A stretch of DNA of 64,000 nucleotides, taken from the NCBI RefSeq assembly GCF_013283665.1, contig NZ_JABEKU010000002.1, positions 1,424,863-1,488,862 of the forward strand. The letters are read 5' to 3'. Source of the DNA: Ensifer sesbaniae (GTDB lineage: Bacteria > Pseudomonadota > Alphaproteobacteria > Rhizobiales > Rhizobiaceae). The translations under genes and the position numbers were made by a program. Numbering within the stretch: position 1 is the stretch's first letter; each line of letters starts with the position of its first letter. The notes beneath the pieces were generated by a model. That model was not told the DNA's origin. It saw only the letters and a program-made list of their open reading frames with translations, and did not search any database. Below are positions 1 to 64,000 of the stretch, piece after piece.

Positions 1-640
1 CAAAGGCATCGACATTTTCGACAGGCAGGCGGTCCGTGTGATCGCAGAAGCAGGCGTCTGGGGCTCCATCCGCCATCATGGTCTTCTCGGCGACACGGTG
101 ATCGTCTCTCTGACGATGCCGGCCAGTGCCGGTTCGGCAACCATACCCTGTGTTGGGTGCACGCCGAGCGGCTGCTGCAGAAGCTGATGCCGGCCACGCC
201 GCGGCAAGTGCGTCTGGTCGAGACGGTGCGCTCGTGTGGCGGTTCTAACGGGCACTGAAGAGCGTCAAACGAAAGCACCCACTCGGCCTTGCCGCCGCAT
301 TTCACAAAAGCTTCGGTCGCATCTTCTCGCTGCGCACCGGTTATGAGGACCTCGACAAGCTTCTGGTACGTCTTTCTCGCCGGAAGGACGAACTGCTCAA
401 GGTACTGGAACGGCCTGACATCCCGCTTCACACTAATGTGTCGGAAGACGACCTGCGCAGCTTCGTCACCAAACGCAAGATTTCCCGGGGGCACGATGAG
501 CCGGCACCCGTGGCGCGTGACACCATGCTCGGGCTGATGAAGACATGCCGGAAACTCGGCCTATCGTTCTGGCGTTATCTCGGCGACCGCCTCGGCCTCG
601 AGGGCAGACCATTCCGCCGCTGGCCACCCTGGTCGCAGCA
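1..640 (+). pseudogene. IS66-like transposase remnant, frameshifted, 5' end outside window
   Basis: Read across frames, the plus strand gives a transposase C-terminal half. Its landmarks are GNHTLCWVHAERLLQKL near 138-190, a run around 285-480 containing LDKLLVRLSRRKDELLKVL, and RDTMLGLMKTCRKLGLSF near 515-570. These match the DDE_Tnp_IS66-like transposases common in rhizobia. Three lesions are visible: a 2-nt CT duplication near 108-112 shifts the frame before the DDAGQ motif, about 4 nt are missing near 232, and an in-frame TAA lies at 247-249. The gene is dead. The 5' part lies beyond the window edge, and the end near 640 is only approximate because similarity fades. Confidence 0.7.
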
Positions 641-968
641 AGAGCTTAGGCGCGCCTCCCCCTTGCAGGCACAAGCCTGCCCCATCGTCTCATTGCGCTC
701 AGCGCTATTCCCGTCCCGACCGCCGCGGCTCCCCCAGGCGAAACCGACCGGGTGGGTGTTGCCATCCACCGTCGCTGATGCCAGCGTCATCGCGCTTATT
801 CCAGCCTGTGATACGGTCGCATCGGCCCTGCTTTCGAGCAGCCTGGAGAATACCCAGGCTCGCTACATTCCCGATAATACCATTCCCGATAATACATTAT
901 GCGATCCCAGAAGCACAAAACTGGAACATTCGCAGAACCAAGCTTCGCTCTGCTCTGGCGGCAACCGC
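641..968. other. No recognisable gene; contains a 15-bp tandem duplication
   Basis: No open frame here resembles a protein I recognise. The only structure seen is a perfect tandem duplication of CATTCCCGATAATAC at 866-895, followed by ATTATGCGATC. Part of that downstream string recurs near 63702. Confidence 0.4.
866..895. repeat. Two perfect tandem copies of a 15-bp unit
   Basis: CATTCCCGATAATAC occurs at 866-880 and again at 881-895, with no mismatch. It lies between the IS66-like remnant and the truncated outer-membrane gene. The next bases, ATACATTATGCGATC, occur again near 63702-63717. A slippage origin is likely. Confidence 0.8.
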
Positions 969-1440
969 TCAGAACTTAATTCTGGCACCGCCGAGAACAG
1001 CGAAACTGTCCTGGAGATCAGCGGTTTCCTGCTCAAGCGAGTAGGTGCGGGCGCCGAGATAAAGTTCCGTCTGCAGATAGTCGAGGTTCTGGACAATCTG
1101 CGCCCCGAAGGAATCGCTTTTGCTGCCCCTTCCCGCAATGTCCTTGCCGAAATAGGCATCAACGGAGAACGCTGTCTTGCCGACGTCGAAAATATCGGCC
1201 TGATAACCGACTTTCACATAACCGTAGCGCCCATCGACCGTTTCCTTATCCGAATAGCCCGCCGCAAGGGTGAGGCTGAGGCCGGTATCCAGATGCAACA
1301 CGGAAAGGGACGCGTCGTAGATCGAATTGCCGTCGCCTGGCCTCGAAAAGGCAATTGCGCCACCGACCTTGAAGGCATCATAGGTCTCGTCATATCGGAC
1401 CGCCATGCCCCAGACGGTGACATCGGTTTCCTCCGGGACG
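969..1440 (-). pseudogene. C-terminal half of an outer-membrane beta-barrel (porin-like) protein
   Basis: The minus-strand frame encodes alternating polar/apolar strands (for example DVTVWGMAVRYDETYDAFKV and TAFSVDAYFGKDIAG) and ends in LGGARIKF. That terminal Phe after a hydrophobic strand is the usual recognition signature of barrel proteins for BAM. About 155 residues remain, roughly half of a porin, with no signal peptide or start. Upstream at about 1441 the frame runs directly into an IS66 TnpB fragment, so the N-terminal half was lost through an insertion or recombination. Porin-like identity is inferred from pattern rather than a specific family match. Confidence 0.6.
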
Positions 1441-1605
1441 ACCTGCCCGGCGCTGGTCGGACGCCAGCTCTGCTGCGGGTTTCGCCAATCGATCCCCTCC
1501 AGCAGATAGGACATCTGGCCGGGCGTCAGCGCGATCGCGCCACCCTCCGTCGCCGGCCAGATGAAGCGGCCGCGCTCGATTGCCGGGATTCGCGTCAAGC
1601 TTCTT
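1441..1605 (-). pseudogene. IS66 TnpB (Orf2) C-terminal fragment
   Basis: Minus-strand translation gives IERGRFIWPATEGG followed by LTPGQMSYLLEGIDW and a Trp-Arg-Pro ending. This is the characteristic C-terminal block of the IS66-family accessory protein TnpB. Only about 50 residues survive, read in frame into the barrel fragment at 969-1440, making a chimeric open frame of 237 codons. The chimera is an accident of recombination: TnpB normally ends just after the Trp-Arg-Pro motif. Confidence 0.7.
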
Positions 1606-1640
1606 GGAGACCATCGATCCGGAAGTAGAGCCCCGGAGTA

Positions 1641-1656
1641 TTTTTTTGGGGGGGGG
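1641..1656. repeat. Homopolymer tract T7 G9
   Basis: Seven T followed by nine G. It lies upstream (in the minus sense) of the TnpB scrap, in sequence with no intact gene, so phase variation is not supported. It is also a site where assembly errors are likely. Confidence 0.6.
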
Positions 1657-1792
1657 TCGTGGGGGCTGCAACCAGATGCCAAGGCGTTTTTTCATTGGGT
1701 GCGAATACTGGCCACTGCTTCTCGTTTGAAGGGAATCGAACATTCCTTGACTGACTGGGATGAGGGCCGAATTCCGAATGTTTCAACGCAGT

Positions 1793-3238
1793 TCAGGCCA
1801 GCGTGTAGGCCGTCTTGACGGTGGTGTAGAACTCGGCGGCATAGCGTCCCTGCTCGCGCGAGCCGTAGGACGAGCCCTTGCGGCCGCCGAAGGGCACGTG
1901 GAAGTCGACGCCGGCGGTCGGCAGGTTGACCATCACCATGCCGGCTTCGGCGTTGCGCTTGAAATGGGTCGCATGCTTGAGGCTGGTGGTGGCGATGCCG
2001 GAGGACAGGCCGAAGGGCGTGTCGTTGGCAACGGCGAGCGCTTCGTCGTAATCCCTGACGCGGATGACGGCGGCGACCGGCCCAAAGATCTCTTCCCGGC
2101 TGATCCGCATCGCGTTCGTCGCCTCGGTGAACAGCGCCGGCTGCAAATAGAAGCCGGGCGTGTCGCGCTTCAGAAGCTCGCCGCCGAAGGCCAGCTTCGC
2201 GCCTTCCTGCTTGCCGATGGCGATGTAGTCGGTGTCCTGGTTGAGCTGGCTCTCGTCGACCACCGGGCCGATATGGGTGCCGGCCTTCAACGCATCGTCG
2301 ATCGTCAGCCCCTTCATCCGTTCGCCCATCGCCGCCACGAAACGATCGTGAATGCCTTCGGTGACGATGATGCGCGAGGACGCGGTGCAGCGCTGGCCGG
2401 TGGAGAAGAAGGCGGAATTGACCGCCGCCTCGACCGCCACCGACAGATCGGCGTCGTCGAGCACGACGAAGGGGTTCTTGCCGCCCATCTCCAGCTGGTA
2501 CTTGCGATTGTGCTCGACGGAGGCGGCAGCGACCCGCTTGCCGGTGCCGACCGAGCCGGTGAAGGTGATGGCGCTGATATCGGGGCTGTCGAGCATCGCC
2601 TGGCCGACGACCGAGCCCTTGCCCATGACGAGGTTCAAGACCCCCTTCGGCAGGCCGGCGCGATGGAGGATGTCGACGATCGCCCAGGAACTGCCGGGCA
2701 CCAACTCGGCCGGCTTGAAGACGACGGTGTTGCCGTAGCAGAGCGCCGGGGCGATCTTCCAGGCGGGAATGGCGATCGGGAAGTTCCAGGGCGTGATGAT
2801 GCCGACGACGCCGACCGGCTCGCGGGTGATCTCGACGCCGATATTGGGCCGGGCGGACGGCAGGACTTCGCCTGCCAGGCGCAGGCACTCGCCGGCGAAG
2901 AAGTCGAAGATCTGGCCGGCGCGCACGGTCTCGCCGATGCCTTCGACCAGCGTCTTGCCTTCCTCGCGCGACAGAAGCTTTCCGAGCTCGTCCTTGCGGG
3001 CGAGGATCTCGTCGGCGGTCTTCCTCAGGATCGCATGGCGCTCGAGGATGCCGGAGCGCGACCAGGCGGGAAACGCCGCCTTGGCCGCCGCGATCGCTGC
3101 CCGCGCATCGTCAGCCGAGGCGCGGGCATATTCGCCCACCACGTCATTGGTGTTCGACGGGTTGATGTTGGCAACCCCGTCACCACCGACCCATTCGCCG
3201 GCAATCAGGTTCTGGTGCAATGTCATGGTCGGTTCCAT
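1793..3238 (-). CDS. 2-oxoglutarate semialdehyde (2,5-dioxovalerate) dehydrogenase, aldehyde dehydrogenase family
   Basis: 481 aa, the normal length for the family. It oxidises 2-oxoglutarate semialdehyde to 2-oxoglutarate with NAD(P)+, the last step of non-phosphorylating pentose and hexarate pathways. Visible motifs are PWNFP (Asn about 152, oxyanion hole), LEMGGKNP with the general base Glu about 250, and the nucleophile Cys about 284 in STGQRCTAS. It is the last gene of a minus-strand operon: its ATG abuts the stop of the FAH-family dehydratase with no gap. A second ATG four codons in (3226) is an equally plausible start. Substrate assignment comes from the family and from the neighbouring sugar-acid dehydratases; the ALDH fold itself is certain. 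Confidence 0.88.
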   Translation of the reverse strand: MEPTMTLHQNLIAGEWVGGDGVANINPSNTNDVVGEYARASADDARAAIAAAKAAFPAWSRSGILERHAILRKTADEILARKDELGKLLSREEGKTLVEGIGETVRAGQIFDFFAGECLRLAGEVLPSARPNIGVEITREPVGVVGIITPWNFPIAIPAWKIAPALCYGNTVVFKPAELVPGSSWAIVDILHRAGLPKGVLNLVMGKGSVVGQAMLDSPDISAITFTGSVGTGKRVAAASVEHNRKYQLEMGGKNPFVVLDDADLSVAVEAAVNSAFFSTGQRCTASSRIIVTEGIHDRFVAAMGERMKGLTIDDALKAGTHIGPVVDESQLNQDTDYIAIGKQEGAKLAFGGELLKRDTPGFYLQPALFTEATNAMRISREEIFGPVAAVIRVRDYDEALAVANDTPFGLSSGIATTSLKHATHFKRNAEAGMVMVNLPTAGVDFHVPFGGRKGSSYGSREQGRYAAEFYTTVKTAYTLA

Positions 3239-4375
3239 TCAGATCAGCTGACGCGCCGCGAGATTGCGCATCAGGTGCGATGCGCCAAAAGTCCAGGGAC
3301 TGCACTCTGTTGACAATCGCACCGTGTTGACCAGGGATCCCAGCTGGGCGTTTGAGATTGTCACGACATCCCCGAGCTTGTGCGTAAATCCCTGACCCGG
3401 GACATCACGGTCTTCGACGGGCGCAAACAGCGTGCCCATGAACAACATAAAGCCATCGGGATACTGGTGATGGCCGCCGATGGTCTGCGATACCAGATCG
3501 AGTGGATCGCGACTGATCTCCTTCATCGAGCTCCTGCCCATCAGCACATAGCCATCCTCGCCTTCTAGTCGCAGATCGAGGTCGGCATTGCGCACGTCGT
3601 CGATCGAATAGCTCTCATCGAACAGTCGAATGAATGGCCCGAGCGCGCAGGAGGCATTATTGTCCTTGGCTTTGCCAAGCAACAGCGCCGAGCGCCCTTC
3701 AACGTCGCGTAAGTTCACATCGTTGCCGAGCGTCGCCCCCTTTACCCGGCCCTTGCTGTCCACAGCGAGCACAACCTCCGGTTCCGGGTTGTTCCATCTC
3801 GATATCGGGTGCAGCCCTACCTCGTCTCCATACCCAACCGCCGACATGACCTGCCCTTTGGTGAAGACTTCGGCATCAGGACCGATTCCAACTTCGAGGT
3901 ATTGCGACCAGACGCCCTCCTCGATCAGGGCCTCCTTGACGTTGGCCGCCTCCGCGGAGCCGGCCTTGAGGTCGCGCAGGCTGTCGCCAACCAGCACCGT
4001 CACGCGTTCGCGGATTTTAGAGGCGAGGTCAGGGTTCCCCGCGGCACGCTCCTCGATCACCCGTTCGAGCATCGAGCGGGCGAATGTCACGCCGCAGGCT
4101 TTGATGGCCTGAAGGTCACATGGTGCGAGTAGCCGGGCCGCCTCGGAGCCCCTCGGTGTTCCCGAGAGAACCTCGTCTAGCGCGCAGATCGCCCTTCCCT
4201 GTCGTTCCCGGACGAACCCGACAGGATCGTCCATCTCCAAGAGATCACGCATGGTTGGCGCTTCTCTTGTGGTGATGTCGAACACCACGCCGGCACTGAC
4301 TGTCACCAGGACGGGCCCCTTCTCCTCAGACAACCAAACACGACCAACGAAAGTGCCACTCTTATCGAGTTCCAT
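3239..4375 (-). CDS. FAH-family 2-keto-3-deoxy-pentonate dehydratase (KdaD-like)
   Basis: 378 aa, with a roughly 100-residue N-terminal region followed by a fumarylacetoacetate-hydrolase fold. Likely metal ligands are the acidic pair in NPEPEVVL (Glu about 198 and 200) and Asp about 219 in GNDVNLRD; GGHHQYPDG and the C-terminal GDVVTISNAQLG also fit the COG3970 group. Characterised members dehydrate 2-keto-3-deoxy-D-arabinonate to 2-oxoglutarate semialdehyde, exactly the substrate of the ALDH encoded directly downstream. Its start overlaps the end of the mutarotase gene by 14 bp, indicating one transcript. The stereochemistry of the natural substrate cannot be read from sequence. Confidence 0.8.
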   Translation of the reverse strand: MELDKSGTFVGRVWLSEEKGPVLVTVSAGVVFDITTREAPTMRDLLEMDDPVGFVRERQGRAICALDEVLSGTPRGSEAARLLAPCDLQAIKACGVTFARSMLERVIEERAAGNPDLASKIRERVTVLVGDSLRDLKAGSAEAANVKEALIEEGVWSQYLEVGIGPDAEVFTKGQVMSAVGYGDEVGLHPISRWNNPEPEVVLAVDSKGRVKGATLGNDVNLRDVEGRSALLLGKAKDNNASCALGPFIRLFDESYSIDDVRNADLDLRLEGEDGYVLMGRSSMKEISRDPLDLVSQTIGGHHQYPDGFMLFMGTLFAPVEDRDVPGQGFTHKLGDVVTISNAQLGSLVNTVRLSTECSPWTFGASHLMRNLAARQLI

Positions 4376-5261
4376 ATGCCTCTTCCCATTCCAAAGTCAT
4401 TGAACCAGTCATCTCATGGCGGTCTTCAAGTATCTTCAGGCCTGGCCGCCCCACGAGGTTATGTGCGTCCACCGGGTGGGAAACCGGCTCAAAACAAAAG
4501 AAGTCCGCCTTCGCATCTGGCGAATAGAGCAGCGCATAGCCGAGATTATCGGAGGCCAAGATCCTGACGGAGACCGCCCCCTTTCCCTGCATGATGACCG
4601 CCTCTCCAGCCCACCCGCCGAAGGCGTTGTTGATCCACCGGTCGGGCAACGCCCGCCCGTCGCTAAAATTCCAGTCTGGAATTTCGCATAGCTTTCGACG
4701 ACCTGTCGGCAAGTGTTCATTGTCCTCCAGCCAGACCTCCTCGGCGAGAAATTGCAGCCGAGTGCCCGCATTTCGCGGAAACCACGGGTGGAATCCGATG
4801 CCGAAGGGTAGTGACCGTCCCGAGATGTTTTGAACCGTGAGCTTTATGTCGAGTTTTTCGGGCCCAAGAGTGAAGACCTGCCTTGCCCGATAGTGAAACG
4901 GACCGATCGCCCCATCGCATTCCAGTTCGACGGTCTCGCCGCTGCGAGCAACCAATCGCCAGCCCCGCTGAAAGCCGTCCCCGTGAATGGGGAATGGCTC
5001 GCCGGCGAGGTTAGGTGGAATGGGATGAAACGCACCGTCATGTTCAAATCCGCCGCGTGAAATGCGGTTGGAGAATGGAACAAGCACATTAGACCCCAGT
5101 TCGAAGGGGCCATCTTCCATTCGGCCGTTCCACGGTCTCAACACAGGAAGCCACTCGCCTGACGGATGTCGTACGTCAAGCTGTGCAATGCCGCCACCAA
5201 GTGCCGGGATCAGCTGCAAGTGCGCCTTGCAGTTCTCGACATTGATCCGCTCGACAACCAT
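4362..5261 (-). CDS. Aldose 1-epimerase (mutarotase) family protein
   Basis: 299 aa, cytoplasmic, no signal peptide. It is a galactose-mutarotase-like beta-sandwich with the conserved NxxxPFSNRI region near residue 60, IHGDGF near 93 (His) and GIGFHPWFPR near 155. It interconverts alpha and beta anomers of an imported aldose. In this operon it would supply the correct anomer to the SDR sugar dehydrogenase encoded immediately upstream: the SDR stop codon is directly followed by this ATG. Family membership is secure; the sugar is not. Confidence 0.8.
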   Translation of the reverse strand: MVVERINVENCKAHLQLIPALGGGIAQLDVRHPSGEWLPVLRPWNGRMEDGPFELGSNVLVPFSNRISRGGFEHDGAFHPIPPNLAGEPFPIHGDGFQRGWRLVARSGETVELECDGAIGPFHYRARQVFTLGPEKLDIKLTVQNISGRSLPFGIGFHPWFPRNAGTRLQFLAEEVWLEDNEHLPTGRRKLCEIPDWNFSDGRALPDRWINNAFGGWAGEAVIMQGKGAVSVRILASDNLGYALLYSPDAKADFFCFEPVSHPVDAHNLVGRPGLKILEDRHEMTGSMTLEWEEAYGTR

Positions 5262-5999
5262 CTACCAACCGCCGTCGATGGCGAAATTCTGTCCAGCAAT
5301 CATGTCCGAAGCGGATGAGACGAGGAAGTAAACGAGTTCCGCGACGTCCTCGGGCTTAACACGTGATTTCAGGCATTGCCGCTCGAGGACCCAATCGTTG
5401 TATTCCTGCAGCCGATCGGCAAATACCCGGTTCTCTGCTTCAGAAACCACCGCTCCGGGCGAAATCGCGTTGACGTTGATCCCGAATGGTCCGAGTTCAC
5501 GGGCCAAGGATTTCGTCAGACCGATCATTGCGCCCTTCGATGCGACATAGGGCACATAGCCGTCCCATTGGCCATTGAGCGTAATGGAAGCAAAGTTGAG
5601 GATCTTGCCGCGTCCTTTGCGTTTCATCAGGTCGGCACAGGCTCGAACAGCCGCAAATGCCGCCGACGAATTGACGCGGATCTGGTCCTCGTACTCCGCC
5701 AGACTGAACTCTTGGAACGGCTTGTTGATTATGAGCGCGGCGTTGTTGATCAGGATATCGATACCGCCTGAGGTTTCGGCCTCCTGCCGGATGAGATCCT
5801 CGGTTTTCGCGAGGTCATTCAGATCGCATCCGAGAAAGCGCGCGTTTTCGCCGAGATTTTCCGTCAGATCTACCTGGAGGCCAGGACGGTCGAGTACGAT
5901 GACAGTGGCGCCTTCCGCTGTGAGTTTTCGGGCCTGCGCTCGACCAAGTGTGCCAAGGCCGCCCGTGACAAGCGCCACTTTTCCCTGAAGTGGTTTCAT
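5262..5999 (-). CDS. Short-chain dehydrogenase, probable sugar 1-dehydrogenase
   Basis: 245 aa classical SDR. The N-terminal Rossmann motif TGGLGTLG is at residues 12-19, NNAA near 85, and the catalytic Ser 138, Tyr 151 and Lys 155 are visible. I place the start at the ATG preceded by GAGGGGA six bases upstream; a longer TTG start would lie inside that ribosome-binding site. It lies between mutarotase and transporter genes in a pathway that otherwise lacks a first oxidation step. The likely role is therefore NAD(P)+-dependent oxidation of the aldose to its lactone, which the divergently encoded SMP-30 lactonase would open. The substrate is inferred from context only. Confidence 0.78.
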   Translation of the reverse strand: MKPLQGKVALVTGGLGTLGRAQARKLTAEGATVIVLDRPGLQVDLTENLGENARFLGCDLNDLAKTEDLIRQEAETSGGIDILINNAALIINKPFQEFSLAEYEDQIRVNSSAAFAAVRACADLMKRKGRGKILNFASITLNGQWDGYVPYVASKGAMIGLTKSLARELGPFGINVNAISPGAVVSEAENRVFADRLQEYNDWVLERQCLKSRVKPEDVAELVYFLVSSASDMIAGQNFAIDGGW

Positions 6000-6010
6000 C
6001 TGCGTTCCCC

Positions 6011-6742
6011 TCAAAGTACGGACTGGACTTCGTCGATCGACGTCTCGCTGACACGCTTGTCGAGCACAATCTGCCCACGCGCCATGGCGACCACGCGATC
6101 ACAGGATTCGAAGACGTGATGCATATTATGACTGATGAAGATGCCGGTAACATTCTGTTCCTTCAACGAACGAACGAAACCTATGACCTTGTTCGTTTCC
6201 TTGACCGACAGGTGGTTCGTCGGTTCGTCGAGGATCATCACCTTCGACTTGAAATGCATGGCACGGGCGATCGCGACCCCCTGTCGTTGCCCGCCTGAGA
6301 GTTCGCCGACCAAGGCGTCAGGCGAGCGCAGATGAAGGTCGACGTCCGCGATGGCCTGGACGCTTTCCTCGCGCATCTTGCGCAAATCCAGAACGCCGAA
6401 GCCGAAGAGGGAGTATTTGATCGGCTCGCGACCAATGAACAGGTTCCGCGCGATAGACATGGTCGGGACCATAGAGTTGTACTGATAGATGGTCTCGATC
6501 CCGAGCCGCATGGAGTCGCGCGGGCTCGATATCGCAGCCTCTTTTCCCTCGACGAAGATACTGCCCTCGTCCTGTTTCTGGACGCCGGAAAGGATGTTGA
6601 TGAGTGTCGATTTGCCTGCGCCGTTGTCACCAATCAGACCGACTGCCTCGTTGCGAGCGAAATCGACCGAGACGCCCTTAAGAGCATGGACGCCTGAATA
6701 CCATTTGTGCAGGTTCCGGACGGATACAATTGGACCGTTCAT
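6011..6742 (-). CDS. Sugar ABC transporter ATP-binding protein, FrcA-like single-domain type
   Basis: 243 aa with a single nucleotide-binding domain: Walker A GDNGAGKS at 38-45, signature LSGGQRQ, Walker B VMILDEPTN and H-loop FISHN. Most CUT2 importers (RbsA, XylG) have two fused ATPase domains; a single short domain is the FrcA-type arrangement known from the S. meliloti fructose transporter. It would homodimerise under the permease encoded 3 bp upstream. It energises uptake of the sugar bound by the periplasmic protein at 7870-8850. Confidence 0.88.
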   Translation of the reverse strand: MNGPIVSVRNLHKWYSGVHALKGVSVDFARNEAVGLIGDNGAGKSTLINILSGVQKQDEGSIFVEGKEAAISSPRDSMRLGIETIYQYNSMVPTMSIARNLFIGREPIKYSLFGFGVLDLRKMREESVQAIADVDLHLRSPDALVGELSGGQRQGVAIARAMHFKSKVMILDEPTNHLSVKETNKVIGFVRSLKEQNVTGIFISHNMHHVFESCDRVVAMARGQIVLDKRVSETSIDEVQSVL

Positions 6743-6745
6743 GGC

Positions 6746-7723
6746 TTAAACCTCCACCTTGATCGATTTTGCCCGCTTGCGAAGCCAGGAGTTGGCGACG
6801 ACAGCAAAGATCGTCAGCGACCCGATCGCAAACTTGAACCAATTGGCGTCGACCTGGCTGAGGATGAGGCCGTTATCGATCACGCGGATGAGGATGACAC
6901 CAATGATGCCGCCGAAGACCGCTCCAACGCCGCCGTTCAGGGCGGTGCCACCAATGACGGCTGCGGCAACCGCTTGGAGTTCCATGCCTTCGCCGATCGA
7001 AGGCAGCGGCGACCCGAGGCGAAGCACCTGAATAAGCCCGGCAAAGCCACTCAGTACCGAGCAAAGAATGAAGCAGGCGATCTTGACGCGTGCTGTCGGA
7101 ATGCCGAGGGCGTCGGCCGCTGGCAGAAAGCCACCGGTTGCTCTGATCCAGTTTCCAAAGTTCGTACGGCTCAGAAGCAGCGATACGAGAACAGCAATGG
7201 CCAGAAACCAAAGGAACGACATGCGCAGCAATTGGCCAGGCCCAACAAAACTGGTGAAGAGCCAAGTGGGAAGATCAGTTGGCAACAGAGGCGGAAAGCC
7301 GCCGGAGATCACGACCGTAAGAGATCTGGCGACGAACATCATGCCAAGCGTGGTTATGAAGCTTGGGATCGCAAAACGAATGGTCAGATAGCCGTTCAGC
7401 AGTCCGATCGCCACACAAACGAGAAGGCCCGCGACTAGTGCCATCGGGAACGAGACCCCCGTGGCCATCAAGACGGCCATCGTCATCGGCATCAGCGCGA
7501 AAACGGCGCCGACAGAAAGATCGAATTCTCCGCAGATCATCAAAACAGTGACACCGATCGCAACCAGTGCCATCTCCGGGAGTATCCCAAAGAAGCCTCG
7601 CAGGTTATCAAAGCTCAAGAAGACGCCTCCAGACCGGAGCTGGAAGAGAACTACGAGCAGCAATAGTAGAAGGAGCGCCGCGAGCTCCGGCTTCTCCATG
7701 TAGATTTTCAGCATTCTTTTCAT
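6746..7723 (-). CDS. Sugar ABC transporter permease, CUT2 (FrcC/RbsC) family
   Basis: 325 aa with about eight to ten hydrophobic segments and the BPD_transp_2 signature region near the C-terminus (GGTALNGGVGAVFGGIIGV). Of two in-frame ATGs, 7723 is preferred because GGGAG lies eight bases before it; the other (7732) is only three codons upstream. It sits between the binding-protein gene and the ATPase gene. A strong 12-bp stem-loop (7781-7814) separates it from the binding-protein gene, so its level may be lower than that of the binding protein. Confidence 0.87.
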   Translation of the reverse strand: MKRMLKIYMEKPELAALLLLLLLVVLFQLRSGGVFLSFDNLRGFFGILPEMALVAIGVTVLMICGEFDLSVGAVFALMPMTMAVLMATGVSFPMALVAGLLVCVAIGLLNGYLTIRFAIPSFITTLGMMFVARSLTVVISGGFPPLLPTDLPTWLFTSFVGPGQLLRMSFLWFLAIAVLVSLLLSRTNFGNWIRATGGFLPAADALGIPTARVKIACFILCSVLSGFAGLIQVLRLGSPLPSIGEGMELQAVAAAVIGGTALNGGVGAVFGGIIGVILIRVIDNGLILSQVDANWFKFAIGSLTIFAVVANSWLRKRAKSIKVEV

Positions 7724-7780
7724 CGCATGCACTCCCGTGCGGCAGGGCGGCGCGTTTCGCGGGCCTGCCGGCCAAATTCA

Positions 7781-7814
7781 GTGCTTTGCGCGCCGTGTTC
7801 GACGCGCAAAGCAC
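7781..7814. promoter_or_regulatory. 12-bp perfect stem-loop between binding-protein and permease genes
   Basis: GTGCTTTGCGCG at 7781-7792 pairs perfectly with CGCGCAAAGCAC at 7803-7814 across a 10-nt loop. No U-run follows. In periplasmic-binding-protein operons such hairpins stabilise the upstream message or attenuate downstream transcription, giving excess binding protein. That role is inferred from the position. Confidence 0.65.
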
Positions 7815-7869
7815 ATGCTTCATCATCAGCCTCTTTCTGCGAAAACCATCCGATTTCGAAGAAGCGCGT

Positions 7870-8850
7870 CTACCGGAGGCCCTGTGCTGAAAGGTCCATA
7901 ATGTTGTCGGCATCGGCTGGACGGACGATCCCCTGCCCCGTATCGATGTCAGCCGGGGCGAGGCCAAAATTCTTGGCGAGATAGACCTGCATGACAGGCA
8001 TGAAGCCCTGCATGTATGGCTGCTGATCGACCTGGACCTGAACGTAGCCCGTCTGCATTTGCTGCACGACTTCGGGCACCAGATCGAAGCCGCCCAGAAG
8101 CACCTGACCAGGCGCGACCCCACGATCCTTCAGAACTCTTGCCACCGCGGCATGCCAGAATCCGGTATCGAAATAGGCGGTGGTGTCGGGGTGCGCATTA
8201 AGGTAGGCGCCGACACGGTCTGATGTCACGGCAAGGTCCGTGCCGCTGTCGATCCGTTCCCAGGACACTTCTCGACCGGGGTTCGCGGCCTTGAATTCCG
8301 CGAGGAAATCCATGACACCCTGACCGCGGGCCTCGGACCAGTTCTGGCCGGGCGCGGAAATCCCGACCAACACTTTGATCGGTCCCTCCTTGGGAAAATT
8401 CTCCGACATGGCCTTTCCAAGCGAGTACCCGGCGCGTCGGAAACCCTGACCGACGAAAGCGACCCGCGCGTTTCCTTTCGCCCCCTCGCTGTCGTCGACG
8501 TTGACGCCGATGACCTCGACGCCGTCCTTGGCGGCCCGAGCGATGACGTCGTCAAACGCCTTGTCATCGACGGTGGACGTCAGAAGGGCGTCAGGCTTGC
8601 TTGCCAACGCGGTCTCCATATTCGAGAGCTGTTGTTCAACGGAACCCTCGGTCTGGGTAAACACCATCTGGCAACTTGCGCCGATCTTTTCGCAGGCGTC
8701 GTCGTAACCCTTTTTGACCGCCTGCCAGAACGTGTTCGACGCCGACGAGTGATGTGTGAAGACGATCTTCAGCGGTTCCGCCGATGCGCCGAGCGCGGTC
8801 GAACCCAAAAGCGCCAACCCCAATGCACTCCGTATCAATAAAGTTCGCAT
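7870..8850 (-). CDS. Periplasmic sugar-binding protein of CUT2-type ABC transporter
   Basis: 326 aa. The N-terminal signal peptide (RTLLIRSALGLALLGSTA, cleavage likely after ASA) is followed by a peripla_BP_4-like fold beginning LKIVFTHHSSASNTFWQAV. A strong ribosome-binding site, AAGGAGGAGC, precedes the ATG. It captures the substrate in the periplasm for the permease and ATPase encoded downstream. Binding-site aromatics cannot be assigned without a structure. It is the first transporter gene in the operon, downstream of the dehydratase gene. Confidence 0.86.
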   Translation of the reverse strand: MRTLLIRSALGLALLGSTALGASAEPLKIVFTHHSSASNTFWQAVKKGYDDACEKIGASCQMVFTQTEGSVEQQLSNMETALASKPDALLTSTVDDKAFDDVIARAAKDGVEVIGVNVDDSEGAKGNARVAFVGQGFRRAGYSLGKAMSENFPKEGPIKVLVGISAPGQNWSEARGQGVMDFLAEFKAANPGREVSWERIDSGTDLAVTSDRVGAYLNAHPDTTAYFDTGFWHAAVARVLKDRGVAPGQVLLGGFDLVPEVVQQMQTGYVQVQVDQQPYMQGFMPVMQVYLAKNFGLAPADIDTGQGIVRPADADNIMDLSAQGLR

Positions 8851-8893
8851 GCTTGCTCCTCCTTAAGCTGCAGAATTGCGAAAGAACCCGGCC

Positions 8894-10096
8894 TTAGCCC
8901 CCGCTCGAAGTGCGACGGGACACCGTGAATGCCTTTTCGAGGTCGGGATTAAGCTCCATGCCGAGGCCGGCCCCTGGTGGAACCGTGATCATCCCGTTTC
9001 GGACTTCCGGGAGCGCCGTAACGAGGTCGCGATACCAGGTCTTGTAGAAGGCCCGAACGCTCTCCTGGACGAGCGCGTTGGGCGCGTTCAGCGACAGATG
9101 CGTCGATGCGCAAAGAACGACGGGACCGGTACAATCGTGGGGGGCAACCGGGAGGTGCCACGCCTCCGCCATCGCCGCGATCTTGCGCGCCTCCGACAAC
9201 CCGCCACACCAGCTGATATCCAGCATGACGACGCCAGCGGCGTCGGTCTCCAGGAGGTCGCGGAAAGCCCACCTCGAACCCAATGTTTCCGACGCCGAGA
9301 TCGGCGCAGGCGAGACGGCTGCATAGCGCTTGAGGCTCGAGAGGCTATCCATCTTGATGGGATCCTCGTGCCAGAACGTTTGATAGGGTGCGAGCGCCTT
9401 GGCAATCTGCATTGCCGGCAAGAGCTGCCACATCGAGTGGAACTCGACCATGATGTCCATGCGATCGCCAACGGCGTCGCGGATCTTCTGGAATGGCACC
9501 AGCGCCGATTTCAAGTCGGGCATCGAAATATACTGACCACGCGACTTTTCCGCCGCGATATCAAACGGCCAAATCTTCATCGCCGTAATACCCTCTTCCA
9601 AGAGGGACAGTGCCAGTTCGTCGGCGCGATGCAGGAAGCCGTTGAGGTCGTCGTAGTTGCGGACGCCGGCGGACGACAGATCGTAGTTTGCGGTCGTCTG
9701 ACCGGTTGCCTTCTTGATGTACTCCGTACCCGCACAGGTGTTGTAGGTGCGGATTTCGTTGCGGCTGAAGCCGCCGAGCAGCTGCGCGATCGGCTGACCC
9801 GTCGCCTTTCCAAAAATATCCCAAAGCGCAATGTCGAACGCCGAATTCCCACGCACCTCTGCGCCGGACGAGCGAAATCCGAGATAACCGACCAGGTCAG
9901 ATGCCAGCAGATCGATCTGCAGCGGGTTTCGCCCGATTACACGAGGGGCGACGTATTCGTGAATGTAGGTCTCGACGGTTTCTGCGCCGAAGAAGGTTTC
10001 TCCGAGCCCCGTCAACCCCTCGTCGGTGTGGACCAGCAACCAAAGCAGGTTCGGCCGTTCCGCGATGCGGACCGTCTCAAGTTTCGTAATTTTCAT
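8894..10096 (-). CDS. Enolase-superfamily sugar-acid dehydratase (mandelate racemase subgroup)
   Basis: 400 aa from the ATG of MKITKLETV; a longer open frame upstream has no homology to the family. It has the capping domain followed by the TIM barrel with metal ligands Glu 218 (VEFH), Glu 244 (HEDP) and Glu 270 (ASE), Lys 174 in MKIW, and the His 320/Asp 293 dyad typical of the mandelate-racemase subgroup. Such enzymes abstract the proton alpha to a carboxylate and eliminate water, giving 2-keto-3-deoxy acids. Characterised relatives act on D-arabinonate, L-fuconate, L-lyxonate, gluconate and others, so the exact aldonate remains open. Its product would feed the FAH-family dehydratase of the same operon. 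Confidence 0.83.
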   Translation of the reverse strand: MKITKLETVRIAERPNLLWLLVHTDEGLTGLGETFFGAETVETYIHEYVAPRVIGRNPLQIDLLASDLVGYLGFRSSGAEVRGNSAFDIALWDIFGKATGQPIAQLLGGFSRNEIRTYNTCAGTEYIKKATGQTTANYDLSSAGVRNYDDLNGFLHRADELALSLLEEGITAMKIWPFDIAAEKSRGQYISMPDLKSALVPFQKIRDAVGDRMDIMVEFHSMWQLLPAMQIAKALAPYQTFWHEDPIKMDSLSSLKRYAAVSPAPISASETLGSRWAFRDLLETDAAGVVMLDISWCGGLSEARKIAAMAEAWHLPVAPHDCTGPVVLCASTHLSLNAPNALVQESVRAFYKTWYRDLVTALPEVRNGMITVPPGAGLGMELNPDLEKAFTVSRRTSSGG

Positions 10097-10106
10097 CAGG
10101 TTTTCC

Positions 10107-10829
10107 CTATGCGATTCCAGCCGCGAGCAGCGCTTTTGCGCTTTCATCGAAATGGCGGGCCATGAGCTGGCTGGCGGCTTGCGGGTCGCCAGCAAGGATT
10201 GCCTCGGCCAAGTCGATATGTATCCGGTTCATGGCGTGCCGCTCGGCGTCGGACGCGCGGCTGCGCCACCCGATCGGCCAGGTCTGCCGGGAGACACCCT
10301 GGAACGCGCCGACGATTATCGAGAAGATCGGGTTCTTGGAGGCGCGAGCGATCTCCAGGTGAAAAGCGAGATCGCTCTCCATGACCTTGTCCGCATCCGC
10401 AAAATTGGTCTCCATCGCTCTCGCATGGTCGAGGATGATGCGCGCTTCCGCGTCGGTTCGGCGAAGTGCAGCCAGCGTCGAAGTTCGCATCTCTATGGTT
10501 CGGCGAACGTCGTAAACCTGATTGATGTTGATCTGGGCCGTGTGCACGCCGTGCTCGATCATCAGGGACATTGCGCCGTGGTCGAGTTGGGCCACAGTGG
10601 CACGCTTTCCGACATTGAGATCAATCAGCCGCATCGTGGCAAGCGACCTGAAAGCCTCACGAACGACCGACCGCGACACGCTTAGCTCCTTCGACAAGGT
10701 GGCCTCGCTCGGCAGTCGATCTCCCGGACCCAGCTCGTTCGTGCGGATGTGCTGGGTGATGGCACCGATAGCGGTACTGACGAGATTGCCTCCTGCAAAC
10801 TGTTCTTCTTCGACTGGAGCTAAACTCAT
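10107..10829 (-). CDS. FadR-subfamily GntR transcriptional regulator
   Basis: 240 aa. The N-terminal winged helix (residues about 15-75) contains the FadR/GntR recognition pattern GDRLPSEATLSKEL...SRSVVREAF. It is followed by an all-helical FCD ligand domain with putative metal-binding residues (Asp in ESDLAFH, then His residues near the C-terminus). It sits at the head of the minus-strand catabolic operon and diverges from the lactonase gene. It most likely represses both transcripts through the palindrome at 10851-10867 and is released by a pathway sugar acid. The ligand is not predictable from sequence. Confidence 0.85.
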   Translation of the reverse strand: MSLAPVEEEQFAGGNLVSTAIGAITQHIRTNELGPGDRLPSEATLSKELSVSRSVVREAFRSLATMRLIDLNVGKRATVAQLDHGAMSLMIEHGVHTAQININQVYDVRRTIEMRTSTLAALRRTDAEARIILDHARAMETNFADADKVMESDLAFHLEIARASKNPIFSIIVGAFQGVSRQTWPIGWRSRASDAERHAMNRIHIDLAEAILAGDPQAASQLMARHFDESAKALLAAGIA

Positions 10830-10850
10830 TTTCGTCTCCCAGTTTGATAA

Positions 10851-10867
10851 AACCTGTCGGACAGGTT
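10851..10867. promoter_or_regulatory. Palindromic operator for the GntR regulator
   Basis: AACCTGT-CGG-ACAGGTT is a 17-bp perfect palindrome around an odd centre. It contains TGTCNGACA, close to the TGTNNNACA-type half-sites of FadR-subfamily operators. It lies in the 110-bp divergent promoter region, about 22 bp upstream of the regulator start and 73 bp upstream of the lactonase start. Binding by the neighbouring regulator is inferred. Confidence 0.7.
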
Positions 10868-10939
10868 GAATTGAACTGAGTCATAGTTTATGGATAAGCT
10901 GTGTGTCAAGAACCAATTTGCGAAGAGCTCGGAGGGCTT

Positions 10940-11836
10940 ATGAAAATCCAAGTTGACGTGGCATTCGCGGCGGAAAACATAGTTGGCGAGAGTGCGGTCT
11001 GGGATGATCGAACGCACAAGCTTTGCTGGGTCGACATCGTCGGAAAATCGATCCACCGGCTCTGCCCGAGCACCGGCAACCATGAAAAGTGGAGTTTCCC
11101 GGACCTCGTCACGTCAATTGGCCTTCGCGACGACGGCGGCGCTATTGTCGGATTGCGGAAATCCATCGCCTTATGGGAGTTTGGAGGCGAGCTTCGTCCC
11201 GTGGCGGAAGTCGAGCCCGAAGTGCCGGGCAACCGGTTGAACGAAGGCGTCGTTGCACCGGATGGGGCCTTCTGGGTAGGCACGATGCAAGACAACATCG
11301 CCGCCAATGGCACGCCGATCGCGATGTCGGGAAAGTCCGGAAGGCTCTACCGCTACGCGCGAGGAAAATTACGTCCGGTTTCCGAGGATCGGTTTGGTAT
11401 CACCAATACCCTGATCTGGATCGACGGCGGGCGGCTGATCACGGCAGATACCGAAGACAACGCGGTCTACAGTTATGCACTCGGCGCCGACCCCATAGTG
11501 TTGAACGACAGGCAAACGATTCTTTCGGGTTTTGAGCGAGGGCTGCCGGACGGCTCCTGCGTGGATGCTGAAGGCTTCATTTGGAATTGCCGCGTCGCCG
11601 GCGGCGGCTGCGTGATCCGATGTGCACCTGATGGTAGGATAGATCGCGTTGTCGACCTACCGTGTTCATGGCCGACCAGCTGCGCCTTTGGCGGTTCGCA
11701 GTTCGAGACTCTGTTTGTTACGTCGGCGCGCTTCACGATGAGCGACGAGTATCTTGCCCGCAACCCACATGAAGGTGCGGTCTTCGCGCTGCAGCCGGGC
11801 GCCCACGGTGTGCCAACAAGCCGTTTCGGGCGATGA
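10940..11836 (+). CDS. SMP-30/gluconolactonase family sugar lactonase
   Basis: 298 aa from the ATG preceded by GGAGGG; an upstream in-frame ATG (10901) would start within the divergent promoter region. The beta-propeller has the expected N-terminal metal ligand Glu about 17 (GESAVWDD), NRLNEGVVAPDGAFWVGTM in the middle and LPDGSCVDAEGFIWNC near residue 200. It hydrolyses an aldonolactone to the open acid, bridging the SDR dehydrogenase and the enolase-superfamily dehydratase of the opposite operon. The shared regulator and divergent arrangement support this pathway role. Confidence 0.85.
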   Translation: MKIQVDVAFAAENIVGESAVWDDRTHKLCWVDIVGKSIHRLCPSTGNHEKWSFPDLVTSIGLRDDGGAIVGLRKSIALWEFGGELRPVAEVEPEVPGNRLNEGVVAPDGAFWVGTMQDNIAANGTPIAMSGKSGRLYRYARGKLRPVSEDRFGITNTLIWIDGGRLITADTEDNAVYSYALGADPIVLNDRQTILSGFERGLPDGSCVDAEGFIWNCRVAGGGCVIRCAPDGRIDRVVDLPCSWPTSCAFGGSQFETLFVTSARFTMSDEYLARNPHEGAVFALQPGAHGVPTSRFGR

Positions 11837-11897
11837 GATGGAACACCTTCATTGAACTTAACGCCGCCTCGCTCTATCGCCAATGCCCCCCCGCACC

Positions 11898-12085
11898 TCA
11901 CCTGGCCGGTCGCGCTAGCGACCGGGCGATGTCGATGATGTCGTCCCGTGACACCGTTGGATCCTCCTTATTCCAGGCAACACCAAGCCCGATCTTGAGA
12001 TCGACGCCGCGCACGGGTCGGAGCTCAAAGTTGCGGTTCGGCAAGTCCTTCGTCCATTCCGGCGCAAAACCGATCCCGCCAATGG
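11898..12085 (-). pseudogene. LysR-family regulator, C-terminal tail only
   Basis: About 60 residues remain (GIGFAPEWTKDLPNRNFEL, then VAWNKEDPTVSRDD, ending ARSLAR). They resemble the last strand-helix segment of a LysR effector-binding domain. There is no helix-turn-helix or start, and upstream sequence belongs to a different relic on the other strand. Non-functional. Confidence 0.5.
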
Positions 12086-12144
12086 TTGTTTGTGGGGACA
12101 AGGTGCCGACACTTGAACTCTCCGATCGACGACCGGAATCGCAC

Positions 12145-12622
12145 ATGTTGCTTCTGGGGGTGATAAACTCGATTTGCATGGATTTCCTCGTCCGCAAGAA
12201 AATCTCGCTGAAGATGGCATTCAACATCGTAGACAGCCTTCCCCTCCCCGTTACTTCGGAGGTGAACGCGTCGAGACGGCGATCGCCCAACGAGCCCTTC
12301 TTCTAACTGCCGCCGGTTCGGAAATGGCTGATTTCTGGCGTAGCTGTGCAGAATTGGTTGGCCTCGATGTCAGACGTTTCTCACCCGAGACGAACCCCAC
12401 AAAGCGTCGCAAACTGGTTGCCGAGCTCGACGTCCTCGTCGCTCGCGACCTTTTCGGCCTCTCCAAAACGGATATGACCTATCTTTTGGACCCTTCGGAA
12501 GTTCTCGGTGCCGATTGCGGATTTGAGACATTTGGGACACTCAAGCGAGCCGAGATGCGGGAATTTAGACGTTTCGAGACACGGGACGCCATATTATCGC
12601 GATGGGATGAACTGGCGACGGG
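12145..12622 (+). pseudogene. C-terminal remnant of an Eco57I/PglX-like DNA adenine methylase (restriction-modification type)
   Basis: The plus frame from 12145 gives LLGVINSICMDFLVRKKISL and VDSLPLP, the block that ends the target-recognition region in Eco57I-type fused methylase/restriction proteins. Near 12275 the frame shifts and continues as AIAQRALLLTAAGSEMADFW, later DLFGLSKTDMTYLLDP and a closing FETRDAILSRWDEL, matching the usual terminal 'Y-G-L-ext-extend-R-x-x-L-x-x-W' type tail. The catalytic methylase motifs (FxGxG, NPPY) are absent. It is a truncated, frameshifted leftover of a defence or modification gene. Confidence 0.5.
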
Positions 12623-12625
12623 CGA

Positions 12626-12703
12626 GGCTGCTACCCTCGCGGCGAAGTCCTGCTTCTGCTCCTCGGTGCGGCCGGGGAACATCTTTACGGCGATGTGCGG
12701 CAT
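12626..12703 (-). pseudogene. 4-oxalocrotonate tautomerase-family N-terminal fragment
   Basis: The minus-strand frame begins MPHIAVKMFPGRTEEQKQDF. The start Met followed by catalytic Pro, and the MFPGRTEEQK block, are characteristic of the small tautomerase family. Similarity stops after about 26 residues, so only the N-terminal third is left. Confidence 0.5.
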
Positions 12704-13196
12704 TTCCATTCCATTCGTTGGTAGCGAGTGCACTGATGCGGACAGAAACGACCTTGAGTATGACGCGGGTCGCGTCTCTGATCGATATCCCACCCGCTCA
12801 CCGGGCGATAGCCCCGTTGTGGCGATCAAAACGCCAGGAGCGGCGAGCAGGATCAGCCCATCACGGCTGATGCCCGTGCGGTCGCGCATCGCCCGTTCAT
12901 TCGCAAATCGATGCTGCTTCCAATTGCTCCACTCTGGCGCGCAATCGACTGGAAGGGGACGCAGATTTTTTCTGGCGCCGCAATAAGCTTCAAGAACATG
13001 GATACAGCTGATCCGCACGAAGAACGCAGCTCTATTAGCTGATTAGAAAATTTAAATGCCAAGCAAGCGATTAACCAGTATAGCTAAATTGGTATGCACC
13101 TATTCGCTCGGCGCGCGATCCTGGATGGAGCCCCGAGGTACGCGCGCTCAGGAGGTATTTCTGCCGGCAGATTGCGCAGCTTAGAGGGGAGTCAGC
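12704..13196. other. No gene recognised
   Basis: Several short overlapping open frames occur, but none has a convincing start with ribosome-binding site or a recognisable motif. The flanks are decayed genes, so this is probably non-coding debris. The AT-rich stretch at 13025-13100 may carry promoter elements for the gene at 13197. Confidence 0.3.
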
Positions 13197-13475
13197 TTGC
13201 ATAGAAAAGATTGGAGCACAGACGGAAAAGGCAATATTCGGGCATCTGCCGTCATCGATTGGAAAGCTGAGGCCGTCACTGCAGATGCGAGTGGCGACGT
13301 CTTCTTGAGGATCGAATTCAGCGTCGATCCGAGTCGAACCGACGTGTCGTCACTGCGGTTCAGATTAACCGAGCAGCAAGCGAAACACCTTGGTGCGAAG
13401 TTGGCGTCCATCTCAAACCAGTCACCGCAATCATCGGGGCTTGTCAGCACAGCCCGACAGTGCGTTTCGACATAA
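13197..13475 (+). CDS. Hypothetical protein, 92 aa
   Basis: Starts at TTG with AGAGGGGA about seven bases upstream. The protein is soluble, with no signal peptide or membrane segment. The middle (DVFLRIEFSVDPSRTDVSSL) and following helix (RFRLTEQQAKHLGAKLASI) look like a compact alpha/beta domain. I recognise no family. It precedes the gene at 13631 by 155 bp and could be cotranscribed with it. Confidence 0.45.
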   Translation: MHRKDWSTDGKGNIRASAVIDWKAEAVTADASGDVFLRIEFSVDPSRTDVSSLRFRLTEQQAKHLGAKLASISNQSPQSSGLVSTARQCVST

Positions 13476-13488
13476 AATAGCCAGCAAC

Positions 13489-13662
13489 CCAGAACGACGA
13501 AGGCACCAAATGCCCGCATGCGAAGTACGGTCCCGTGGCGATTGGCGGCCGTGTTCCAGACCGTTTGAACCGTGGATCGCCTGCGAAGCGGGCATCGCGC
13601 GGACCCAAGCACTATTCTAGGAGGCACTGCATGACAGTTGAAGAAATGTCGCCAAAGTTTCT
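13489..13662 (+). repeat. Copy 1 of a dispersed duplication (partner at 52121-52246)
   Basis: The sequence from CCAGAACGACGA through the start of the 13631 gene to AAGTTTCT matches 52121-52246 closely, except that the distant copy lacks about 50 bp in the middle. The shared part covers an upstream leader and the first ten codons of the gene at 13631. Confidence 0.8.
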
Positions 13663-14002
13663 CACGCTCCAGCCTGGCGGCGCCATTGGCAAATTTGCAT
13701 TGAACCAGGAAATCGCCGCAGCGCTCACGAGGCTTCCGGATGACCCTTCGCTTTACTTCGATCTTGGCGAAGAACACCTGCTTATTCCGCTCGAGCAGTT
13801 GGTGAACGCGCGTGCGCGCGAAAGAGGGATCGTCAATGCAAACCGCCATATGCTGGCGGCGGCCAAGGGCCGTCAGGAGAAACGAAAACCGCTCACCGTT
13901 CGCGCGCTCGGCAAGGAGCTATGGCTCGTGGTCGATGGGAATTCGACATTGCTCAACGCCCGACATTCGAACTGGCGGGCGCTCCCCTGCAGCGTCGGAT
14001 GA
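13631..14002 (+). CDS. Hypothetical protein, 123 aa, possible ParB/sulfiredoxin-like fold
   Basis: The ATG is preceded by AGGAGGC. The C-terminal third reads KPLTVRALGKELWLVVDGNS followed by TLLNARHSNW and a Cys. This loosely resembles the 'expression-of-DGN-R/T' strand and helix of ParB/Srx-like domains, but the rest gives no support. No signal peptide. The first ten codons and the leader are duplicated as a fragment at 52121-52246. Function unknown. Confidence 0.5.
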   Translation: MTVEEMSPKFLTLQPGGAIGKFALNQEIAAALTRLPDDPSLYFDLGEEHLLIPLEQLVNARARERGIVNANRHMLAAAKGRQEKRKPLTVRALGKELWLVVDGNSTLLNARHSNWRALPCSVG

Positions 14003-14176
14003 CCAGAGCGCCTTATCCAACAGGCATGGACCCAAGGCCCAATGGAACGGCTTTCGACGAAAGGCCACGATTGCGCTGTGGAAATCGTCGGTATTTGGGC
14101 CGTGCACGCTGGAACGCCAGATGACAAAAGGGATCCCGCCGGATGAGAATTCCCGCGTCATCAAGAGGGGAAAACA

Positions 14177-14455
14177 ATGACAACAACCAATGAGATTGCA
14201 GAAAAGATCGCGATCGAACATGGCTTGACTAAAGTCCAGAGCAGGGCGGTTGTCGAAGCGGTCTTCGCTGCCGTGACTGCCGCCGCCACGGCTGGCGCCG
14301 AAACATCGATCCCGGGCTTCGGAAAGTTTAAACTCAAGGATACGCCAGAGCGCGAGGCGCGCAACCCGGCAACCGGTGCGACCATCAAGGTTGCTGCTGC
14401 GAAGAAGTTGACCTTCGCGCCGGCCAAAGCTCTCAAGGACGCGCTGAACGGCTGA
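14177..14455 (+). CDS. HU-family DNA-binding protein
   Basis: 92 aa, the typical length. It has the helical N-terminal dimerisation part (NEIAEKIAIEHGLTKVQSRA), the central ETSIPGFGKFKL strand and the arm region containing REARNPATG, which holds the conserved RNPxTG intercalating tip, followed by KLTFAPAKALKDAL. It bends and compacts DNA as a dimer. The N-terminus differs from housekeeping HupB, so this is probably an accessory-replicon paralogue. A stem-loop at 14525-14546 follows the gene. Confidence 0.9.
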   Translation: MTTTNEIAEKIAIEHGLTKVQSRAVVEAVFAAVTAAATAGAETSIPGFGKFKLKDTPEREARNPATGATIKVAAAKKLTFAPAKALKDALNG

Positions 14456-14524
14456 CGCGAACGGCAGGTTGGGGAGCCAATTGATCCCGGACCGGGAGCG
14501 CTTTCACGACCGCCGACGGCCTGA

Positions 14525-14546
14525 AGCGTCGTCATCGTACGACGCT
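14525..14546. terminator. Stem-loop downstream of HU gene
   Basis: AGCGTCGT and ACGACGCT pair over 8 bp with a 6-nt loop, 70 bp after the HU stop codon. There is no U-tract, so a terminator role is only a possibility. Confidence 0.35.
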
Positions 14547-14584
14547 TATCGAACGCTTACTCCGGGCGGGTGACGATCATCGCA

Positions 14585-14608
14585 CCGACCCCGATCCGGC
14601 GGGGTCGG
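14585..14608. terminator. GC-rich stem-loop, 8-bp stem
   Basis: CCGACCCC pairs with GGGGTCGG across an 8-nt loop. Position downstream of the HU gene makes a transcription end plausible, but no U-run follows. Confidence 0.35.
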
Positions 14609-14830
14609 CTTGGCCCTGAATGGACCAGATGTGCGTCGATAGTTCCGGTGTAGCATCGAGGATGCGACTGCAGCACAGCCCTTGTGGTCGCCCCGACCCC
14701 AGAGCCTCTACCTCGAGCAGAGGCTCACCCCGACGGCACGCCACTGCCTCTTGGTTGAACTGCTTCGAACTCCTCCCGCCGCCCTGCAAGCCTGAACACC
14801 CTTCCCGTCACAAACAGGCAGAAGGTCCCG

Positions 14831-15001
14831 TCAGGCTATGATGAAGTAGCCCTTTCGGACCTCTCTGGTCGCATCCAGGGATCGCGCCTCGATCTTGAAC
14901 AACCGGATGAGAGCCAAACGGTTCGGCGAGGTATGAACACGCGTTTCGCTCACCTCGTCGCTGAGGCAGTCCGAGGAACTCTCGCGCGCCATGCCAATCA
15001 T
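14831..15001 (-). CDS. Small hypothetical open frame, 53-56 aa
   Basis: A minus-strand frame begins MIGMARESSSDCLSDEVSE and ends KGYFIIA. If translation starts at the fourth codon, AGGG lies nine bases upstream. No family is recognised and no membrane segment is present; it could be a fortuitous frame. Reported because it is the only open frame with a plausible start between HU and the IS630 relic. Confidence 0.25.
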   Translation of the reverse strand: MIGMARESSSDCLSDEVSETRVHTSPNRLALIRLFKIEARSLDATREVRKGYFIIA

Positions 15002-15202
15002 CCCTGCTTACCAGGCTTATTCTCGCGGAATGATTGAATCAGCTACTACACCCGTTCGCCTTTAACGACTTCTTAGTCGTCATAACATTATCTATTCCTA
15101 ATGTACGGATTGGGGCGGCAGGGAACGTGCAGCCAACTGGCCGCATTTCGCGAGACTGGTAACTTTTCTGGGGTGCGCGCGAACTGTTAGAGCAGATCCT
15201 GT

Positions 15203-15715
15203 TCAATCCGGGTCATATCCTGCAGCTCTGAAGTAGTTGGCGCATTCTCCAGGAGTGAATCGGGGTAGCAAGGCGCCGACTGCGTCCCATAGCGCATCAA
15301 TCTTTCGCTCCGCTCTTGCCCGCAACATGGCTTTCAAAATCGAGAATGCGTTTTCGATGGGGTTAAAGTCGGGACTATAGGGCGGCAGGAACATGAGTTT
15401 GGCGCCGGCGCGCTCGATGGCTTCGCGCACCCCGGCTGCCTTGTGGGCCGGCAGGTTGTCCATCACGACGACGTCGCCGGTCTGAAGGGTCGGCGAGAGC
15501 ACTTGCTCGACATAGGCCAGGAAGACATTGCCGTTCATCGCTCCATCGTAGACGAAGGGTGCGGTCATGCCCGTGAGGCGGAGCGCGCCGGTGAATGTCG
15601 TTGTTTTCCAATGGCCGTGCGGCATGCCCGCCCGACAACGCTCGCCTCGAATTGCGCGTCCGCGCAGGCGTGCCATTTTGGTACCGGTGAGACGAGTTCG
15701 CCATTTCCGTTTTTG
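15203..15715 (-). pseudogene. IS630-family transposase, C-terminal part
   Basis: Minus-strand translation shows [31 protein letters not shown] and [19 protein letters not shown], the second and third blocks of the DDE_3 catalytic domain, ending in a normal stop. The N-terminal helix-turn-helix domain and first Asp region are missing. The break point near 15715 lies just beyond the start side of the IS110 element, which probably truncated it. It is not the same IS630 type as the intact copy at 43901-45075. Confidence 0.8.
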
Positions 15716-15840
15716 CCAACCGAGCAGCATGACCGCGTGCATGGTTCGTTCCATCTTGGCGTTGTATAGATGCTATGGGGCGGGCGGCGAAGATGTGGCA
15801 CCTTTGGCGCTGCTAAGAACCACGTTCTGGAGGTGCCCCC

Positions 15841-17007
15841 ATGTCGCAATCTTTTGACGCAAACCGGTCCCTCACCGCTCTCAATGAGGATAGCACGTTG
15901 ATCGCAGTCATCGAAATGAGCCAGGCAACGTGGCTGATTGCCGCGCTCGTTCCCGGGCTGCAACGGCAGCCGCTGAAGAAGATCGACGCCGATGAGACGG
16001 CATTGTTGAAACTGCTGCAGCGTTGGCGCGACGAAGCCGGCCACATCGGCCATCGTATCGAGCGCATCGCCATCGCCTATGAGGCGGGCCGCGACGGCTT
16101 CTGGCTGCGCTGGCTCCAGGTGCGTGGCATTGAGGCCTATGTGATGCATCCCGCCAGCGTTGCCGTCTCCCGCGAGCACCGGCGCGCCAAAACCGATCGC
16201 CTCGACACAGAACTGCTAATGCGCGCCTTTCTCGGCTGGCTGCGCGGCGAGAAGCGTCATTGCACGATGGCGGCAATCCCGGCGGTCGAGGAGGAGGACG
16301 CGCGGCGGCCGAGCCGCGAGCGCGACAGCCTGGTCGCTGAGAACACGCGCATCATCAATCGCTTCAAGGCGATCCTCGCTCGCTTCGGCATTCGCACCTT
16401 CAAGCCGGCCTTGCGCAAGGCCGTGGACAGGCTCGAGGCCGTCCGCACGCCGGAGGGCATGGTGTTGCCGAACAACACGCGCGCTGAGCTGCGCCGCTTG
16501 CTTGAGCGGCTGCGGCTCGTGCGCGAGCATATCCGCGCCATCGAGCGGGAACGCCTGCGCCTGCTGGAGGCGGCGCCGGCAGAGGCAGAAGACCATCCGC
16601 CGGCAATGGTGCGCTTGCTCGCGAAGGTGATCGGCATCGGCGTCGAGACCGCTGACATGCTGGTCCACGAGATCCTGTCGCGCAAGCTGCGCGATCGGCG
16701 TGCCGTGGCACGCTACGCCGGCCTTACCGGGGCGCCGGACGAGAGCGGCAAACGCCGGCGCGAGAAGGGATTGTCACGCACCGGCAACGGCCGCGTGCGA
16801 TGCGGCATGATCCAGTTGGCGTGGCGCTTTCTCCGCTTCCAGAAAGACAGTGCGCTTGCGCAATGGTTCCAGGCGCGCACGAGCGACGGCCGCAGCGGCA
16901 CACGGAAGACGATGATCGTGGCGCTCGCCCGCAAGCTGCTGATCGCCCTGTGGCACCTTGTCACCACGGGCGAGGTGCCCGAGGGTGTAGTGTTGCGTCC
17001 GGCGTGA
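15841..17007 (+). CDS. IS110-family transposase (DEDD recombinase), apparently intact
   Basis: 388 aa. The N-terminal RuvC-like DEDD domain has the first Asp replaced in the visible alignment by VIEMSQATW, then RRAKTDRLDTELL with a conserved Asp pair. The C-terminal Transposase_20 domain contains KVIGIGVETADMLVHEI and YAGLTGAPDESGKRRREKGL. The ATG has GGAGGTG at good spacing. Full length suggests activity, but the first acidic residue deserves checking, since IS110 proteins normally have D-x-S/H there. The element truncates an IS630 gene on its left. Confidence 0.85.
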   Translation: MSQSFDANRSLTALNEDSTLIAVIEMSQATWLIAALVPGLQRQPLKKIDADETALLKLLQRWRDEAGHIGHRIERIAIAYEAGRDGFWLRWLQVRGIEAYVMHPASVAVSREHRRAKTDRLDTELLMRAFLGWLRGEKRHCTMAAIPAVEEEDARRPSRERDSLVAENTRIINRFKAILARFGIRTFKPALRKAVDRLEAVRTPEGMVLPNNTRAELRRLLERLRLVREHIRAIERERLRLLEAAPAEAEDHPPAMVRLLAKVIGIGVETADMLVHEILSRKLRDRRAVARYAGLTGAPDESGKRRREKGLSRTGNGRVRCGMIQLAWRFLRFQKDSALAQWFQARTSDGRSGTRKTMIVALARKLLIALWHLVTTGEVPEGVVLRPA

Positions 17008-17509
17008 TGCACGCGGAAGGACCTCGCACCACGCCCAAACAAATTGGCGGCTCCGTCGCAGGGTCCGCCGATGACGATCCGAGGTGGCGGTGACCCGCGT
17101 TTCCCGTTGGGCCGGAAGCCGTTGTTTAGAATGGGCCCGCCGCCCGGAGCTTCGCCGCCGATGCGAATGCCTGCATCATGGTTGTGTCCCGCACCGATCA
17201 ACCGAATACAAGCCTGCCAGGCGCGACCCCAGCGCTGGCTGATGGCGAGCTCCCCTCGGAACTGTCGTCGGTCTTGCTTTGCACCGAAGCGGCCCGACCC
17301 GGAACAGCCGGCCACCCTGCTCATGACCGTCAAGGACAAGCCGCAAGGCGGTGGGCCCTATCGGGCCCATCCTTGACCGTCACTGCGCATGGGCGGCGGC
17401 AGAGATTCAGGTCGGGACGAGGAGATGGTCGCCAGCCGGCCGAACAGGGAGATGGGAAATGATTGTAGATCAGGCTTGACAAGAATTGCCCCATACAAGC
17501 GGGAAACCA
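17008..17509. other. Non-coding region 3' of IS110 transposase
   Basis: No convincing gene. It contains the nested inverted repeat at 17324-17382. In several IS110-family elements a non-coding end is transcribed into the guide (bridge) RNA; this segment is a candidate by position only. Confidence 0.35.
17324..17382. repeat. Nested inverted repeats (structured RNA candidate)
   Basis: The outer arms TGACCGTCAAGGA (17324-17336) and TCCTTGACCGTCA (17370-17382) pair with one mismatch. The inner arms TGGGCCC (17352-17358) and GGGCCCA (17363-17369) form a 7-bp hairpin with a TATC loop. Confidence 0.6.
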
Positions 17510-17629
17510 GCGCTATGCCCTCAGCAGGGCATCGTCTACGAACGCGATCTCGGGCCAAGTACCGAAGAGATCGTGCCGTTCATCGATCGTTTCGATCCCG
17601 ACGACAAATGGAATGTCACTGCAGACTGA
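17510..17629 (+). pseudogene. DUF2950 protein, C-terminal fragment
   Basis: In one plus frame the sequence reads QQGIVYERDLGPSTEEIVPF followed by IDRFDPDDKWNV and a stop. This is the usual end of DUF2950 proteins (G-x-V-Y-x-x-D-L-G-P, then F-D-P-D-x-x-W). Everything N-terminal is missing. DUF2950 genes often accompany DUF1254/DUF2092-type envelope genes like those at 34-42 kb, so this may be a piece of a once larger cluster. Confidence 0.55.
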
Positions 17630-17775
17630 CAATGGAGACTTCACTGGAGGTTCTGAAAAAGACCGCTAAGCCGCGCAACCAGAAGAGTGGGAAACTTTTA
17701 TTGTCGATCGACCGCGAGAGGTTTACGTTAAGTTACTGATGGCGGTACCGAGATCCATTGGGAGGTGGATCAAAA

Positions 17776-18441
17776 ATGCGCGTCAAAGATGTGATGACGA
17801 CAACGATCGTCAAGCTTTCGCCTGACCATAGTGTCAGACATGCAGCCCGAATTATGGTCGACAATCACGTCAGCGGCCTGCCCGTCGTGGACGATAACGG
17901 GCATCTGGTGGGGCTGATAAGTGAAGGCGATCTGATCCGCCGCAGCGAGCTCGGCGGCGCCATTCCGAAGCTAGACGCAACACGCGGCGCCGACGAGAGA
18001 GCTAACGCCTATGTGCGGCGGTCTTCGTGGCGGGTCGGCGACGCCATGACCGCCAATCCAGTGACAATCGATGAAAATGCCTCCGTGGCGCGCGTCTCGG
18101 CGCTCATGCAGGAGCGTGGCATCAAACGCATTCCTGTCCTTAGAGATGGGATGATGGTCGGTATCGTTAGTCGAGCTGACCTGTTGAAGGCAATTTTATC
18201 CGCAAACCGGGATGAAACAGCATATGGTGACGAAGCCATCCGCCGCAGTATCCTCGTTCGTCTCGCAGAAAACACAGGTCTTGAAGGACTCGATGTGAAA
18301 GTCGCCGTGACCGATGGCATCGTTCACTTCTGGGGAAATGTTGAAACAGTTGAATGCCGGAGAGCCGCACGAATTCTCGCCGAGAACGTCCGTGGCGTAA
18401 GAGGCGTGGTCGAGCATTACTCTGAGCCATATCCTGACTGA
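17776..18441 (+). CDS. CBS-domain pair plus BON domain protein
   Basis: 221 aa. The start is at the ATG following GGAGGTGG; a longer frame from 17758 begins inside that ribosome-binding site. Two CBS motifs (about residues 1-60, VKDVMTTTIVKLSPDHSVRH, and about 85-145, VGDAMTANPVTIDENASVAR) form a Bateman module that usually binds adenine nucleotides. The C-terminal BON domain (about 150-221, with VTDGIVHFWGNVET) is associated with membrane or lipid contact. No signal peptide, so it is cytoplasmic. It heads the run leading to alcohol dehydrogenase and phosphoketolase, which suggests energy-state sensing, but that link is inferred. Confidence 0.85.
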   Translation: MRVKDVMTTTIVKLSPDHSVRHAARIMVDNHVSGLPVVDDNGHLVGLISEGDLIRRSELGGAIPKLDATRGADERANAYVRRSSWRVGDAMTANPVTIDENASVARVSALMQERGIKRIPVLRDGMMVGIVSRADLLKAILSANRDETAYGDEAIRRSILVRLAENTGLEGLDVKVAVTDGIVHFWGNVETVECRRAARILAENVRGVRGVVEHYSEPYPD

Positions 18442-18493
18442 CATCACTGCCCACGAAATGCGTCGAAGTCATACAAGCTGGAGGAGCATGGAA

Positions 18494-19522
18494 ATGGCAA
18501 AGACGATGAAAGCGGCTGTCGTTCGACAGTTCCGCGCTCCGCTCACCATTGAAGAAATGGCCGTTCCGACACCCGGACCAGGACAGATACTGGTCAAGTA
18601 CGAGGCGACGGGCGTGTGCCACACTGATCTCCACGCCGCCAATGGCGACTGGCCGGTAAAGCCGTCGCCGCCTTTTGTACCCGGACATGAGGGCGTTGGC
18701 TTCGTTTCAGCGGTCGGAGCCGGCGTGAAAAGGGTAAAGGAGGGCGACAGGGTCGGGGTGCCTTGGCTGCACACCGCCTGCGGCTACTGCCCCTATTGCC
18801 GAACCGGTTGGGAAACACTGTGCGCTTCGCAGGCCAATACAGGATACTCCGTCAACGGAACCTTCGCGGAGTTCGGACTGGCGGACCCGGATTTTGTCGG
18901 CGCCGTTCCAGATAAACTGGAGTTCGGTGCAGCTGCGCCGGTCCTTTGCGCGGGAGTCACCGTATACAAGGGACTGAAGGAGACGGAAGTTCGCCCCGGG
19001 GAGTGGGTGGCGATCTCAGGCGTCGGTGGCCTCGGCCATATGGCCGTGCAGTATGCCAAGGCGATGGGCATGAATGTCGTCGCCGCGGACATATTCGAGG
19101 AAAAACTGGCGCTGGCCAAGCAGCTCGGCGCCGACATCGCAGTCAATGGCAAGGCGAAAGATGCTGTCGAGCAGGTAACGAAGGCAACCAACGGCGGCGT
19201 TCATGGGGTCCTTGTGACCGCTGTTTCTCCCGCTGCAATGGAACAGGCTTTCGGGTTCATGCGGTCGAAGGGGACCATGGCGCTCGTCGGCCTGCCTCCG
19301 GGCATGATGTCCCTGCCTGTCTTCGAAACAGTCCTCAAACGCATCACCGTGCGGGGATCGATCGTCGGTACGCGACAGGATCTGGAGGAATCGTTGACCT
19401 TTGCGGCCGAAGGAAAGGTGAAACCGCATTTTTCCTGGGATCGCCTCGAGAACATCAATGACATTTTCGAGCGGATGGAGGCGGGCAAGATCGACGGTCG
19501 CATCGTCATGCGACTTCACTAG
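18494..19522 (+). CDS. adhA: Zinc-dependent alcohol dehydrogenase, AdhA/AdhP type
   Basis: 342 aa. The ATG at 18494 lies eight bases after GGAGGAG; an upstream ATG (18488) is too close to it. Catalytic zinc ligands Cys 42 (GVCHTDLH), His 65 (GHEG) and the structural zinc cysteines 96, 99, 102 and 110 (CGYCPYCRTGWETLC) are all present. The NAD site GVGGLGHMAVQYAK is normal. It interconverts ethanol and acetaldehyde. It lies 51 bp after the CBS-BON gene and 60 bp before phosphoketolase. The EutBC fusion 8 kb downstream would generate acetaldehyde, a possible substrate if both reach the same compartment. Confidence 0.87.
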   Translation: MAKTMKAAVVRQFRAPLTIEEMAVPTPGPGQILVKYEATGVCHTDLHAANGDWPVKPSPPFVPGHEGVGFVSAVGAGVKRVKEGDRVGVPWLHTACGYCPYCRTGWETLCASQANTGYSVNGTFAEFGLADPDFVGAVPDKLEFGAAAPVLCAGVTVYKGLKETEVRPGEWVAISGVGGLGHMAVQYAKAMGMNVVAADIFEEKLALAKQLGADIAVNGKAKDAVEQVTKATNGGVHGVLVTAVSPAAMEQAFGFMRSKGTMALVGLPPGMMSLPVFETVLKRITVRGSIVGTRQDLEESLTFAAEGKVKPHFSWDRLENINDIFERMEAGKIDGRIVMRLH

Positions 19523-19582
19523 TTCACCAGTGTGCACGATGACAATCTGATGGCATTTCCATCGCCTGATAAGGACGCTCAG

Positions 19583-22021
19583 ATGATTTCACCTGAATTA
19601 GCATCCGCAAGCTCAGCAGTCCCGCTGACAGACGACGAACTCCGTCTGATGGACGCCTATTGGCGAGCCTCCAACTACCTTTCCGTCGGCCAGATCTATC
19701 TGCTCGACAATCCGCTGCTGCGCGAGCCGCTGAAACGCGAACACATCAAGCCACGCCTGCTCGGCCATTGGGGCACCTCGCCCGGCCTCAACATGCTCTA
19801 TGTGCATCTCAACCGCGTGATCAAGCGCGACGATCTCAACATGATCTATATCATCGGGCCGGGGCACGGCGGACCGTCGCTGGTGGCGCATGCCTATCTC
19901 GAAGGCACCTATAGCGAGTTCTATCCGGATATCGGCGAAGACGCCGAGGGCATGCAGCGGCTCTTCAAGCAGTTCAGCTTTCCGGGCGGCATACCGAGCC
20001 ACGTGGCGCCGGAAACGCCCGGCAGCATCCATGAAGGCGGCGAGCTCGGCTATGCGCTGAGCCACGCCTATGGCGCGGCCTTCGACAACCCGGACCTCGT
20101 CGTCGCCTGCATTGTCGGCGATGGCGAGGCCGAGACCGGGCCGCTTGCCACCGGTTGGCAAAGCAACAAGTTCCTGAACCCCGCCCGCGACGGCTGCGTC
20201 CTGCCGATCCTGCATTTGAACGGCTACAAGATCGCCAACCCGTGCTTCCTCGCCCGCATCCCGCGTGACGAGTTGCAGAAGTTCTTCGAGGGCATGGGCT
20301 ACAAGCCCTATTTCGTCGAAGGGCATGATCCGGAAAGCGTGCACCAGCAACTGGCCGGCGTGCTCGATACGGCCATGGCCGAGATCCGGCAGATCTGGGA
20401 CGACGCCCGCGTGAGGGGCAACCTGAAGCGGCCGGCCTGGCCGATGATCATCTTCCGCACGCCCAAGGGCTGGACCTGCCCGAAGGAGATCGACGGCAAG
20501 AAATGCGAGGATTACTGGCGCTCGCACCAGGTGCCGATGGGCGAAATGGACAAGCCCGAGCACATCCGCATCCTCGAGCAGTGGATGAAGAGCTATCGCC
20601 CCGAGGAGCTTTTCAGCGACGAGGGCCGGTTGAAGCCCGAAATCGCAGCGCTGGCGCCGACGGGGCATCGCCGCATGAGCGACAATCCGCACGCCAATGG
20701 CGGCCTGCTGCTGCGCGACCTGAAGATGCCGGCGTTCCGGAATTATGCCGTCGACGTTCCGCGTCCGGGTGCGACGACCGTGGAGGCCGCCCGTGTCATG
20801 GGCAAGTTCCTGCGCGACGTCATGAAGTCCAACATGGACTCCAGGAACTTCCGTCTGTTCAGCCCGGACGAAAACAATTCCAACCGCTGGCAGGACGTGC
20901 TGGAGGTCACCAATCGCTGCTACATGGCCGAGATCTATCCGGAGGACGATCACCTCTCACCGGATGGCCGCATCATGGAGGTCTTAAGCGAACACCAGTG
21001 CCAGGGCTGGCTCGAAGGCTATCTCTTGACCGGCCGCCACGGCTTCTTCTCCTGCTACGAAGCCTTCATTCACATCATCGATTCGATGTTCAACCAGCAT
21101 GCCAAGTGGCTGAAGGTCTGCAACGAGATTCCCTGGCGCCGGCCCGTCGCGTCGCTGAACTACTTCTTGAGTTCCCATGTCTGGCGGCAGGACCACAACG
21201 GCTTCAGCCATCAGGATCCGGGCTTCATCGATCACGTCGTCAACAAGAAGGCCGACGTCATCCGCGTCTACCTGCCGCCGGATGCCAACACGCTGCTCTC
21301 CGTCACCGACCACTGCCTGCGCAGCCGCAACTACATCAATGTCGTCGTCGCCGGCAAGCAACCGGGGCCGCAATGGCTGACGATGGAGCAGGCCGTGCGC
21401 CATTGCAGCATGGGCGTCAGCATATGGGATTGGGCCAGCAACGATGCCAACAGCGAGCCGGACGTCGTCATGGCCTGCTGCGGCGACGTTCCGACGCTCG
21501 AAACGCTGGCCGCGGTCCAATTGCTGCGAGAGCATCTTCCCGAAGTGAAGGTCCGGGTCGTCAACGTCGTCAATCTGATGAAGCTGCAGCCGGCGGAAGA
21601 GCACCCCCATGGCCTCTCCGACCGCGATTTCGATGGCATCTTCACCAGGGACAAGCCGATCATCTTTGCCTTCCATGGCTATCCGTGGCTGATCCATCGC
21701 CTCACCTACCGCCGTACCAACCACGACAACCTGCATGTGCGCGGTTACAAGGAGGAAGGCACGACGACGACGCCTTTCGACATGGTGGTGCTGAACGAGC
21801 TCGATCGTTTCCATCTCGCTGGCGACGTCATCGACCGCCTGCCGCAACTCGGCGCCCGCGCCGCCTACTTCAAGCAGGCGATACAAGCCAAGCTGATCGA
21901 GCATCGGGAATATATCGAGAAGCATGGCGACGACATGCCGTCGATCAGTGGCTGGAAATGGGGCGTCAAGGATGCGCAGCAGGCGAAGCCGACGACCTCG
22001 ACGGAAGGCGATAACGTCTAA
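19583..22021 (+). CDS. xfp: Xylulose-5-phosphate/fructose-6-phosphate phosphoketolase
   Basis: 812 aa from the ATG preceded by AAGGA; GTG at 19532 is an alternative, but its extra residues are not family-like. The thiamine-diphosphate enzyme has the conserved [11 protein letters not shown] and [21 protein letters not shown] blocks near the N-terminus, the cofactor-binding region [14 protein letters not shown], and [17 protein letters not shown] in the middle. It cleaves xylulose-5-P or fructose-6-P with phosphate to acetyl-P and a C3 or C4 sugar phosphate. No acetate kinase or phosphotransacetylase is encoded in the window, so the acetyl-P must be used by enzymes encoded elsewhere. Confidence 0.92.
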
Positions 22022-22043
22022 GGCCCAATGAAGGATTGGTTCG

Positions 22044-25000
22044 ATGGCCAGGCCAGTTGGCACGATCGACGTCACTGCAACGCGCCTAGCAGGCGTGCCT
22101 CCTGACACGACCTTGCTCTCGAACGGCCACTACAACGTGCTTCTGACGGAGGCCGGCGCCGGCTACGGAAACTGGCGCGGCCTCGATATCTTGCGTTGGC
22201 GTGAAGACGGCACACGCGATTGCTGGGGCCAGTTTTGTTATGTTCGCGACCTTGAGAGCGGCGAGGTCTGGACGATCGGCAGGCAACCGATCTGCCATGC
22301 TGATGCGACCTACGAGCACCGATTTCACGGAAATTGGGCCGAGTATCGCTGCTTTCTCGATGACATCGACATTCATTGGGAGGTCTGTGTCGCGCCGGAT
22401 TGCGATGCCGAGGTGCGGTTGCTGAACCTCCGCAACAGGGGGACGAAAGCAAGAAAACTGGAGCTGACAAGCTACAGCGAGGTCTGCTTGAGTGGGCGGA
22501 GCGCAGACAGCGCACACCCCGCCTTTGCTAAGCTTTTCATCGAAACCTGGTTCGACGCGGATACGACCGCCTTGTTCGCGCGACGCCGGCCACGCAGCGC
22601 ATCGGAGCGACCCATTTGGGCGCTGCACGTGTCCGCATCACGCGAGCCGGCGCAGCCAGTAGAGTATGAAACGGACCGCTACACCTTTCTCGGGCGGCGT
22701 CGAACACCAGAAAACCCCATCGCGCTTGCGCCTGGGAGCCGCCTGTCAGGCGCGACAGGCCCTGTGCTCGATCCCATCTTCAGCCTGCGCCGTAAAGTCC
22801 ATCTGGAACCCTCTGCGATACAGCAGATCGCGTTTGTAACGGGCGCTGCCGACAGCGATGTTGGCGCTGCGGCGATCGCCAAACGGTTCACCGATATAGA
22901 CGCAGCGCACCAATCGTTGCTGGACGCCAAGAAAAACAATGGAGCATCCCCTTTTCCATCGCTTCAAGAGTTGGCCATTTACAATCGGCTCGCAGCGCAC
23001 TTAGCTTTTTCTATTCCAAGCTCCCGAGAGACTGGCGCGACCGACATAAGGCGGGCAAAGCGTAGCGACTTGGGAGCGGTTGGACTGTCGGGTACAGTCC
23101 CAATTCTGCTGTTGCATATCGACGAAACAGCCGATGCCCTCGTCGACGAAGTGATAATTGCCCACGCATTCATTGTTAATCGTGGATTTCCCTTCGATCT
23201 CGTCGTCCTGGATGAAAGAGATTCCAGCGAAAGCTTACAGTTGAGCGGCAAGGCGGCCGCCCATGTGGAGCGAGTTCTGGGCCAAGCAGGAGGCGTTCAC
23301 TTTCCAAAGAACGAAAATGTTTCGGAGGGCGTTACAAGCGCGATCACCGCCGCCGCGCGCCTGATTCTTTGCTGTGGTCGTGGCCCTCTGACAGGCCAGC
23401 TTTCGTCAATATCAGCACCCACGTCTTCAGCGTTGAAAGAGGCCAAGCCAAACATCCCCGCCGCACAAAGTGAGCGTCAGGCCATATCGCCAGAGAGTCT
23501 GCTTTTTTGGAATGGCCGAGGCGGCTTCACGAAAGACGGACGCGAATACGTAATCGCAGCCGATGCGCCTCCAACGCCGTGGTGCAACGTCCTTACCAAT
23601 GGGATGTTTGGCTGCCTGACAAGCGATAGCGGCCTTGGGTACACCTGGGCGGGCAATAGCCAGCTGAATAGACTCACACCCTGGTCAAATGACCCGGTTT
23701 CAGATGCTCCCAGTGAAGTTGTCTATTTGCGTGACGAGCAGACCGCGGAAGTGTGGACCCCGACGCCCTTGCCGCTAGGGCATACCTTGGCGACCAAGAC
23801 CAGGCACGGCCACGGCTACAGCTGCTACGAGAGCCGCCACGGAACCCTGCACCAGGAGATGGCTGTGCACGTCCCGTCTTCAGGAAGCATCAAGGTCATC
23901 CGCCTTGCTATCCGCAACGACGGCAACAAGACGCGAAATTTAACTGCGACATACTTTCTCGAATGGGTCCTCGGCACCCTACGCGAAAGTGCATCCGCTC
24001 GGGTCGAATGCGAATTTGACGCTGAGATCGGTGCCATCGTTGCCCACAACATCTGGGAAGATGGCCTTCCCAAAACCCTCGCATTCGCGGCCTCAAGCGC
24101 GCCTATCCGATCGTTCACATGCGATCGCAGCGCGTTCCTCGGCAGAAACGGCTCTATCGCCCAGCCGTTGGGATTGAAAGGCCTTGATCTCGGCGGGCAT
24201 TCTGGCCCTCATCTAGACCCTTGCGCAGCCCTCATGGTCAGCGTTTCAATCCCTGCGGCGCAGACCGTCGAGCTGGTATTCGTGCTTGGCCAGGCCGAGA
24301 GCCGCGAGGAAATGCGCAGGCTCATCCGCGAACATGCCAATTCGAAGGGCTCCAAGAGTTCGCTTTCAGCCGTTTCACAACGTTGGGATCAACTGCTGAG
24401 TTCCGTCACGGTTCGAACGCCCGACATGGCCTTCGACCTGATGATAAACCGCTGGTTGCTCTACCAGGTGTTGGCCTGCCGTCTCTGGGCGCGAACGGGC
24501 TTCTACCAATCAGGCGGCGCGTATGGGTTTCGCGACCAGCTTCAAGACGTCGCAGCTCTTGTCCATTGTGCGCCCGAGGAAGCGCGTGAGCACATTCTGC
24601 GGGCCGCATCGCACCAATTTACGGAAGGAGACGTGCAACACTGGTGGCACCCGCCTACGGGCGCCGGGGTGCGTACCCGCATGACGGACGACCTCTACTT
24701 TCTGCCATACGTGGTCGAGCACTATGTCTCGGTCTCAGGAGACTACGAACTCCTCAACGAGCAGGTACCCTTCATTGTGTCGCCACCTTTGACTGACGAT
24801 GAGGAGGAACGCTACGAGGTCCCCGCAGTCAGTGAGGAACAATGGACCATCTACGAGCATTGCTGCCGGGCGCTCGATCAGGGTCTGCGCCTGGGAACTC
24901 ATGGGCTCCCGCTTATGGGAACGGGCGACTGGAACGACGGTATGAATCGGGTCGGCGCGGAGGGCAAAGGCGAAAGCGTCTGGAATGGATGGTTCTTTTT

Positions 25001-25886
25001 GACCGTGCTCAAGTCTTTTGCCGGCATTGCTTCGAAGATGGGAGATGACGAACGCGCCGCTTGGTGTATCGGCAACGCAGAGGCCTTACGCGTGTCGCTG
25101 GAAACCCATGCCTGGGACGGTTCCTGGTATCGCCGCGCCTACTTCGACGATGGTACGCCCCTAGGGTCCCATTTGAACGATGAGTGCCAGATTGACGCTA
25201 TTCCGCAGGCCTGGGCGGTCATCTCAGGTGCTGCAGATTCCGAGCGGGCCGCCATGGCAATGCACGCAGTTTGGGAACGACTTGTTCGGACCGATAACGG
25301 TTTGATCCAGCTTTTCGATCCGCCGTTCGACAAAGGCTCTCTGCAACCGGGTTACATAAAGGGCTACGTGCCCGGAATTCGAGAAAATGGCGGCCAGTAC
25401 ACCCACGCGGCCACCTGGGTGGCGCTGGCGACCGCATTGATGGGAGATGGCGATCGAGCATTCCAGCTCTGGAGTATGCTCAATCCCATCAATCACGCCG
25501 TGTCGCCCAAAGACACCGACCGCTACATGGTGGAACCCTATGTTGTCAGCGCCGACGTCTATGGCGCCGCTCCTCATACTGGTCGCGGGGGCTGGACCTG
25601 GTACACGGGATCGGCGGGCTGGCTTTATAGGGTTGGGCTTGAAGCCATCCTTGGCATTCGCCGCGAGGGACGTCGGCTTGTTGTCGAGCCTACAATCCCC
25701 AAACAATGGCCGGGATACGATGTTGATTTTCGATATGGGAGATCAACTTACCATATCAAGGTGAGCCGAGATCACAGACTCGAACGGACCCACTATTCGC
25801 TAAGTGTTGACGGAAAGGTCGCTCATCAGAGCGTTCCACTCGTGGACGACGGACGAGATCATAATATCCGTCTCGTGATTGGTTAG
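22044..25886 (+). CDS. GH94 (NdvB C-terminal-like) glycoside phosphorylase
   Basis: 1280 aa. It carries two GT36-type N-terminal beta-sandwich repeats: one from about residue 20 (TTLLSNGHYNVLLTEAGAGY) and a second from about 510 (VLTNGMFGCLTSDSGLGYTW). A helical (alpha/alpha)6 catalytic barrel with GDWNDGMN at about 961-968 follows; Asp 965 is the expected general acid. Length and order match the GH94 third of cyclic beta-1,2-glucan synthase NdvB, but the GT84 synthase and membrane segments are absent and there is no signal peptide. Stand-alone GH94 enzymes phosphorolyse beta-1,2-, beta-1,3- or beta-1,4-linked glucose oligomers to glucose-1-P. With the glycoamylase-like neighbour, beta-1,2-glucan is the likeliest substrate (inference). 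Confidence 0.82.
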   Translation: MARPVGTIDVTATRLAGVPPDTTLLSNGHYNVLLTEAGAGYGNWRGLDILRWREDGTRDCWGQFCYVRDLESGEVWTIGRQPICHADATYEHRFHGNWAEYRCFLDDIDIHWEVCVAPDCDAEVRLLNLRNRGTKARKLELTSYSEVCLSGRSADSAHPAFAKLFIETWFDADTTALFARRRPRSASERPIWALHVSASREPAQPVEYETDRYTFLGRRRTPENPIALAPGSRLSGATGPVLDPIFSLRRKVHLEPSAIQQIAFVTGAADSDVGAAAIAKRFTDIDAAHQSLLDAKKNNGASPFPSLQELAIYNRLAAHLAFSIPSSRETGATDIRRAKRSDLGAVGLSGTVPILLLHIDETADALVDEVIIAHAFIVNRGFPFDLVVLDERDSSESLQLSGKAAAHVERVLGQAGGVHFPKNENVSEGVTSAITAAARLILCCGRGPLTGQLSSISAPTSSALKEAKPNIPAAQSERQAISPESLLFWNGRGGFTKDGREYVIAADAPPTPWCNVLTNGMFGCLTSDSGLGYTWAGNSQLNRLTPWSNDPVSDAPSEVVYLRDEQTAEVWTPTPLPLGHTLATKTRHGHGYSCYESRHGTLHQEMAVHVPSSGSIKVIRLAIRNDGNKTRNLTATYFLEWVLGTLRESASARVECEFDAEIGAIVAHNIWEDGLPKTLAFAASSAPIRSFTCDRSAFLGRNGSIAQPLGLKGLDLGGHSGPHLDPCAALMVSVSIPAAQTVELVFVLGQAESREEMRRLIREHANSKGSKSSLSAVSQRWDQLLSSVTVRTPDMAFDLMINRWLLYQVLACRLWARTGFYQSGGAYGFRDQLQDVAALVHCAPEEAREHILRAASHQFTEGDVQHWWHPPTGAGVRTRMTDDLYFLPYVVEHYVSVSGDYELLNEQVPFIVSPPLTDDEEERYEVPAVSEEQWTIYEHCCRALDQGLRLGTHGLPLMGTGDWNDGMNRVGAEGKGESVWNGWFFLTVLKSFAGIASKMGDDERAAWCIGNAEALRVSLETHAWDGSWYRRAYFDDGTPLGSHLNDECQIDAIPQAWAVISGAADSERAAMAMHAVWERLVRTDNGLIQLFDPPFDKGSLQPGYIKGYVPGIRENGGQYTHAATWVALATALMGDGDRAFQLWSMLNPINHAVSPKDTDRYMVEPYVVSADVYGAAPHTGRGGWTWYTGSAGWLYRVGLEAILGIRREGRRLVVEPTIPKQWPGYDVDFRYGRSTYHIKVSRDHRLERTHYSLSVDGKVAHQSVPLVDDGRDHNIRLVIG

Positions 25887-25888
25887 CC

Positions 25889-27208
25889 ATGCCGGAATTG
25901 CTGTCGACAGATCCCGAACTGAACCGGATGCCGACCGAGCAGGACCTTGCCCGGCTGCAGTTCACGACCCTGCTCTACTACCTGCATTGCACCAATCCCG
26001 ATAACGGGCTCGTGCGCGACAAGACTCAGGAAGATGCGCCCGCAAGTATCGCGGCGATCGGCATGGCGCTTGCGACGATCCCCGTGCTGGTCGAGCGGGG
26101 CATCGTCATTCGCAAGTTCGCCGCGAAGATCGCGCGTCGACGGCTGCAGTTTCTGCTGCAATGCCCGCAGGGGCCGGAGCCGGACGCCTCGGGCTACAAG
26201 GGCTTCTTCTATCACTTCCTTGATATCGAGACCGGCAGGCGCGTTTGGGAATGCGAATTGTCGACGATCGACTCCGCCTTCCTTTTTGCTGGTGCGCTGA
26301 CGGTCGCCGCTTATTTTGATGGCGATGCGGCGGACGAAGTCGAAATCCGCCGCTCGGCAAATGCGCTCTATGAACGGGCCGACTGGAACTGGGCCTGCGA
26401 TCACGGACTTACGCTGACGCATGGCTGGCGGCCGGAAAGCGGCTTCATTCCCTATCGCTGGCGCGGTTACGACGAGGGCCTGCTTCTCTACATCCTGGGC
26501 CTCGGTTCCCCCACCCATCCGCTGCCGGCGGAAGCCTACACCGCCTATACCGAAAGCTACGACTGGCGGAACCTCTATGGTCGCGAGCTCCTCTATTCGG
26601 GCCCACTCTTCACGCACCAGCTGTCACATATGTGGATCGATTTCCGCGGTATCCGTGACGCCTTCATGCGCGAGCACAACAGCGACTACTTCCAGAACAG
26701 CCGGCACGCGACCTTCGTCCAGCAGCAATATGCCATCCGCAACCCGCTGAGTTTCGTCGGCTACGGCGAGCATTGCTGGGGGTTCACGGCGAGCGACGGA
26801 CCCGGCTGGACCAAGCGCACCGTGAACGGCAGCGAAAGGGAGTTCTTCGATTACCTTGCCCGCGGTGCGCCCTTCGGCCCGGATGATGGGACCGTGTCGC
26901 CCTGGGCCGTCGTCGCCTCGCTGCCCTTCGCGCCGGAGATCGTCATCCCGACGGTCCGGAACTTTGCCCGCATGGACCTGGGCATGACCAGGCTTTACGG
27001 CTTCAAACCCTCCTTCAACCGAAGCTTTCCGGTGGAGGGAAGCGAATCCGGCTGGTGGGTCAGCCCCTATCACTTCGGCATCGACCAGGGCCCGGTGGTC
27101 CTGATGATCGAGAACTACCGAACCGGCCTGCTGTGGAACATCATGCGCCGGTGCGCGCCGCTGGTGGTGGGACTGAGACGAGCCGGTTTCTCCGGCGGTT
27201 GGCTCTGA
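25889..27208 (+). CDS. Glycoamylase-like (PF10091) protein, related to beta-1,2-glucanases GH144/GH189
   Basis: 439 aa. The protein is (alpha/alpha)6-barrel-like, with FYHFLDIETGRRVWECELST, YRWRGYDEGLLLYILGLGS, GPLFTHQLSHMWIDFRGIRD and a C-terminal GWWVSPYHFGIDQGP, all hallmark blocks of the glycoamylase-like family. This family includes endo-beta-1,2-glucanases and the central domain of NdvB. No secretion signal is visible. The gene begins 2 bp after the GH94 stop, so the two are translationally linked. Together they reproduce the last two domains of NdvB as separate proteins in reversed order, and probably act on beta-1,2-glucan or a similar oligosaccharide. Confidence 0.82.
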   Translation: MPELLSTDPELNRMPTEQDLARLQFTTLLYYLHCTNPDNGLVRDKTQEDAPASIAAIGMALATIPVLVERGIVIRKFAAKIARRRLQFLLQCPQGPEPDASGYKGFFYHFLDIETGRRVWECELSTIDSAFLFAGALTVAAYFDGDAADEVEIRRSANALYERADWNWACDHGLTLTHGWRPESGFIPYRWRGYDEGLLLYILGLGSPTHPLPAEAYTAYTESYDWRNLYGRELLYSGPLFTHQLSHMWIDFRGIRDAFMREHNSDYFQNSRHATFVQQQYAIRNPLSFVGYGEHCWGFTASDGPGWTKRTVNGSEREFFDYLARGAPFGPDDGTVSPWAVVASLPFAPEIVIPTVRNFARMDLGMTRLYGFKPSFNRSFPVEGSESGWWVSPYHFGIDQGPVVLMIENYRTGLLWNIMRRCAPLVVGLRRAGFSGGWL

Positions 27209-27250
27209 GCAGCTAAGGCCGGTATCGACATCTGCAGAAAGGAAACACCC

Positions 27251-29596
27251 ATGAACAAGGGCTTCTTCTCCAACCAGCATGCCGGGCTATCCAGAAGAGA
27301 TCTGATCGTAATGGCAGGGACCGCCGCGCTCGCAAGCTACAGTCACCGGGCGATAGCAGCGCTGGCTGGAGAGGTCCTCACTATCAAGGAAATCGCACAA
27401 GACGAGGACGTGTTTACCTATGTCAGCAGGGTTAAAGGCAGCTTCGATCAGAAAACATACCAGCAGGTTATTGGTGCGGCAAACGACTTCAAGGAGGGCG
27501 ATCAGGCAATCGGAGTAGGCGCTGCCGACGATGCGACCCGACGCAACGCTCGAGCCCTTCTGGCAAACACGAAAATCAAGGATCTGCACCAGCGTCCGCT
27601 ATTCGAGGACGATCTGCAGCGCCTCATATGGCAGACGACTGATCAGGCCCAGTTTGAAAGGACGAAAGACTGGACCATGAGCCAGCTGAAGGAATTTCTT
27701 CTGACCAAATCGGAAGAAGAGATCAAAGGGATCATGAATGGCCTGAGCAGCGACACCATCGGCTGCGTGCCGAAGCTCATGAGCAACGAAGAACTGATCG
27801 CCGTCAGCCAAAAGATTTTCAACGTTATGCCCGGCACCAAGCTGGGCGCCAAAGGATACATGGGCGCACGTATCCAGCCGAATTCGCCGACCGATCACCC
27901 CGATGACATCATGTGGCAGGTCTTTGATGCATTCTCTTACGCAACCGGCGACATCGTCATCGGCACCAACCCCGTCGACAGTACGGTGGACAGCGTCGCT
28001 ACGGTTGAGCGTGCCCTGAAGGACGTCGTCGATACCTTCAAGCTGAACGACGTCGTTCCCTGGTGCGTGCTTGCGCACATCGACGTCCAAGGCGAGGTGA
28101 GTGAGCGTTTCCCTGGCACGGTTTCTACGATGTTCCAGAGCCTTGCAGGTACGGATGACTGCAACAAGATTTTCGACATCACCAACGAGAAGATCCTGAA
28201 GTATGCCCGCGGGAAGGCAGGGGAACGGTATGGCCTTTACTTCGAAACCGGACAGGGCTCGGAATTCACCAACGGCGTGGCCAACGGCGTCGACATGATG
28301 GTGCTGGAGTCGCGAAAGTACGGCTTCAGCAGGGCGGTCGGTATCGAGCTTGCGAAGGTGCAGCCCCAGGGTGCGTGGCTGCATGTCAACGATGTGGCCG
28401 GCTTCATCGGACCAGAGGTCTTCAAGAGCCGCGACCAGCTTGTGCGGTGCTGCCTCGAAGACATGGTCATGGGCAAGCTCCACGGACTTACGATCGGCCT
28501 CGATATCTGCACCACCTTGCACATGACGGTCAGCCTGGACGATCTCGATTGGTGTCAAGACCAGATCATGCCCGCCAATCCGGCATACCTGATTGCCCTG
28601 CCCACCAAGAACGACCCGATGTTGAGCTATCTCACGACCGCGTTTCAGGACCACGTGCGCGTGAGGGAGAAATTCGGCTTCAAGGTCAACGATGCCATGT
28701 GGGACTTCTACAAACGCATCGGGATCGTCGGCAAGGACAACAGCTACACGTCACACTACGGAGATCCCCTCTGGGTCTACTACCAGTACCGCCTCGCCAA
28801 GGGTGACAAGCGGGCCAAGAAAGCAGTCTACGCCGAAGGCAGGCAGCAGATGATGGAGGTCGAAGCGAGAGGCGTCGACCTGGCAACGGGACACGGAGAC
28901 AAGATCTGGGATCTCAACCCTGCGCTGGCGACGAAAGTCAGGGGCCTGTATGATGATGCCAAACAGTCTCTCTGGGCCGAGCTCACGCCGGAGTTTATCG
29001 CGGCCGTCCCCAACGTCGTGCCGGTTCGTACCCTGTCCAAGGACCGAAACGACTACATAGCCCACCCGACTACCGGCGAGACACTGAACCGGGAAGCGAT
29101 TGCCGAAATCGAAAGGCTTAGAGCCTCCTGGGGAAGTGATATGCCCAAGGGCCAGATCGTCATCTCGGACGGTCTGAACGCCAAGGCCATTATGGATGAT
29201 GGCCATCTCTCCCCGTACCTTGAGGAGATGCGCCGGTTGCTTGGCGACGCCGGCGTCACAGTCAGCGACAAGAACATCCTCGTGACGGGCGGCAGAGTGC
29301 GGGCCGGCTATCGAATCGGCGAGATGCTGTTCGAGAAATCGGACCCAGACAGCCTGAGAGGGATACTTCACATAATCGGAGAGCGGCCCGGCACCATGCA
29401 CCATGCTTTCTCGGTCTACATCACCGTCGCTAAAGGCAAGCGGTGGTCAGAGAAAGGTATCGATCACGATGTTACGCGGCTAGTCAGCAATGTCGCGGAT
29501 ACCGCGCTCGCCCCCAAGGAAGCGGCCAAGGAAACCCTGACCATCATCAGAGAAATCGTCGCCAAACAGGTCAACAACAGTCGGCGATACGGATAG
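27251..29596 (+). CDS. eutBC: Ethanolamine ammonia-lyase, EutB-EutC fusion with Tat-like signal peptide
   Basis: 781 aa. Residues 11-36 (LSRRDLIVMAGTAALASYS) form a twin-arginine-type signal: RR, hydrophobic stretch, small residues. Residues about 45-578 are a complete EutB: VMPGTKLGAKGYMGARIQPN carries the substrate Arg 207 and Gln 209, Asn 240 in GTNPV, Glu about 332 in YFETGQG, Asp about 418 in LDIC. From about 579 a EutC domain follows (QIVISDGLNAKA, GERPG), including the cobalamin-contacting region. EutB and EutC are normally separate genes and cytosolic. The enzyme converts ethanolamine to acetaldehyde and ammonia using adenosylcobalamin; an exported form would need the cofactor inserted before Tat export or supplied outside. 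No eutA reactivase gene is nearby. Confidence 0.85.
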   Translation: MNKGFFSNQHAGLSRRDLIVMAGTAALASYSHRAIAALAGEVLTIKEIAQDEDVFTYVSRVKGSFDQKTYQQVIGAANDFKEGDQAIGVGAADDATRRNARALLANTKIKDLHQRPLFEDDLQRLIWQTTDQAQFERTKDWTMSQLKEFLLTKSEEEIKGIMNGLSSDTIGCVPKLMSNEELIAVSQKIFNVMPGTKLGAKGYMGARIQPNSPTDHPDDIMWQVFDAFSYATGDIVIGTNPVDSTVDSVATVERALKDVVDTFKLNDVVPWCVLAHIDVQGEVSERFPGTVSTMFQSLAGTDDCNKIFDITNEKILKYARGKAGERYGLYFETGQGSEFTNGVANGVDMMVLESRKYGFSRAVGIELAKVQPQGAWLHVNDVAGFIGPEVFKSRDQLVRCCLEDMVMGKLHGLTIGLDICTTLHMTVSLDDLDWCQDQIMPANPAYLIALPTKNDPMLSYLTTAFQDHVRVREKFGFKVNDAMWDFYKRIGIVGKDNSYTSHYGDPLWVYYQYRLAKGDKRAKKAVYAEGRQQMMEVEARGVDLATGHGDKIWDLNPALATKVRGLYDDAKQSLWAELTPEFIAAVPNVVPVRTLSKDRNDYIAHPTTGETLNREAIAEIERLRASWGSDMPKGQIVISDGLNAKAIMDDGHLSPYLEEMRRLLGDAGVTVSDKNILVTGGRVRAGYRIGEMLFEKSDPDSLRGILHIIGERPGTMHHAFSVYITVAKGKRWSEKGIDHDVTRLVSNVADTALAPKEAAKETLTIIREIVAKQVNNSRRYG

Positions 29597-29719
29597 GCAG
29601 CCGTCCTGAGGGCCTGTGGTTCGCGGGAAAACCGGAAGTTAGTCGTCATGGTTGGAGGGCCGGCACCTGGCATCTAGAGCTGCATCCTCGCAACCAGCGT
29701 GTTTGCGAAGGACACTTAG

Positions 29720-31399
29720 ATGGATAACCAGCAAGTGCCGCTTAAAGTCACCGCGGCGCGTTTCTTACGATCCTTGCGAATTTTGTTGGCCTCTGAGGTC
29801 GGCGGACGGGCTAAATTGTTGTTTGCCGGGCTCGTGTTGTTGTTGTGCGGGTTGAACGGTCTCAACGTCGTCAACAACTATGTCGGCCGAAACTTTATGA
29901 CCGCGATCGCCGAGCGCCAGACCGACGAATTCGTCCGACAAGCTATTTTCTATATTTGCGTTTTTGCAACCCTTACCGTCGTCGGGGTGATCGCTCGTTA
30001 CGCCGAGGAACAACTGGCGTTGCTGTGGCGCGAGTTCCTCACCCGTCGCGCGGTAAATCTCTACCTCGAGGACGGAACTTACTATCGCCTCGATATTTCA
30101 GGAAAGCTCGCTCATCCGGATCAACGCATCGCAGAGGATATCCGCGCCTTCACTGTCACCACACTTTCTTATGTCATCATGCTGTTCAGCGCTGGGCTGA
30201 CTGTGGTGAGTTTCTCCGGCGTGCTTTGGTCCATAAGCCCCGTTTTGTTTGTCGTCGCGGTCCTCTACGCGGCCTGCGGCTCCTATATAACGATTGTGCT
30301 GGGACGACCACTCATCGACTTGAACTACAACCGGCTCGACAAGGAGGCCAGTTTTCGATCAAGCCTGATCCACGTCCGGGAAAATGCCGAATCCGTTCTG
30401 GTAACGCGTAGCGAGGAGCAACAACAAACTCGCCTCCTGCATCGCTTTGACGACCTGGTCGCCACCATTCGCAGTATCATCGCTGTCAACCGCAACCTGG
30501 GCTTCTTTACCAATGGCTACAACTGGATGATCCAAATCATTCCGGACCTCATCATAGCACCCACGTTCATGAGAGGGGAAATCGAGTTTGGCGTCATCAC
30601 CCAAGCGGGTGCAGCCTTTGCCATGCTCGTCGGTGCATTTTCGTTGATCATTCGGCAGTTCAATTCGATCTCGAACTTTGCCGCCGTCGTCTCTCGCTTG
30701 AGTTCATTGCTGGAGGCCATAGAAAGATCGCACACAAGCGGCACTGCCTGCATTGAACTCAAAGAGCATGAGGGACGGTTCGCATTTGAGCAAGCGACCC
30801 TGCGTGCACCTGATGGATCACCTCTCGTCAACGATCTCTCGATATCCATTCCCGCGACTAGCCGTGTGCTGGTGACGGGAGCCAGCCCTGCCGTGGGAGC
30901 AACCCTGTTCAGGGCGGCTGCTGGAATTCCAGTGGCCGGCGCCGGTCGAATTATTCGGCCTGGCCCGAAGGACCTCATGTTTCTCCCGCAGCGACCCTAC
31001 TTACCTCCTGGCTCGCTGCGGCAAGTGTTGCTTCCTTCGGGCGAACTCAGCGAAGTATCCGATTCCAAACTTCGTCAGGTGCTGCGAGAAACTGGATTGG
31101 AGGACTTGGCCGACGATGCCAGCGCACTGGACAAAGAAGACATCCGAGAAATGTCTCTGGGCGACCAGCAACTCTTGGCAATCGCCAAAGTCCTCCTGGC
31201 CAGACCACAGTTTGTTTTTCTCGACCGGATTGAGACAACGCTCGGACAGAAACTGTTCGATAAAGTGCTGGCCCTCTTCTCGGAAAAGTCGATTGCCTGC
31301 GTCAGTAATAGCGAGCGACCCGACAACCGTGATCTATATGAGGCGGTATTGGAGTGCCACGACGGCGGCAAATGGACATGGAAACCAAGGCGGTTGTGA
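29720..31399 (+). CDS. ABC transporter of the BacA/YddA/ABCD4 type with degenerate ATPase motifs
   Basis: 559 aa. The N-terminal ABC_membrane_2-type domain (residues about 25-330) has roughly six hydrophobic segments (LLFAGLVLLLCGLNGLNVVN and others) and the family's EEQLALLWREFLT. The C-terminal nucleotide-binding domain is abnormal: the Walker A region reads GASPAVGATLF without the essential Lys, and Walker B reads FVFLDRIETTL, where the catalytic Glu is Arg. The signature MSLGDQQLLAIAKVLL remains. Relatives (Rv1819c/BacA of mycobacteria, ABCD4) move cobalamin, peptides or other hydrophilic compounds. It lies 123 bp after the cobalamin-dependent EutBC fusion, so a cofactor role is attractive; ATP-driven transport looks impossible without a partner. 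Confidence 0.75.
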   Translation: MDNQQVPLKVTAARFLRSLRILLASEVGGRAKLLFAGLVLLLCGLNGLNVVNNYVGRNFMTAIAERQTDEFVRQAIFYICVFATLTVVGVIARYAEEQLALLWREFLTRRAVNLYLEDGTYYRLDISGKLAHPDQRIAEDIRAFTVTTLSYVIMLFSAGLTVVSFSGVLWSISPVLFVVAVLYAACGSYITIVLGRPLIDLNYNRLDKEASFRSSLIHVRENAESVLVTRSEEQQQTRLLHRFDDLVATIRSIIAVNRNLGFFTNGYNWMIQIIPDLIIAPTFMRGEIEFGVITQAGAAFAMLVGAFSLIIRQFNSISNFAAVVSRLSSLLEAIERSHTSGTACIELKEHEGRFAFEQATLRAPDGSPLVNDLSISIPATSRVLVTGASPAVGATLFRAAAGIPVAGAGRIIRPGPKDLMFLPQRPYLPPGSLRQVLLPSGELSEVSDSKLRQVLRETGLEDLADDASALDKEDIREMSLGDQQLLAIAKVLLARPQFVFLDRIETTLGQKLFDKVLALFSEKSIACVSNSERPDNRDLYEAVLECHDGGKWTWKPRRL

Positions 31400-31443
31400 C
31401 ACCAGCGGCTCGCTTGGTCGTAAGCGTTATGGTTCCCCCGCCA

Positions 31444-31677
31444 TTATCGCGCCGACCTGCCGGAGCGTTCGGCTTGCCAGGAGCGGATATGCTTCGCAAA
31501 GTCAATCGCGTTGTTGTCATCCGTTCGCATCTGGCGCAACATGCTTCGCCCCGCAATAAGCATCTCGATAAGAAATGCCAAAAGCGATCCGATGAGCGAC
31601 AGAATTGCCCCGCCAAAAAACCAGAAGAGACTTTCTTCACGGAAACAGAACTGGAGGGCACCGGCGCGCGCAATGCG
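31444..31677 (-). pseudogene. Membrane-protein fragment (one or two TM segments)
   Basis: Minus-strand translation gives REESLFWFFGGAILSLIG, a hydrophobic run continuing to LLAFLIEMLIAGRSMLRQM, then a charged tail ending in a stop. This resembles the C-terminus of small bacterial membrane proteins of the DUF2721 kind, but that match is weak. The reading frame upstream has stops and no start with a ribosome-binding site, so the gene is probably truncated. Confidence 0.35.
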
Positions 31678-31837
31678 GCTACACCAACTGGCTTGACCGA
31701 TGGCAGCTCGCGAAGAAGTAGGGCGCCGACACGCCGATAGCCATTCTCCGCCCTCATCTCGTCTGCTCCCAATGTGAAAACCGTGAAGGAAACGGCCTGA
31801 GACTTGGCAGGATCAATCGCAACGCTTGAGGGGACGC

Positions 31838-32444
31838 ATGTGCAGCAAGTACACGATCGAAGTGCTCTTTGACGAACTGTGGCGCCGATCGAAGGCGACG
31901 CGCGATATCACGAACCGGGCGAACCGGTCGCAGGAGGCTTATCCCGATCGGGTCGCGCCTGTCGTTCGGAACACCGCGGACGGGGAGCGCGAGATCGCAA
32001 ACCTCACATGGGGCATGCCCTCAAAGGGGAAGCCCGATTATGGAGTGACCAACATCCGCAAGACGGATTCGCCGCATTGGCGCCGCTAGCTCGGCGTGCA
32101 GAGCCGCTGCCTGGTGCCATGGACGACATTCATCGAGTGGGAAGACACGAAACCGAAGAAGACCGAGCGCCAGTTCGTGATCGACCACGGCCAGCCCCTC
32201 GCCTTTTTCGCCGGGATCTGGACGACATGGAAAGGTGAGCGCGGATCGGCGAAGAACCCACGTGCGGGCGAGCACGAGCTGTTCGGCTTCCTCACCTGCG
32301 CCGGTTCTGCTGACGAGCGAGGCTGACATCGAGCTCTGGATGACGGCAGACTGGGAACAAGCGAAGGCACTGCAGCGTCCCTGTCCCAACGACGCGATGA
32401 CGGTGTTGCCGGCGGAAAGAGCCACGGAGCCGCTGCTCCTTTAG
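31838..32444 (+). pseudogene. SRAP-family (YedK/HMCES-like) SOS-associated peptidase, inactivated
   Basis: Starts MCSKYT, with the catalytic Cys 2 of SRAP proteins that crosslink to abasic sites in ssDNA. An in-frame TAG at 32087-32089 replaces an expected Trp codon in the 'WRRWLG' block (a TGG to TAG change). The frame then continues QSRCLVPWTTFIEWED, another family hallmark. Near 32310 a deletion shifts the frame into LTSEADIELWMTADWEQAKA. At least two lesions make the gene non-functional. Confidence 0.75.
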
Positions 32445-33059
32445 TGGCGGTCAACCTCACCAGAGCGTCCGGGCTTTGGAAAGCCCCTCCCCTGCTGCGC
32501 ACGGCGGGTATGCACGACGTTCGAGGACCGTGCGACCTTACCGCCAGAAACGTTTCGTTTCGACAAAGGTGTCGTGCGCTTCTGCCGCTCGGCGCAGAAG
32601 CTTCGTCTTGTCGTCGGCGCTGACGAGATCGTCGTGGCAGGTCAAAGGGAACCGAAAGCTCTGCGACTTGCAACGATCAACAGCAGACTAGTGAAAATTC
32701 CCGCTCTTGATCTTCAGCGTATCGATATGAAGATCGGGGGTGAACATATCCCTCACCCTGACACCCGCCGCCGGCCGCTCGCGAGAATCCGGGCTGGCCG
32801 GCGAACCACGGGCGAACTCATCGCCGCGGCCGGTCGGCGGCCGGAATGCCCCGTCGCGCTCGGCAAGACTCGACATCATGAACGGATATCAAAAAAATTC
32901 TCGGGCGCCCTTGTGTGCGATGTGCCTTCAGTGCTTACGCGCGGTTACCGTCTCCGGAAGAACCACCTGAATTCTTTCGATGCCCACGAGCGCTTTTTTG
33001 AGGAGTATCGGAGTATCCGTTGCAGAAGTTAAAGCTGTGCAGCCGCTTGGAGGTTGGCG
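32445..33059. other. No gene recognised
   Basis: Open frames occur on both strands, but none shows a convincing start or motif. The neighbouring sequences are all pseudogenes, so this is probably decayed DNA. Confidence 0.3.
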
Positions 33060-33190
33060 CCTTCCTGGGGCATTTGCTGGAGCCCCAAAGTGTCGAGAAC
33101 TCCTCGAGGGGTAGAAAGCCGACAGACTCGTAAAAGGCACGGGTAGCGGCATACTTCTCGTCGGACTTGGACTCTGCAAACGTCTTCGCC
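33060..33190 (-). pseudogene. GNAT acetyltransferase C-terminal fragment
   Basis: Minus-strand translation gives AATRAFYESVGFLPLEEFST followed by LWG. This is the terminal 'FYE-x-x-GF-x-P' acetyltransferase block. The acetyl-CoA-binding region upstream is missing, cut off at the junction with the IS6 remnant. Confidence 0.5.
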
Positions 33191-33223
33191 GTCAGGAAGC
33201 GGGCACACGCAAGCTGAAGCAAC

Positions 33224-33455
33224 TGATCAAACCGGTGAGAGGGTTCAAGACGCTGAAAACGGCTATGCGACGATCAAAGGCTTCGAGGTCATGCGTGCTT
33301 TGCGCAAAGGACAGGCCGCGATTTTCAACCTGACGGGCGACCTCCATGGAGAAGCACGCATCGTTGAACGTGCTTTCGGCATGGGACCGAGTGCGCTGAC
33401 GGAGCCTGTAGCACTGCTCGCTCAGAATTTCGAAAACCGCGAGGCCGCCAGCTAA
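33224..33455 (+). pseudogene. IS6-family transposase, C-terminal fragment
   Basis: The plus frame reads YATIKGFEVMRALRKGQAAI, then GEARIVERAFGMGPSALTEP and a stop. This is the standard C-terminus of IS6/IS26-like transposases from rhizobia. The DDE core is absent. A frame change near 33250 separates a preceding piece (LIKPVRGFKTLKTA). Confidence 0.6.
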
Positions 33456-33568
33456 GCGACGTCCCGCACAACGGCCATCACAACCAAAAGGGAAATTTGC
33501 AACAGAGCCGCTATCCCAAGCTTGCGTCGACAGCCTCGGGATAGCTCTTTTCCCAATCTTATGTTCCC

Positions 33569-34045
33569 TTACGACGTTACGACGTGGATCTCAGGATTGC
33601 GTTTTTGAAGGTCTTGTAAGATTTCCTCGAGTAAGGAACTTTCGATATTCGAGTTGCGTCGGTAAACCTCTGCGTAGAGGCCACCTCGCTGAACGCAGTG
33701 CTCCATTGCCGAACTAGCCAGACCGCGGGCTACAAGTTCTTGATCAGGCCCTGGTTCGACAAAGAATGCATCAAGGAGAGAGCCAGGGCGTCCTCGACGA
33801 CTGCAGAAAATAGGGATGGAGATCGCGAAGCCCAAGTTCGCCGTCCCCTTCGAAGCGATAAACGCAGTGAACTTGGGAGCGGTCCCGAAGCCATGCCGGA
33901 GAAAGTCCTCCGGCGAGGATTCGACAATGCGCGGCCCACCGGGGTGGGCGGCGTCGCTGTATCCCAAGTCAAAGGCGATGTCGCTGCGTGAACCCCTTTG
34001 CGGAGCAGCCGAAGCCGTCACTGCGATGCCGAGGGGTCTAGGCAA
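33569..34045 (-). CDS. GNAT-family N-acetyltransferase
   Basis: 158 aa. The core reads SSPEDFLRHGFGTAPKFTAF, NLGFAISIPIFCSRRGRPG and a C-terminal LYAEVYRRNSN block, typical of small GNATs that acetylate amines or protein N-termini. The usual R/Q-x-x-G-x-G/A acetyl-CoA loop appears as EPGPDQELVARGLASSAM, which is altered: the glycine-rich loop is not canonical, so activity is uncertain. The true start may lie downstream of the annotated ATG, because the first 30 residues are unlike a GNAT. Confidence 0.55.
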   Translation of the reverse strand: MPRPLGIAVTASAAPQRGSRSDIAFDLGYSDAAHPGGPRIVESSPEDFLRHGFGTAPKFTAFIASKGTANLGFAISIPIFCSRRGRPGSLLDAFFVEPGPDQELVARGLASSAMEHCVQRGGLYAEVYRRNSNIESSLLEEILQDLQKRNPEIHVVTS

Positions 34046-34286
34046 GTCCTCAAAATCGATCGCGGGTTTTGGACCTCACTGAAGTGTTCGCGTCGGCATA
34101 CGATCTTTGACCAGATTCCCCTCACGGGCGCATGTAACATTAAAGTTGCAACTTGGCGTGAAATGGTAAGATCACACGCGGCTAATACAGCAGTAATCCC
34201 TAAGCCGGGATGCCTTCGCACAAGATCAGCCAGAACCGTTGCGAGATCCGGCCGGCAAGCAAATCAACAAGCCTGTGGGTGAGCGA
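34046..34286. promoter_or_regulatory. Promoter region of the DUF2092 gene
   Basis: 241 bp divergent region between GNAT and DUF2092 genes. It contains one copy of the candidate AraC-operator motif at 34153-34173. No coding potential is seen. Confidence 0.4.
34153..34173 (+). promoter_or_regulatory. Candidate AraC-type operator, copy A
   Basis: Reads TTGGCGTGAAATGGTAAGAT plus one base. It is near-identical to copies at 40254, 40590 and 42344 and lies 113 bp upstream of the DUF2092 start. Confidence 0.6.
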
Positions 34287-35087
34287 ATGGATGGCGGACT
34301 GAGATTACCCGGCGCAGCTTGGCGGCGCCAGTTTACCGCAATGTTGGTGGCCGCTGGTTGCATGGTGGCCTGGCCGGTATCGGCGCAAGACGGAATCGAG
34401 CCTGAGGCGCATCGGATCCTGGTCGCGATGAGCGAAACTCTCAAGTCGGCGCCGACCCTCAGTGTCGACTACGACGTGGATCAGGAAGTCGTCAATCTGC
34501 AAGGTCAGAAAATCCAGTACAGCGCCTCCGGTTCCATCGCCGTCGATCGCGAACGAGGTTTTCGAATGAAGCGCATGGGCCCCTTTGCCCAGGCGGACGT
34601 GATATTTGATGGCGAGACGATATCACTGCACGACAAAGTGCTGAACGTTTACGCACAGCTTCAGAGCCCCGGACGACGCGTTGAAGACGCGGCCGAGGAG
34701 CTTCGCGCCGCCACCGGACTTGACGCTCCCGGAGCCGATTTTCTGGCAGGCGAGCCCTATGCGGTCCTCACTGACGGCGTGACGGAAGGAACCGTTGTCG
34801 GATCGGCCTTCGTCAATGGGGTGGAATGCGACCATCTCGCCTTCAGGACCGACATTGTGGACTGGCAGATCTGGATCAGCAGGGGCAGCAGACCATTGCC
34901 GCTCAAATACGTCATCACGACCAAATGGACCACCGGAGCACCCCAATATTCGCTGCGGCTCACCAACTGGAGGTCGGATGGGATCGTAGCCGCGCAGTTT
35001 AAATTTGCGCCGCCTCCGGCTGCCAAGAAGCTCGAACACGTCCACGCCGATGTCACCGGCGAGCTTTCGCTGGAGACGGTGCAATGA
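34287..35087 (+). CDS. DUF2092-family exported protein
   Basis: 266 aa from the ATG at 34287; a TTG 16 codons upstream is less likely. The signal peptide (RRQFTAMLVAAGCMVAWPVSA) directs it to the periplasm. The body (MSETLKSAPTLSVDYDVDQE, GFRMKRMGPFAQADVIFDGE, LPLKYVITTKWTTGAPQYS) matches DUF2092, an LolA/LolB-like lipid-binding fold of unknown function. The stop overlaps the next start by 4 bp (ATGA), so the two proteins are made together. An AraC-type candidate operator lies upstream. Confidence 0.82.
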   Translation: MDGGLRLPGAAWRRQFTAMLVAAGCMVAWPVSAQDGIEPEAHRILVAMSETLKSAPTLSVDYDVDQEVVNLQGQKIQYSASGSIAVDRERGFRMKRMGPFAQADVIFDGETISLHDKVLNVYAQLQSPGRRVEDAAEELRAATGLDAPGADFLAGEPYAVLTDGVTEGTVVGSAFVNGVECDHLAFRTDIVDWQIWISRGSRPLPLKYVITTKWTTGAPQYSLRLTNWRSDGIVAAQFKFAPPPAAKKLEHVHADVTGELSLETVQ

Positions 35088-35410
35088 GGACGCACACGCT
35101 GCACGGAAAGATCCTTTCACTTGCCATCGCCGGTTTTGCCATGCTCGCGGCAGACGCTCTCGCTCCCGCGCCGTTCGGCTCGTTCGTGCCCGAGGCGCAG
35201 GCGGTCGTGGGACGGCCGTTGACACCTGGAAGTGTTGCGGGTGTCGCTCGCCGCACCACGCGCCGAGTGATCCGCCGCTCCACGGTGTATGTTGCCGCAC
35301 TGCCCACCGGCTGCGTTAGAACGAGTGTCAATGGCACGGTCGTGTGGCGCTGCGGCGGGGTCTACTACCAGCCGTACGGCGGGCGCTACGTCGTCGTTTA
35401 CATTGACTAA
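35084..35410 (+). CDS. Small exported hypothetical protein, 108 aa
   Basis: The signal peptide (LSLAIAGFAMLAADALA) is followed by a basic segment (VARRTTRRVIRRSTVYVAAL) and a C-terminal part with two Cys and GGVYYQPYGGRYVVVYID. The two cysteines (CVRTSVNGTVVWRC) could form a disulfide. It is translationally coupled to the DUF2092 gene by an ATGA overlap and followed 46 bp later by DUF1254. Such small Tyr/Gly-ended proteins commonly accompany DUF2092 genes. Function unknown. Confidence 0.72.
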   Translation: MRTHTLHGKILSLAIAGFAMLAADALAPAPFGSFVPEAQAVVGRPLTPGSVAGVARRTTRRVIRRSTVYVAALPTGCVRTSVNGTVVWRCGGVYYQPYGGRYVVVYID

Positions 35411-35456
35411 ACTCAGAGCATTACGTCGCAACTCGATTTTTCGATGGAGGAATAGA

Positions 35457-36899
35457 ATGGATATTACGCGTCGTGACTTGACGGCCGCCGGTCTTGGAGT
35501 GTTGGCGGCAGGTTCTCTCGCAAGACCTGGTGCTGCCGCCGACGGGTTGGTGGCGGATCTGCCGGAAGGGCTCGACGAATTCGCGCTCGCCGTCGAGGCG
35601 TACACTTATGCCTATCCACTGGTGACAATGGAACTGACCCGGCGCGTGATTACCAACGTCGCGGAACCTGAAGGAACCCGTGGCCCCATGGGGCATCTGA
35701 TCAAGCTGCGTCAGTATCCGGACGCCAAGTTTCGGGATGTGACCGCACCGAACGCAGATACCCTTTATACGACCGCGTTCTTCGACGTGGGCGATGAGCC
35801 CTGGGTCATCACCCTGCCCGACCTCAAGGATCGTTACGCCCTGTTCCCAATGCTGGATGGCTGGACGACCGTTTTCGACGTTCCTGGAAAGCGCACGACG
35901 GGCACCGAGGCCCAGACATTCGTGGTAACAGGACCCGGCTGGGAAGGCACACTTCCCGACGGCGTGACCCAATACAAATCTCCGACGAGCATCGTTTGGC
36001 TGCTTGGACGCATCTATTGCACGGGTACCCAGGAGGACTACGCCGAAGTTCATAAGCTCCAGGACGAAGTGAAGCTCTATCCCTTGAGTGCATGGGGCAA
36101 GGACTGGACAGCACCCAAAGGCAAGGTCGATCCGACCATCGATATGGAGACTGCCGTTCGCGAGCAGGTCAATGGCATGGATGCCATCGAGTACTTCACC
36201 CTCTTTGCCGAGCTTCTGAAACGCAACCCACCGAGTGAGGCGGATGCACCGATGATTGCCAAGCTCGCCGAGCTTGGCATTGTCCCGGGTCAGGACTTCG
36301 ATAAAAGCAAGTTCGAACCGGCGTTTGCCAAGCGCGTGCCCCAGGTCGCCTTCGCGCGCATCATGATGCACTTCAAGCTCAGCGATGGCGACGTGCAGGA
36401 TATCGATGGCTGGGGTTTCACGACCAAGACTGGCATCTATGGCACCAACTACATCCAGCGAGCCTTGGTCACCGCGATCGGCCTTGGGGCAAACCGGCCG
36501 CAGGATGCGGTCTACCCGACGTCGATGAAGTCCGGCGGCGGTCTGATCAAACGGGCCTATAACGGTTCCGAGAAATACGTGATGACTTTCAAGAAAGGCC
36601 AGACGCCGCCCGTTTCGGGTTTCTGGTCCTTGACTATGTATGACGCGGGATACTTTTTCGTCGACAATCCGCTCAATCGCTATTCGATTAGTGCACGGCA
36701 GGACCTGAAGGCAAATCCCGACGGTTCGATCGATTTGTTCATTCAGAATGAATCGCCCGGGGCAGATAAGGAGTCGAACTGGCTTCCAGCACCCAAGGGG
36801 AAGTTCATTCTCATGATGCGCCTCTACTGGCCCAACGAGAGCAATCCCTCCATCATTGACGGTTCTTGGACGATACCGCCGGTAAAGAAGGTGAGCTAA
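35457..36899 (+). CDS. DUF1254/DUF1214 protein with Tat-type signal
   Basis: 480 aa from the ATG preceded by ATGGAGGAAT. The N-terminus MDITRRDLTAAGLGVLAAGS is a twin-arginine-type signal. DUF1254 follows (about residues 50-190: AYTYAYPLVTMELTRRVITN, APNADTLYTTAFFD) and DUF1214 near the C-terminus (VSGFWSLTMYDAGYFFVDNP). These beta-rich proteins occur widely in the alphaproteobacterial envelope; their biochemistry is unknown. It is third in an operon with DUF2092, and a paralogue with a Sec-type signal is encoded at 40732-42300. Confidence 0.85.
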   Translation: MDITRRDLTAAGLGVLAAGSLARPGAAADGLVADLPEGLDEFALAVEAYTYAYPLVTMELTRRVITNVAEPEGTRGPMGHLIKLRQYPDAKFRDVTAPNADTLYTTAFFDVGDEPWVITLPDLKDRYALFPMLDGWTTVFDVPGKRTTGTEAQTFVVTGPGWEGTLPDGVTQYKSPTSIVWLLGRIYCTGTQEDYAEVHKLQDEVKLYPLSAWGKDWTAPKGKVDPTIDMETAVREQVNGMDAIEYFTLFAELLKRNPPSEADAPMIAKLAELGIVPGQDFDKSKFEPAFAKRVPQVAFARIMMHFKLSDGDVQDIDGWGFTTKTGIYGTNYIQRALVTAIGLGANRPQDAVYPTSMKSGGGLIKRAYNGSEKYVMTFKKGQTPPVSGFWSLTMYDAGYFFVDNPLNRYSISARQDLKANPDGSIDLFIQNESPGADKESNWLPAPKGKFILMMRLYWPNESNPSIIDGSWTIPPVKKVS

Positions 36900-37087
36900 T
36901 TCCACCAGCCTGCATGCAGCCGCCGCGGGTCCGGTTCCTGGCGGCTGCAAACACGAAGTCTCGGCATCCACGTCTCTTGTTGAGCATGGTGCGATCGGTC
37001 CTCAGTGAAGATTAATCAAATTACATCAGCTTCGGTCCTGTCATTGGTTTTTGGAGACCAATAATTTGACAAAGGGGATTTGATCCA
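36900..37087. other. Intergenic region before MscS-type gene
   Basis: 188 bp with one 9-bp stem-loop (36916-36948) and an AT-rich stretch (37010-37080) suited to a promoter for the channel gene. No gene is seen. Confidence 0.4.
36916..36948 (+). terminator. 9-bp stem-loop after the DUF1254 gene
   Basis: GCAGCCGCC pairs with GGCGGCTGC across 15 nt, 17 bp after the stop. There is no U-tract, so a terminator function is tentative. Confidence 0.45.
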
Positions 37088-39124
37088 GTGGACCGGGCTT
37101 TTATGTACATCCTTCGGACTTTGCTATGCAGTCTGTTCCTCTGCCTTTGTGGGCTTACGCACCTGCAGGCGCAAACGCCTGTGCCCCCAATTGCTCAGCC
37201 GTCCAAGGTGGCCGAACTGCTGCGTCTGCTTGAGGATGAGGATGTGAGGGTCTGGCTGGAGCAGAAGCAAGCCGCCGCTTCCGAGTCCCGCGACAATGAG
37301 GCAGTGTGGTTCATTGAGGAACGTGAGGCGCTCTTGCGCGCCCGTTTCAACGCATTTTTTTCCGCGGTGCCACGCGTCAGCGATGAGCTTTCGCGCGTCG
37401 GGTCTACGGTTTGGCAGGACGCACGGAGCAACGGCGTCATGCCAGCGGCGCTCGTGTTGGCAATCATCGCCGGCATAGCTTTTGGCATCGAATGGATTTT
37501 TCGCCATTCAGTGCCCGCTGTGCCCTTCCCCAACCCACTCTTGAGGCAGACCTACGCGGAGTTTCTGACGCTCTCGATATTCACGGCGATCGTCGCGATC
37601 CTTTTTCTCCTGTTCGCCTGGCCGCCACTCGTGCGTGTGGTCGTTCTGTACTCGCTCCTCGCATTGATCGCCTACAAGCTCGCGACCGCGCTCTGCCGCA
37701 TCGCGCTCGCCGCGTCCATAATGTCGGCCCGCTCTTATTTGCGGGTCCGGATATTCGTCGCATTGCTGGCAGCGACGATGGCATTCTCGGCTGTAAGCGA
37801 ACGCCTTGGTGTTGCAGCCGACGTCCAGTCAGCCCTCACTATCGGACTGTCCATCCCAATTGTTGTTCTGGCAATGGCGATGATCTGGCGTGAGCGCTCC
37901 AGCGATGTCAGATCGTGGCGAGACCGGATCTCTCGCGCTATGGGCATCTCCGGCGCAATTGTGCTCTGGCTGCTCTGGTGCGGCGACTTCATGGCTCTAT
38001 TCTGGCTCGGTGTCATGATTGTCCTCGTGCCGCGCGCTTTGTCGATTGCCGACAGCCTGATGCTTTCATTCTCGCCCTCTCGCTCAAATGAGCGAGACCC
38101 ATCGGACCCGAAGGCGGTCCTGCTCGTCCGCGGAACGCGCGCTATTATCCTGATTGCAGCGGTCGATTGGGTCGCCTTCGTTTGGCGAAACAATTTCCCT
38201 TTTGCTTCCGGAGAAGTAACATTGATCCGGACGATCATTGCCGGCGCATTCAACAGCGTCGTCATCCTGCTAATCATTGACCTCGTCTGGCAATTGGCAA
38301 AAGCCTACATCACCCGCAAGCTGCGCGACGTCGGTGATGAGGGAACCTCTCCCTCAAACGCACTCGCCCAAGAAAGCCGGCTTCGCACTTTGCTGCCCGT
38401 TTTCCGCAACGCCCTGGCAGCGGCACTTCTCTGTGTCGCGGTGCTCACAATTCTTTCGGAGATGGGCGTCAAAATCGGCCCGCTGGTCGCTGGGGCGGGC
38501 GTCGTCGGCGTTGCAATTGGATTCGGCTCGCAGACCTTGGTCAGGGACGTCGTCAGCGGCGTTTTCTACCTGCTGGACGACGCGTTTCGGGTCGGGGAAT
38601 ACATCGAAGCAGGAAGTTATACGGGCGTCGTGGAATCCTTCAGCCTGCGTTCCGTGAGGCTGCGGCACCACCGCGGGCCAATCTTTACCGTACCTTTCGG
38701 TTCGCTTGGCGCGATTAAGAATGCCAGCCGCGACTGGACTGTCGACAAGTTCCGCATTCGTGTCCCTTTCAAAACTGATGTTGACAAAGTCCGCAAGCTC
38801 ATCAAGGAGATCGGCGCGCAATTGCAGGCCGATCCGGAACTCGGTTCGCTCTTCATCGAGCCGCTCAAACTGAAGGGCGTCGAGCAGATCGGTGAATATG
38901 GAATTGAGCTTGGCATCGCCTTCACCTGCAAGCCGGGGCAACAGACAATGATCCGTCGCAATGCTTACGCAATGGTCATGCAGGCTTTCCATGAAAATGG
39001 AATCGACTTTGCTCAACCGATGGTTCAAGTCAGCGGAGACGACAAGGAGACAGTGGCAGCGACGTTCGCGGCGCGGCAGGCTCCGGGTAAGACGACTTCG
39101 CCGGGCACCGCCTCGCCAGCTTGA
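37088..39124 (+). CDS. MscS-family mechanosensitive channel, large form
   Basis: 678 aa from GTG with AAGGGGA nine bases upstream; ATG 37103 is too far from it. It has a signal peptide (LRTLLCSLFLCLCGLTHLQA), a periplasmic helical segment (about 30-115) and many transmembrane helices. The conserved MscS core runs from about residue 455: LVAGAGVVGVAIGFGSQTLV is the pore-lining TM3, and DVVSGVFYLLDDAFRVGEYI begins the beta domain. It would release small solutes during osmotic downshift. The extra N-terminal membrane domain resembles the larger YbiO/YjeP-like group. The gene converges with the AraC regulator gene. Confidence 0.88.
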   Translation: MDRAFMYILRTLLCSLFLCLCGLTHLQAQTPVPPIAQPSKVAELLRLLEDEDVRVWLEQKQAAASESRDNEAVWFIEEREALLRARFNAFFSAVPRVSDELSRVGSTVWQDARSNGVMPAALVLAIIAGIAFGIEWIFRHSVPAVPFPNPLLRQTYAEFLTLSIFTAIVAILFLLFAWPPLVRVVVLYSLLALIAYKLATALCRIALAASIMSARSYLRVRIFVALLAATMAFSAVSERLGVAADVQSALTIGLSIPIVVLAMAMIWRERSSDVRSWRDRISRAMGISGAIVLWLLWCGDFMALFWLGVMIVLVPRALSIADSLMLSFSPSRSNERDPSDPKAVLLVRGTRAIILIAAVDWVAFVWRNNFPFASGEVTLIRTIIAGAFNSVVILLIIDLVWQLAKAYITRKLRDVGDEGTSPSNALAQESRLRTLLPVFRNALAAALLCVAVLTILSEMGVKIGPLVAGAGVVGVAIGFGSQTLVRDVVSGVFYLLDDAFRVGEYIEAGSYTGVVESFSLRSVRLRHHRGPIFTVPFGSLGAIKNASRDWTVDKFRIRVPFKTDVDKVRKLIKEIGAQLQADPELGSLFIEPLKLKGVEQIGEYGIELGIAFTCKPGQQTMIRRNAYAMVMQAFHENGIDFAQPMVQVSGDDKETVAATFAARQAPGKTTSPGTASPA

Positions 39125-39170
39125 AAATCCCACGTGGAGTCTCTGGAGCAATTGCCTTAGCGAGGTTCGG

Positions 39171-40214
39171 CTACAGCTCGCCCGTTCGTTCTGGGGGGTC
39201 GCCGTCGGTATCGGCAGCAGATAGGTTTTCCTTGACGCGAAACTCGCGAGGCCCAAATCCGGTCGCTTTTCGAAAAGCTCGGGTGAAGCCGGCGGGAGAG
39301 GAGTAGCCAAGATCCTCGGAAATGTTGGTGATCGACACGGTTCCATCGCGCAACATTTCTGTCGCACGTTGCATTCTCACCGCGCTGGTCAGGCTTCGGA
39401 AGTCGGCGCCTACCACTCGAAGTTCACGCTGCAGTGTCCGAACGCTCGTGTTCATTGTTCGCGCTGCCTCCTCGATCGACACATCGCCCGCCAGCAGTTG
39501 GGCGCGAATCTGTGCAGTGGCGATTTCCAGCAAATTCCGAGGTGCACCTCCAGGACGATCGCGAGCCACATCCTCGAGGGTCACAATCGACCGAGATGTT
39601 CGTCGCGACGCAGCCATCAACCTATGCCGCTCAACGACGACCGCCACTGCTGGCGCATTGAATATCACCGGGCATTTGAATACGTCCTCAAAAAGCGAGG
39701 TATGGGCTGGAGTCGGGATGTCAAGTTCGACGCGAAGTGGGTGCCAATGGTCAGGCAGATATGCCTTGAAGAAGCTTAGCAGTTCGCCAGCAGCGGCACA
39801 TGCGACCGACTCATACCCCCGAGACCCAGCCAAAGCGAATTTATAGCCAAAGCGCAGTTCCTCCTTCGTGGTGGTGACAGTCAGATTGTCAAAACTGCTG
39901 TGATACTGCAGCGCCACGATACCTCGTTTGATCGCGTCGCCGAGCGTGTCTGCCTCGGTTATGAAGCGACCGAAGCTGCCATACGCGGAAACATCCATAT
40001 TCGGCACGAGCAGGAGACCGAGGTTTGTGTCGCCCACTGCCCTCGCCATGGCTTCGACGAACCCGACCACAGATTGCTGGGGAATGTAGACATTGCGGTC
40101 CTCGATCAATTCCACGTCGAAGCCCGCGGCGCGATTGGCGCGCAACAACGCTCGCTCCCCAAGTTCGCTTCGAATAAACGCGGGTAGGCCTTGCAAGACG
40201 TGGCTCGAGATCAC
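39171..40214 (-). CDS. AraC-family transcriptional regulator (OruR/Arabinose-binding-domain type)
   Basis: 347 aa from GTG. The N-terminal Arabinose_bd-like ligand domain (about 10-200) is followed by a C-terminal double helix-turn-helix: DVSIEEAARTMNTSVRTLQR near 242-261 and VSITNISEDLGYSSPAGFTR near 292-311, with the family's FRKATGFGPREFR end. Regulators of this type respond to small organic ligands. It lies among envelope genes; a candidate binding motif is found just upstream of its own gene and before three neighbouring transcription units, which suggests local and autogenous control. Confidence 0.87.
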   Translation of the reverse strand: MISSHVLQGLPAFIRSELGERALLRANRAAGFDVELIEDRNVYIPQQSVVGFVEAMARAVGDTNLGLLLVPNMDVSAYGSFGRFITEADTLGDAIKRGIVALQYHSSFDNLTVTTTKEELRFGYKFALAGSRGYESVACAAAGELLSFFKAYLPDHWHPLRVELDIPTPAHTSLFEDVFKCPVIFNAPAVAVVVERHRLMAASRRTSRSIVTLEDVARDRPGGAPRNLLEIATAQIRAQLLAGDVSIEEAARTMNTSVRTLQRELRVVGADFRSLTSAVRMQRATEMLRDGTVSITNISEDLGYSSPAGFTRAFRKATGFGPREFRVKENLSAADTDGDPPERTGEL

Positions 40215-40253
40215 GGGAATCGCGGCGATCTGAAATGGTTCCTGAATACGGGA

Positions 40254-40274
40254 TTGGCGTGAAATGGATAATTT
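40254..40274 (+). promoter_or_regulatory. Candidate AraC-type operator, copy D (autoregulatory)
   Basis: TTGGCGTGAAATGGATAATT plus one base. It matches copy A at the first 14 positions and lies 40 bp upstream of the regulator start codon. Confidence 0.55.
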
Positions 40275-40589
40275 TCACATATTCGACCGCCGGTAGAATT
40301 GGCAAGCAATATCTGCAATTCGATGTAGACGGTACATACGCCTGCATAGATCAGCCTCCCTTCAATATGCGGCCAACTTACCGAGTGCCCCCCAAGCCAC
40401 AGACGCGGAGCGCATCCGAAGCAAGCACCCGAGACCTCGTCCTGAAGATGCTACGGAAACGAAACCGGGTCTTATCCTTTCACGCCAGTCTCATCGGCCC
40501 CGGAGCGGATGGTCAAATATTCGCGCTTTGCAAAGCAATCATAAGTGGTAGGTTGTTGCAACTGTGCGTTCCCGGGATGCGTCTGCGAT

Positions 40590-40610
40590 TTGGCGGGAAA
40601 TGGTAAGATT
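40590..40610 (+). promoter_or_regulatory. Candidate AraC-type operator, copy B
   Basis: TTGGCGGGAAATGGTAAGAT plus one base. It differs from copy A at one of the first 20 positions and lies 121 bp upstream of the DUF1254 gene at 40732. Confidence 0.6.
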
Positions 40611-40731
40611 GGCAAGGGGAGGCACAGCTAGTCTCCCGCAACGAACGCTTCGGTTTGGTTGTCGGATCGTCGGGAGGCTTTCCTGCAACGCAGGTGGTCG
40701 TATCAGCTAGAAAGTCCAGGAGAGGGCAAAC

Positions 40732-42300
40732 ATGTTATCTGAAATGCTTCGTCCTGCGGTGTTGGCCGCGGCCGGTTTGCTTGCAACGACGCTGACTGCG
40801 GCCGGCGAGGTAAAAACCCCGGGCTACAACCATAAAATCCCCGAAAAGATTATGACCCCCGACAAGGTGGAAACAAGGTTGGGTACGCTGAGGTTCTTTG
40901 ATGGGATGCCGGATGAAGCAACTGTCGATAGGCTCTATGACAATCTCGACCTCATGCGCGGCGTCGAGACGTTCCTCAACGGCATCCCCGCCACATCCGT
41001 CGAAGGCATTCGGCTCGGGCATCTGGAGTTGGGCGCGGACACATCATATAAGGCAATCCTTCTTGACCAGCTGATGGACTCGGCGCCGCTGTTCCTCACC
41101 GGCAACACCGACACTGTCTATGGCAGCGTTGTTCTCGACTTGTGGAAAGACGGGCCGACGGTTGTGGAGATTCCTGCCGGGTCTGGTCCCGGCACGGTCA
41201 ACGATGCCTATTTTCGCTTTGTGACCGACATGGGCGGGCCGGGCCCCGACCGCGGCAAGGGCGGCAAGTATCTGATCCTGCCGCCCGACTACCAGGGAGA
41301 TCTCAATCCGCCGGTCGGCGGCATGGAGGCGGAGGTCGAGGGTGAAACGTACTTCGTTTCCAAGTCTACGAGCTATGTAAATTGGCTGATCCTGCGTGGC
41401 TTTCTGGTCGATGGAAAGCCCGACGCGGCAGTCGCTTCCTTCAAGAGCGGGCTGAAGGTCTATCCGCTCAGTAAGCGTGATAACCCGCCGGAAATGGAGT
41501 TCATCAGCGGATCGCGTAAATCCTGGAATACCATTCATGCCAACAATTACGCGTTCTACGAAGAGCTCCACACGGTCATCAATCGGGAACCGACGTCTAT
41601 GCTCGATCCCGAACTGCTCGGCCTGTTTGCCGCTATCGGCATTGAAAAGGGCAAGCCCTTCGCCCCGGATGCGCGGATGAAGAAACTGTTGACCGAGGCA
41701 GTCGCTGTCGGCAACGCAACCGCCCGCGCGCTGATTTTCCGACCCCGTCTTGACGGTTTCCATCTCTACCCGAACAGCGCATGGGGCGCGGCCTTCGTTG
41801 GGGGAAGCTATGAATGGCTTCGGGACGGCGGCAAGGGTGGCCGTTATCTCGACGCCAGAACCCTCTTCTTCTACCAGGCGACGGTCAACACACCTGCCAT
41901 GGTGGAGAAAATGATCGGCGCTGGTTCCCAGTATGCATATGCTGCGACCGACCGAAACGGCGACTATCTGGATGGCGCAAAGACATACAAGCTTCGCATT
42001 CCCGCCAATCCACCGGCCAAGGATTTCTGGTCCGTAGTGGTCTACGATCCGCAGACGCGCTCGGAACTCCAAACCGGCCAGACCTTCCCAAGCAAAAACA
42101 ACAAGCGGGACAAGCTGATCGAGAATCCCGACGGCTCGGTCGAGCTCTATTTCGGTCCGAAGGCACCCGAAGGCAAGGAGGCAAACTGGATTCAAACCAT
42201 CGCCGGCAAGGGATGGTACACGCTTCTGCGGCTTTATGGGCCACTCGAGCCCTGGTTCGATAAGACCTGGCGGCCGGGCGAGTTCGAACCGATCGATTAA
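40732..42300 (+). CDS. DUF1254/DUF1214 exported protein, Sec-type signal
   Basis: 522 aa; the ATG is preceded by AGGAGAGG. The signal peptide reads LRPAVLAAAGLLATTLTAAG. The DUF1254 block (about 60-230: LRFFDGMPDEATVDRLYDNL, LTGNTDTVYGSVVLDL) and DUF1214 block (about 400-500: FWSVVVYDPQTRSEL, GSVELYFGPKAPEGKEANWI) are complete. It is a paralogue of the protein at 35457-36899 but uses a different export route. An operator-like motif in front suggests control by the adjacent AraC regulator. Function unknown. Confidence 0.85.
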   Translation: MLSEMLRPAVLAAAGLLATTLTAAGEVKTPGYNHKIPEKIMTPDKVETRLGTLRFFDGMPDEATVDRLYDNLDLMRGVETFLNGIPATSVEGIRLGHLELGADTSYKAILLDQLMDSAPLFLTGNTDTVYGSVVLDLWKDGPTVVEIPAGSGPGTVNDAYFRFVTDMGGPGPDRGKGGKYLILPPDYQGDLNPPVGGMEAEVEGETYFVSKSTSYVNWLILRGFLVDGKPDAAVASFKSGLKVYPLSKRDNPPEMEFISGSRKSWNTIHANNYAFYEELHTVINREPTSMLDPELLGLFAAIGIEKGKPFAPDARMKKLLTEAVAVGNATARALIFRPRLDGFHLYPNSAWGAAFVGGSYEWLRDGGKGGRYLDARTLFFYQATVNTPAMVEKMIGAGSQYAYAATDRNGDYLDGAKTYKLRIPANPPAKDFWSVVVYDPQTRSELQTGQTFPSKNNKRDKLIENPDGSVELYFGPKAPEGKEANWIQTIAGKGWYTLLRLYGPLEPWFDKTWRPGEFEPID

Positions 42301-42343
42301 CATCTGCAGTCGGGACCCGAGAGATAAGTCGCTTAGACCGGGC

Positions 42344-42364
42344 GTGGCGTCAAATGATAAGTTC
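42344..42364 (+). promoter_or_regulatory. Candidate AraC-type operator, copy C
   Basis: GTGGCGTCAAATGATAAGTT plus one base. It is the most divergent copy and lies 32 bp upstream of the hydrolase start, where it would overlap a promoter. Confidence 0.45.
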
Positions 42365-42395
42365 GTCGCCTGCTTCCCTTGTAGGTAGGATTTAC

Positions 42396-43769
42396 ATGAA
42401 GAGGAGTAGCGGTCGGTCGGCGAACTCCTTGATGCGGACATTGAGGGGATCGTTGGTGCAATTTCAGTCTGCTCACGACCGGAACGCCAAAACCGGCGCA
42501 TTCTCCTGGTCGCTTTCGACATGCGTCCTCTTGGGTTTGACGCTGCTCGCGGCTTGTGCGAGCCGCCCGACCGGCGTGCTTGAACCTGTGGGAGCCATTC
42601 CGTCGGCCACCCAAGTCGAGATGCTGGTCACCACGACTCGAGGTCGCTCGGAAAACCCCGGAGAGATGTTCAGCGGCGAACGTGCTTTCAACCCGACATT
42701 CGCTGACATCACCGTTTCAATACCGCCTGACTCCGCGCGCAAGGCAGGCGAGGTTGCCTGGCCGCGCAAGCTTCCGCCAGATCCAGCAGCCGATTTTGCA
42801 GCGCTCAAGGCTGACGAAATCGACCGCGAAACGGCTGAAAAGTGGTTGAATAGCCATGTGCGCAAAAGCCCGGACGGCAGTGTTCTAGTTTTCATTCACG
42901 GCTTTAATAACCACTTCGAGGACGCCGTCTTCCGTTTTGCGCAGATCGTGCACGATTCCGGCGCACGTAGCGTGCCGGTACTCGCCACATGGCCGTCGCG
43001 CGGAAGCCTGCTGGCCTATGGTTACGATCGCGAAAGCACCAACTATACGCGCAACGCGGTTGAGCGGCTGTTCCAGTACCTGGCAGCCGACCCTCAGGTC
43101 AAGGAAGTGTCTGTTCTCGCCCATTCCATGGGCAACTGGCTGGCACTGGAATCGTTGCGGCAAATGGCGATCCGCAACGATGGGCTGCCGGCCAAGTTCA
43201 AGAATGTCATGTTGGCGGCGCCTGACGTAGACGTCGATGTATTCCGTTCGCAGATCGCGGATATGGGCCAGCAACGGCCGCGCTTTACGCTATTCGTCTC
43301 TCGTGACGATCGTGCGCTCGCCGTTTCGCGCCGCGTGTGGGGAAACGTCTCGCGCTTGGGCGCAATAGACCCGGAACAATCGCCCTACAAGGAAGAACTG
43401 GCGGTGAATGAAATCACCGTCGTCGATCTGACCCAACTCAAGGAAGGTGATAGCCTCCACCATACAAAGTTCGCAGAGTCGCCTGAAATCGTACAATTGA
43501 TCGGCCGCCGGCTGTCGAGCGGTCAAACCTTAACCGACAGCCGGTTGGGGCTTGGCGACCATATTGTGGCGGCCACTGCTGGGGCCGCGCACTCGGTCGG
43601 CACAGCTGCGGGCCTGGTCGTTGCCGCCCCGGCGGCGATTGTCGATCAAAACACACGGCAAAATTATGTTCATCACGTGGAGGCGCTCGTCGGACCATCC
43701 GGCAACGCGAATTCGAACACCGCCGGCAATGCCTGCAGGGAGCCGAGATCAGGAACCTGCAGCCGATAG
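42396..43769 (+). CDS. Lipoprotein alpha/beta-hydrolase, DUF900 family
   Basis: 457 aa from the ATG after GTAGGTAGGAT; other ATGs lack a ribosome-binding site. A lipoprotein signal ends in LTLLAACASRP, so Cys is probably lipidated. The hydrolase fold (about 140-390) has VLVFIHGFNNHFEDAVFRFA, the nucleophile elbow VLAHSMGNWL (Ser) and a late HHTKF His. DUF900 proteins are esterase/lipase-like with undefined substrates. It follows the DUF1254 gene, and the disrupted barrel gene starts 104 bp after it. Confidence 0.82.
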   Translation: MKRSSGRSANSLMRTLRGSLVQFQSAHDRNAKTGAFSWSLSTCVLLGLTLLAACASRPTGVLEPVGAIPSATQVEMLVTTTRGRSENPGEMFSGERAFNPTFADITVSIPPDSARKAGEVAWPRKLPPDPAADFAALKADEIDRETAEKWLNSHVRKSPDGSVLVFIHGFNNHFEDAVFRFAQIVHDSGARSVPVLATWPSRGSLLAYGYDRESTNYTRNAVERLFQYLAADPQVKEVSVLAHSMGNWLALESLRQMAIRNDGLPAKFKNVMLAAPDVDVDVFRSQIADMGQQRPRFTLFVSRDDRALAVSRRVWGNVSRLGAIDPEQSPYKEELAVNEITVVDLTQLKEGDSLHHTKFAESPEIVQLIGRRLSSGQTLTDSRLGLGDHIVAATAGAAHSVGTAAGLVVAAPAAIVDQNTRQNYVHHVEALVGPSGNANSNTAGNACREPRSGTCSR

Positions 43770-43900
43770 CCAATCGCTCCGAGTACACAGGACCAAGCCG
43801 CGGGCCGCCATTGGCTGAACGAAATGCCTACAACAGCGATTGCTCGCCACAGCGAGCATTACAGGGAGACAACATGAGGATTCGCATCGTTCGTACTCTA

Positions 43901-45075
43901 GTCATCTGAATCCGAAATTCGTGTCATAAGCTGTTGTCGACCTTCTGACAGAAGCGCTTGACGGATGCGAGAATGTCGTCTGCGGATTTGGTCCAGCGAT
44001 ATGGCTTGGGGTTTTTGTTGTGGCGCTCGATGAAGCTTTTGATGTCGGCTTCGAGTTGAGCTGTCGAAGTATGGACGCCACGTCGTAGTTGCTTGCGGGT
44101 CAATTCCGCAAACCAGCGTTCGACCTGGTTGATCCAGGAGGCCGAGGTTGGCGTAAAGTGCACGTGGTAGCGTGGCCGCCGCATCAGCCAGTTCTTGATC
44201 GATGCAGTTTTATGCGTTGCATAGTTGTCCATCACGATATGCACGTCCAAATCGGGCGGCACGTTCGCATCGATCTGCTTCAGGAAGTCCAGGAACTCGG
44301 TGGCCCGATGCCGCTTGTAGCATTTGCCGATGACAAAGCCGGAGGCGACATCGAGTGCTGCAAACAATGTCGTCGTGCCGTGCCGAACATAAGAATGGGT
44401 ACGCCGTTCAGGCATGCCAGGCATCATCGGCAGCACTGGCTGCTCGCGATCGAGCGCCTGGATTTGGCTCTTCTCGTCCACGCTGAGAACCAGCGCCCGA
44501 TTGGGAGGCGACAGATAAAGACCGACGATGTCGCGGACCTTATCGACGAACAAGGGATCGCTGGACAGCTTGAACGTCTCAGTGCGATGGGGCTGCAGGC
44601 CGAAGGCGTTCCATATCCGGCGGATCGTCGTGTGCGAAAAACCAGCGGCTCCTGCCATCGAGCGGATCGACCAATGGGTCGCATCCGTGGGCGTAGAACG
44701 CAGCGTGCGCTCGATCACAGCAGCAATCTGATCATCGCCGATCGTGCGGGGCCGGCCAGGGCGAACTTCGTCGAGCAGGCCATCGAGCCGATCTTTAAGA
44801 AAGCGCCGCCGCCATTTGCCAACCGTATGTTCATGCACGCCGAGTTCGCCGGCAACGACCTTGCTCGCAATTCCGTCGGCACAGCGAAGAATGATCCGGC
44901 ACCGCTCTGACATGGAGCGAGCAACGCGATGCTTACGCACCTGCCGCTCCAAATACTCCCGCTCCGCCTCGCTCAAAATCAATGGTGCCGTCGGTCGGCC
45001 AGTCGCATTTGCCATTGCTCAACCTCCCATGAACAGGCAAAGCGTACAATGTAATGAACTTCAGTTCCAGATGAC
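43901..45075 (-). mobile_element. Intact IS630-family element, 1175 bp
   Basis: The terminal inverted repeats are GTCATCTGAATCCGAA at the left and, reversed, GTCATCTGGAACTGAA at the right. It is flanked by a TA duplication (43899-43900 and 45076-45077), the usual IS630/mariner target. It is inserted inside the signal-peptide coding part of the barrel gene. Confidence 0.9.
43924..45015 (-). CDS. IS630-family transposase
   Basis: 363 aa, complete. The N-terminal helix-turn-helix region (SKVVAGELGVHEHTVGKWRR) is followed by a DDE_3 domain: Asp in LVLSVDEKSQ, Asp in VHIVMDNYATHK and Glu in WINQVERWFAE. All three catalytic acids are present, so the element may be active. It is transcribed opposite to the gene it interrupts. 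Confidence 0.92.
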   Translation of the reverse strand: MANATGRPTAPLILSEAEREYLERQVRKHRVARSMSERCRIILRCADGIASKVVAGELGVHEHTVGKWRRRFLKDRLDGLLDEVRPGRPRTIGDDQIAAVIERTLRSTPTDATHWSIRSMAGAAGFSHTTIRRIWNAFGLQPHRTETFKLSSDPLFVDKVRDIVGLYLSPPNRALVLSVDEKSQIQALDREQPVLPMMPGMPERRTHSYVRHGTTTLFAALDVASGFVIGKCYKRHRATEFLDFLKQIDANVPPDLDVHIVMDNYATHKTASIKNWLMRRPRYHVHFTPTSASWINQVERWFAELTRKQLRRGVHTSTAQLEADIKSFIERHNKNPKPYRWTKSADDILASVKRFCQKVDNSL

Positions 45076-45915
45076 TAGCGGCAATCGGAACTTGCCTTGT
45101 TGCGGGTACGGCGCAGGCCACCGAAATCTATTCCCCGATGACGCCGGAAGTGCAGCAGAAGACCACCGAAGGCGGATGGACATTTTCCTTCGCCCCATAT
45201 TTCTGGGCGGCCGGTTTGTCGGGTGACCTTGAGCAGTTCGGGCTGCCCGCAGTCGATGTCAATGCCAGCTTCCGTGACATCTTCGACCACCTTGAGTTCG
45301 GTGCGATGGCGATCGGCGAAGCGCGCAACGGCCCCTACAGCATCTTCGCCGATGCCATGTATACCAAGATTTCGGGGCAGTCGGGGACACCACGAGGCAT
45401 TGTTGCGACAGACGTCGAACTCACATCGGAGACCTTTGCCGGGCTGCTCGGCGCGGGATACTCCGTCATCGACAACGATACAGCGCGGTTCGACGTGGTC
45501 GCCGGCCTGCGCGTATGGTCCGTCGAAAGCGAGCTTTCGTTCCATGGCGGCATTCTCGATGGGCGCAGCAGAAGCGATCAGGCAACTTGGGTAGACGGTC
45601 TGGCGGGTTTCCGCGGCACCTATTCTCTCACGCCCGAACTCTACCTGACGGGCTGGGGTCTTGTCGGTGCTGGTGGCGCTGACCTCGATTGGGACGTGGC
45701 GGCGGCAATTGGTTATAGGTTCAACAATTCGATATCGGCCATTGCCGGCTACCGCGCGTTGGGCGTGGACTACAGCAATGACGGTTTCGTGTTCAACGTC
45801 ACTCAGCAGGGTCCGATGCTGGGGCTCTCAGTGCGGTTCTAAGCGGAGCCGCTCAAACCCACCGACCCCCTTTCCAAACAAATCGAGCGACCACAAATCT
45901 GAAGGAGACGAAGCT

Positions 45916-46335
45916 TTGAAGACAAGAAATACCATAGCAACGGCACTGTTCATCGGGCTCGCGTTAGCGGGCGCGACGCGCGCAGAAACACTTAGCTACG
46001 CCGACGCCGTCACGAGGCTGGCGCAGGATTGCGGCGGCGACATCAAAAAGCTCTGCCACGGCCTCAATCTCGGCAACGGGCGGGTCGCCGATTGCCTCCA
46101 GAAAAACGCAGCAAAAATCTCACCGGTCTGCGTCGGATCGATCACGACTGTGCTCACCTCGATCAGCCAGCGGGAGCAGGCCCAGGCCGCATACGCGAAT
46201 GTCTGCAAACACGATGTCGCGCAACTCTGTTCAAGCGTGAAAGGCGACGGCTACCGTCTCGCATGTCTCATCAAAGCCGAAAAGCGCGTAGGCAAACCGT
46301 GTAATCAGGCGATAACCGATGCCGGCTGGAGATAA
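45916..46335 (+). CDS. Exported cysteine-rich-repeat protein
   Basis: 139 aa from TTG with GAAGGAG eight bases upstream. The signal peptide reads TIATALFIGLALAGATRA. Two Cys-rich repeats (DCGGDIKKLCHGLNLGNG and VCKHDVAQLCSSVKGDGYRL) contain eight cysteines with the C-x(6-7)-C and C-x-x-x(5)-C spacing of the GLG1/FGFR-type cysteine-rich repeat (PF00839). Bacterial members are periplasmic and of unknown role. It lies between the barrel gene and the OmpA-family gene, in one apparent operon. Confidence 0.78.
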   Translation: MKTRNTIATALFIGLALAGATRAETLSYADAVTRLAQDCGGDIKKLCHGLNLGNGRVADCLQKNAAKISPVCVGSITTVLTSISQREQAQAAYANVCKHDVAQLCSSVKGDGYRLACLIKAEKRVGKPCNQAITDAGWR

Positions 46336-46339
46336 GCAA

Positions 46340-46918
46340 ATGACCAGGCTCCGTAACCTACTCCTCACTCTTTTACTCGCGGCATCGAGCGCACCGGACT
46401 TTGCAGCCGCCCAGGAGGTCTCCCAACAACGGATCGTCTCAGGACTTGGCAAGCTCGTTGAGGCGGCTCCGTTGATCGACATCGCAATTCTGCGCCAGGA
46501 AGCCATAGAGGGCGGCGGAGTGGCGATGGCGTCGCTTCCGAACTGGGGAAAGATCGCCAAGCTCCCGCAAATGGTCGTCGAGATCGACTTCGAGAACGAT
46601 TCGGTGATGATCAAGCCGGAATCCTACAGGACTCTGGGCCTGCTCGCCGATGCGCTTCATCATCCGAATCTCTGGGCCTACAAGTTTCTGATTGTCGGGC
46701 ACTCGAGCTCAACAGGCAGTGACAAGCATAATCTGGAACTCAGCGAAAGACGGGCCGTGGCCATCACGGAAATTCTCTCAACGACATTCGCGGTCGCCCC
46801 TGAACGGCTCTATGCCATTGGTGTCGGCGAGTACTTCCCGATCGATGGCTCAAAGGGCGATTCAGCGAGTAACAGACGCGTCCAGCTTGTCAATTTGGGT
46901 GTCTTCACGACGCCGTAA
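46340..46918 (+). CDS. OmpA-family peptidoglycan-associated protein
   Basis: 192 aa from the ATG with GGAG eight bases before. A signal peptide (LLLTLLLAASSAPDFAAA) is followed by a helical linker and an OmpA-C domain (about residues 80-190): VEIDFENDSVMIKPESYRTL, FLIVGHSSSTGSDKHNLELSERRA and a final NRRVQLV. The family's Asp and Arg that bind diaminopimelate are at the expected positions (Asp in GSDKHN, Arg in NRRV). No barrel domain. It starts 4 bp after the Cys-rich gene. Confidence 0.85.
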   Translation: MTRLRNLLLTLLLAASSAPDFAAAQEVSQQRIVSGLGKLVEAAPLIDIAILRQEAIEGGGVAMASLPNWGKIAKLPQMVVEIDFENDSVMIKPESYRTLGLLADALHHPNLWAYKFLIVGHSSSTGSDKHNLELSERRAVAITEILSTTFAVAPERLYAIGVGEYFPIDGSKGDSASNRRVQLVNLGVFTTP

Positions 46919-47213
46919 CAATGCCTACCGCCGGCAGACCACGCGTGCCCGCAATCGGCCTGCGCTCTCACCAAAGAAGCGCAGGCACTGCGGACTACTA
47001 CGCGAGGCTCGCATGACGTGCCGAGGAACCCATCTGCTCCCACCGGACCGCTTTGAGCCGGATACCCCCAACACCTGTTCATGTGCTTCAGACGCGTTGG
47101 AGTGGCTCTCTGATGGACAAATTTCTCGATCTTGGTCCCACGTGGGCCGAACTGGAAGAGCTCGTTCCTTGCGTCGCGAAGAAGATGGTGGCGACCACCA
47201 CCGAAGATCGGGT
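46919..47213. other. No gene recognised
   Basis: Overlapping short frames on both strands show no motif. Downstream lies a transposon end and an ISL3 relic. Confidence 0.3.
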
Positions 47214-47234
47214 TTGTCGTTTTGCATTTAACCG
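47214..47234 (+). repeat. Solo copy of a transposon terminus
   Basis: Contains TGTCGTTTTGCATTTAACCG, identical to the left end of the miniature element at 52247-52649. Here it is directly followed by the ISL3 inverted repeat, so the rest of that transposon copy was lost. Confidence 0.6.
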
Positions 47235-47862
47235 GGTTCATCCTCAATTTCTGTGATTCAGCGGCAGCTTTCTCGCCCTCTTCAGTGCTGGGCCGGCGCG
47301 ACCGTACATTGCACGCTTCAGCATCTTGAGGCGGTTGATCTGCCCTTCGGCTTGACCGTTGCTCCACGGGAGTTCGATTGCATTTTTGACGGCATCAATA
47401 TCCCGGCGCAAAACGCTGGCGAAACGCATGATTGCCGTGAGCTCGGTGTCGATGGCATCGTCGATCCATTCATCCAGCGCGTCCGGGCTCCTGCTGCGCA
47501 AGATGCCGTTGAAGCGCATGGCCAAGCCACGCATTATGGCGAACGCTCGAGAGCCCTGCTTCAATGCATTGACCTTTCTGGCCTGACGATCTGTCAGCAG
47601 GCCGCGCGGTTTTATGCACAAAGCTGCGGCCACCACAGATGAGATCATATGGCCCGTATCAGGATCGCGGACGGGTTCTGAAACATCCGTCTCCGGAGGC
47701 GGCTCGTCGGGTTGAATGTTTTCGACTTCGCGCCACACCTTCAACAGGCGCTCCAGAACCTTGACCCCTGGGCCGGGTGACCATTTCAATTGCGCTCGCA
47801 TCCCCGCAGATAGCAGTCGAGGCGCTAACACTCTGTTAACCACAGAAATTGAGGAAGACCCC
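47234..47862 (-). mobile_element. Internally deleted ISL3-family element, 629 bp, both inverted repeats present
   Basis: The left end is GGGTTCATCCTCAATTTCTG (47234 onward) and the right end, reversed, is GGGGTCTTCCTCAATTTCTG (47862 backward); they match at 18 of 20 positions. Between them is only the C-terminal half of the transposase. The right end interrupts the pcm gene. Confidence 0.75.
47270..47800 (-). pseudogene. ISL3-family transposase, C-terminal half
   Basis: Minus-strand frame with GLAMRFNGILRSRSPDALDE, IELPWSNGQAEGQINRLKML and KRAMYGRAGPAL, the DDE_Tnp_ISL3 C-terminal block including the W-S-N-G-x-x-E-G catalytic Glu region. The N-terminal zinc finger, helix-turn-helix and first Asp residues have been deleted, so it cannot transpose by itself but might be mobilised in trans. 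Confidence 0.8.
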
Positions 47863-48230
47863 GATACCGTCGAAAGGCGCGTGCGCAGCCCAACCATAGT
47901 AACCGTCGCCCACCTTCACCTCGACATTGTCGAAGCGGAGCTCCGCCAAGCGGGCGGCTGCCCTTTCGCCCAGCTCCGGTATGATCTCAATCGAGTAAAC
48001 CTTCGCTGCGAGCGGCGACAAGACGGCTGCCTGATAACCCGAGCCAGTACCGATCTCGAGAACAACGTCACGAGGTCCGACGTTGATCAGGTCGGTCATC
48101 AGCGCGACGATGAAGGGTTGCGAAATGGTCTGGCCGTATCCGATCGGCAGTGGCCGATCTTGATAGGCCTCGCCGCGCTGCTCCTCGGGCACAAAAAGGT
48201 GGCGCGGCACCTTTTCCTCCTTCTTCTTCA
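47863..48230 (-). pseudogene. pcm: Protein-L-isoaspartate O-methyltransferase fragment, truncated by ISL3
   Basis: Minus-strand translation includes [39 protein letters not shown], the SAM-binding [15 protein letters not shown] and [18 protein letters not shown], then the ISL3 end. About 80 C-terminal residues are missing and are not found beyond the element. The N-terminus is also atypical (a Lys-rich stretch). The repair methylase cannot be functional. Confidence 0.8.
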
Positions 48231-48267
48231 TCGAGCTGCTTTTCCGCTTCGTGCCAGTGGCGCTCAT

Positions 48268-48704
48268 GCCCTACGTCAGGTCCTACCTCGTGCTACCAGA
48301 TTTCGTAGGCGTGTCTCCGAATGCGCTCTTGCCTCTATCCTCCTCGTGCATGCGGCTGACGAACCCGCCAGGCTTGCCATCAGAGCAGCCGTGGTCGGCA
48401 AGGTCCGGCAGATGCGAACCAGCTGGCAGAAAACCCCGGCAAACGGTTCTGCCCCACTTTGCCTGTGAAATTCGGACGGTTCGCTTCCAATCGAACGATT
48501 GGAAGCGAACTCGATGCGCTTGGCGGCCCGTGCTTTTTTAGATTTTTCCGGAGTGACGCCGACGGGGCGGTGGCGCCGTCCAATGATCCCCTTCGGGGTT
48601 CGTCCAACGAAGTGACGATTTCTTGGCGGCATGCAGAAAAGGGCAAGCACGCCCGTCAGCAGCAAACGTGACCGCACCGCCCTGGCTACAGCACGAGTTG
48701 AGCC
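48268..48704. other. Non-coding region with a 32-bp palindrome
   Basis: No open frame with a recognisable product. It contains the palindrome at 48479-48510 and a small CCCC-TTC-GGGG hairpin near 48584. Confidence 0.35.
48479..48510. repeat. 32-bp near-perfect palindrome
   Basis: Arm GTTCGCTTCCAATCG (48479-48493), two bases AA, then its exact complement CGATTGGAAGCGAAC (48496-48510). It lies between pcm and the hypothetical gene at 48705. It could be a terminator-like structure, a small repeat element or a protein-binding site; a T-rich stretch follows at 48536-48546. Confidence 0.8.
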
Positions 48705-49136
48705 TCACTCACCGTCCCAGTTGACCGCAATGATACCCGGTGCGTCCGAGTTGTAATTCACAAAGTGCCAGCGGAGGTCGTCCTTCCATATTTTAAGCTT
48801 ATAGGTATCGCCCGTCTCGTCCGTAAAATAGAGCCGAAAATATCGGAAAATCGATGGTCCCCTTGCCTGCACGTAAACCGAGTATCGATAGTGCGATATC
48901 GCCGGCTTGTTGATGACATATATGGTGCTGGCGAAGGCGTCGCCCTCTCCAACAATTGTCGATTGCAAGTTGGTGGCGCCATTGATTGCCAGCAAACCAG
49001 CCCCCGGTAATAGCGGCGGCCCGTTCGCAGATCCCTCGGTTTTGCCGGCGTCGTCAGACGTAAAATTCGAGCCTACTTCCAGTGGTAGCGGCTCTTCCGG
49101 AAGAAACGCTTCAGATGACTTAAAAGTCCGAAACAT
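48705..49136 (-). CDS. Hypothetical protein, 143 aa
   Basis: The ATG has AGGAGAC about five bases upstream (in the minus sense). The N-terminal half is low-complexity and Gly/Pro/Ser-rich. The C-terminal half (IYVINKPAISHYRYSVYVQA, FRLYFTDETGDTYKLKIWKD, IAVNWDGE) looks like a small beta-sandwich with aromatic surface residues. No signal peptide. I do not recognise a family. Confidence 0.55.
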   Translation of the reverse strand: MFRTFKSSEAFLPEEPLPLEVGSNFTSDDAGKTEGSANGPPLLPGAGLLAINGATNLQSTIVGEGDAFASTIYVINKPAISHYRYSVYVQARGPSIFRYFRLYFTDETGDTYKLKIWKDDLRWHFVNYNSDAPGIIAVNWDGE

Positions 49137-49399
49137 TGCTGTCTCCTGTCTATCTACCCAACGTTGCGAAACATACTTCGAAAATCACGCCGCGCTACGC
49201 TCAAAAGATAGGGCTTTTTGCGGATTCTCGCGAACAGGGGCGCTTGCATCCGCCGCTTCTGGGATACCAGAGGCGACGCGCTACTTCATGGATCCGGCCC
49301 TTTTCCTTCATTAGTGGGGCCCCTGAAACGCATCGAGCCGCACCGGCTGGTGGCACTTGTTGTTGCAGACGTCGGCCGGTACGCTCAACAGAGACCCCG
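49137..49399. other. No gene recognised
   Basis: Short region upstream of the IS110 remnant; it may include part of its left side. No start or motif is visible. Confidence 0.3.
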
Positions 49400-49740
49400 C
49401 AGCTCGTGAAGCCTTATGTCAAACGCGGCAAAAATGATGCAGCCGATGCGGAGGCACTATGCGAGGCGATGAGCCGCCCAACAATGCGGTTCGTTCCAAG
49501 GAAATCGGCGTATCAGCAAGCCGTGCTGATGCTAGTGGGCATGCGCGAGCGCGTTGTTGCTGCACAAACGCAGCTTGCCAATACGATTCGCGGCCATGCG
49601 GCTGAGTTTGGACTGACTCATATCTCGCCACTGCTTGAAAGAACCATGATTGACGAAACCATTCCAGCCCTGGCACGCGATCTATTCGCATCTCTCGCTG
49701 ACGAATTTGTGCAGTTAGAGGTCAGGCTTGGCGTTCGGCG
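49400..49740 (+). pseudogene. IS110/IS1111-family transposase fragment
   Basis: Plus-strand translation reads LVKPYVKRGKNDAADAEALC, then RPTMRFVPRKSAYQQAVLML and REQ-type QTQLANTIRGHAAEFG. This is the middle of the DEDD domain, including the K-N-D-x-x-D-A motif. The beginning is missing and the Transposase_20 domain is lost after about 49740. It is clearly different from the intact IS110 copy at 15841. Confidence 0.75.
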
Positions 49741-50028
49741 CACCCTCGTTTGTTGCGGTCGTGCGAAACGGACGCTAGGGAATGCAGACGGCGGGATAAG
49801 CGTCTGACATCCCCCGTTGTTTGGATCCGGTTAGCTCTTGCCATCGGGACCCGTCGTCTAGCTTATTTGTGCGTCCGTTCTAATATTATCAGTTCGGTTT
49901 GTCATCCTGATCGACAGTACCGATAAATTGATGACGCTTACCTGTCGCTGTTGAGAACCACCTGGCCGGCTCGGGTTCGCAATTGGAGACCAGAATGGGG
50001 CATAGCTGAAAAGGTCACGGGAGGTTCG
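49741..50028. promoter_or_regulatory. Region upstream of AI-2E family gene
   Basis: 288 bp with no gene. A slightly AT-rich stretch at 49860-49935 could hold the promoter for the downstream transporter. Confidence 0.3.
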
Positions 50029-52014
50029 ATGCTGAGATTTTCGCGCAAGATCGGAAAAGAACCTGTTGAAATGGCCGAGTTGCACCCGCTGACCTTGTCG
50101 CGTGCGACCGCGGAGACCTCGAAGCTGCCAACCCTTGTAGCAAGTGCTGTAACCGTGGCGGTGCTCTACTTTGCCCGCGACGTGTTCTTGCCCTTGGCGA
50201 TCGCTATCCTCCTGACATTCGCTCTCGCGCCTGGCGTCTCAAGGCTACGGCGCACCGGCTGCCCTCGCTCGGTCGCGGTTGTCGGAACCGTGACGACGGC
50301 TTTCCTGTTCCTCACTGCATTTGGCGTCATCGTCGCGCTGCAAATCAGCGAGGTCGCGCGAGATGTGCCGAGATACCAGTCGAACATTGTTGAGAAGGTC
50401 CGCTCTCTCAAAGAGGCCGGATCGGAGAGCCAAATAATCGATCGACTGAGCCGGGTGATGGAGCGGATCAGCGTTGAGCTCAGCCGACCTGAAGAAGATT
50501 TGGCTGTGTCGCCCGCAACCGTTCCTGAACCGAAGCCGCTTCTGGTCGAGATATTTTCGCCGCAGCGCCCGATCGAAATCCTGATGAGCGTGATCAATCC
50601 GCTCCTTGGTCCCTTGGCAACCGCTGGCCTCGTTACCGTCGTTGTCATCTTCATGCTGCTTGAGCGCGAGGATCTGCGTGACCGGTTCATCCGCTTGGTC
50701 GGTTACGGCGATCTTCATCGAACCACCGAGGCGCTCCAGGATGCGGGCGCTCGTGTGGGCCAGTATTTGCTCATGCAACTTGTCGTCAACATCACTTATG
50801 GGGTGCCGCTTGCGATCGGACTTTGGTTTCTAGGGATTCCAAACGCGATTTTATGGGGCATGCTCGCGATCGTACTGCGCTTCGTGCCCTATATCGGGCC
50901 GGTGATTGCTGCTGCTCTACCCCTTTTCCTGGCATTCGCGGCAGCACCCGGATGGAGCTTGGTCGTTCTGACCCTTGGGCTGTTTGTTGCCCTTGAACTT
51001 GTCAGCAACAATCTGGTCGAGCCGTGGCTATATGGGTCCCGCACCGGTCTGTCACCGCTTGCGATCATTGTTGCCGCCATCTTCTGGGCCTGGCTCTGGG
51101 GGCCGGTCGGACTGGTGATGTCAACCCCGCTCACCGTCTGCCTGGTTGTGCTCGGCCGGCATGTCCGCCAGTTCGAGTTTCTCGAAATTCTGTTGGGCAA
51201 TGAGCCGGTACTCAATCCCAAGGAGCGCCTTTACCAGCGATTGCTGGCGGGAGATCCGGACGAGGCAACGGACAATGCGGAGGAGATGCTCGACGAAATC
51301 TATCTCGTCGAGTTTTACGACACGGTCGCCATCCCTGCGCTGCTTTTGGCTGAAACTGATCGTATGCGCGGCGCATTGACAGAAGAACAGAGAGCGAAAG
51401 TTGCCGAAAGTGCGGGCACACTTGTTGCCAACCTCGAGGAGATCGCCCTTGAAGAGGAAGACGAAGACGAAAACGAAGATCCCGATAGCAACGACGATGC
51501 TCAGGTGAACGATTACGACCTCCCATCTGGTGAAGGGCGATCCGTGCTTTGCCTTGGCGGGCGAAATGCGCTCGATGACGTCACGGCGATGATGCTCCAC
51601 CAGGTGCTGCGGGTGCAAGGCGCCGACGTGAGTTACTCCAGCCACGAGGGCCTGAGCCCGCGAAAAATCAAGGACCTGCCGGTCGAGGGGCGACACGCCA
51701 TCGTACTGACGGTTCTCGACCGGCAATCCATGCGTCACGCCAAATTCCTTGTCCGCCGGCTCAAGCGACTGGCGCCCGCAGCGCGGGTCGGGATCGTGCT
51801 CTGGCAGGACTTGCAGCAACGGGACACCGAGAAAAACGAGCTTCTTGTCGAGGAAACGCAGGCCGACTTTGTCGTCTTTGCGATCACTGAGGCCGTCCGG
51901 GAGGCGCTGTCGGCGGAAGCGCCGCAGCCCGTCAAATTCACGCATCCAAGAACCGCCCGTCGTGCGACGTTGCGTGGAAGTCTTGATAGGCAAGAAAGGA
52001 CAGCAGCCGACTGA
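50029..52014 (+). CDS. AI-2E/PerM-family membrane protein with long cytosolic C-terminal extension
   Basis: 661 aa from the ATG after GGGAGG. The membrane part (about 30-380) has about eight helices and family blocks VFLPLAIAILLTFALAPGVS, GMLAIVLRFVPYIGPVIAAA, PWLYGSRTGLSPLAIIVAAI. A long C-terminal extension follows: an acidic linker (EEEDEDENEDPDSNDD, about 488-504) and a Rossmann-like domain (SVLCLGGRNALDDVTAMML to VGIVLWQDLQQRD). AI-2E proteins export signals or ions (TqsA, PerM, Na+/H+ antiport members); the substrate here is unknown. The C-terminal domain may be regulatory. Confidence 0.82.
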   Translation: MLRFSRKIGKEPVEMAELHPLTLSRATAETSKLPTLVASAVTVAVLYFARDVFLPLAIAILLTFALAPGVSRLRRTGCPRSVAVVGTVTTAFLFLTAFGVIVALQISEVARDVPRYQSNIVEKVRSLKEAGSESQIIDRLSRVMERISVELSRPEEDLAVSPATVPEPKPLLVEIFSPQRPIEILMSVINPLLGPLATAGLVTVVVIFMLLEREDLRDRFIRLVGYGDLHRTTEALQDAGARVGQYLLMQLVVNITYGVPLAIGLWFLGIPNAILWGMLAIVLRFVPYIGPVIAAALPLFLAFAAAPGWSLVVLTLGLFVALELVSNNLVEPWLYGSRTGLSPLAIIVAAIFWAWLWGPVGLVMSTPLTVCLVVLGRHVRQFEFLEILLGNEPVLNPKERLYQRLLAGDPDEATDNAEEMLDEIYLVEFYDTVAIPALLLAETDRMRGALTEEQRAKVAESAGTLVANLEEIALEEEDEDENEDPDSNDDAQVNDYDLPSGEGRSVLCLGGRNALDDVTAMMLHQVLRVQGADVSYSSHEGLSPRKIKDLPVEGRHAIVLTVLDRQSMRHAKFLVRRLKRLAPAARVGIVLWQDLQQRDTEKNELLVEETQADFVVFAITEAVREALSAEAPQPVKFTHPRTARRATLRGSLDRQERTAAD

Positions 52015-52120
52015 ACTCAAAAGTAGTCAGAAAATCGCCGGAACCTTGCGCGCCATCGTCGGTTCGCTTTCTCTCTGGAAAGGAGCCCGATGATGAACGA
52101 GCCCAAAGACGAAATATCCA

Positions 52121-52246
52121 CCAGAACGACGACGGCACCAAATGCCTGCATGCGAAGTACGGTCCCATGCCGTGTTCGCAGACCCAAGCACTATTAGATC
52201 TTAAGAGGCACTGGATGACAGCTGAAGAAATGCCACCGAAGTTTCT
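52121..52246 (+). repeat. Copy 2 of the dispersed duplication; truncated 5' gene fragment
   Basis: Matches 13489-13662, including the first ten codons (MTAEEMPPKF versus MTVEEMSPKF) of the gene at 13631, with a roughly 50-bp internal deletion. Homology stops exactly where the miniature transposon begins (TGTCG at 52247). Confidence 0.8.
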
Positions 52247-52301
52247 TGTCGTTTTGCATTTAACCGCCAGACTCCGACAACAACAATTTCAATAAGATAG
52301 C

Positions 52302-52371
52302 TTGGCACTTAATTTGAGACTTGGCAGTTAATTTGAGATTGCGCCGTTGATTTTGGCACGTAATGTGAGAT
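52302..52371 (+). repeat. Three 19-bp direct repeats at the left end of the miniature element
   Basis: TTGGCACTTAATTTGAGAC (52302-52320), TTGGCAGTTAATTTGAGAT (52321-52339) and TTGGCACGTAATGTGAGAT (52353-52371). Confidence 0.85.
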
Positions 52372-52403
52372 TCAATCGCCGACGAAATAGACGGTGTTTC
52401 TGC

Positions 52404-52504
52404 ATGAACGATCCATTGCCCGACGAGATTGACGAAGCGCTTCGGGATGAGGCGTGTCGACGAGCCGAGGCGATGCTTTCCCTGCTGCGTGGCCCACTTC
52501 TGTA
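52404..52504 (+). pseudogene. N-terminal scrap of a Mu/TniA-like transposase
   Basis: The frame reads MNDPLPDEIDEALRDEACRR then AEAMLSLLRG and a stop. This resembles the N-terminus of DDE transposases with a Mu-type C-terminal domain (D-E-A-C-R-R-E-E-A). About 33 residues remain; the rest was deleted. Confidence 0.45.
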
Positions 52505-52649
52505 ACGCGATAGAAGTGATGGGGCGGGCACCAGTCGCGGAGGTCTTCGCAGTTACACTTAATTTGAGATTCTCAGCCCAAGGAATCTCAAATTAAATGC
52601 CAACCAAGAAAGAAACGGCCGCATTCTCACAGTTAAGTGCCAAACGTCA

Positions 52650-53191
52650 CTGCTCGCTGCGAATCTCGAATGTCAGGCCCCTTGACGGCCGAGAAAACAG
52701 CACCTCTCCAACCAACCGGAATTCTTGCAACAGAGCCGTATGGGCGAGGTTTCCAAGCCGTATCGTCACAGGGACGCCCGGCACGAGGATGTTCAGCTTG
52801 CCCACTTGGCAACGCAATGTGTTTATTGCGGCCGTCAATCGCAAACCAGATACCCGTCTGTTCAAGCGGCATATTGATCCACAGACACGTTTCGCGGCTC
52901 GTATCCGCTCAACCCACCCCGTTTTTAAGAACGGCAGCGTACAGGTTTGGCCAACCCAGCACGTATTCGGCGGACAAGGTGTGGTTCGCCGAAACATGCC
53001 GCTCGGCGTCACGATGTGGCGGTATCGTGATTGAGGAAGCTGTGCACATCACTCATTGCCGCATCAACGGTTCTGAGGCGGAAATCCGTTACGTTTGCCG
53101 TTCGCTCCATCCCCAGACGAGGCTCGATACCACCAGTATCCGCACTATCAGCAATCTCTGAGCGCCTCCCATCCGCGCCAGGTCGTTTCCG
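52650..53191. other. No secure gene; one possible small open frame on the minus strand
   Basis: A minus-strand frame at 52647-53012 (121 codons) has strand-like stretches (VGKLNILVPGVPVTIRLGNL, FRLVGEVLFSRPSRGLTFEI) vaguely like a PilZ-type barrel. It lacks a good ribosome-binding site, and overlapping frames on the plus strand are equally long. I leave it uncalled. Confidence 0.25.
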
Positions 53192-53956
53192 CTACCGCGC
53201 CAACCAGCCGCCATCAACTGGGATGACCGCGCCGTGCATATAGCTCGACGCCGGCGCAAGCAGGAAAACGGCGGCGTCGCCGATATCGTCTGGCGTGCCC
53301 CAACGGCCTGCTGGGATGCGGTCAAGGATCGCGGCGTTGCGATCGGTGTCCGAGCGCAACGCATCGGTGTTGTTGGACATGATATAGCCGGGCGCGATGG
53401 CGTTGACGTTGATACCTTGACTTGCCCATTCGTTGGCGAGGATGCGGGTGATACCGAGCACGCCATGCTTTGATGCCGTGTAGGAGGCAACACGAATGCC
53501 ACCCTGGAACGACAGCAGCGAGGCGATGTTGACGATCCGCCCTGTCCGCTTCTCGTCAAGCAGTCTACGGCCATAGGCCTGGCTCAGAAGGAAGGCCACC
53601 TTCAAGTTGAGGTCGATCACCTCGTCCCAGTCCGCTTCCGAGAGCTCGACCGAGGCGGCGCGACGAATGATGCCGGCATTGTTGACCAATCCGTCCAGCG
53701 GACCGCATTCCTCCGAGACACGGTCGATCAACCCTTTGACCGCATCCCCATCCGCGAGATCGCAGGCGAACGGCACGATCCGGCCGCCGGCCAGTTCGAC
53801 CTTTTCCACCGTCTCGGCCATCGACGAGCGCCCGACCGCCACCACCTCGCCGCCGGCCCGGCCGATCGAAACCGCTATGCCCTGGCCGATCCCGGTGTTG
53901 GCGCCAGTGACGAGCACACGCTTTCCGTTGAGGCTGAAGGCGGAGAGATCGCTCAT
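53192..53956 (-). CDS. kduD: 2-dehydro-3-deoxy-D-gluconate 5-dehydrogenase (SDR)
   Basis: 254 aa, normal for KduD. The Rossmann motif TGANTGIGQGIA is near residue 18; NNAGI, Ser in NIASLLSFQGG and Tyr/Lys in ASYTASKHGV are present. It converts 2,5-diketo-3-deoxygluconate to 2-keto-3-deoxygluconate with NADH. The start is at the ATG overlapping the kduI stop by 4 bp (ATGA); the longer open frame upstream overlaps kduI and is not used. It is the last gene of the uronide operon; KDG kinase and aldolase are not in the window. Confidence 0.88.
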   Translation of the reverse strand: MSDLSAFSLNGKRVLVTGANTGIGQGIAVSIGRAGGEVVAVGRSSMAETVEKVELAGGRIVPFACDLADGDAVKGLIDRVSEECGPLDGLVNNAGIIRRAASVELSEADWDEVIDLNLKVAFLLSQAYGRRLLDEKRTGRIVNIASLLSFQGGIRVASYTASKHGVLGITRILANEWASQGINVNAIAPGYIMSNNTDALRSDTDRNAAILDRIPAGRWGTPDDIGDAAVFLLAPASSYMHGAVIPVDGGWLAR

Positions 53957-54789
53957 CGCAGCGTCTCCATCGGCACCGGGTCGGCGTCGGTGTAATCGAC
54001 ATTGTCGCCGGCCATTGCCCAGATGAAGGCGTAGTTGGAAGTGCCGCATCCGGAGTGGATCGACCAGACCGGCGAGAGCACGGCCTCCTCGTTGGCCATG
54101 ACGATATGGCGCGTCTCGGAGGGCTCGCCGAGGAAATGGAAGACCCGCGCCGGCTCTGGGAGATCGAAGTAGAGATAAACTTCCATGCGCCGGTCATGGA
54201 TGTGCGCCGGCATGGTGTTCCACACCGACCCCTTTTTCAGTTCCGTCATGCCGACGACCAGCTGGCAGGTCTCGATCCCGTTGGTGAACTGGAAGATCGA
54301 GCGCTCGTTCGACGTCTCCAGGCTGCCGAGATCAAGGCGCTTGGCCCCGGCAATCGTCAGGAGCGCCGTCGGAAAGGTCCGGTGCGCCGGGGCCGACAAT
54401 AGGTAGAACTTTGCCGGAACCGTCCGATCATCGGATACCAACGTCACGTGCGAACCCATGCCGACATAGATCATGTCACGCGCAGCGAGCGGATGGCTCT
54501 TGCCAGAAACGATGGCACGTCCCGGCCCGCCGATGTTGACGGCGATCAACTCGCGACGCTCGAGAAACGTCCTCGTGCCCATCGGCTTGATCGCTTCGAG
54601 CGTCAACTCGGTCTCGACCGGCATCGCCCCGCCAATCACCATGCGGTCGTAGTGGGTGTAGGTGAGGTTGACGCGATCGCTCTCGAAGAGACCGGAGATG
54701 TGGAAGTTGTGGCGCAGTTCGTCCGTCCCCATCGCAGCAGCGGCGAGCGGATCGATGGCATGGCGGGACGAGAAATCGGTGATCGTCAT
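53953..54789 (-). CDS. kduI: 5-keto-4-deoxyuronate isomerase
   Basis: 278 aa cupin-like protein. The metal site is visible as MPAHIHDRRMEVYLYFDL (His, His, Glu) with a later His in WSIHSGCGTSNYAF. It isomerises 5-keto-4-deoxyuronate, released from unsaturated oligouronides, to 2,5-diketo-3-deoxygluconate, the substrate of KduD encoded directly after it. An in-frame extension upstream to 55068 overlaps the DUF2264 gene and is not family-like, so the start MTITDFSSRHAID is chosen. Confidence 0.9.
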   Translation of the reverse strand: MTITDFSSRHAIDPLAAAAMGTDELRHNFHISGLFESDRVNLTYTHYDRMVIGGAMPVETELTLEAIKPMGTRTFLERRELIAVNIGGPGRAIVSGKSHPLAARDMIYVGMGSHVTLVSDDRTVPAKFYLLSAPAHRTFPTALLTIAGAKRLDLGSLETSNERSIFQFTNGIETCQLVVGMTELKKGSVWNTMPAHIHDRRMEVYLYFDLPEPARVFHFLGEPSETRHIVMANEEAVLSPVWSIHSGCGTSNYAFIWAMAGDNVDYTDADPVPMETLR

Positions 54790-54827
54790 ATCAGGTCTTT
54801 CGGTCGTTGCGGGAGGATCGGTTGACG

Positions 54828-56693
54828 TCAGAAAGGCACGCCGCGCATCAGCGTTACGGGGGTTCCCCGCTCCAAAACGAGCTGTCGGAGCGCCTCGAGA
54901 TCGGGTGCTGCGGGTAAGCGGGCAAGTATCCTCTTGCCATCGTTCGGCTCGGCCTGCGCGAGAACCGCCACAGCCAGAATGCTGATGCCGGCAGGAATAT
55001 TGCCGAGCAGTTGCGGAACCACGGTCTTTGCGGAAATCAAATTGGTGTTGGGGGCCGCGGTGTGGCACCGCCCCTGGCGCCCAACCGACGAGCCGAGATC
55101 GATGATGGCCGACAGGTCGGCCGCCGTGGTGACAATGGCGCGGCCGGCGTCCTGCTCCCGGATTTCGCCGGCATCCCGCCCGATCGCAAAACCACCTTCG
55201 ATGGTCTGAAGTGGCCGCGGCGTGTCGATGCGATGGAGCCGGACCTGAAAATCACCGTCCCAGTAAAGCCAGGTCTCAACCGAGACATCGGCATAGGGTC
55301 GCCAGAGCGCATAAAGAACGCCGTCGGCGATCAGCGCTTCTTCGTTGGTCTCGCGCACGCGGAAATGCACGCCATCGTCGCTGAAGCCGATCATCGATTC
55401 GAGCACGGAATTGTCGAACCGCCAGAGATCGTTTTCGATGCTGAAGCCGTAGCGTGCCGAATAGGCGAACTTCGCGTATTTCTCCGGCGCGAAGCGGATG
55501 AAGGTGTTCTCTGCGCTCGTGTGCTGGCCGCAGGAGAGCGCAATCGCATCACCCGGCGGGTTGGCGATCAGGAAACCAATGTGACGCTGGACAGAGACGG
55601 CCGGTCGCGGTGGAGAGATCTCCTCGTCGCTCGCCCAGAACGGATGGTCCTCGGGCAGCATCAGCGGAAGGAAGGCCTTCAGCGCCCAATAGGGCGATTG
55701 CGCGGAATTATAGGGCTCCGACATGATCAGGCTGGGATAGGCGTAGCCGACGGGCATCACGCCGTCGCGCGCGGCGAAGGGCTGTTTCCCCCACCAGCGC
55801 AGATGACGCAGGAAATATCCCTTCTGTTCGCCGAAGGGGATCGCGTCTTCGTCGACGAGCGCCATGGCGCCGAAAAAGCCGGCAATGGCAAAGCGATAGG
55901 TCATCGAACGCCCGAAGCAGAGCGCCGGCCCGCCATCGGCAAACCATCTCGTCATGTCGCCGGCGATCAATCGCGCCCGCTCGCGATACCTGTCCGTCCA
56001 GTCGGCGCCGTCGAGCGCCGCGAGGATCAGTCCGTAGAAGTGGAAGGCAAAGGGGATGTAGTGGTCGGCGCGGCGCGTATCGCCATCGTGATACCAGCCG
56101 TCGCCGAGATAAAAGCCGTCGAGCTCCCGCCGGTACTGCTCGTCGAGCCGACGATCACAGTCGACGCCGACGTGTTTCAACCCCGTGCTGACAAGCAACC
56201 GAAAGAACTTCCAGTTGTTGTCGCTGTATTCGCAGGCGTGACCTTTCAGCAGGTAGGCCGCAACATTGCGCCGTTCGGCCTCCGACAGGGGCGCCCACAG
56301 CTTGTCCGGCACCAGCCTCAGTGCAAAGCCGATCGCCGCCAGCTCCACCAGCCGCTGGCTGCGGTCGAAAGGGTCGCCCCAATATTCCGGATGCGCCGGA
56401 TCGCAGCCATTGGCAAGACCGCGTGCGATCGGCGTCCAGTCGATCCAAGTCGCGCCGCCGACTTGAGCCGGCGCCAGGCCCCAAAGCAGGCGGGAATAGC
56501 CCTCCATGTCGGCGGACTCCTGGTCGAAGTGCGCCGCATGCGCGTCCAGCCGAATACGCGCGCCACCGGGAGACCGGTACTTCTCGACCGGCTCCACCAG
56601 CACTCTGAGCGCGGCCTCGACATCGGCGCGGCTTTTCAGCGGATTGCCCGCCCACGGCCTGAACAGGGTTTCGGGGAAGATCGTGTCGGTCAT
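54828..56693 (-). CDS. DUF2264-domain protein, putative uronide-active glycoside hydrolase
   Basis: 621 aa, no signal peptide, hence cytoplasmic. The N-terminal two-thirds form a helical barrel (SRLLWGLAPAQVGGATWIDW, HACEYSDNNWKFFRLLVSTG, LGDGWYHDGDTRRADHYIPF) and the C-terminal third a beta-sandwich, the DUF2264 layout. Some DUF2264 proteins have been assigned to a family of beta-glucuronidases (my recollection is GH154; to be verified). Placed between kduI and an ABC-transporter binding protein, it probably trims imported unsaturated or saturated uronides. Confidence 0.8.
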   Translation of the reverse strand: MTDTIFPETLFRPWAGNPLKSRADVEAALRVLVEPVEKYRSPGGARIRLDAHAAHFDQESADMEGYSRLLWGLAPAQVGGATWIDWTPIARGLANGCDPAHPEYWGDPFDRSQRLVELAAIGFALRLVPDKLWAPLSEAERRNVAAYLLKGHACEYSDNNWKFFRLLVSTGLKHVGVDCDRRLDEQYRRELDGFYLGDGWYHDGDTRRADHYIPFAFHFYGLILAALDGADWTDRYRERARLIAGDMTRWFADGGPALCFGRSMTYRFAIAGFFGAMALVDEDAIPFGEQKGYFLRHLRWWGKQPFAARDGVMPVGYAYPSLIMSEPYNSAQSPYWALKAFLPLMLPEDHPFWASDEEISPPRPAVSVQRHIGFLIANPPGDAIALSCGQHTSAENTFIRFAPEKYAKFAYSARYGFSIENDLWRFDNSVLESMIGFSDDGVHFRVRETNEEALIADGVLYALWRPYADVSVETWLYWDGDFQVRLHRIDTPRPLQTIEGGFAIGRDAGEIREQDAGRAIVTTAADLSAIIDLGSSVGRQGRCHTAAPNTNLISAKTVVPQLLGNIPAGISILAVAVLAQAEPNDGKRILARLPAAPDLEALRQLVLERGTPVTLMRGVPF

Positions 56694-56720
56694 GCGAAAG
56701 GCTTCCGTTCGAACATTGCC

Positions 56721-56746
56721 GCGCGGGAAGTATGATTTTCCCGCGC
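56721..56746. terminator. 9-bp stem-loop between binding-protein and DUF2264 genes
   Basis: GCGCGGGAA (56721-56729) pairs with TTCCCGCGC (56738-56746) over an 8-nt loop. In the minus-strand operon it lies directly after the binding-protein gene, a usual place for a message-stabilising or attenuating hairpin. No long U-run. Confidence 0.55.
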
Positions 56747-56770
56747 AGCTCGGCTAAGTGGAGCAGATGC

Positions 56771-58054
56771 TCAGGCCTTGAGAATGCGGTCGGCGGACGA
56801 AACGAGTTCGTTGCCCGCTTCCGCCGGTGTCAGCTGGCCAAAGGCAACCTTGTCGGCGAGTGGCCGGAAGACGCGCTCGTCAAGCTCACCGGCGCCGAGC
56901 GGCACGGCGGGCGGATAGGGTCCGACGCGGTCGGCGATGCCGTTGACATAGTCGACGGTCTTTTTCGCCGTCGCGTCGATTGAAGGAAGAACGGCAGTCT
57001 GCACGTCGGTGTTCACGGGCACGCCGCGCTCGACCTGAAGGATCTTGCCGGCTTCCAGATCGTTGACGAAGAAGTCGATGAACCGTGCTGCAAGTTCCGG
57101 GTTCTTCGCGGTGCTTGCGATCGACCAGTGCAAGCCGGGGCGATAGAAGAGACCAGAGGGACCACCGGCGCTGCTGACCGGCAGCGACGTGATGTCGAGC
57201 GTGCTCTTGGAGATCTTCTGGAAGGCCGGGAGCTGGTTGGAGAAGGCAATCGCGATGGCCGCGTTGCCGGTCGCCAGCGGGTTGCTGTCGACCAGCACTT
57301 TATCGAGCGCCTGGATCTCGGCGGAGACGCAGCCGCCGTTCTTGGTGAGGCTTTCCCAATAGCCGAACCAATCGGCGGCGTCGCTCGCCTCGTAGCCAAG
57401 CTTTCCGGCCTCGTTGTAGAGCTTCTTGCCGCGTTGATGCAGGAACGCCTCGAAGGCGTAGGTGTAGCGCGACGCGTTTCCGACCGCCCAGACATTCTTC
57501 TTGCCCATCGCCTTGGTGAGGTCGATCGAGAACTTGGCGAAGTCGTCCCAGGTGGTTTTGGCCGAAGGCGGCGTAAGCCCGGCCTTTGCCACGGCATCGG
57601 CGTCGTAGATCATGGCAAAGGCGTTCAGCGACAGCGGCATGCCGGTGACCTTGCCGTCGACCGTTCCAAGGTCGAGTACGCCCGGCACCAGCTTCTCCGT
57701 GCGGATCACCTTGCCGAGATAGTCGTTGAGCGGCAGGTTGGTGGCGCGGCGGCTATAGTCGGCAAAGCGGCTCGGTTCGAGCTGGAAGATGTCAGGCGCG
57801 TTCCCGCCGGCAATCATCGTCGTCAGTTTCGCCCAGTAGTCGCTGCCACCCACCTCGCCGACGATCTTCACGCCGGAGTGCGCGGCTTCAAAAAGCTTGG
57901 CGGCACCCAGCGTGCGCTCGGCGCGGCTGGGTGTGCCCCACCAATAAAGGCGCATCGAATCCTCAGCAAAGGCGCGGAAGGCCGGCATTGTCGCGAGCGT
58001 GGCGCCGGCGCCGAACAGGGCCGCGTTGCGCAAGAAATGGCGTCTGTTGATCAT
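56771..58054 (-). CDS. ABC transporter extracellular solute-binding protein, CUT1 type, Tat signal
   Basis: 427 aa from MINRRHFLRNAALFGAGATL; GGAGGAG lies just upstream. The NRRHFL motif is a twin-arginine signal, suggesting export in folded form. The mature part shows the SBP_bac_1 pattern (LYWWGTPSRAERTLGAAKLF, GNAPDIFQLEPSRFADYSRR). It binds an oligosaccharide, very probably an unsaturated oligouronide, for the two permeases encoded downstream in gene number but upstream in sequence. A stem-loop follows the gene. Confidence 0.87.
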   Translation of the reverse strand: MINRRHFLRNAALFGAGATLATMPAFRAFAEDSMRLYWWGTPSRAERTLGAAKLFEAAHSGVKIVGEVGGSDYWAKLTTMIAGGNAPDIFQLEPSRFADYSRRATNLPLNDYLGKVIRTEKLVPGVLDLGTVDGKVTGMPLSLNAFAMIYDADAVAKAGLTPPSAKTTWDDFAKFSIDLTKAMGKKNVWAVGNASRYTYAFEAFLHQRGKKLYNEAGKLGYEASDAADWFGYWESLTKNGGCVSAEIQALDKVLVDSNPLATGNAAIAIAFSNQLPAFQKISKSTLDITSLPVSSAGGPSGLFYRPGLHWSIASTAKNPELAARFIDFFVNDLEAGKILQVERGVPVNTDVQTAVLPSIDATAKKTVDYVNGIADRVGPYPPAVPLGAGELDERVFRPLADKVAFGQLTPAEAGNELVSSADRILKA

Positions 58055-58097
58055 GTTCTCCTCCTCCATGATTGTGTTTTCAAATCCCGTTCCGCGA

Positions 58098-59180
58098 TCA
58101 TTTGCCGATGCGGTCGCCGGCCTCGTCGAACAGGTGGCAGTTCTCCGCAGCGATCCGGACCGCCAGTGTCGAGCCGGCACTGATTGCGCGCTGGCCATCG
58201 AGAGCAACCGTCAGCGACTGCCCGTCGACGAGCCGGCCGTAGACGACGGTCTGGCCGCCGAGATGCTCGACGTGCACGACCGTCAGCGCGCCGAGGTCGA
58301 GCCCGCCGGTTTCATCCGTTCCGATATGTTCCGGACGCAGGCCGAGGCTGAGCTTCGCGCCATCAACGACACGCGCCTCGATCGGCAGCCGGGCTTTTCT
58401 GCCGGCAAGGTCGATCGAAACGCCGTCGTCGCGGACGTCGCTCGCGACGACATCGAGAAAATTCATCTTGGGCGAGCCGATGAAGCCAGCGACGAAACGG
58501 TTGGCCGGCCGGTTGTAGATCTCGAGCGGCGTGCCGTGCTGCTCGATGACGCCGGCACGCAGGACGACGATGCGATCGGCAAGCGTCATCGCCTCGACCT
58601 GGTCATGGGTGACGTAAATCATCGTCGCGCCGATATCCTTGTGCAGCTTGGCGATCTCGACGCGCGTCTGGACCCTCAGTTCCGCATCGAGGTTGGAGAG
58701 CGGCTCGTCGAACAGAAAGATCTTGGGGTCGCGCACGATCGCCCGGCCGATCGCCACGCGCTGCCGCTGGCCGCCGGAGAGCTGCTTCGGCTTGCGCTCG
58801 AGCAGATGGGTGATCTGCAGGATGTCGGCCGCCTTGCGCACCCGCTTGTCGATCTCCGGCTTCGGCATCTTTGCCGTTTCGAGGCCGAAGGACATGTTCT
58901 TGTAGACGCTCATATGCGGGTAGAGCGCGTAGGACTGGAAGACCATGGCGATGCCCCGCTCGCTCGCCGCCCTTTCGTTCATGCGCTCGCCGCCGATCGA
59001 AAGCTCGCCGCCGCTGATCGGTTCGAGCCCCGCGATCATGCGCAGAAGCGTCGACTTGCCGCAGCCCGACGGGCCGACGAAAACCACGAACTCTCCGGAG
59101 CCGATCGCCAGATCGACGCCACGGATGATGTCGAGATTGCCAAAGCTCTTCTTGATCTTGTTCAAAGCCAGCGTCGTCAT
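58098..59180 (-). CDS. ABC transporter ATP-binding protein, UgpC/MsmK/MalK type
   Basis: 360 aa. It has Walker [10 protein letters not shown] near residue 36, signature [15 protein letters not shown], Walker [13 protein letters not shown] and H-loop [16 protein letters not shown]. The C-terminal OB-fold regulatory domain (about 240-360) contains LGLRPEHIG. It powers the MalFG-type permeases encoded upstream; MalK-type ATPases often serve several importers. Confidence 0.92.
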
Positions 59181-59215
59181 CTCTTCCGTCCCTATCTCTC
59201 GATTTCAAGTTTGTG

Positions 59216-60109
59216 TCAGCGCTTCATGCCGGTTGTCGCGATGCCTTCGATCAGCAAGCGCTGGAACAGGATGAAGAGAATGAAGACTGGCAACACCGTC
59301 AGCGTCGACATGGCGAAGAGCGAGCCCCAGTCCGACGTCCCTGTGGAGTCGACGAAAGTGCGCAGGCCGAGCTGGGCGGTGTATTTCTCGATGTCGTTCA
59401 GGTAGATCAGCGGCGCAAAGAAGTCGTCCCAGGTCCAGATGAACGAGAAGACTGCCGCCGTTGCCAGAACGGGCGTGGAGAGCGGCAGGATCACCTTCAG
59501 GAAGATGCGCAGCGGTCCGCAACCGTCCATGATCGCCGCCTCGTCCAGTTCACGCGGAATGCCGCGGAAGAACTGCACCATCAGGAAGATGAAGAAGGCG
59601 TCGATCGCGAGGAACTTCGGCACCACGAGCGGCAGGATGGAGTTCACCCAGCCAAGCTTGAGGAACATGACGTATTGCGGGATCAGCACCGCATGCTGCG
59701 GCATCATCAAGGTGCCGAGCATCAGCGTGAACCAGAATCCGCGTCCCTTGAAGCGCAGGCGCGTGAAGGCGTAGGCGGCCATCGAGCAGGAAAAGAGGTT
59801 GCCGATGACCACCAGCAACGAGATCACCAGCGAGTTGAAGAACATCCAGCCGAAGCCGATGCTGAGGCCGCTCCAGCCGCGACGATAGGCATCGACCGTA
59901 AGATCGGCCGGGACCAGCCCTGTAGAGGTGAAGATTTCGCTGTCCGGTTTGAACGAACTCGCGACCATCCAGAGCAACGGGTACAGCATCAGGAAGCTGA
60001 CCGCGAGCAGCAGGGCGTAAAGCAGGGCGCGTTTCCACGGCGATACGCTGGGCTCGCCGGTATCGGTGCGCGGTGCGATGGTGGTCGTCGAAAGAGCGGC
60101 ATCAGTCAT
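59216..60109 (-). CDS. ABC transporter permease, MalG/UgpE type
   Basis: 297 aa. Six transmembrane helices (first: ALLYALLLAVSFLMLYPLLW). The EAA loop that contacts the ATPase is visible as LDEAAIMDGCGPLRIFLKVI-L-PLS. It overlaps the start of the partner permease gene by 8 bp, so both are made from one message. It ends 35 bp before the ATPase gene. Confidence 0.9.
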   Translation of the reverse strand: MTDAALSTTTIAPRTDTGEPSVSPWKRALLYALLLAVSFLMLYPLLWMVASSFKPDSEIFTSTGLVPADLTVDAYRRGWSGLSIGFGWMFFNSLVISLLVVIGNLFSCSMAAYAFTRLRFKGRGFWFTLMLGTLMMPQHAVLIPQYVMFLKLGWVNSILPLVVPKFLAIDAFFIFLMVQFFRGIPRELDEAAIMDGCGPLRIFLKVILPLSTPVLATAAVFSFIWTWDDFFAPLIYLNDIEKYTAQLGLRTFVDSTGTSDWGSLFAMSTLTVLPVFILFILFQRLLIEGIATTGMKR

Positions 60110-61028
60110 CGTAGTGAACCCAGAACCTGGCCGTCAGGAATGACATGGCGGTGAAGAAGGCGATGATGAGCACCAGGACCCAGGCCAGCGCCGAGGCATA
60201 GCCGAAGCGGAAATTGGTGAAGGCCTCCTGGTAGAGATAGAGCGTGTAGAACAGCGTGGAGTCGATCGGGCCGCCGGTTCCGTCGCTGATGACGAAGGCC
60301 GAGGTGAACGCCTTGAAGGCATCGATAGTCAGGATGACGGCATTGAAGAAGATCACCGGGGTCAGCAGCGGCAAGGTGATCTTTAAGAACTGCCGTGCCT
60401 TGCTGGCACCGTCGATGCTTGCCGCCTCGTACATGTCCTGCGGAATCTGACGCAGACCGGCAAGAAAGATGATCATCGACGATCCGAACTGCCAGACCGC
60501 CAGCAGAACGAGTGTATAGAGCGACGTCGAAGGGTTCGAGATCCAGCTTGGCCCTTCGAAGCCGAAGAGCGCGTTGAGTGCCTGATTGAGCAGGCCGTCT
60601 CCGGCAAACACCTGCCGCCACAGCACTGCGACGGCGACGCTGCCGCCGACCAGCGACGGCAAATAGAAGATCGCACGAAAGAACGACAGGCCTGCGAGCC
60701 CCCGGTTCAACGCCACCGCAACAGCGAGCGCAAAGATGAGCTTCAGGGGTACGGACAGGAGCACGAACGTAAAGGTCACGTTCATGGCGGTCCAGAAGCG
60801 CGGATCGTCGGTGGCGATGCGCACATAGTTTTCCGCGCCAACCCAATTTGCGGCACCAAGGCCGCTGTAGTCGGTCAAAGATAAATAGAACGAGGCGATC
60901 GCGGGGCCGAGCGTCAGTAGAAAAAAGCCGACAAGCCACGGCGCCAGAAAGCCGTAGCCGGCTAAACTGTCGCCGAACCTGAACCGGCCACCAGCAGCCG
61001 GCCTTTCAGTTGTCCGTAATGTGGACAT
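60102..61028 (-). CDS. ABC transporter permease, MalF/UgpA type
   Basis: 308 aa with six membrane helices (YGFLAPWLVGFFLLTLGPAI and others). The EAA loop reads MYEAASIDGASKARQFLKIT-LPLLTP. It is the first gene of the minus-strand uronide operon. The 142-bp region shared with the divergent GH88 gene contains candidate operator palindromes. Confidence 0.9.
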   Translation of the reverse strand: MSTLRTTERPAAGGRFRFGDSLAGYGFLAPWLVGFFLLTLGPAIASFYLSLTDYSGLGAANWVGAENYVRIATDDPRFWTAMNVTFTFVLLSVPLKLIFALAVAVALNRGLAGLSFFRAIFYLPSLVGGSVAVAVLWRQVFAGDGLLNQALNALFGFEGPSWISNPSTSLYTLVLLAVWQFGSSMIIFLAGLRQIPQDMYEAASIDGASKARQFLKITLPLLTPVIFFNAVILTIDAFKAFTSAFVISDGTGGPIDSTLFYTLYLYQEAFTNFRFGYASALAWVLVLIIAFFTAMSFLTARFWVHYDD

Positions 61029-61106
61029 GGTACCCTCTCCAACGATGCCCGGCTCCTCCCGAGCATCCGACTCCTACCGTTTAGAAATTTTCCCGTCAAT
61101 AGAAAG

Positions 61107-61154
61107 TTTCGTGATTGACGAAAATATCGTAATCGTGCGAAAACTTCACGAAAC
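61107..61154. promoter_or_regulatory. Candidate LacI-type operator pair between permease and GH88 genes
   Basis: TTTCGTgattgACGAAA (61108-61124) is a 17-bp palindrome. GTTTCGTGA (61107-61115) is also the inverted match of TCACGAAAC (61146-61154). Both are in the divergent promoter region and could bind the LacI-family regulator encoded at 62429. Confidence 0.5.
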
Positions 61155-61170
61155 CAACGTGAGGCTCATC

Positions 61171-62361
61171 ATGCGCATCGAACGAAACAGCTACTTCAAC
61201 GCGGTCGAAATGGTTGGCAATCGCCCCAGTCGCGAACGTCACCAGCAAGCCCTGGAACGCTGCGTTGCCAAATTGCGCCAGACCATGCCGACCATCGGTC
61301 TGCGCAATCCAAAAATCGGCCTGCCGGACCAGACGTGGAGCTATTGCGGACCTTATGACTGGGTCGTGAGCTTCCACGCCGGCCAGCTCTGGCTGGCGCT
61401 AGAGCTCACCGGCGAATCCTGCTTCTTGAACGCCGCCCGTGCCCGACGCGCCGTGTTCCGCGACATCTTGCGCCATCGCGACGCCCAAGACCACGATCTT
61501 GGCTTCCAGTTTTCGCTGAGCTGCGTCGCGGAGTGGCTGCTGACCGCCGACCTGGAGGCCCGCGAGCTCGCTCTTGAGGCCGCTTCCCGGCTGCTTGAGC
61601 GCTACCGGCCGGACGCGCAGTACATCCAGGCCTGGAATGCCCGCTCGATTCATGGCGGCATTCGCTCCGAATTCGCCAATGGACGCGTCATCGTCGATAC
61701 AATGCAAAACCTCGCGCTGCTGCATTGGGCGCATCGCGAGACGGGTCGCGGCGATTTTGCCGAGGCCGCCAATGGCCACGCCACGACGACGCTGAAACAC
61801 CTTGTTCGTGCTGACGATACGAGCTTCCACACGTTTCTGTTCGACCCGGCCAGCGGCAAGCCGCTGCGCGGAGAAACTCATCAGGGCTATGCGGACGATT
61901 CCTGCTGGTCGCGGGGCCAGGCCTGGCTGATCCATGGCTACGCGCAATGTGCTGCGACGACCGGCAACCTAGCCTTCCTCGACGCGGCCAGGCGCTTGGC
62001 GGCAAAGGCGGAAGCGCTCATGGCTGATGACGACGTTCCTGTCTGGGACTATTCCGTCCCCAACGCCAAGACCGCGCCGCGCGACAGCTCGGCCGGCGCA
62101 ATCATGGCCGCCGGGGTCTTCATTCTCGCAGGTCTCTGCGAACCGGAGGAGGCGTCACGCTGGCACGGCTTCGGCGATCGCCTGATCGGCGGCCTGCTCG
62201 ACAGTTGCGACCTGACGGGCGATCCCAAGGCCGAGGGCTTGCTCGCCCATGGGGCCGCCCATGCCAGCGCCGGCTACTCCGACGCCATGCTGCCTTACGG
62301 CGACTACTATTTCATGGAGGCATTGATGCGCTCGCTTGGGCATACGCGCTTCTTCTGGTAG
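61171..62361 (+). CDS. GH88 unsaturated glucuronyl hydrolase
   Basis: 396 aa from the ATG with GTGAGG six bases before; the longer frame upstream runs through the promoter region. (alpha/alpha)6 barrel with the two catalytic-type aspartates of the family, Asp 109 in QDHDLGFQFSLS and Asp 176 in IVDTMQNLALLHW, and QGYADDSCWSRGQAWLIHGY near 285. No signal peptide. It hydrates the unsaturated uronic acid at the non-reducing end of lyase-generated oligosaccharides, releasing 5-keto-4-deoxyuronate for KduI. Family GH88 is preferred over GH105 because of the VDTMQN and DHDLGF motifs. Confidence 0.86.
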   Translation: MRIERNSYFNAVEMVGNRPSRERHQQALERCVAKLRQTMPTIGLRNPKIGLPDQTWSYCGPYDWVVSFHAGQLWLALELTGESCFLNAARARRAVFRDILRHRDAQDHDLGFQFSLSCVAEWLLTADLEARELALEAASRLLERYRPDAQYIQAWNARSIHGGIRSEFANGRVIVDTMQNLALLHWAHRETGRGDFAEAANGHATTTLKHLVRADDTSFHTFLFDPASGKPLRGETHQGYADDSCWSRGQAWLIHGYAQCAATTGNLAFLDAARRLAAKAEALMADDDVPVWDYSVPNAKTAPRDSSAGAIMAAGVFILAGLCEPEEASRWHGFGDRLIGGLLDSCDLTGDPKAEGLLAHGAAHASAGYSDAMLPYGDYYFMEALMRSLGHTRFFW

Positions 62362-62428
62362 TGGACGATCATGACCATGCAGCCGCGATCACTCTCGCCC
62401 ACTTCGGCACGATAGGACACTCGTCGAT

Positions 62429-63493
62429 ATGGATGACGAATCGAATGCCCCGACCCTCAAGGACATCGCCGACGCCGCCGGCGTTTCGGTCGCATCCGTA
62501 TCGAAGGTGCTCAACAATCGCGGCGGCGTCGGTGACGAAAGCCGGCGCAAGATTCTCGACCATGCGGAGCGGCTGGGCTATCAGGTCCGCGCCGCCCGCT
62601 CCCTGATCCGCGCCGGTGTCGAAAGCACGGTGTTGGTGATGCCGGCGCAGTTTTATGCGAGTTCAGCTTTCTATGAAGACGTCATCCAAGGCGTCCTTTC
62701 GGAGGCAGGCACAAATTCGCTGCGGATTGACGTCAGGCTCGTTTCTCTCGACGCAGAGATCGCAATTGGCGAGATTGCCGACATCCTGCGTGACCTCCGC
62801 CCGGGCGCCCTGATCATGCTTGGCATGGATCATCCGGTCATGATCGACAGGATCGTCGAAAGCGGTATTCCCGCCGTCATCATCAACGGCATGGACCGGA
62901 CGATGCGGCTCTCTTGCGTGCTGCCCGACAACTGGTCTGCCGGCTGGCTCGCCGCACAAAGGCTGCTATCGGCCGGCCACCGCGAGATCGTGCACGTGAC
63001 GATCCCGCATCGGCTGTCGCTGCGCCGCCGCCTCGAAGGTTTCCGCGTCGCGCTGGAAGAAGCCGGCATCGCCTTCGACGAAGATAAGCACCTCTTCGAT
63101 CTCGGCCGCCTTGGCCTGCAGGAGCCCGACACGACCCCGGCCGTACGGCAAGCGCTGCAGCAGGGACGCTTCAGCGACACGACCGCTTTCTTCTGCAGCA
63201 CGGACCTGATCGCGATCAACGTCATGCAGGCGCTCGAGGCAAGCAGCCATTCGGTTCCGGGAGACTTCTCGATTATTGGTGTCGATGACATCGCGATCGC
63301 CCGGCACAGCCGCCCCCCGCTGACAACAATGCGAATTGACCGTGCCGAGCTTGGTCGGGCCGGCATCCAGCTCCTACTGGAGCGGATCAACGATCCCGAA
63401 ATCAACGTACGCCGGGTCAATCTGGGTGTTCGCCTGGTGGAACGCGCTACACTCGCTGGACCAAGGAACAGCCTTCACGCGAAAAGAGCGTGA
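62429..63493 (+). CDS. LacI-family transcriptional regulator
   Basis: 354 aa. The N-terminal helix-turn-helix reads TLKDIADAAGVSVASVSKVL (residues 9-28), the hinge follows, and the periplasmic-binding-protein-like ligand domain ends near 335. It begins 67 bp after the GH88 gene and probably represses both the GH88 gene and the divergent transporter/kdu operon, with a uronide-derived inducer. The operator candidates at 61107-61154 fit this. Confidence 0.88.
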   Translation: MDDESNAPTLKDIADAAGVSVASVSKVLNNRGGVGDESRRKILDHAERLGYQVRAARSLIRAGVESTVLVMPAQFYASSAFYEDVIQGVLSEAGTNSLRIDVRLVSLDAEIAIGEIADILRDLRPGALIMLGMDHPVMIDRIVESGIPAVIINGMDRTMRLSCVLPDNWSAGWLAAQRLLSAGHREIVHVTIPHRLSLRRRLEGFRVALEEAGIAFDEDKHLFDLGRLGLQEPDTTPAVRQALQQGRFSDTTAFFCSTDLIAINVMQALEASSHSVPGDFSIIGVDDIAIARHSRPPLTTMRIDRAELGRAGIQLLLERINDPEINVRRVNLGVRLVERATLAGPRNSLHAKRA

Positions 63494-64000
63494 GTCGCAC
63501 CAGGGATCGAGAGCAGCGGCCTTGCAGTCCGCTTCGATGAAGGCGAGCGTAACCCGCTCCCACCGCGGGCGCGTGACCGGTTAAAAAAGGCCACCGCAAG
63601 TTCAGCAAGACCGGCTCCGGCCTGTATGAAATCATACGCAAGGGAGAGTCAGGCGAGCCTTTCAGTCGGCGCGTTCCTAGCTTCGACACAGTTCCGGTCG
63701 ATACATTATGCGATCATTTTGGCCCAGAAGGTGAACAACCTAGCAACACGCCGTGCAGCGGCGCCGTAAATCACCGCCGCGCGAGTAGCATTGGGATTCG
63801 AGTTCGGCCTCGTGGGAGATCTAATGCCTTTGGGTGACTTTTCGCGGGTCGTCCACGCGTTCTACTATCTAGGCGGGAGATGTGGAGAGGGGCATGCACT
63901 ATCGGCAAAGGTCGGTGTTGTTCGCAGCACCACCTCCCTTCAGCGATTATATCATTCGGCATGAAACGGGGGGGTTCACCCCTCGAAACCGAAGGGGGCA
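63494..64000. other. No gene recognised up to the window end
   Basis: Short open frames only. A 15-base string (ATACATTATGCGATC) near 63702-63717 recurs at 893-907. The last 40 bases contain G and C runs. It may be degraded mobile DNA. Confidence 0.3.

Follow-up and report, generated by a model that had tools for sequence, protein, structure and literature searches.

The locus considered here lies within a stretch of 64,000 nucleotides of Ensifer sesbaniae DNA, referred to throughout as the window, which at 27251..29596 (+ strand) contains an intact open reading frame of 781 codons plus stop. The product of this gene, eutBC, combines in one chain the EutB and EutC parts of ethanolamine ammonia-lyase (EAL), which are normally two separate proteins within the cell. 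Its EutB domain (residues 68-500; 27452..28750, +) was delimited by Pfam PF06751, NCBIfam EutB and residue mapping, and its EutC domain (residues 545-773; 28883..29569, +) by Pfam PF05985; in the latter the DGL, RV and GERPG motifs are conserved. The protein reached 474.2 bits against the Pfam EutB model (cut-off 25), 643.6 bits against the NCBIfam EutB model (cut-off 554) and 108.3 bits against the Pfam EutC model (cut-off 25.8). The NCBIfam EutC equivalog model gave 79.5 bits, below its cut-off of 230, and because the EutC half is divergent in this sense the window protein was filed as a variant. Among proteins with known structures, those related to it are EAL chains (3abo, 2qez and others). 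The open reading frame and the Pfam matches thus agree with the initial annotation, which had described EutB and EutC as fused in a single frame of 781 codons. Residues 1-36 (27251..27358, +) form a twin-arginine-type signal, in which the arginine pair occupies residues 15-16 (bases 27293-27298).

The eutBC gene is the last of a co-oriented run that comprises genes for a CBS-BON protein, an adhP-type zinc alcohol dehydrogenase (18458..19522, +; NCBIfam AdhP 370.3 bits, cut-off 344), a phosphoketolase (19532..22021, +), a GH94-type protein (22044..25886, +) and, directly 5' of eutBC, a glucoamylase-family (PF10091) protein (25889..27208, +). Among 54 family loci, relatives of the phosphoketolase were found in 16, of the GH94-type protein in 15 and of the glucoamylase-family protein in 13, the last standing immediately 5' of eutBC in 6 of 51 loci. 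An Adh relative is present in 27 of the 54 family loci, at least three of these matches being short; all 27 fall within the 30 rhizobial loci, and the Adh relative lies immediately 5' of eutBC in 10 of 51 loci, so that adhP is the steadiest rhizobial partner of eutBC seen. Acetate kinase-type genes form a cluster covering 6 loci (one gene checked), and a phosphotransacetylase is located close to the eutBC copy of L104. On the other side, eutBC is adjoined by a gene for an ABC_membrane_2 / SbmA-BacA-like ABC transporter (29720..31399, +), which the initial annotation had put forward as a possible companion of EutBC fusions. This expectation did not hold, as relatives of the ABC gene occur in just 2 of the 54 family loci, directly 3' of eutBC in one (L087), with a further relative following eutBC in L027; its candidacy as a conserved cobalamin partner was accordingly rejected. 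Elsewhere in the window, an IS110-family transposase (15841-17007) is situated 5' of the gene run, and two nearby DUF1254/DUF1214 proteins are encoded at 35289-36899 and 40732-42300. A DUF3300-DUF2950 gene pair occurs near eutBC in seven loci, rhizobial as well as deltaproteobacterial (L032, L033, L095, L105, L108, L110 and L122; one of each gene checked), and the pair and eutBC have perhaps moved together.

Proteins of this kind constitute a distinct subfamily by sequence, with about 28-37% identity to ordinary EutB. In 394 genomes sampled from the family, the fusion was present over its whole or nearly whole length in 12, at 82-100% identity, and, remnants aside, other matches to the EutB half showed 31-37% identity. 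Within the genus of the window, 10 of 16 genomes carry the fusion, nine seen as fusion sequence (among them G014, with a frame break) and one (G013) judged by frame length alone. No other stop-free match spanning both halves was found at E <= 1e-55 in a class sample of 385 genomes and a phylum sample of 398. When 84,980 species genomes were scanned with two short peptide patterns, 51 fusion loci with identities of 53-88% were obtained, a number that is therefore a lower bound. By record title, 27 belong to rhizobia and relatives and 24 to other organisms; most of these 24 are deltaproteobacterial MAGs, and one Acidobacteria and one Verrucomicrobia MAG are also among them, either of which could be a binning error. 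The fusion was additionally recognized on 25 plasmid records at 80-90% identity, including S. meliloti pSymA. Five Pelobacter-type genomes possess two diverged fusion copies each, and only fusions were matched in them. Ordinary EutB was not found in 16 of the 17 fusion-carrying genomes searched, many of them MAGs; it is present besides the fusion in G1195 and G072. Viral contigs contained 85 stretches fitting a pattern, none coding for a relative of the fusion, and the exact EutC motif GERPG was found in none of 59 ordinary EutB open reading frames inspected for further fusions.

In the trees, the rhizobial fusions form one branch (support 97) adjoining L099 and L100, a Syntrophaceae MAG and another deltaproteobacterial MAG, which suggests that the fusion was transferred from deltaproteobacteria to rhizobia, within the bounds of a quick method in which the long branch between fusion and ordinary proteins leaves the root, and the position of a fused Methylocystis protein, unsure. 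For the second tree, near-duplicates and L116 (ten rows in all) were removed from the fusions, as were 39 of the 59 ordinary rows; the Methylocystis protein was excluded as well. Several individual loci are also worth recording. The adh-eutBC arrangement appears twice in Rhizobium sp. BK251, on two contigs of one genome (L111 and L133). In the remnant L172 (G005:C2:975000-983500), the start of adhP (residues 2-75) lies close to a stretch corresponding to the final third of eutBC (residues 532-781), as if the sequence separating the two had been deleted. In L171 (G010:C3:148500-156500), a stretch resembling eutBC residues 1-69 is found directly 3' of the glucoamylase gene, and the same genome has a full eutBC copy on another contig.

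The catalytic positions of EutB, which we take to be R160, Q162, N193, E287 and D362 in E. coli numbering, align with R207, Q209, N240, E332 and D418 of the window protein. Together with S247 and F258, these five residues are identical in all 56 fusion rows and in all 59 ordinary rows (58 distinct), the latter having been picked by the motif ETGQG, which contains E287 and occurs in all 59 loci given. The 56 fusion rows took in four of six further Pelobacter-type copies; a separate count covered the other two (L162 and L163) and found the seven positions identical in all 14 Pelobacter-type loci, which encode 11 distinct proteins, part of them counted before. On the EutC side, D167-L169, R206, V207 and G227-G231 are identical in 52/52 fusions and 56/56 ordinary EutC sequences. 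EAL-type lyase activity of the fusion protein is therefore likely as judged from its residues, and the exact substrate is less sure, since positions near the active site differ from ordinary EutB, so that the substrate may differ as well. Specifically, E. coli EutB Y365 is replaced by T, S or A, N403 by S or G, and L294 by F in 56 of 56 fusion rows, with Y in some second Pelobacter-type copies; in EutC, R256 is replaced by T in 52 of 52 fusions and C258 mostly by L. The loss of E257, presumably an adenosyl-ribose contact in E. coli, was considered as a fusion-specific change (I or T in fusions) and dropped, as ordinary EutB has S, G, A or E at this position. A separate observation concerns residues 717, 718 and 739 (window 29399-29404 and 29465-29467), which are His in 52/52 fusions and in 0/56 ordinary EutC sequences, two of the three coming after the GERPG motif.

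These consistent differences raise the possibility of an exported EAL-type lyase acting on another amino alcohol or a choline-like compound instead of ethanolamine. Such a reading could also accommodate the divergence between the two copies that five Pelobacter-type genomes each possess, and the part of PMC3543383 dealing with fused EutBC proposes that the two copies of Pelobacter carbinolicus might divide ethanolamine and choline between them. However, all 56 rows retain the residues that we presume to bind ethanolamine, and the linkage of the rhizobial copies to adhP points to a C2 aldehyde. A different substrate is thus regarded as unlikely, and ethanolamine is retained as the substrate in the preferred reading.

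Residues 13-36 of the window protein read LSRRDLIVMAGTAALASYSHRAIA, ending in AIA, and the features of a Tat substrate (an RR motif, a hydrophobic stretch and a cleavage site) are found within residues 14-36, with cleavage after AIA36 being likely from the sequence. The genome also encodes TatC. Across 17 rhizobial genes, residues 13-36 show divergences of 0.25/0.13/0.49 at codon positions 1/2/3, whereas a gap-free comparison of the DNA upstream of eutBC gave a flat 0.66/0.61/0.62. This codon-position pattern, unlike that of the upstream DNA, indicates that the N-terminal extension is translated and constrained, which upholds the twin-arginine-type signal of the initial annotation.

The question whether other EutBC fusions also bear a signal, raised at the same time, can be answered in the affirmative. 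The window protein and the 51 loci make 52 sequences, of which L116 is truncated by a contig end; all 51 complete N-termini possess a signal, 46 of RR type (defined as RR within the first 26 residues) and five of Sec type, the signal of L130 being weak (hydropathy 0.91) and that of L103 bearing a lipobox-like LAGC. The Sec-type signals, for example MQLKSKLFYGIIFGLALAFTASLAGA in L112, belong to five Desulfuromonadales/Pelobacter MAG members, and in the Pelobacter-type genomes both eutBC copies are of this type. In the stretch tested, 45 of the 46 RR-type signals contain [AVSGL]xA and 32 the strict AxA, which is absent from the remaining 14. A separate set of rhizobial sequences, which includes the window and partly overlaps the 51, was RR-type in 10 of 10. 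The first 45 residues are distinct in 49 of 51 stretches, L114 and L117 sharing one identical N-terminus. The best N-terminal hydropathy has a median of 1.85 in the 51 fusions versus 0.45 in 52 ordinary EutB proteins (of 59, seven being too short), among which the highest value is 1.84. The RR pattern fits one of these 52 ordinary N-termini, in a stretch whose start is unsure. On the tree, the Sec and RR routes are separated by one change, with a support of 95 for the Sec branch; a route that changed while the signal was retained provides strong evidence, at the level of sequence comparison, for selection on export in the fused subfamily.

The same data bear on the view that the enzyme is cytosolic, its N-terminus being a relic or translation beginning at an internal Met (residue 21) with loss of the RR. 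Signal function is predicted from sequence, internal ATG codons do exist, and the start codons of the fusion relatives were picked by hand. Against this stand the retention of signals, of another type in one branch, and the constraint on residues 13-36 seen in the codon divergence. In addition, a Shine-Dalgarno-like AAAGGA read from the sequence (27238..27243, +) lies 7 bases 5' of the ATG at 27251, and hence before the RR; similar purine-rich stretches precede the chosen start in most rhizobial relatives, and in L105, L107, L126, L127, L130 and L131 the chosen start immediately precedes the RR. A cytosolic location is accordingly considered improbable, and an exported protein remains preferred.

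The surroundings of the Sec-type copies are of a different composition from those in rhizobia. Upstream of eutBC, each of the five Sec-type loci contains genes for a binding protein and a Gcw_chp-type protein (one of each checked), and CobT-, CobS-, CobQ-type and tetrapyrrole-methylase genes occur downstream of L112, L113 and L115. In the Pelobacter-type genome G1200, a TonB receptor, a Peripla_BP_2 protein and an ABC ATPase are encoded within about 16 kb past the second eutBC copy. MoxR, DUF58 and VWA genes, possibly a chaperone or insertion system, were also noted past that copy (L166, 7194-13932). The genome of the window contains a CobS gene, and in the 14-34 kb portion of the window no cobalamin riboswitch and no regulatory RNA reaching the gathering score was detected. 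Near eutBC, 0 sigma-70 promoters were found against 1.2 expected by chance, which permits no conclusion for Ensifer sesbaniae. Searches of the whole genome gave 0 matches to EutH and 0 to microcompartment shell proteins, the E. coli control being positive in both cases, and so extend to the entire genome the absence of eutH and shell genes noted earlier for the window. EutA produced one marginal partial match of 26.6 bits (positions 122-194 of 475), or 27.4 bits when its neighbours are included, just above the cut-off of 27.

Export signals, and the corrinoid and binding-protein genes that accompany some copies, would also suit an EAL-derived periplasmic protein that binds corrinoids or amino alcohols and is not an enzyme. 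Nevertheless, the catalytic positions are retained in fusions down to 52% identity with the window protein, the five Pelobacter-type genomes match fusions only, and P. carbinolicus strains grow on ethanolamine according to the part of PMC3543383 concerned with these proteins; a non-enzymatic role is rated as more improbable still than a cytosolic enzyme. That two genes were merely joined by an annotation or assembly artefact can be set aside almost entirely, given the occurrence of the fusion on 25 plasmid records at >80% identity and at 51 species-genome loci.

Overall, with a probability of roughly 0.6, the eutBC product would be an extracytoplasmic, cobalamin-dependent ethanolamine ammonia-lyase of a distinct fused subfamily. 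The rhizobial protein would leave the cytoplasm through Tat, probably in a folded state with cobamide bound, and would cleave ethanolamine to acetaldehyde and ammonia in the periplasm, so that neither an ethanolamine permease nor a shell would be needed. Acetaldehyde may then diffuse inwards, where the linked AdhP and acetate enzymes would convert it, and the fusion would hold the EutB and EutC parts at 1:1 while allowing a single signal to export both. For the Pelobacter-type branch, a Sec-type signal implies an unfolded chain during export, so that cobamide insertion would have to follow it in an extracytoplasmic step; the periplasmic binding proteins and corrinoid genes linked to these copies agree with this. 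The earlier proposal that the cofactor is inserted before Tat export is thereby weakened: it may still apply to the RR-type proteins, and it fails for the Sec-type proteins, five members plus their paralogues, which would leave the cytoplasm unfolded and for which insertion after export is the simplest consequence. A more far-reaching view, in which a lineage of adenosylcobalamin-type radical lyases is permanently extracytoplasmic and its Desulfuromonadales branch combines unfolded Sec export, a dedicated, linked corrinoid supply that provides cobamide in the periplasm, and EutA-free reactivation, is offered tentatively and is on balance doubtful. The known adenosylcobalamin radical enzymes are cytosolic, and their cofactor delivery and reactivation use ATP; an exported subfamily therefore poses the question of how such a cofactor could be supplied and regenerated in a compartment devoid of ATP. 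Since Tat and Sec forms occur in one family, cofactor loading before and after export could be compared between two homologues. If the main reading is correct, ethanolamine could serve soil, nodule and sediment bacteria as a source of nitrogen and of a two-carbon unit with no need for its uptake.

A literature search by titles and abstract starts, with most subscription journals outside its coverage, returned no publication on an exported EAL, nor any linking ethanolamine ammonia-lyase with twin-arginine. Compared with known systems, enteric EutB plus EutC (E. coli; PDB 3abo and others) shares with the fusion its domains, catalytic positions and EutC motifs, but consists of two chains, whereas the window protein is one chain with an export signal; the enteric eut operon has EutH and a shell, while the genome of the window is devoid of both and has no clear eutA. 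A second kind of EutBC fusion is represented by a plasmid protein of Methylocystis sp. MJC1 (L034:5896-8091; P0001), which likewise holds EutB and EutC in one chain and differs in its 27% identity, its lack of an export signal and the Ala at the D362 position. SbmA-BacA-type ABC transporters such as Rv1819c have a role in cobalamin uptake, and the family includes the ABC gene following eutBC in the window, although it is unlinked to eutBC in most relatives. Corrinoid-containing reductive dehalogenases are exported by Tat and so combine a corrinoid with an RR signal, as proposed for the window protein, yet they are unrelated in family and chemistry and operate without an adenosyl radical.

The fusion itself is already known, as fused EutBC1 and EutBC2 of Pelobacter carbinolicus, which are the same fusion as the window protein, were reported in 2012 (PMC3543383). 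The section of that paper on fused EutBC suggests that their gene neighbours may mediate ethanolamine uptake and makes no mention of export. The two copies in G1200 share 92% and 71% identity with the L113 protein and 69% with each other, compared with 70% printed for P. carbinolicus in the same section, and in G1200 as in the published description a binding protein, an unknown protein and corrinoid uptake genes lie beside eutBC, from which we infer that G1200 is P. carbinolicus. The Pelobacter-type fusions have Sec-type signals and cobalamin genes as neighbours, whereas the window type has an RR-type signal and is accompanied by adhP and phosphoketolase.
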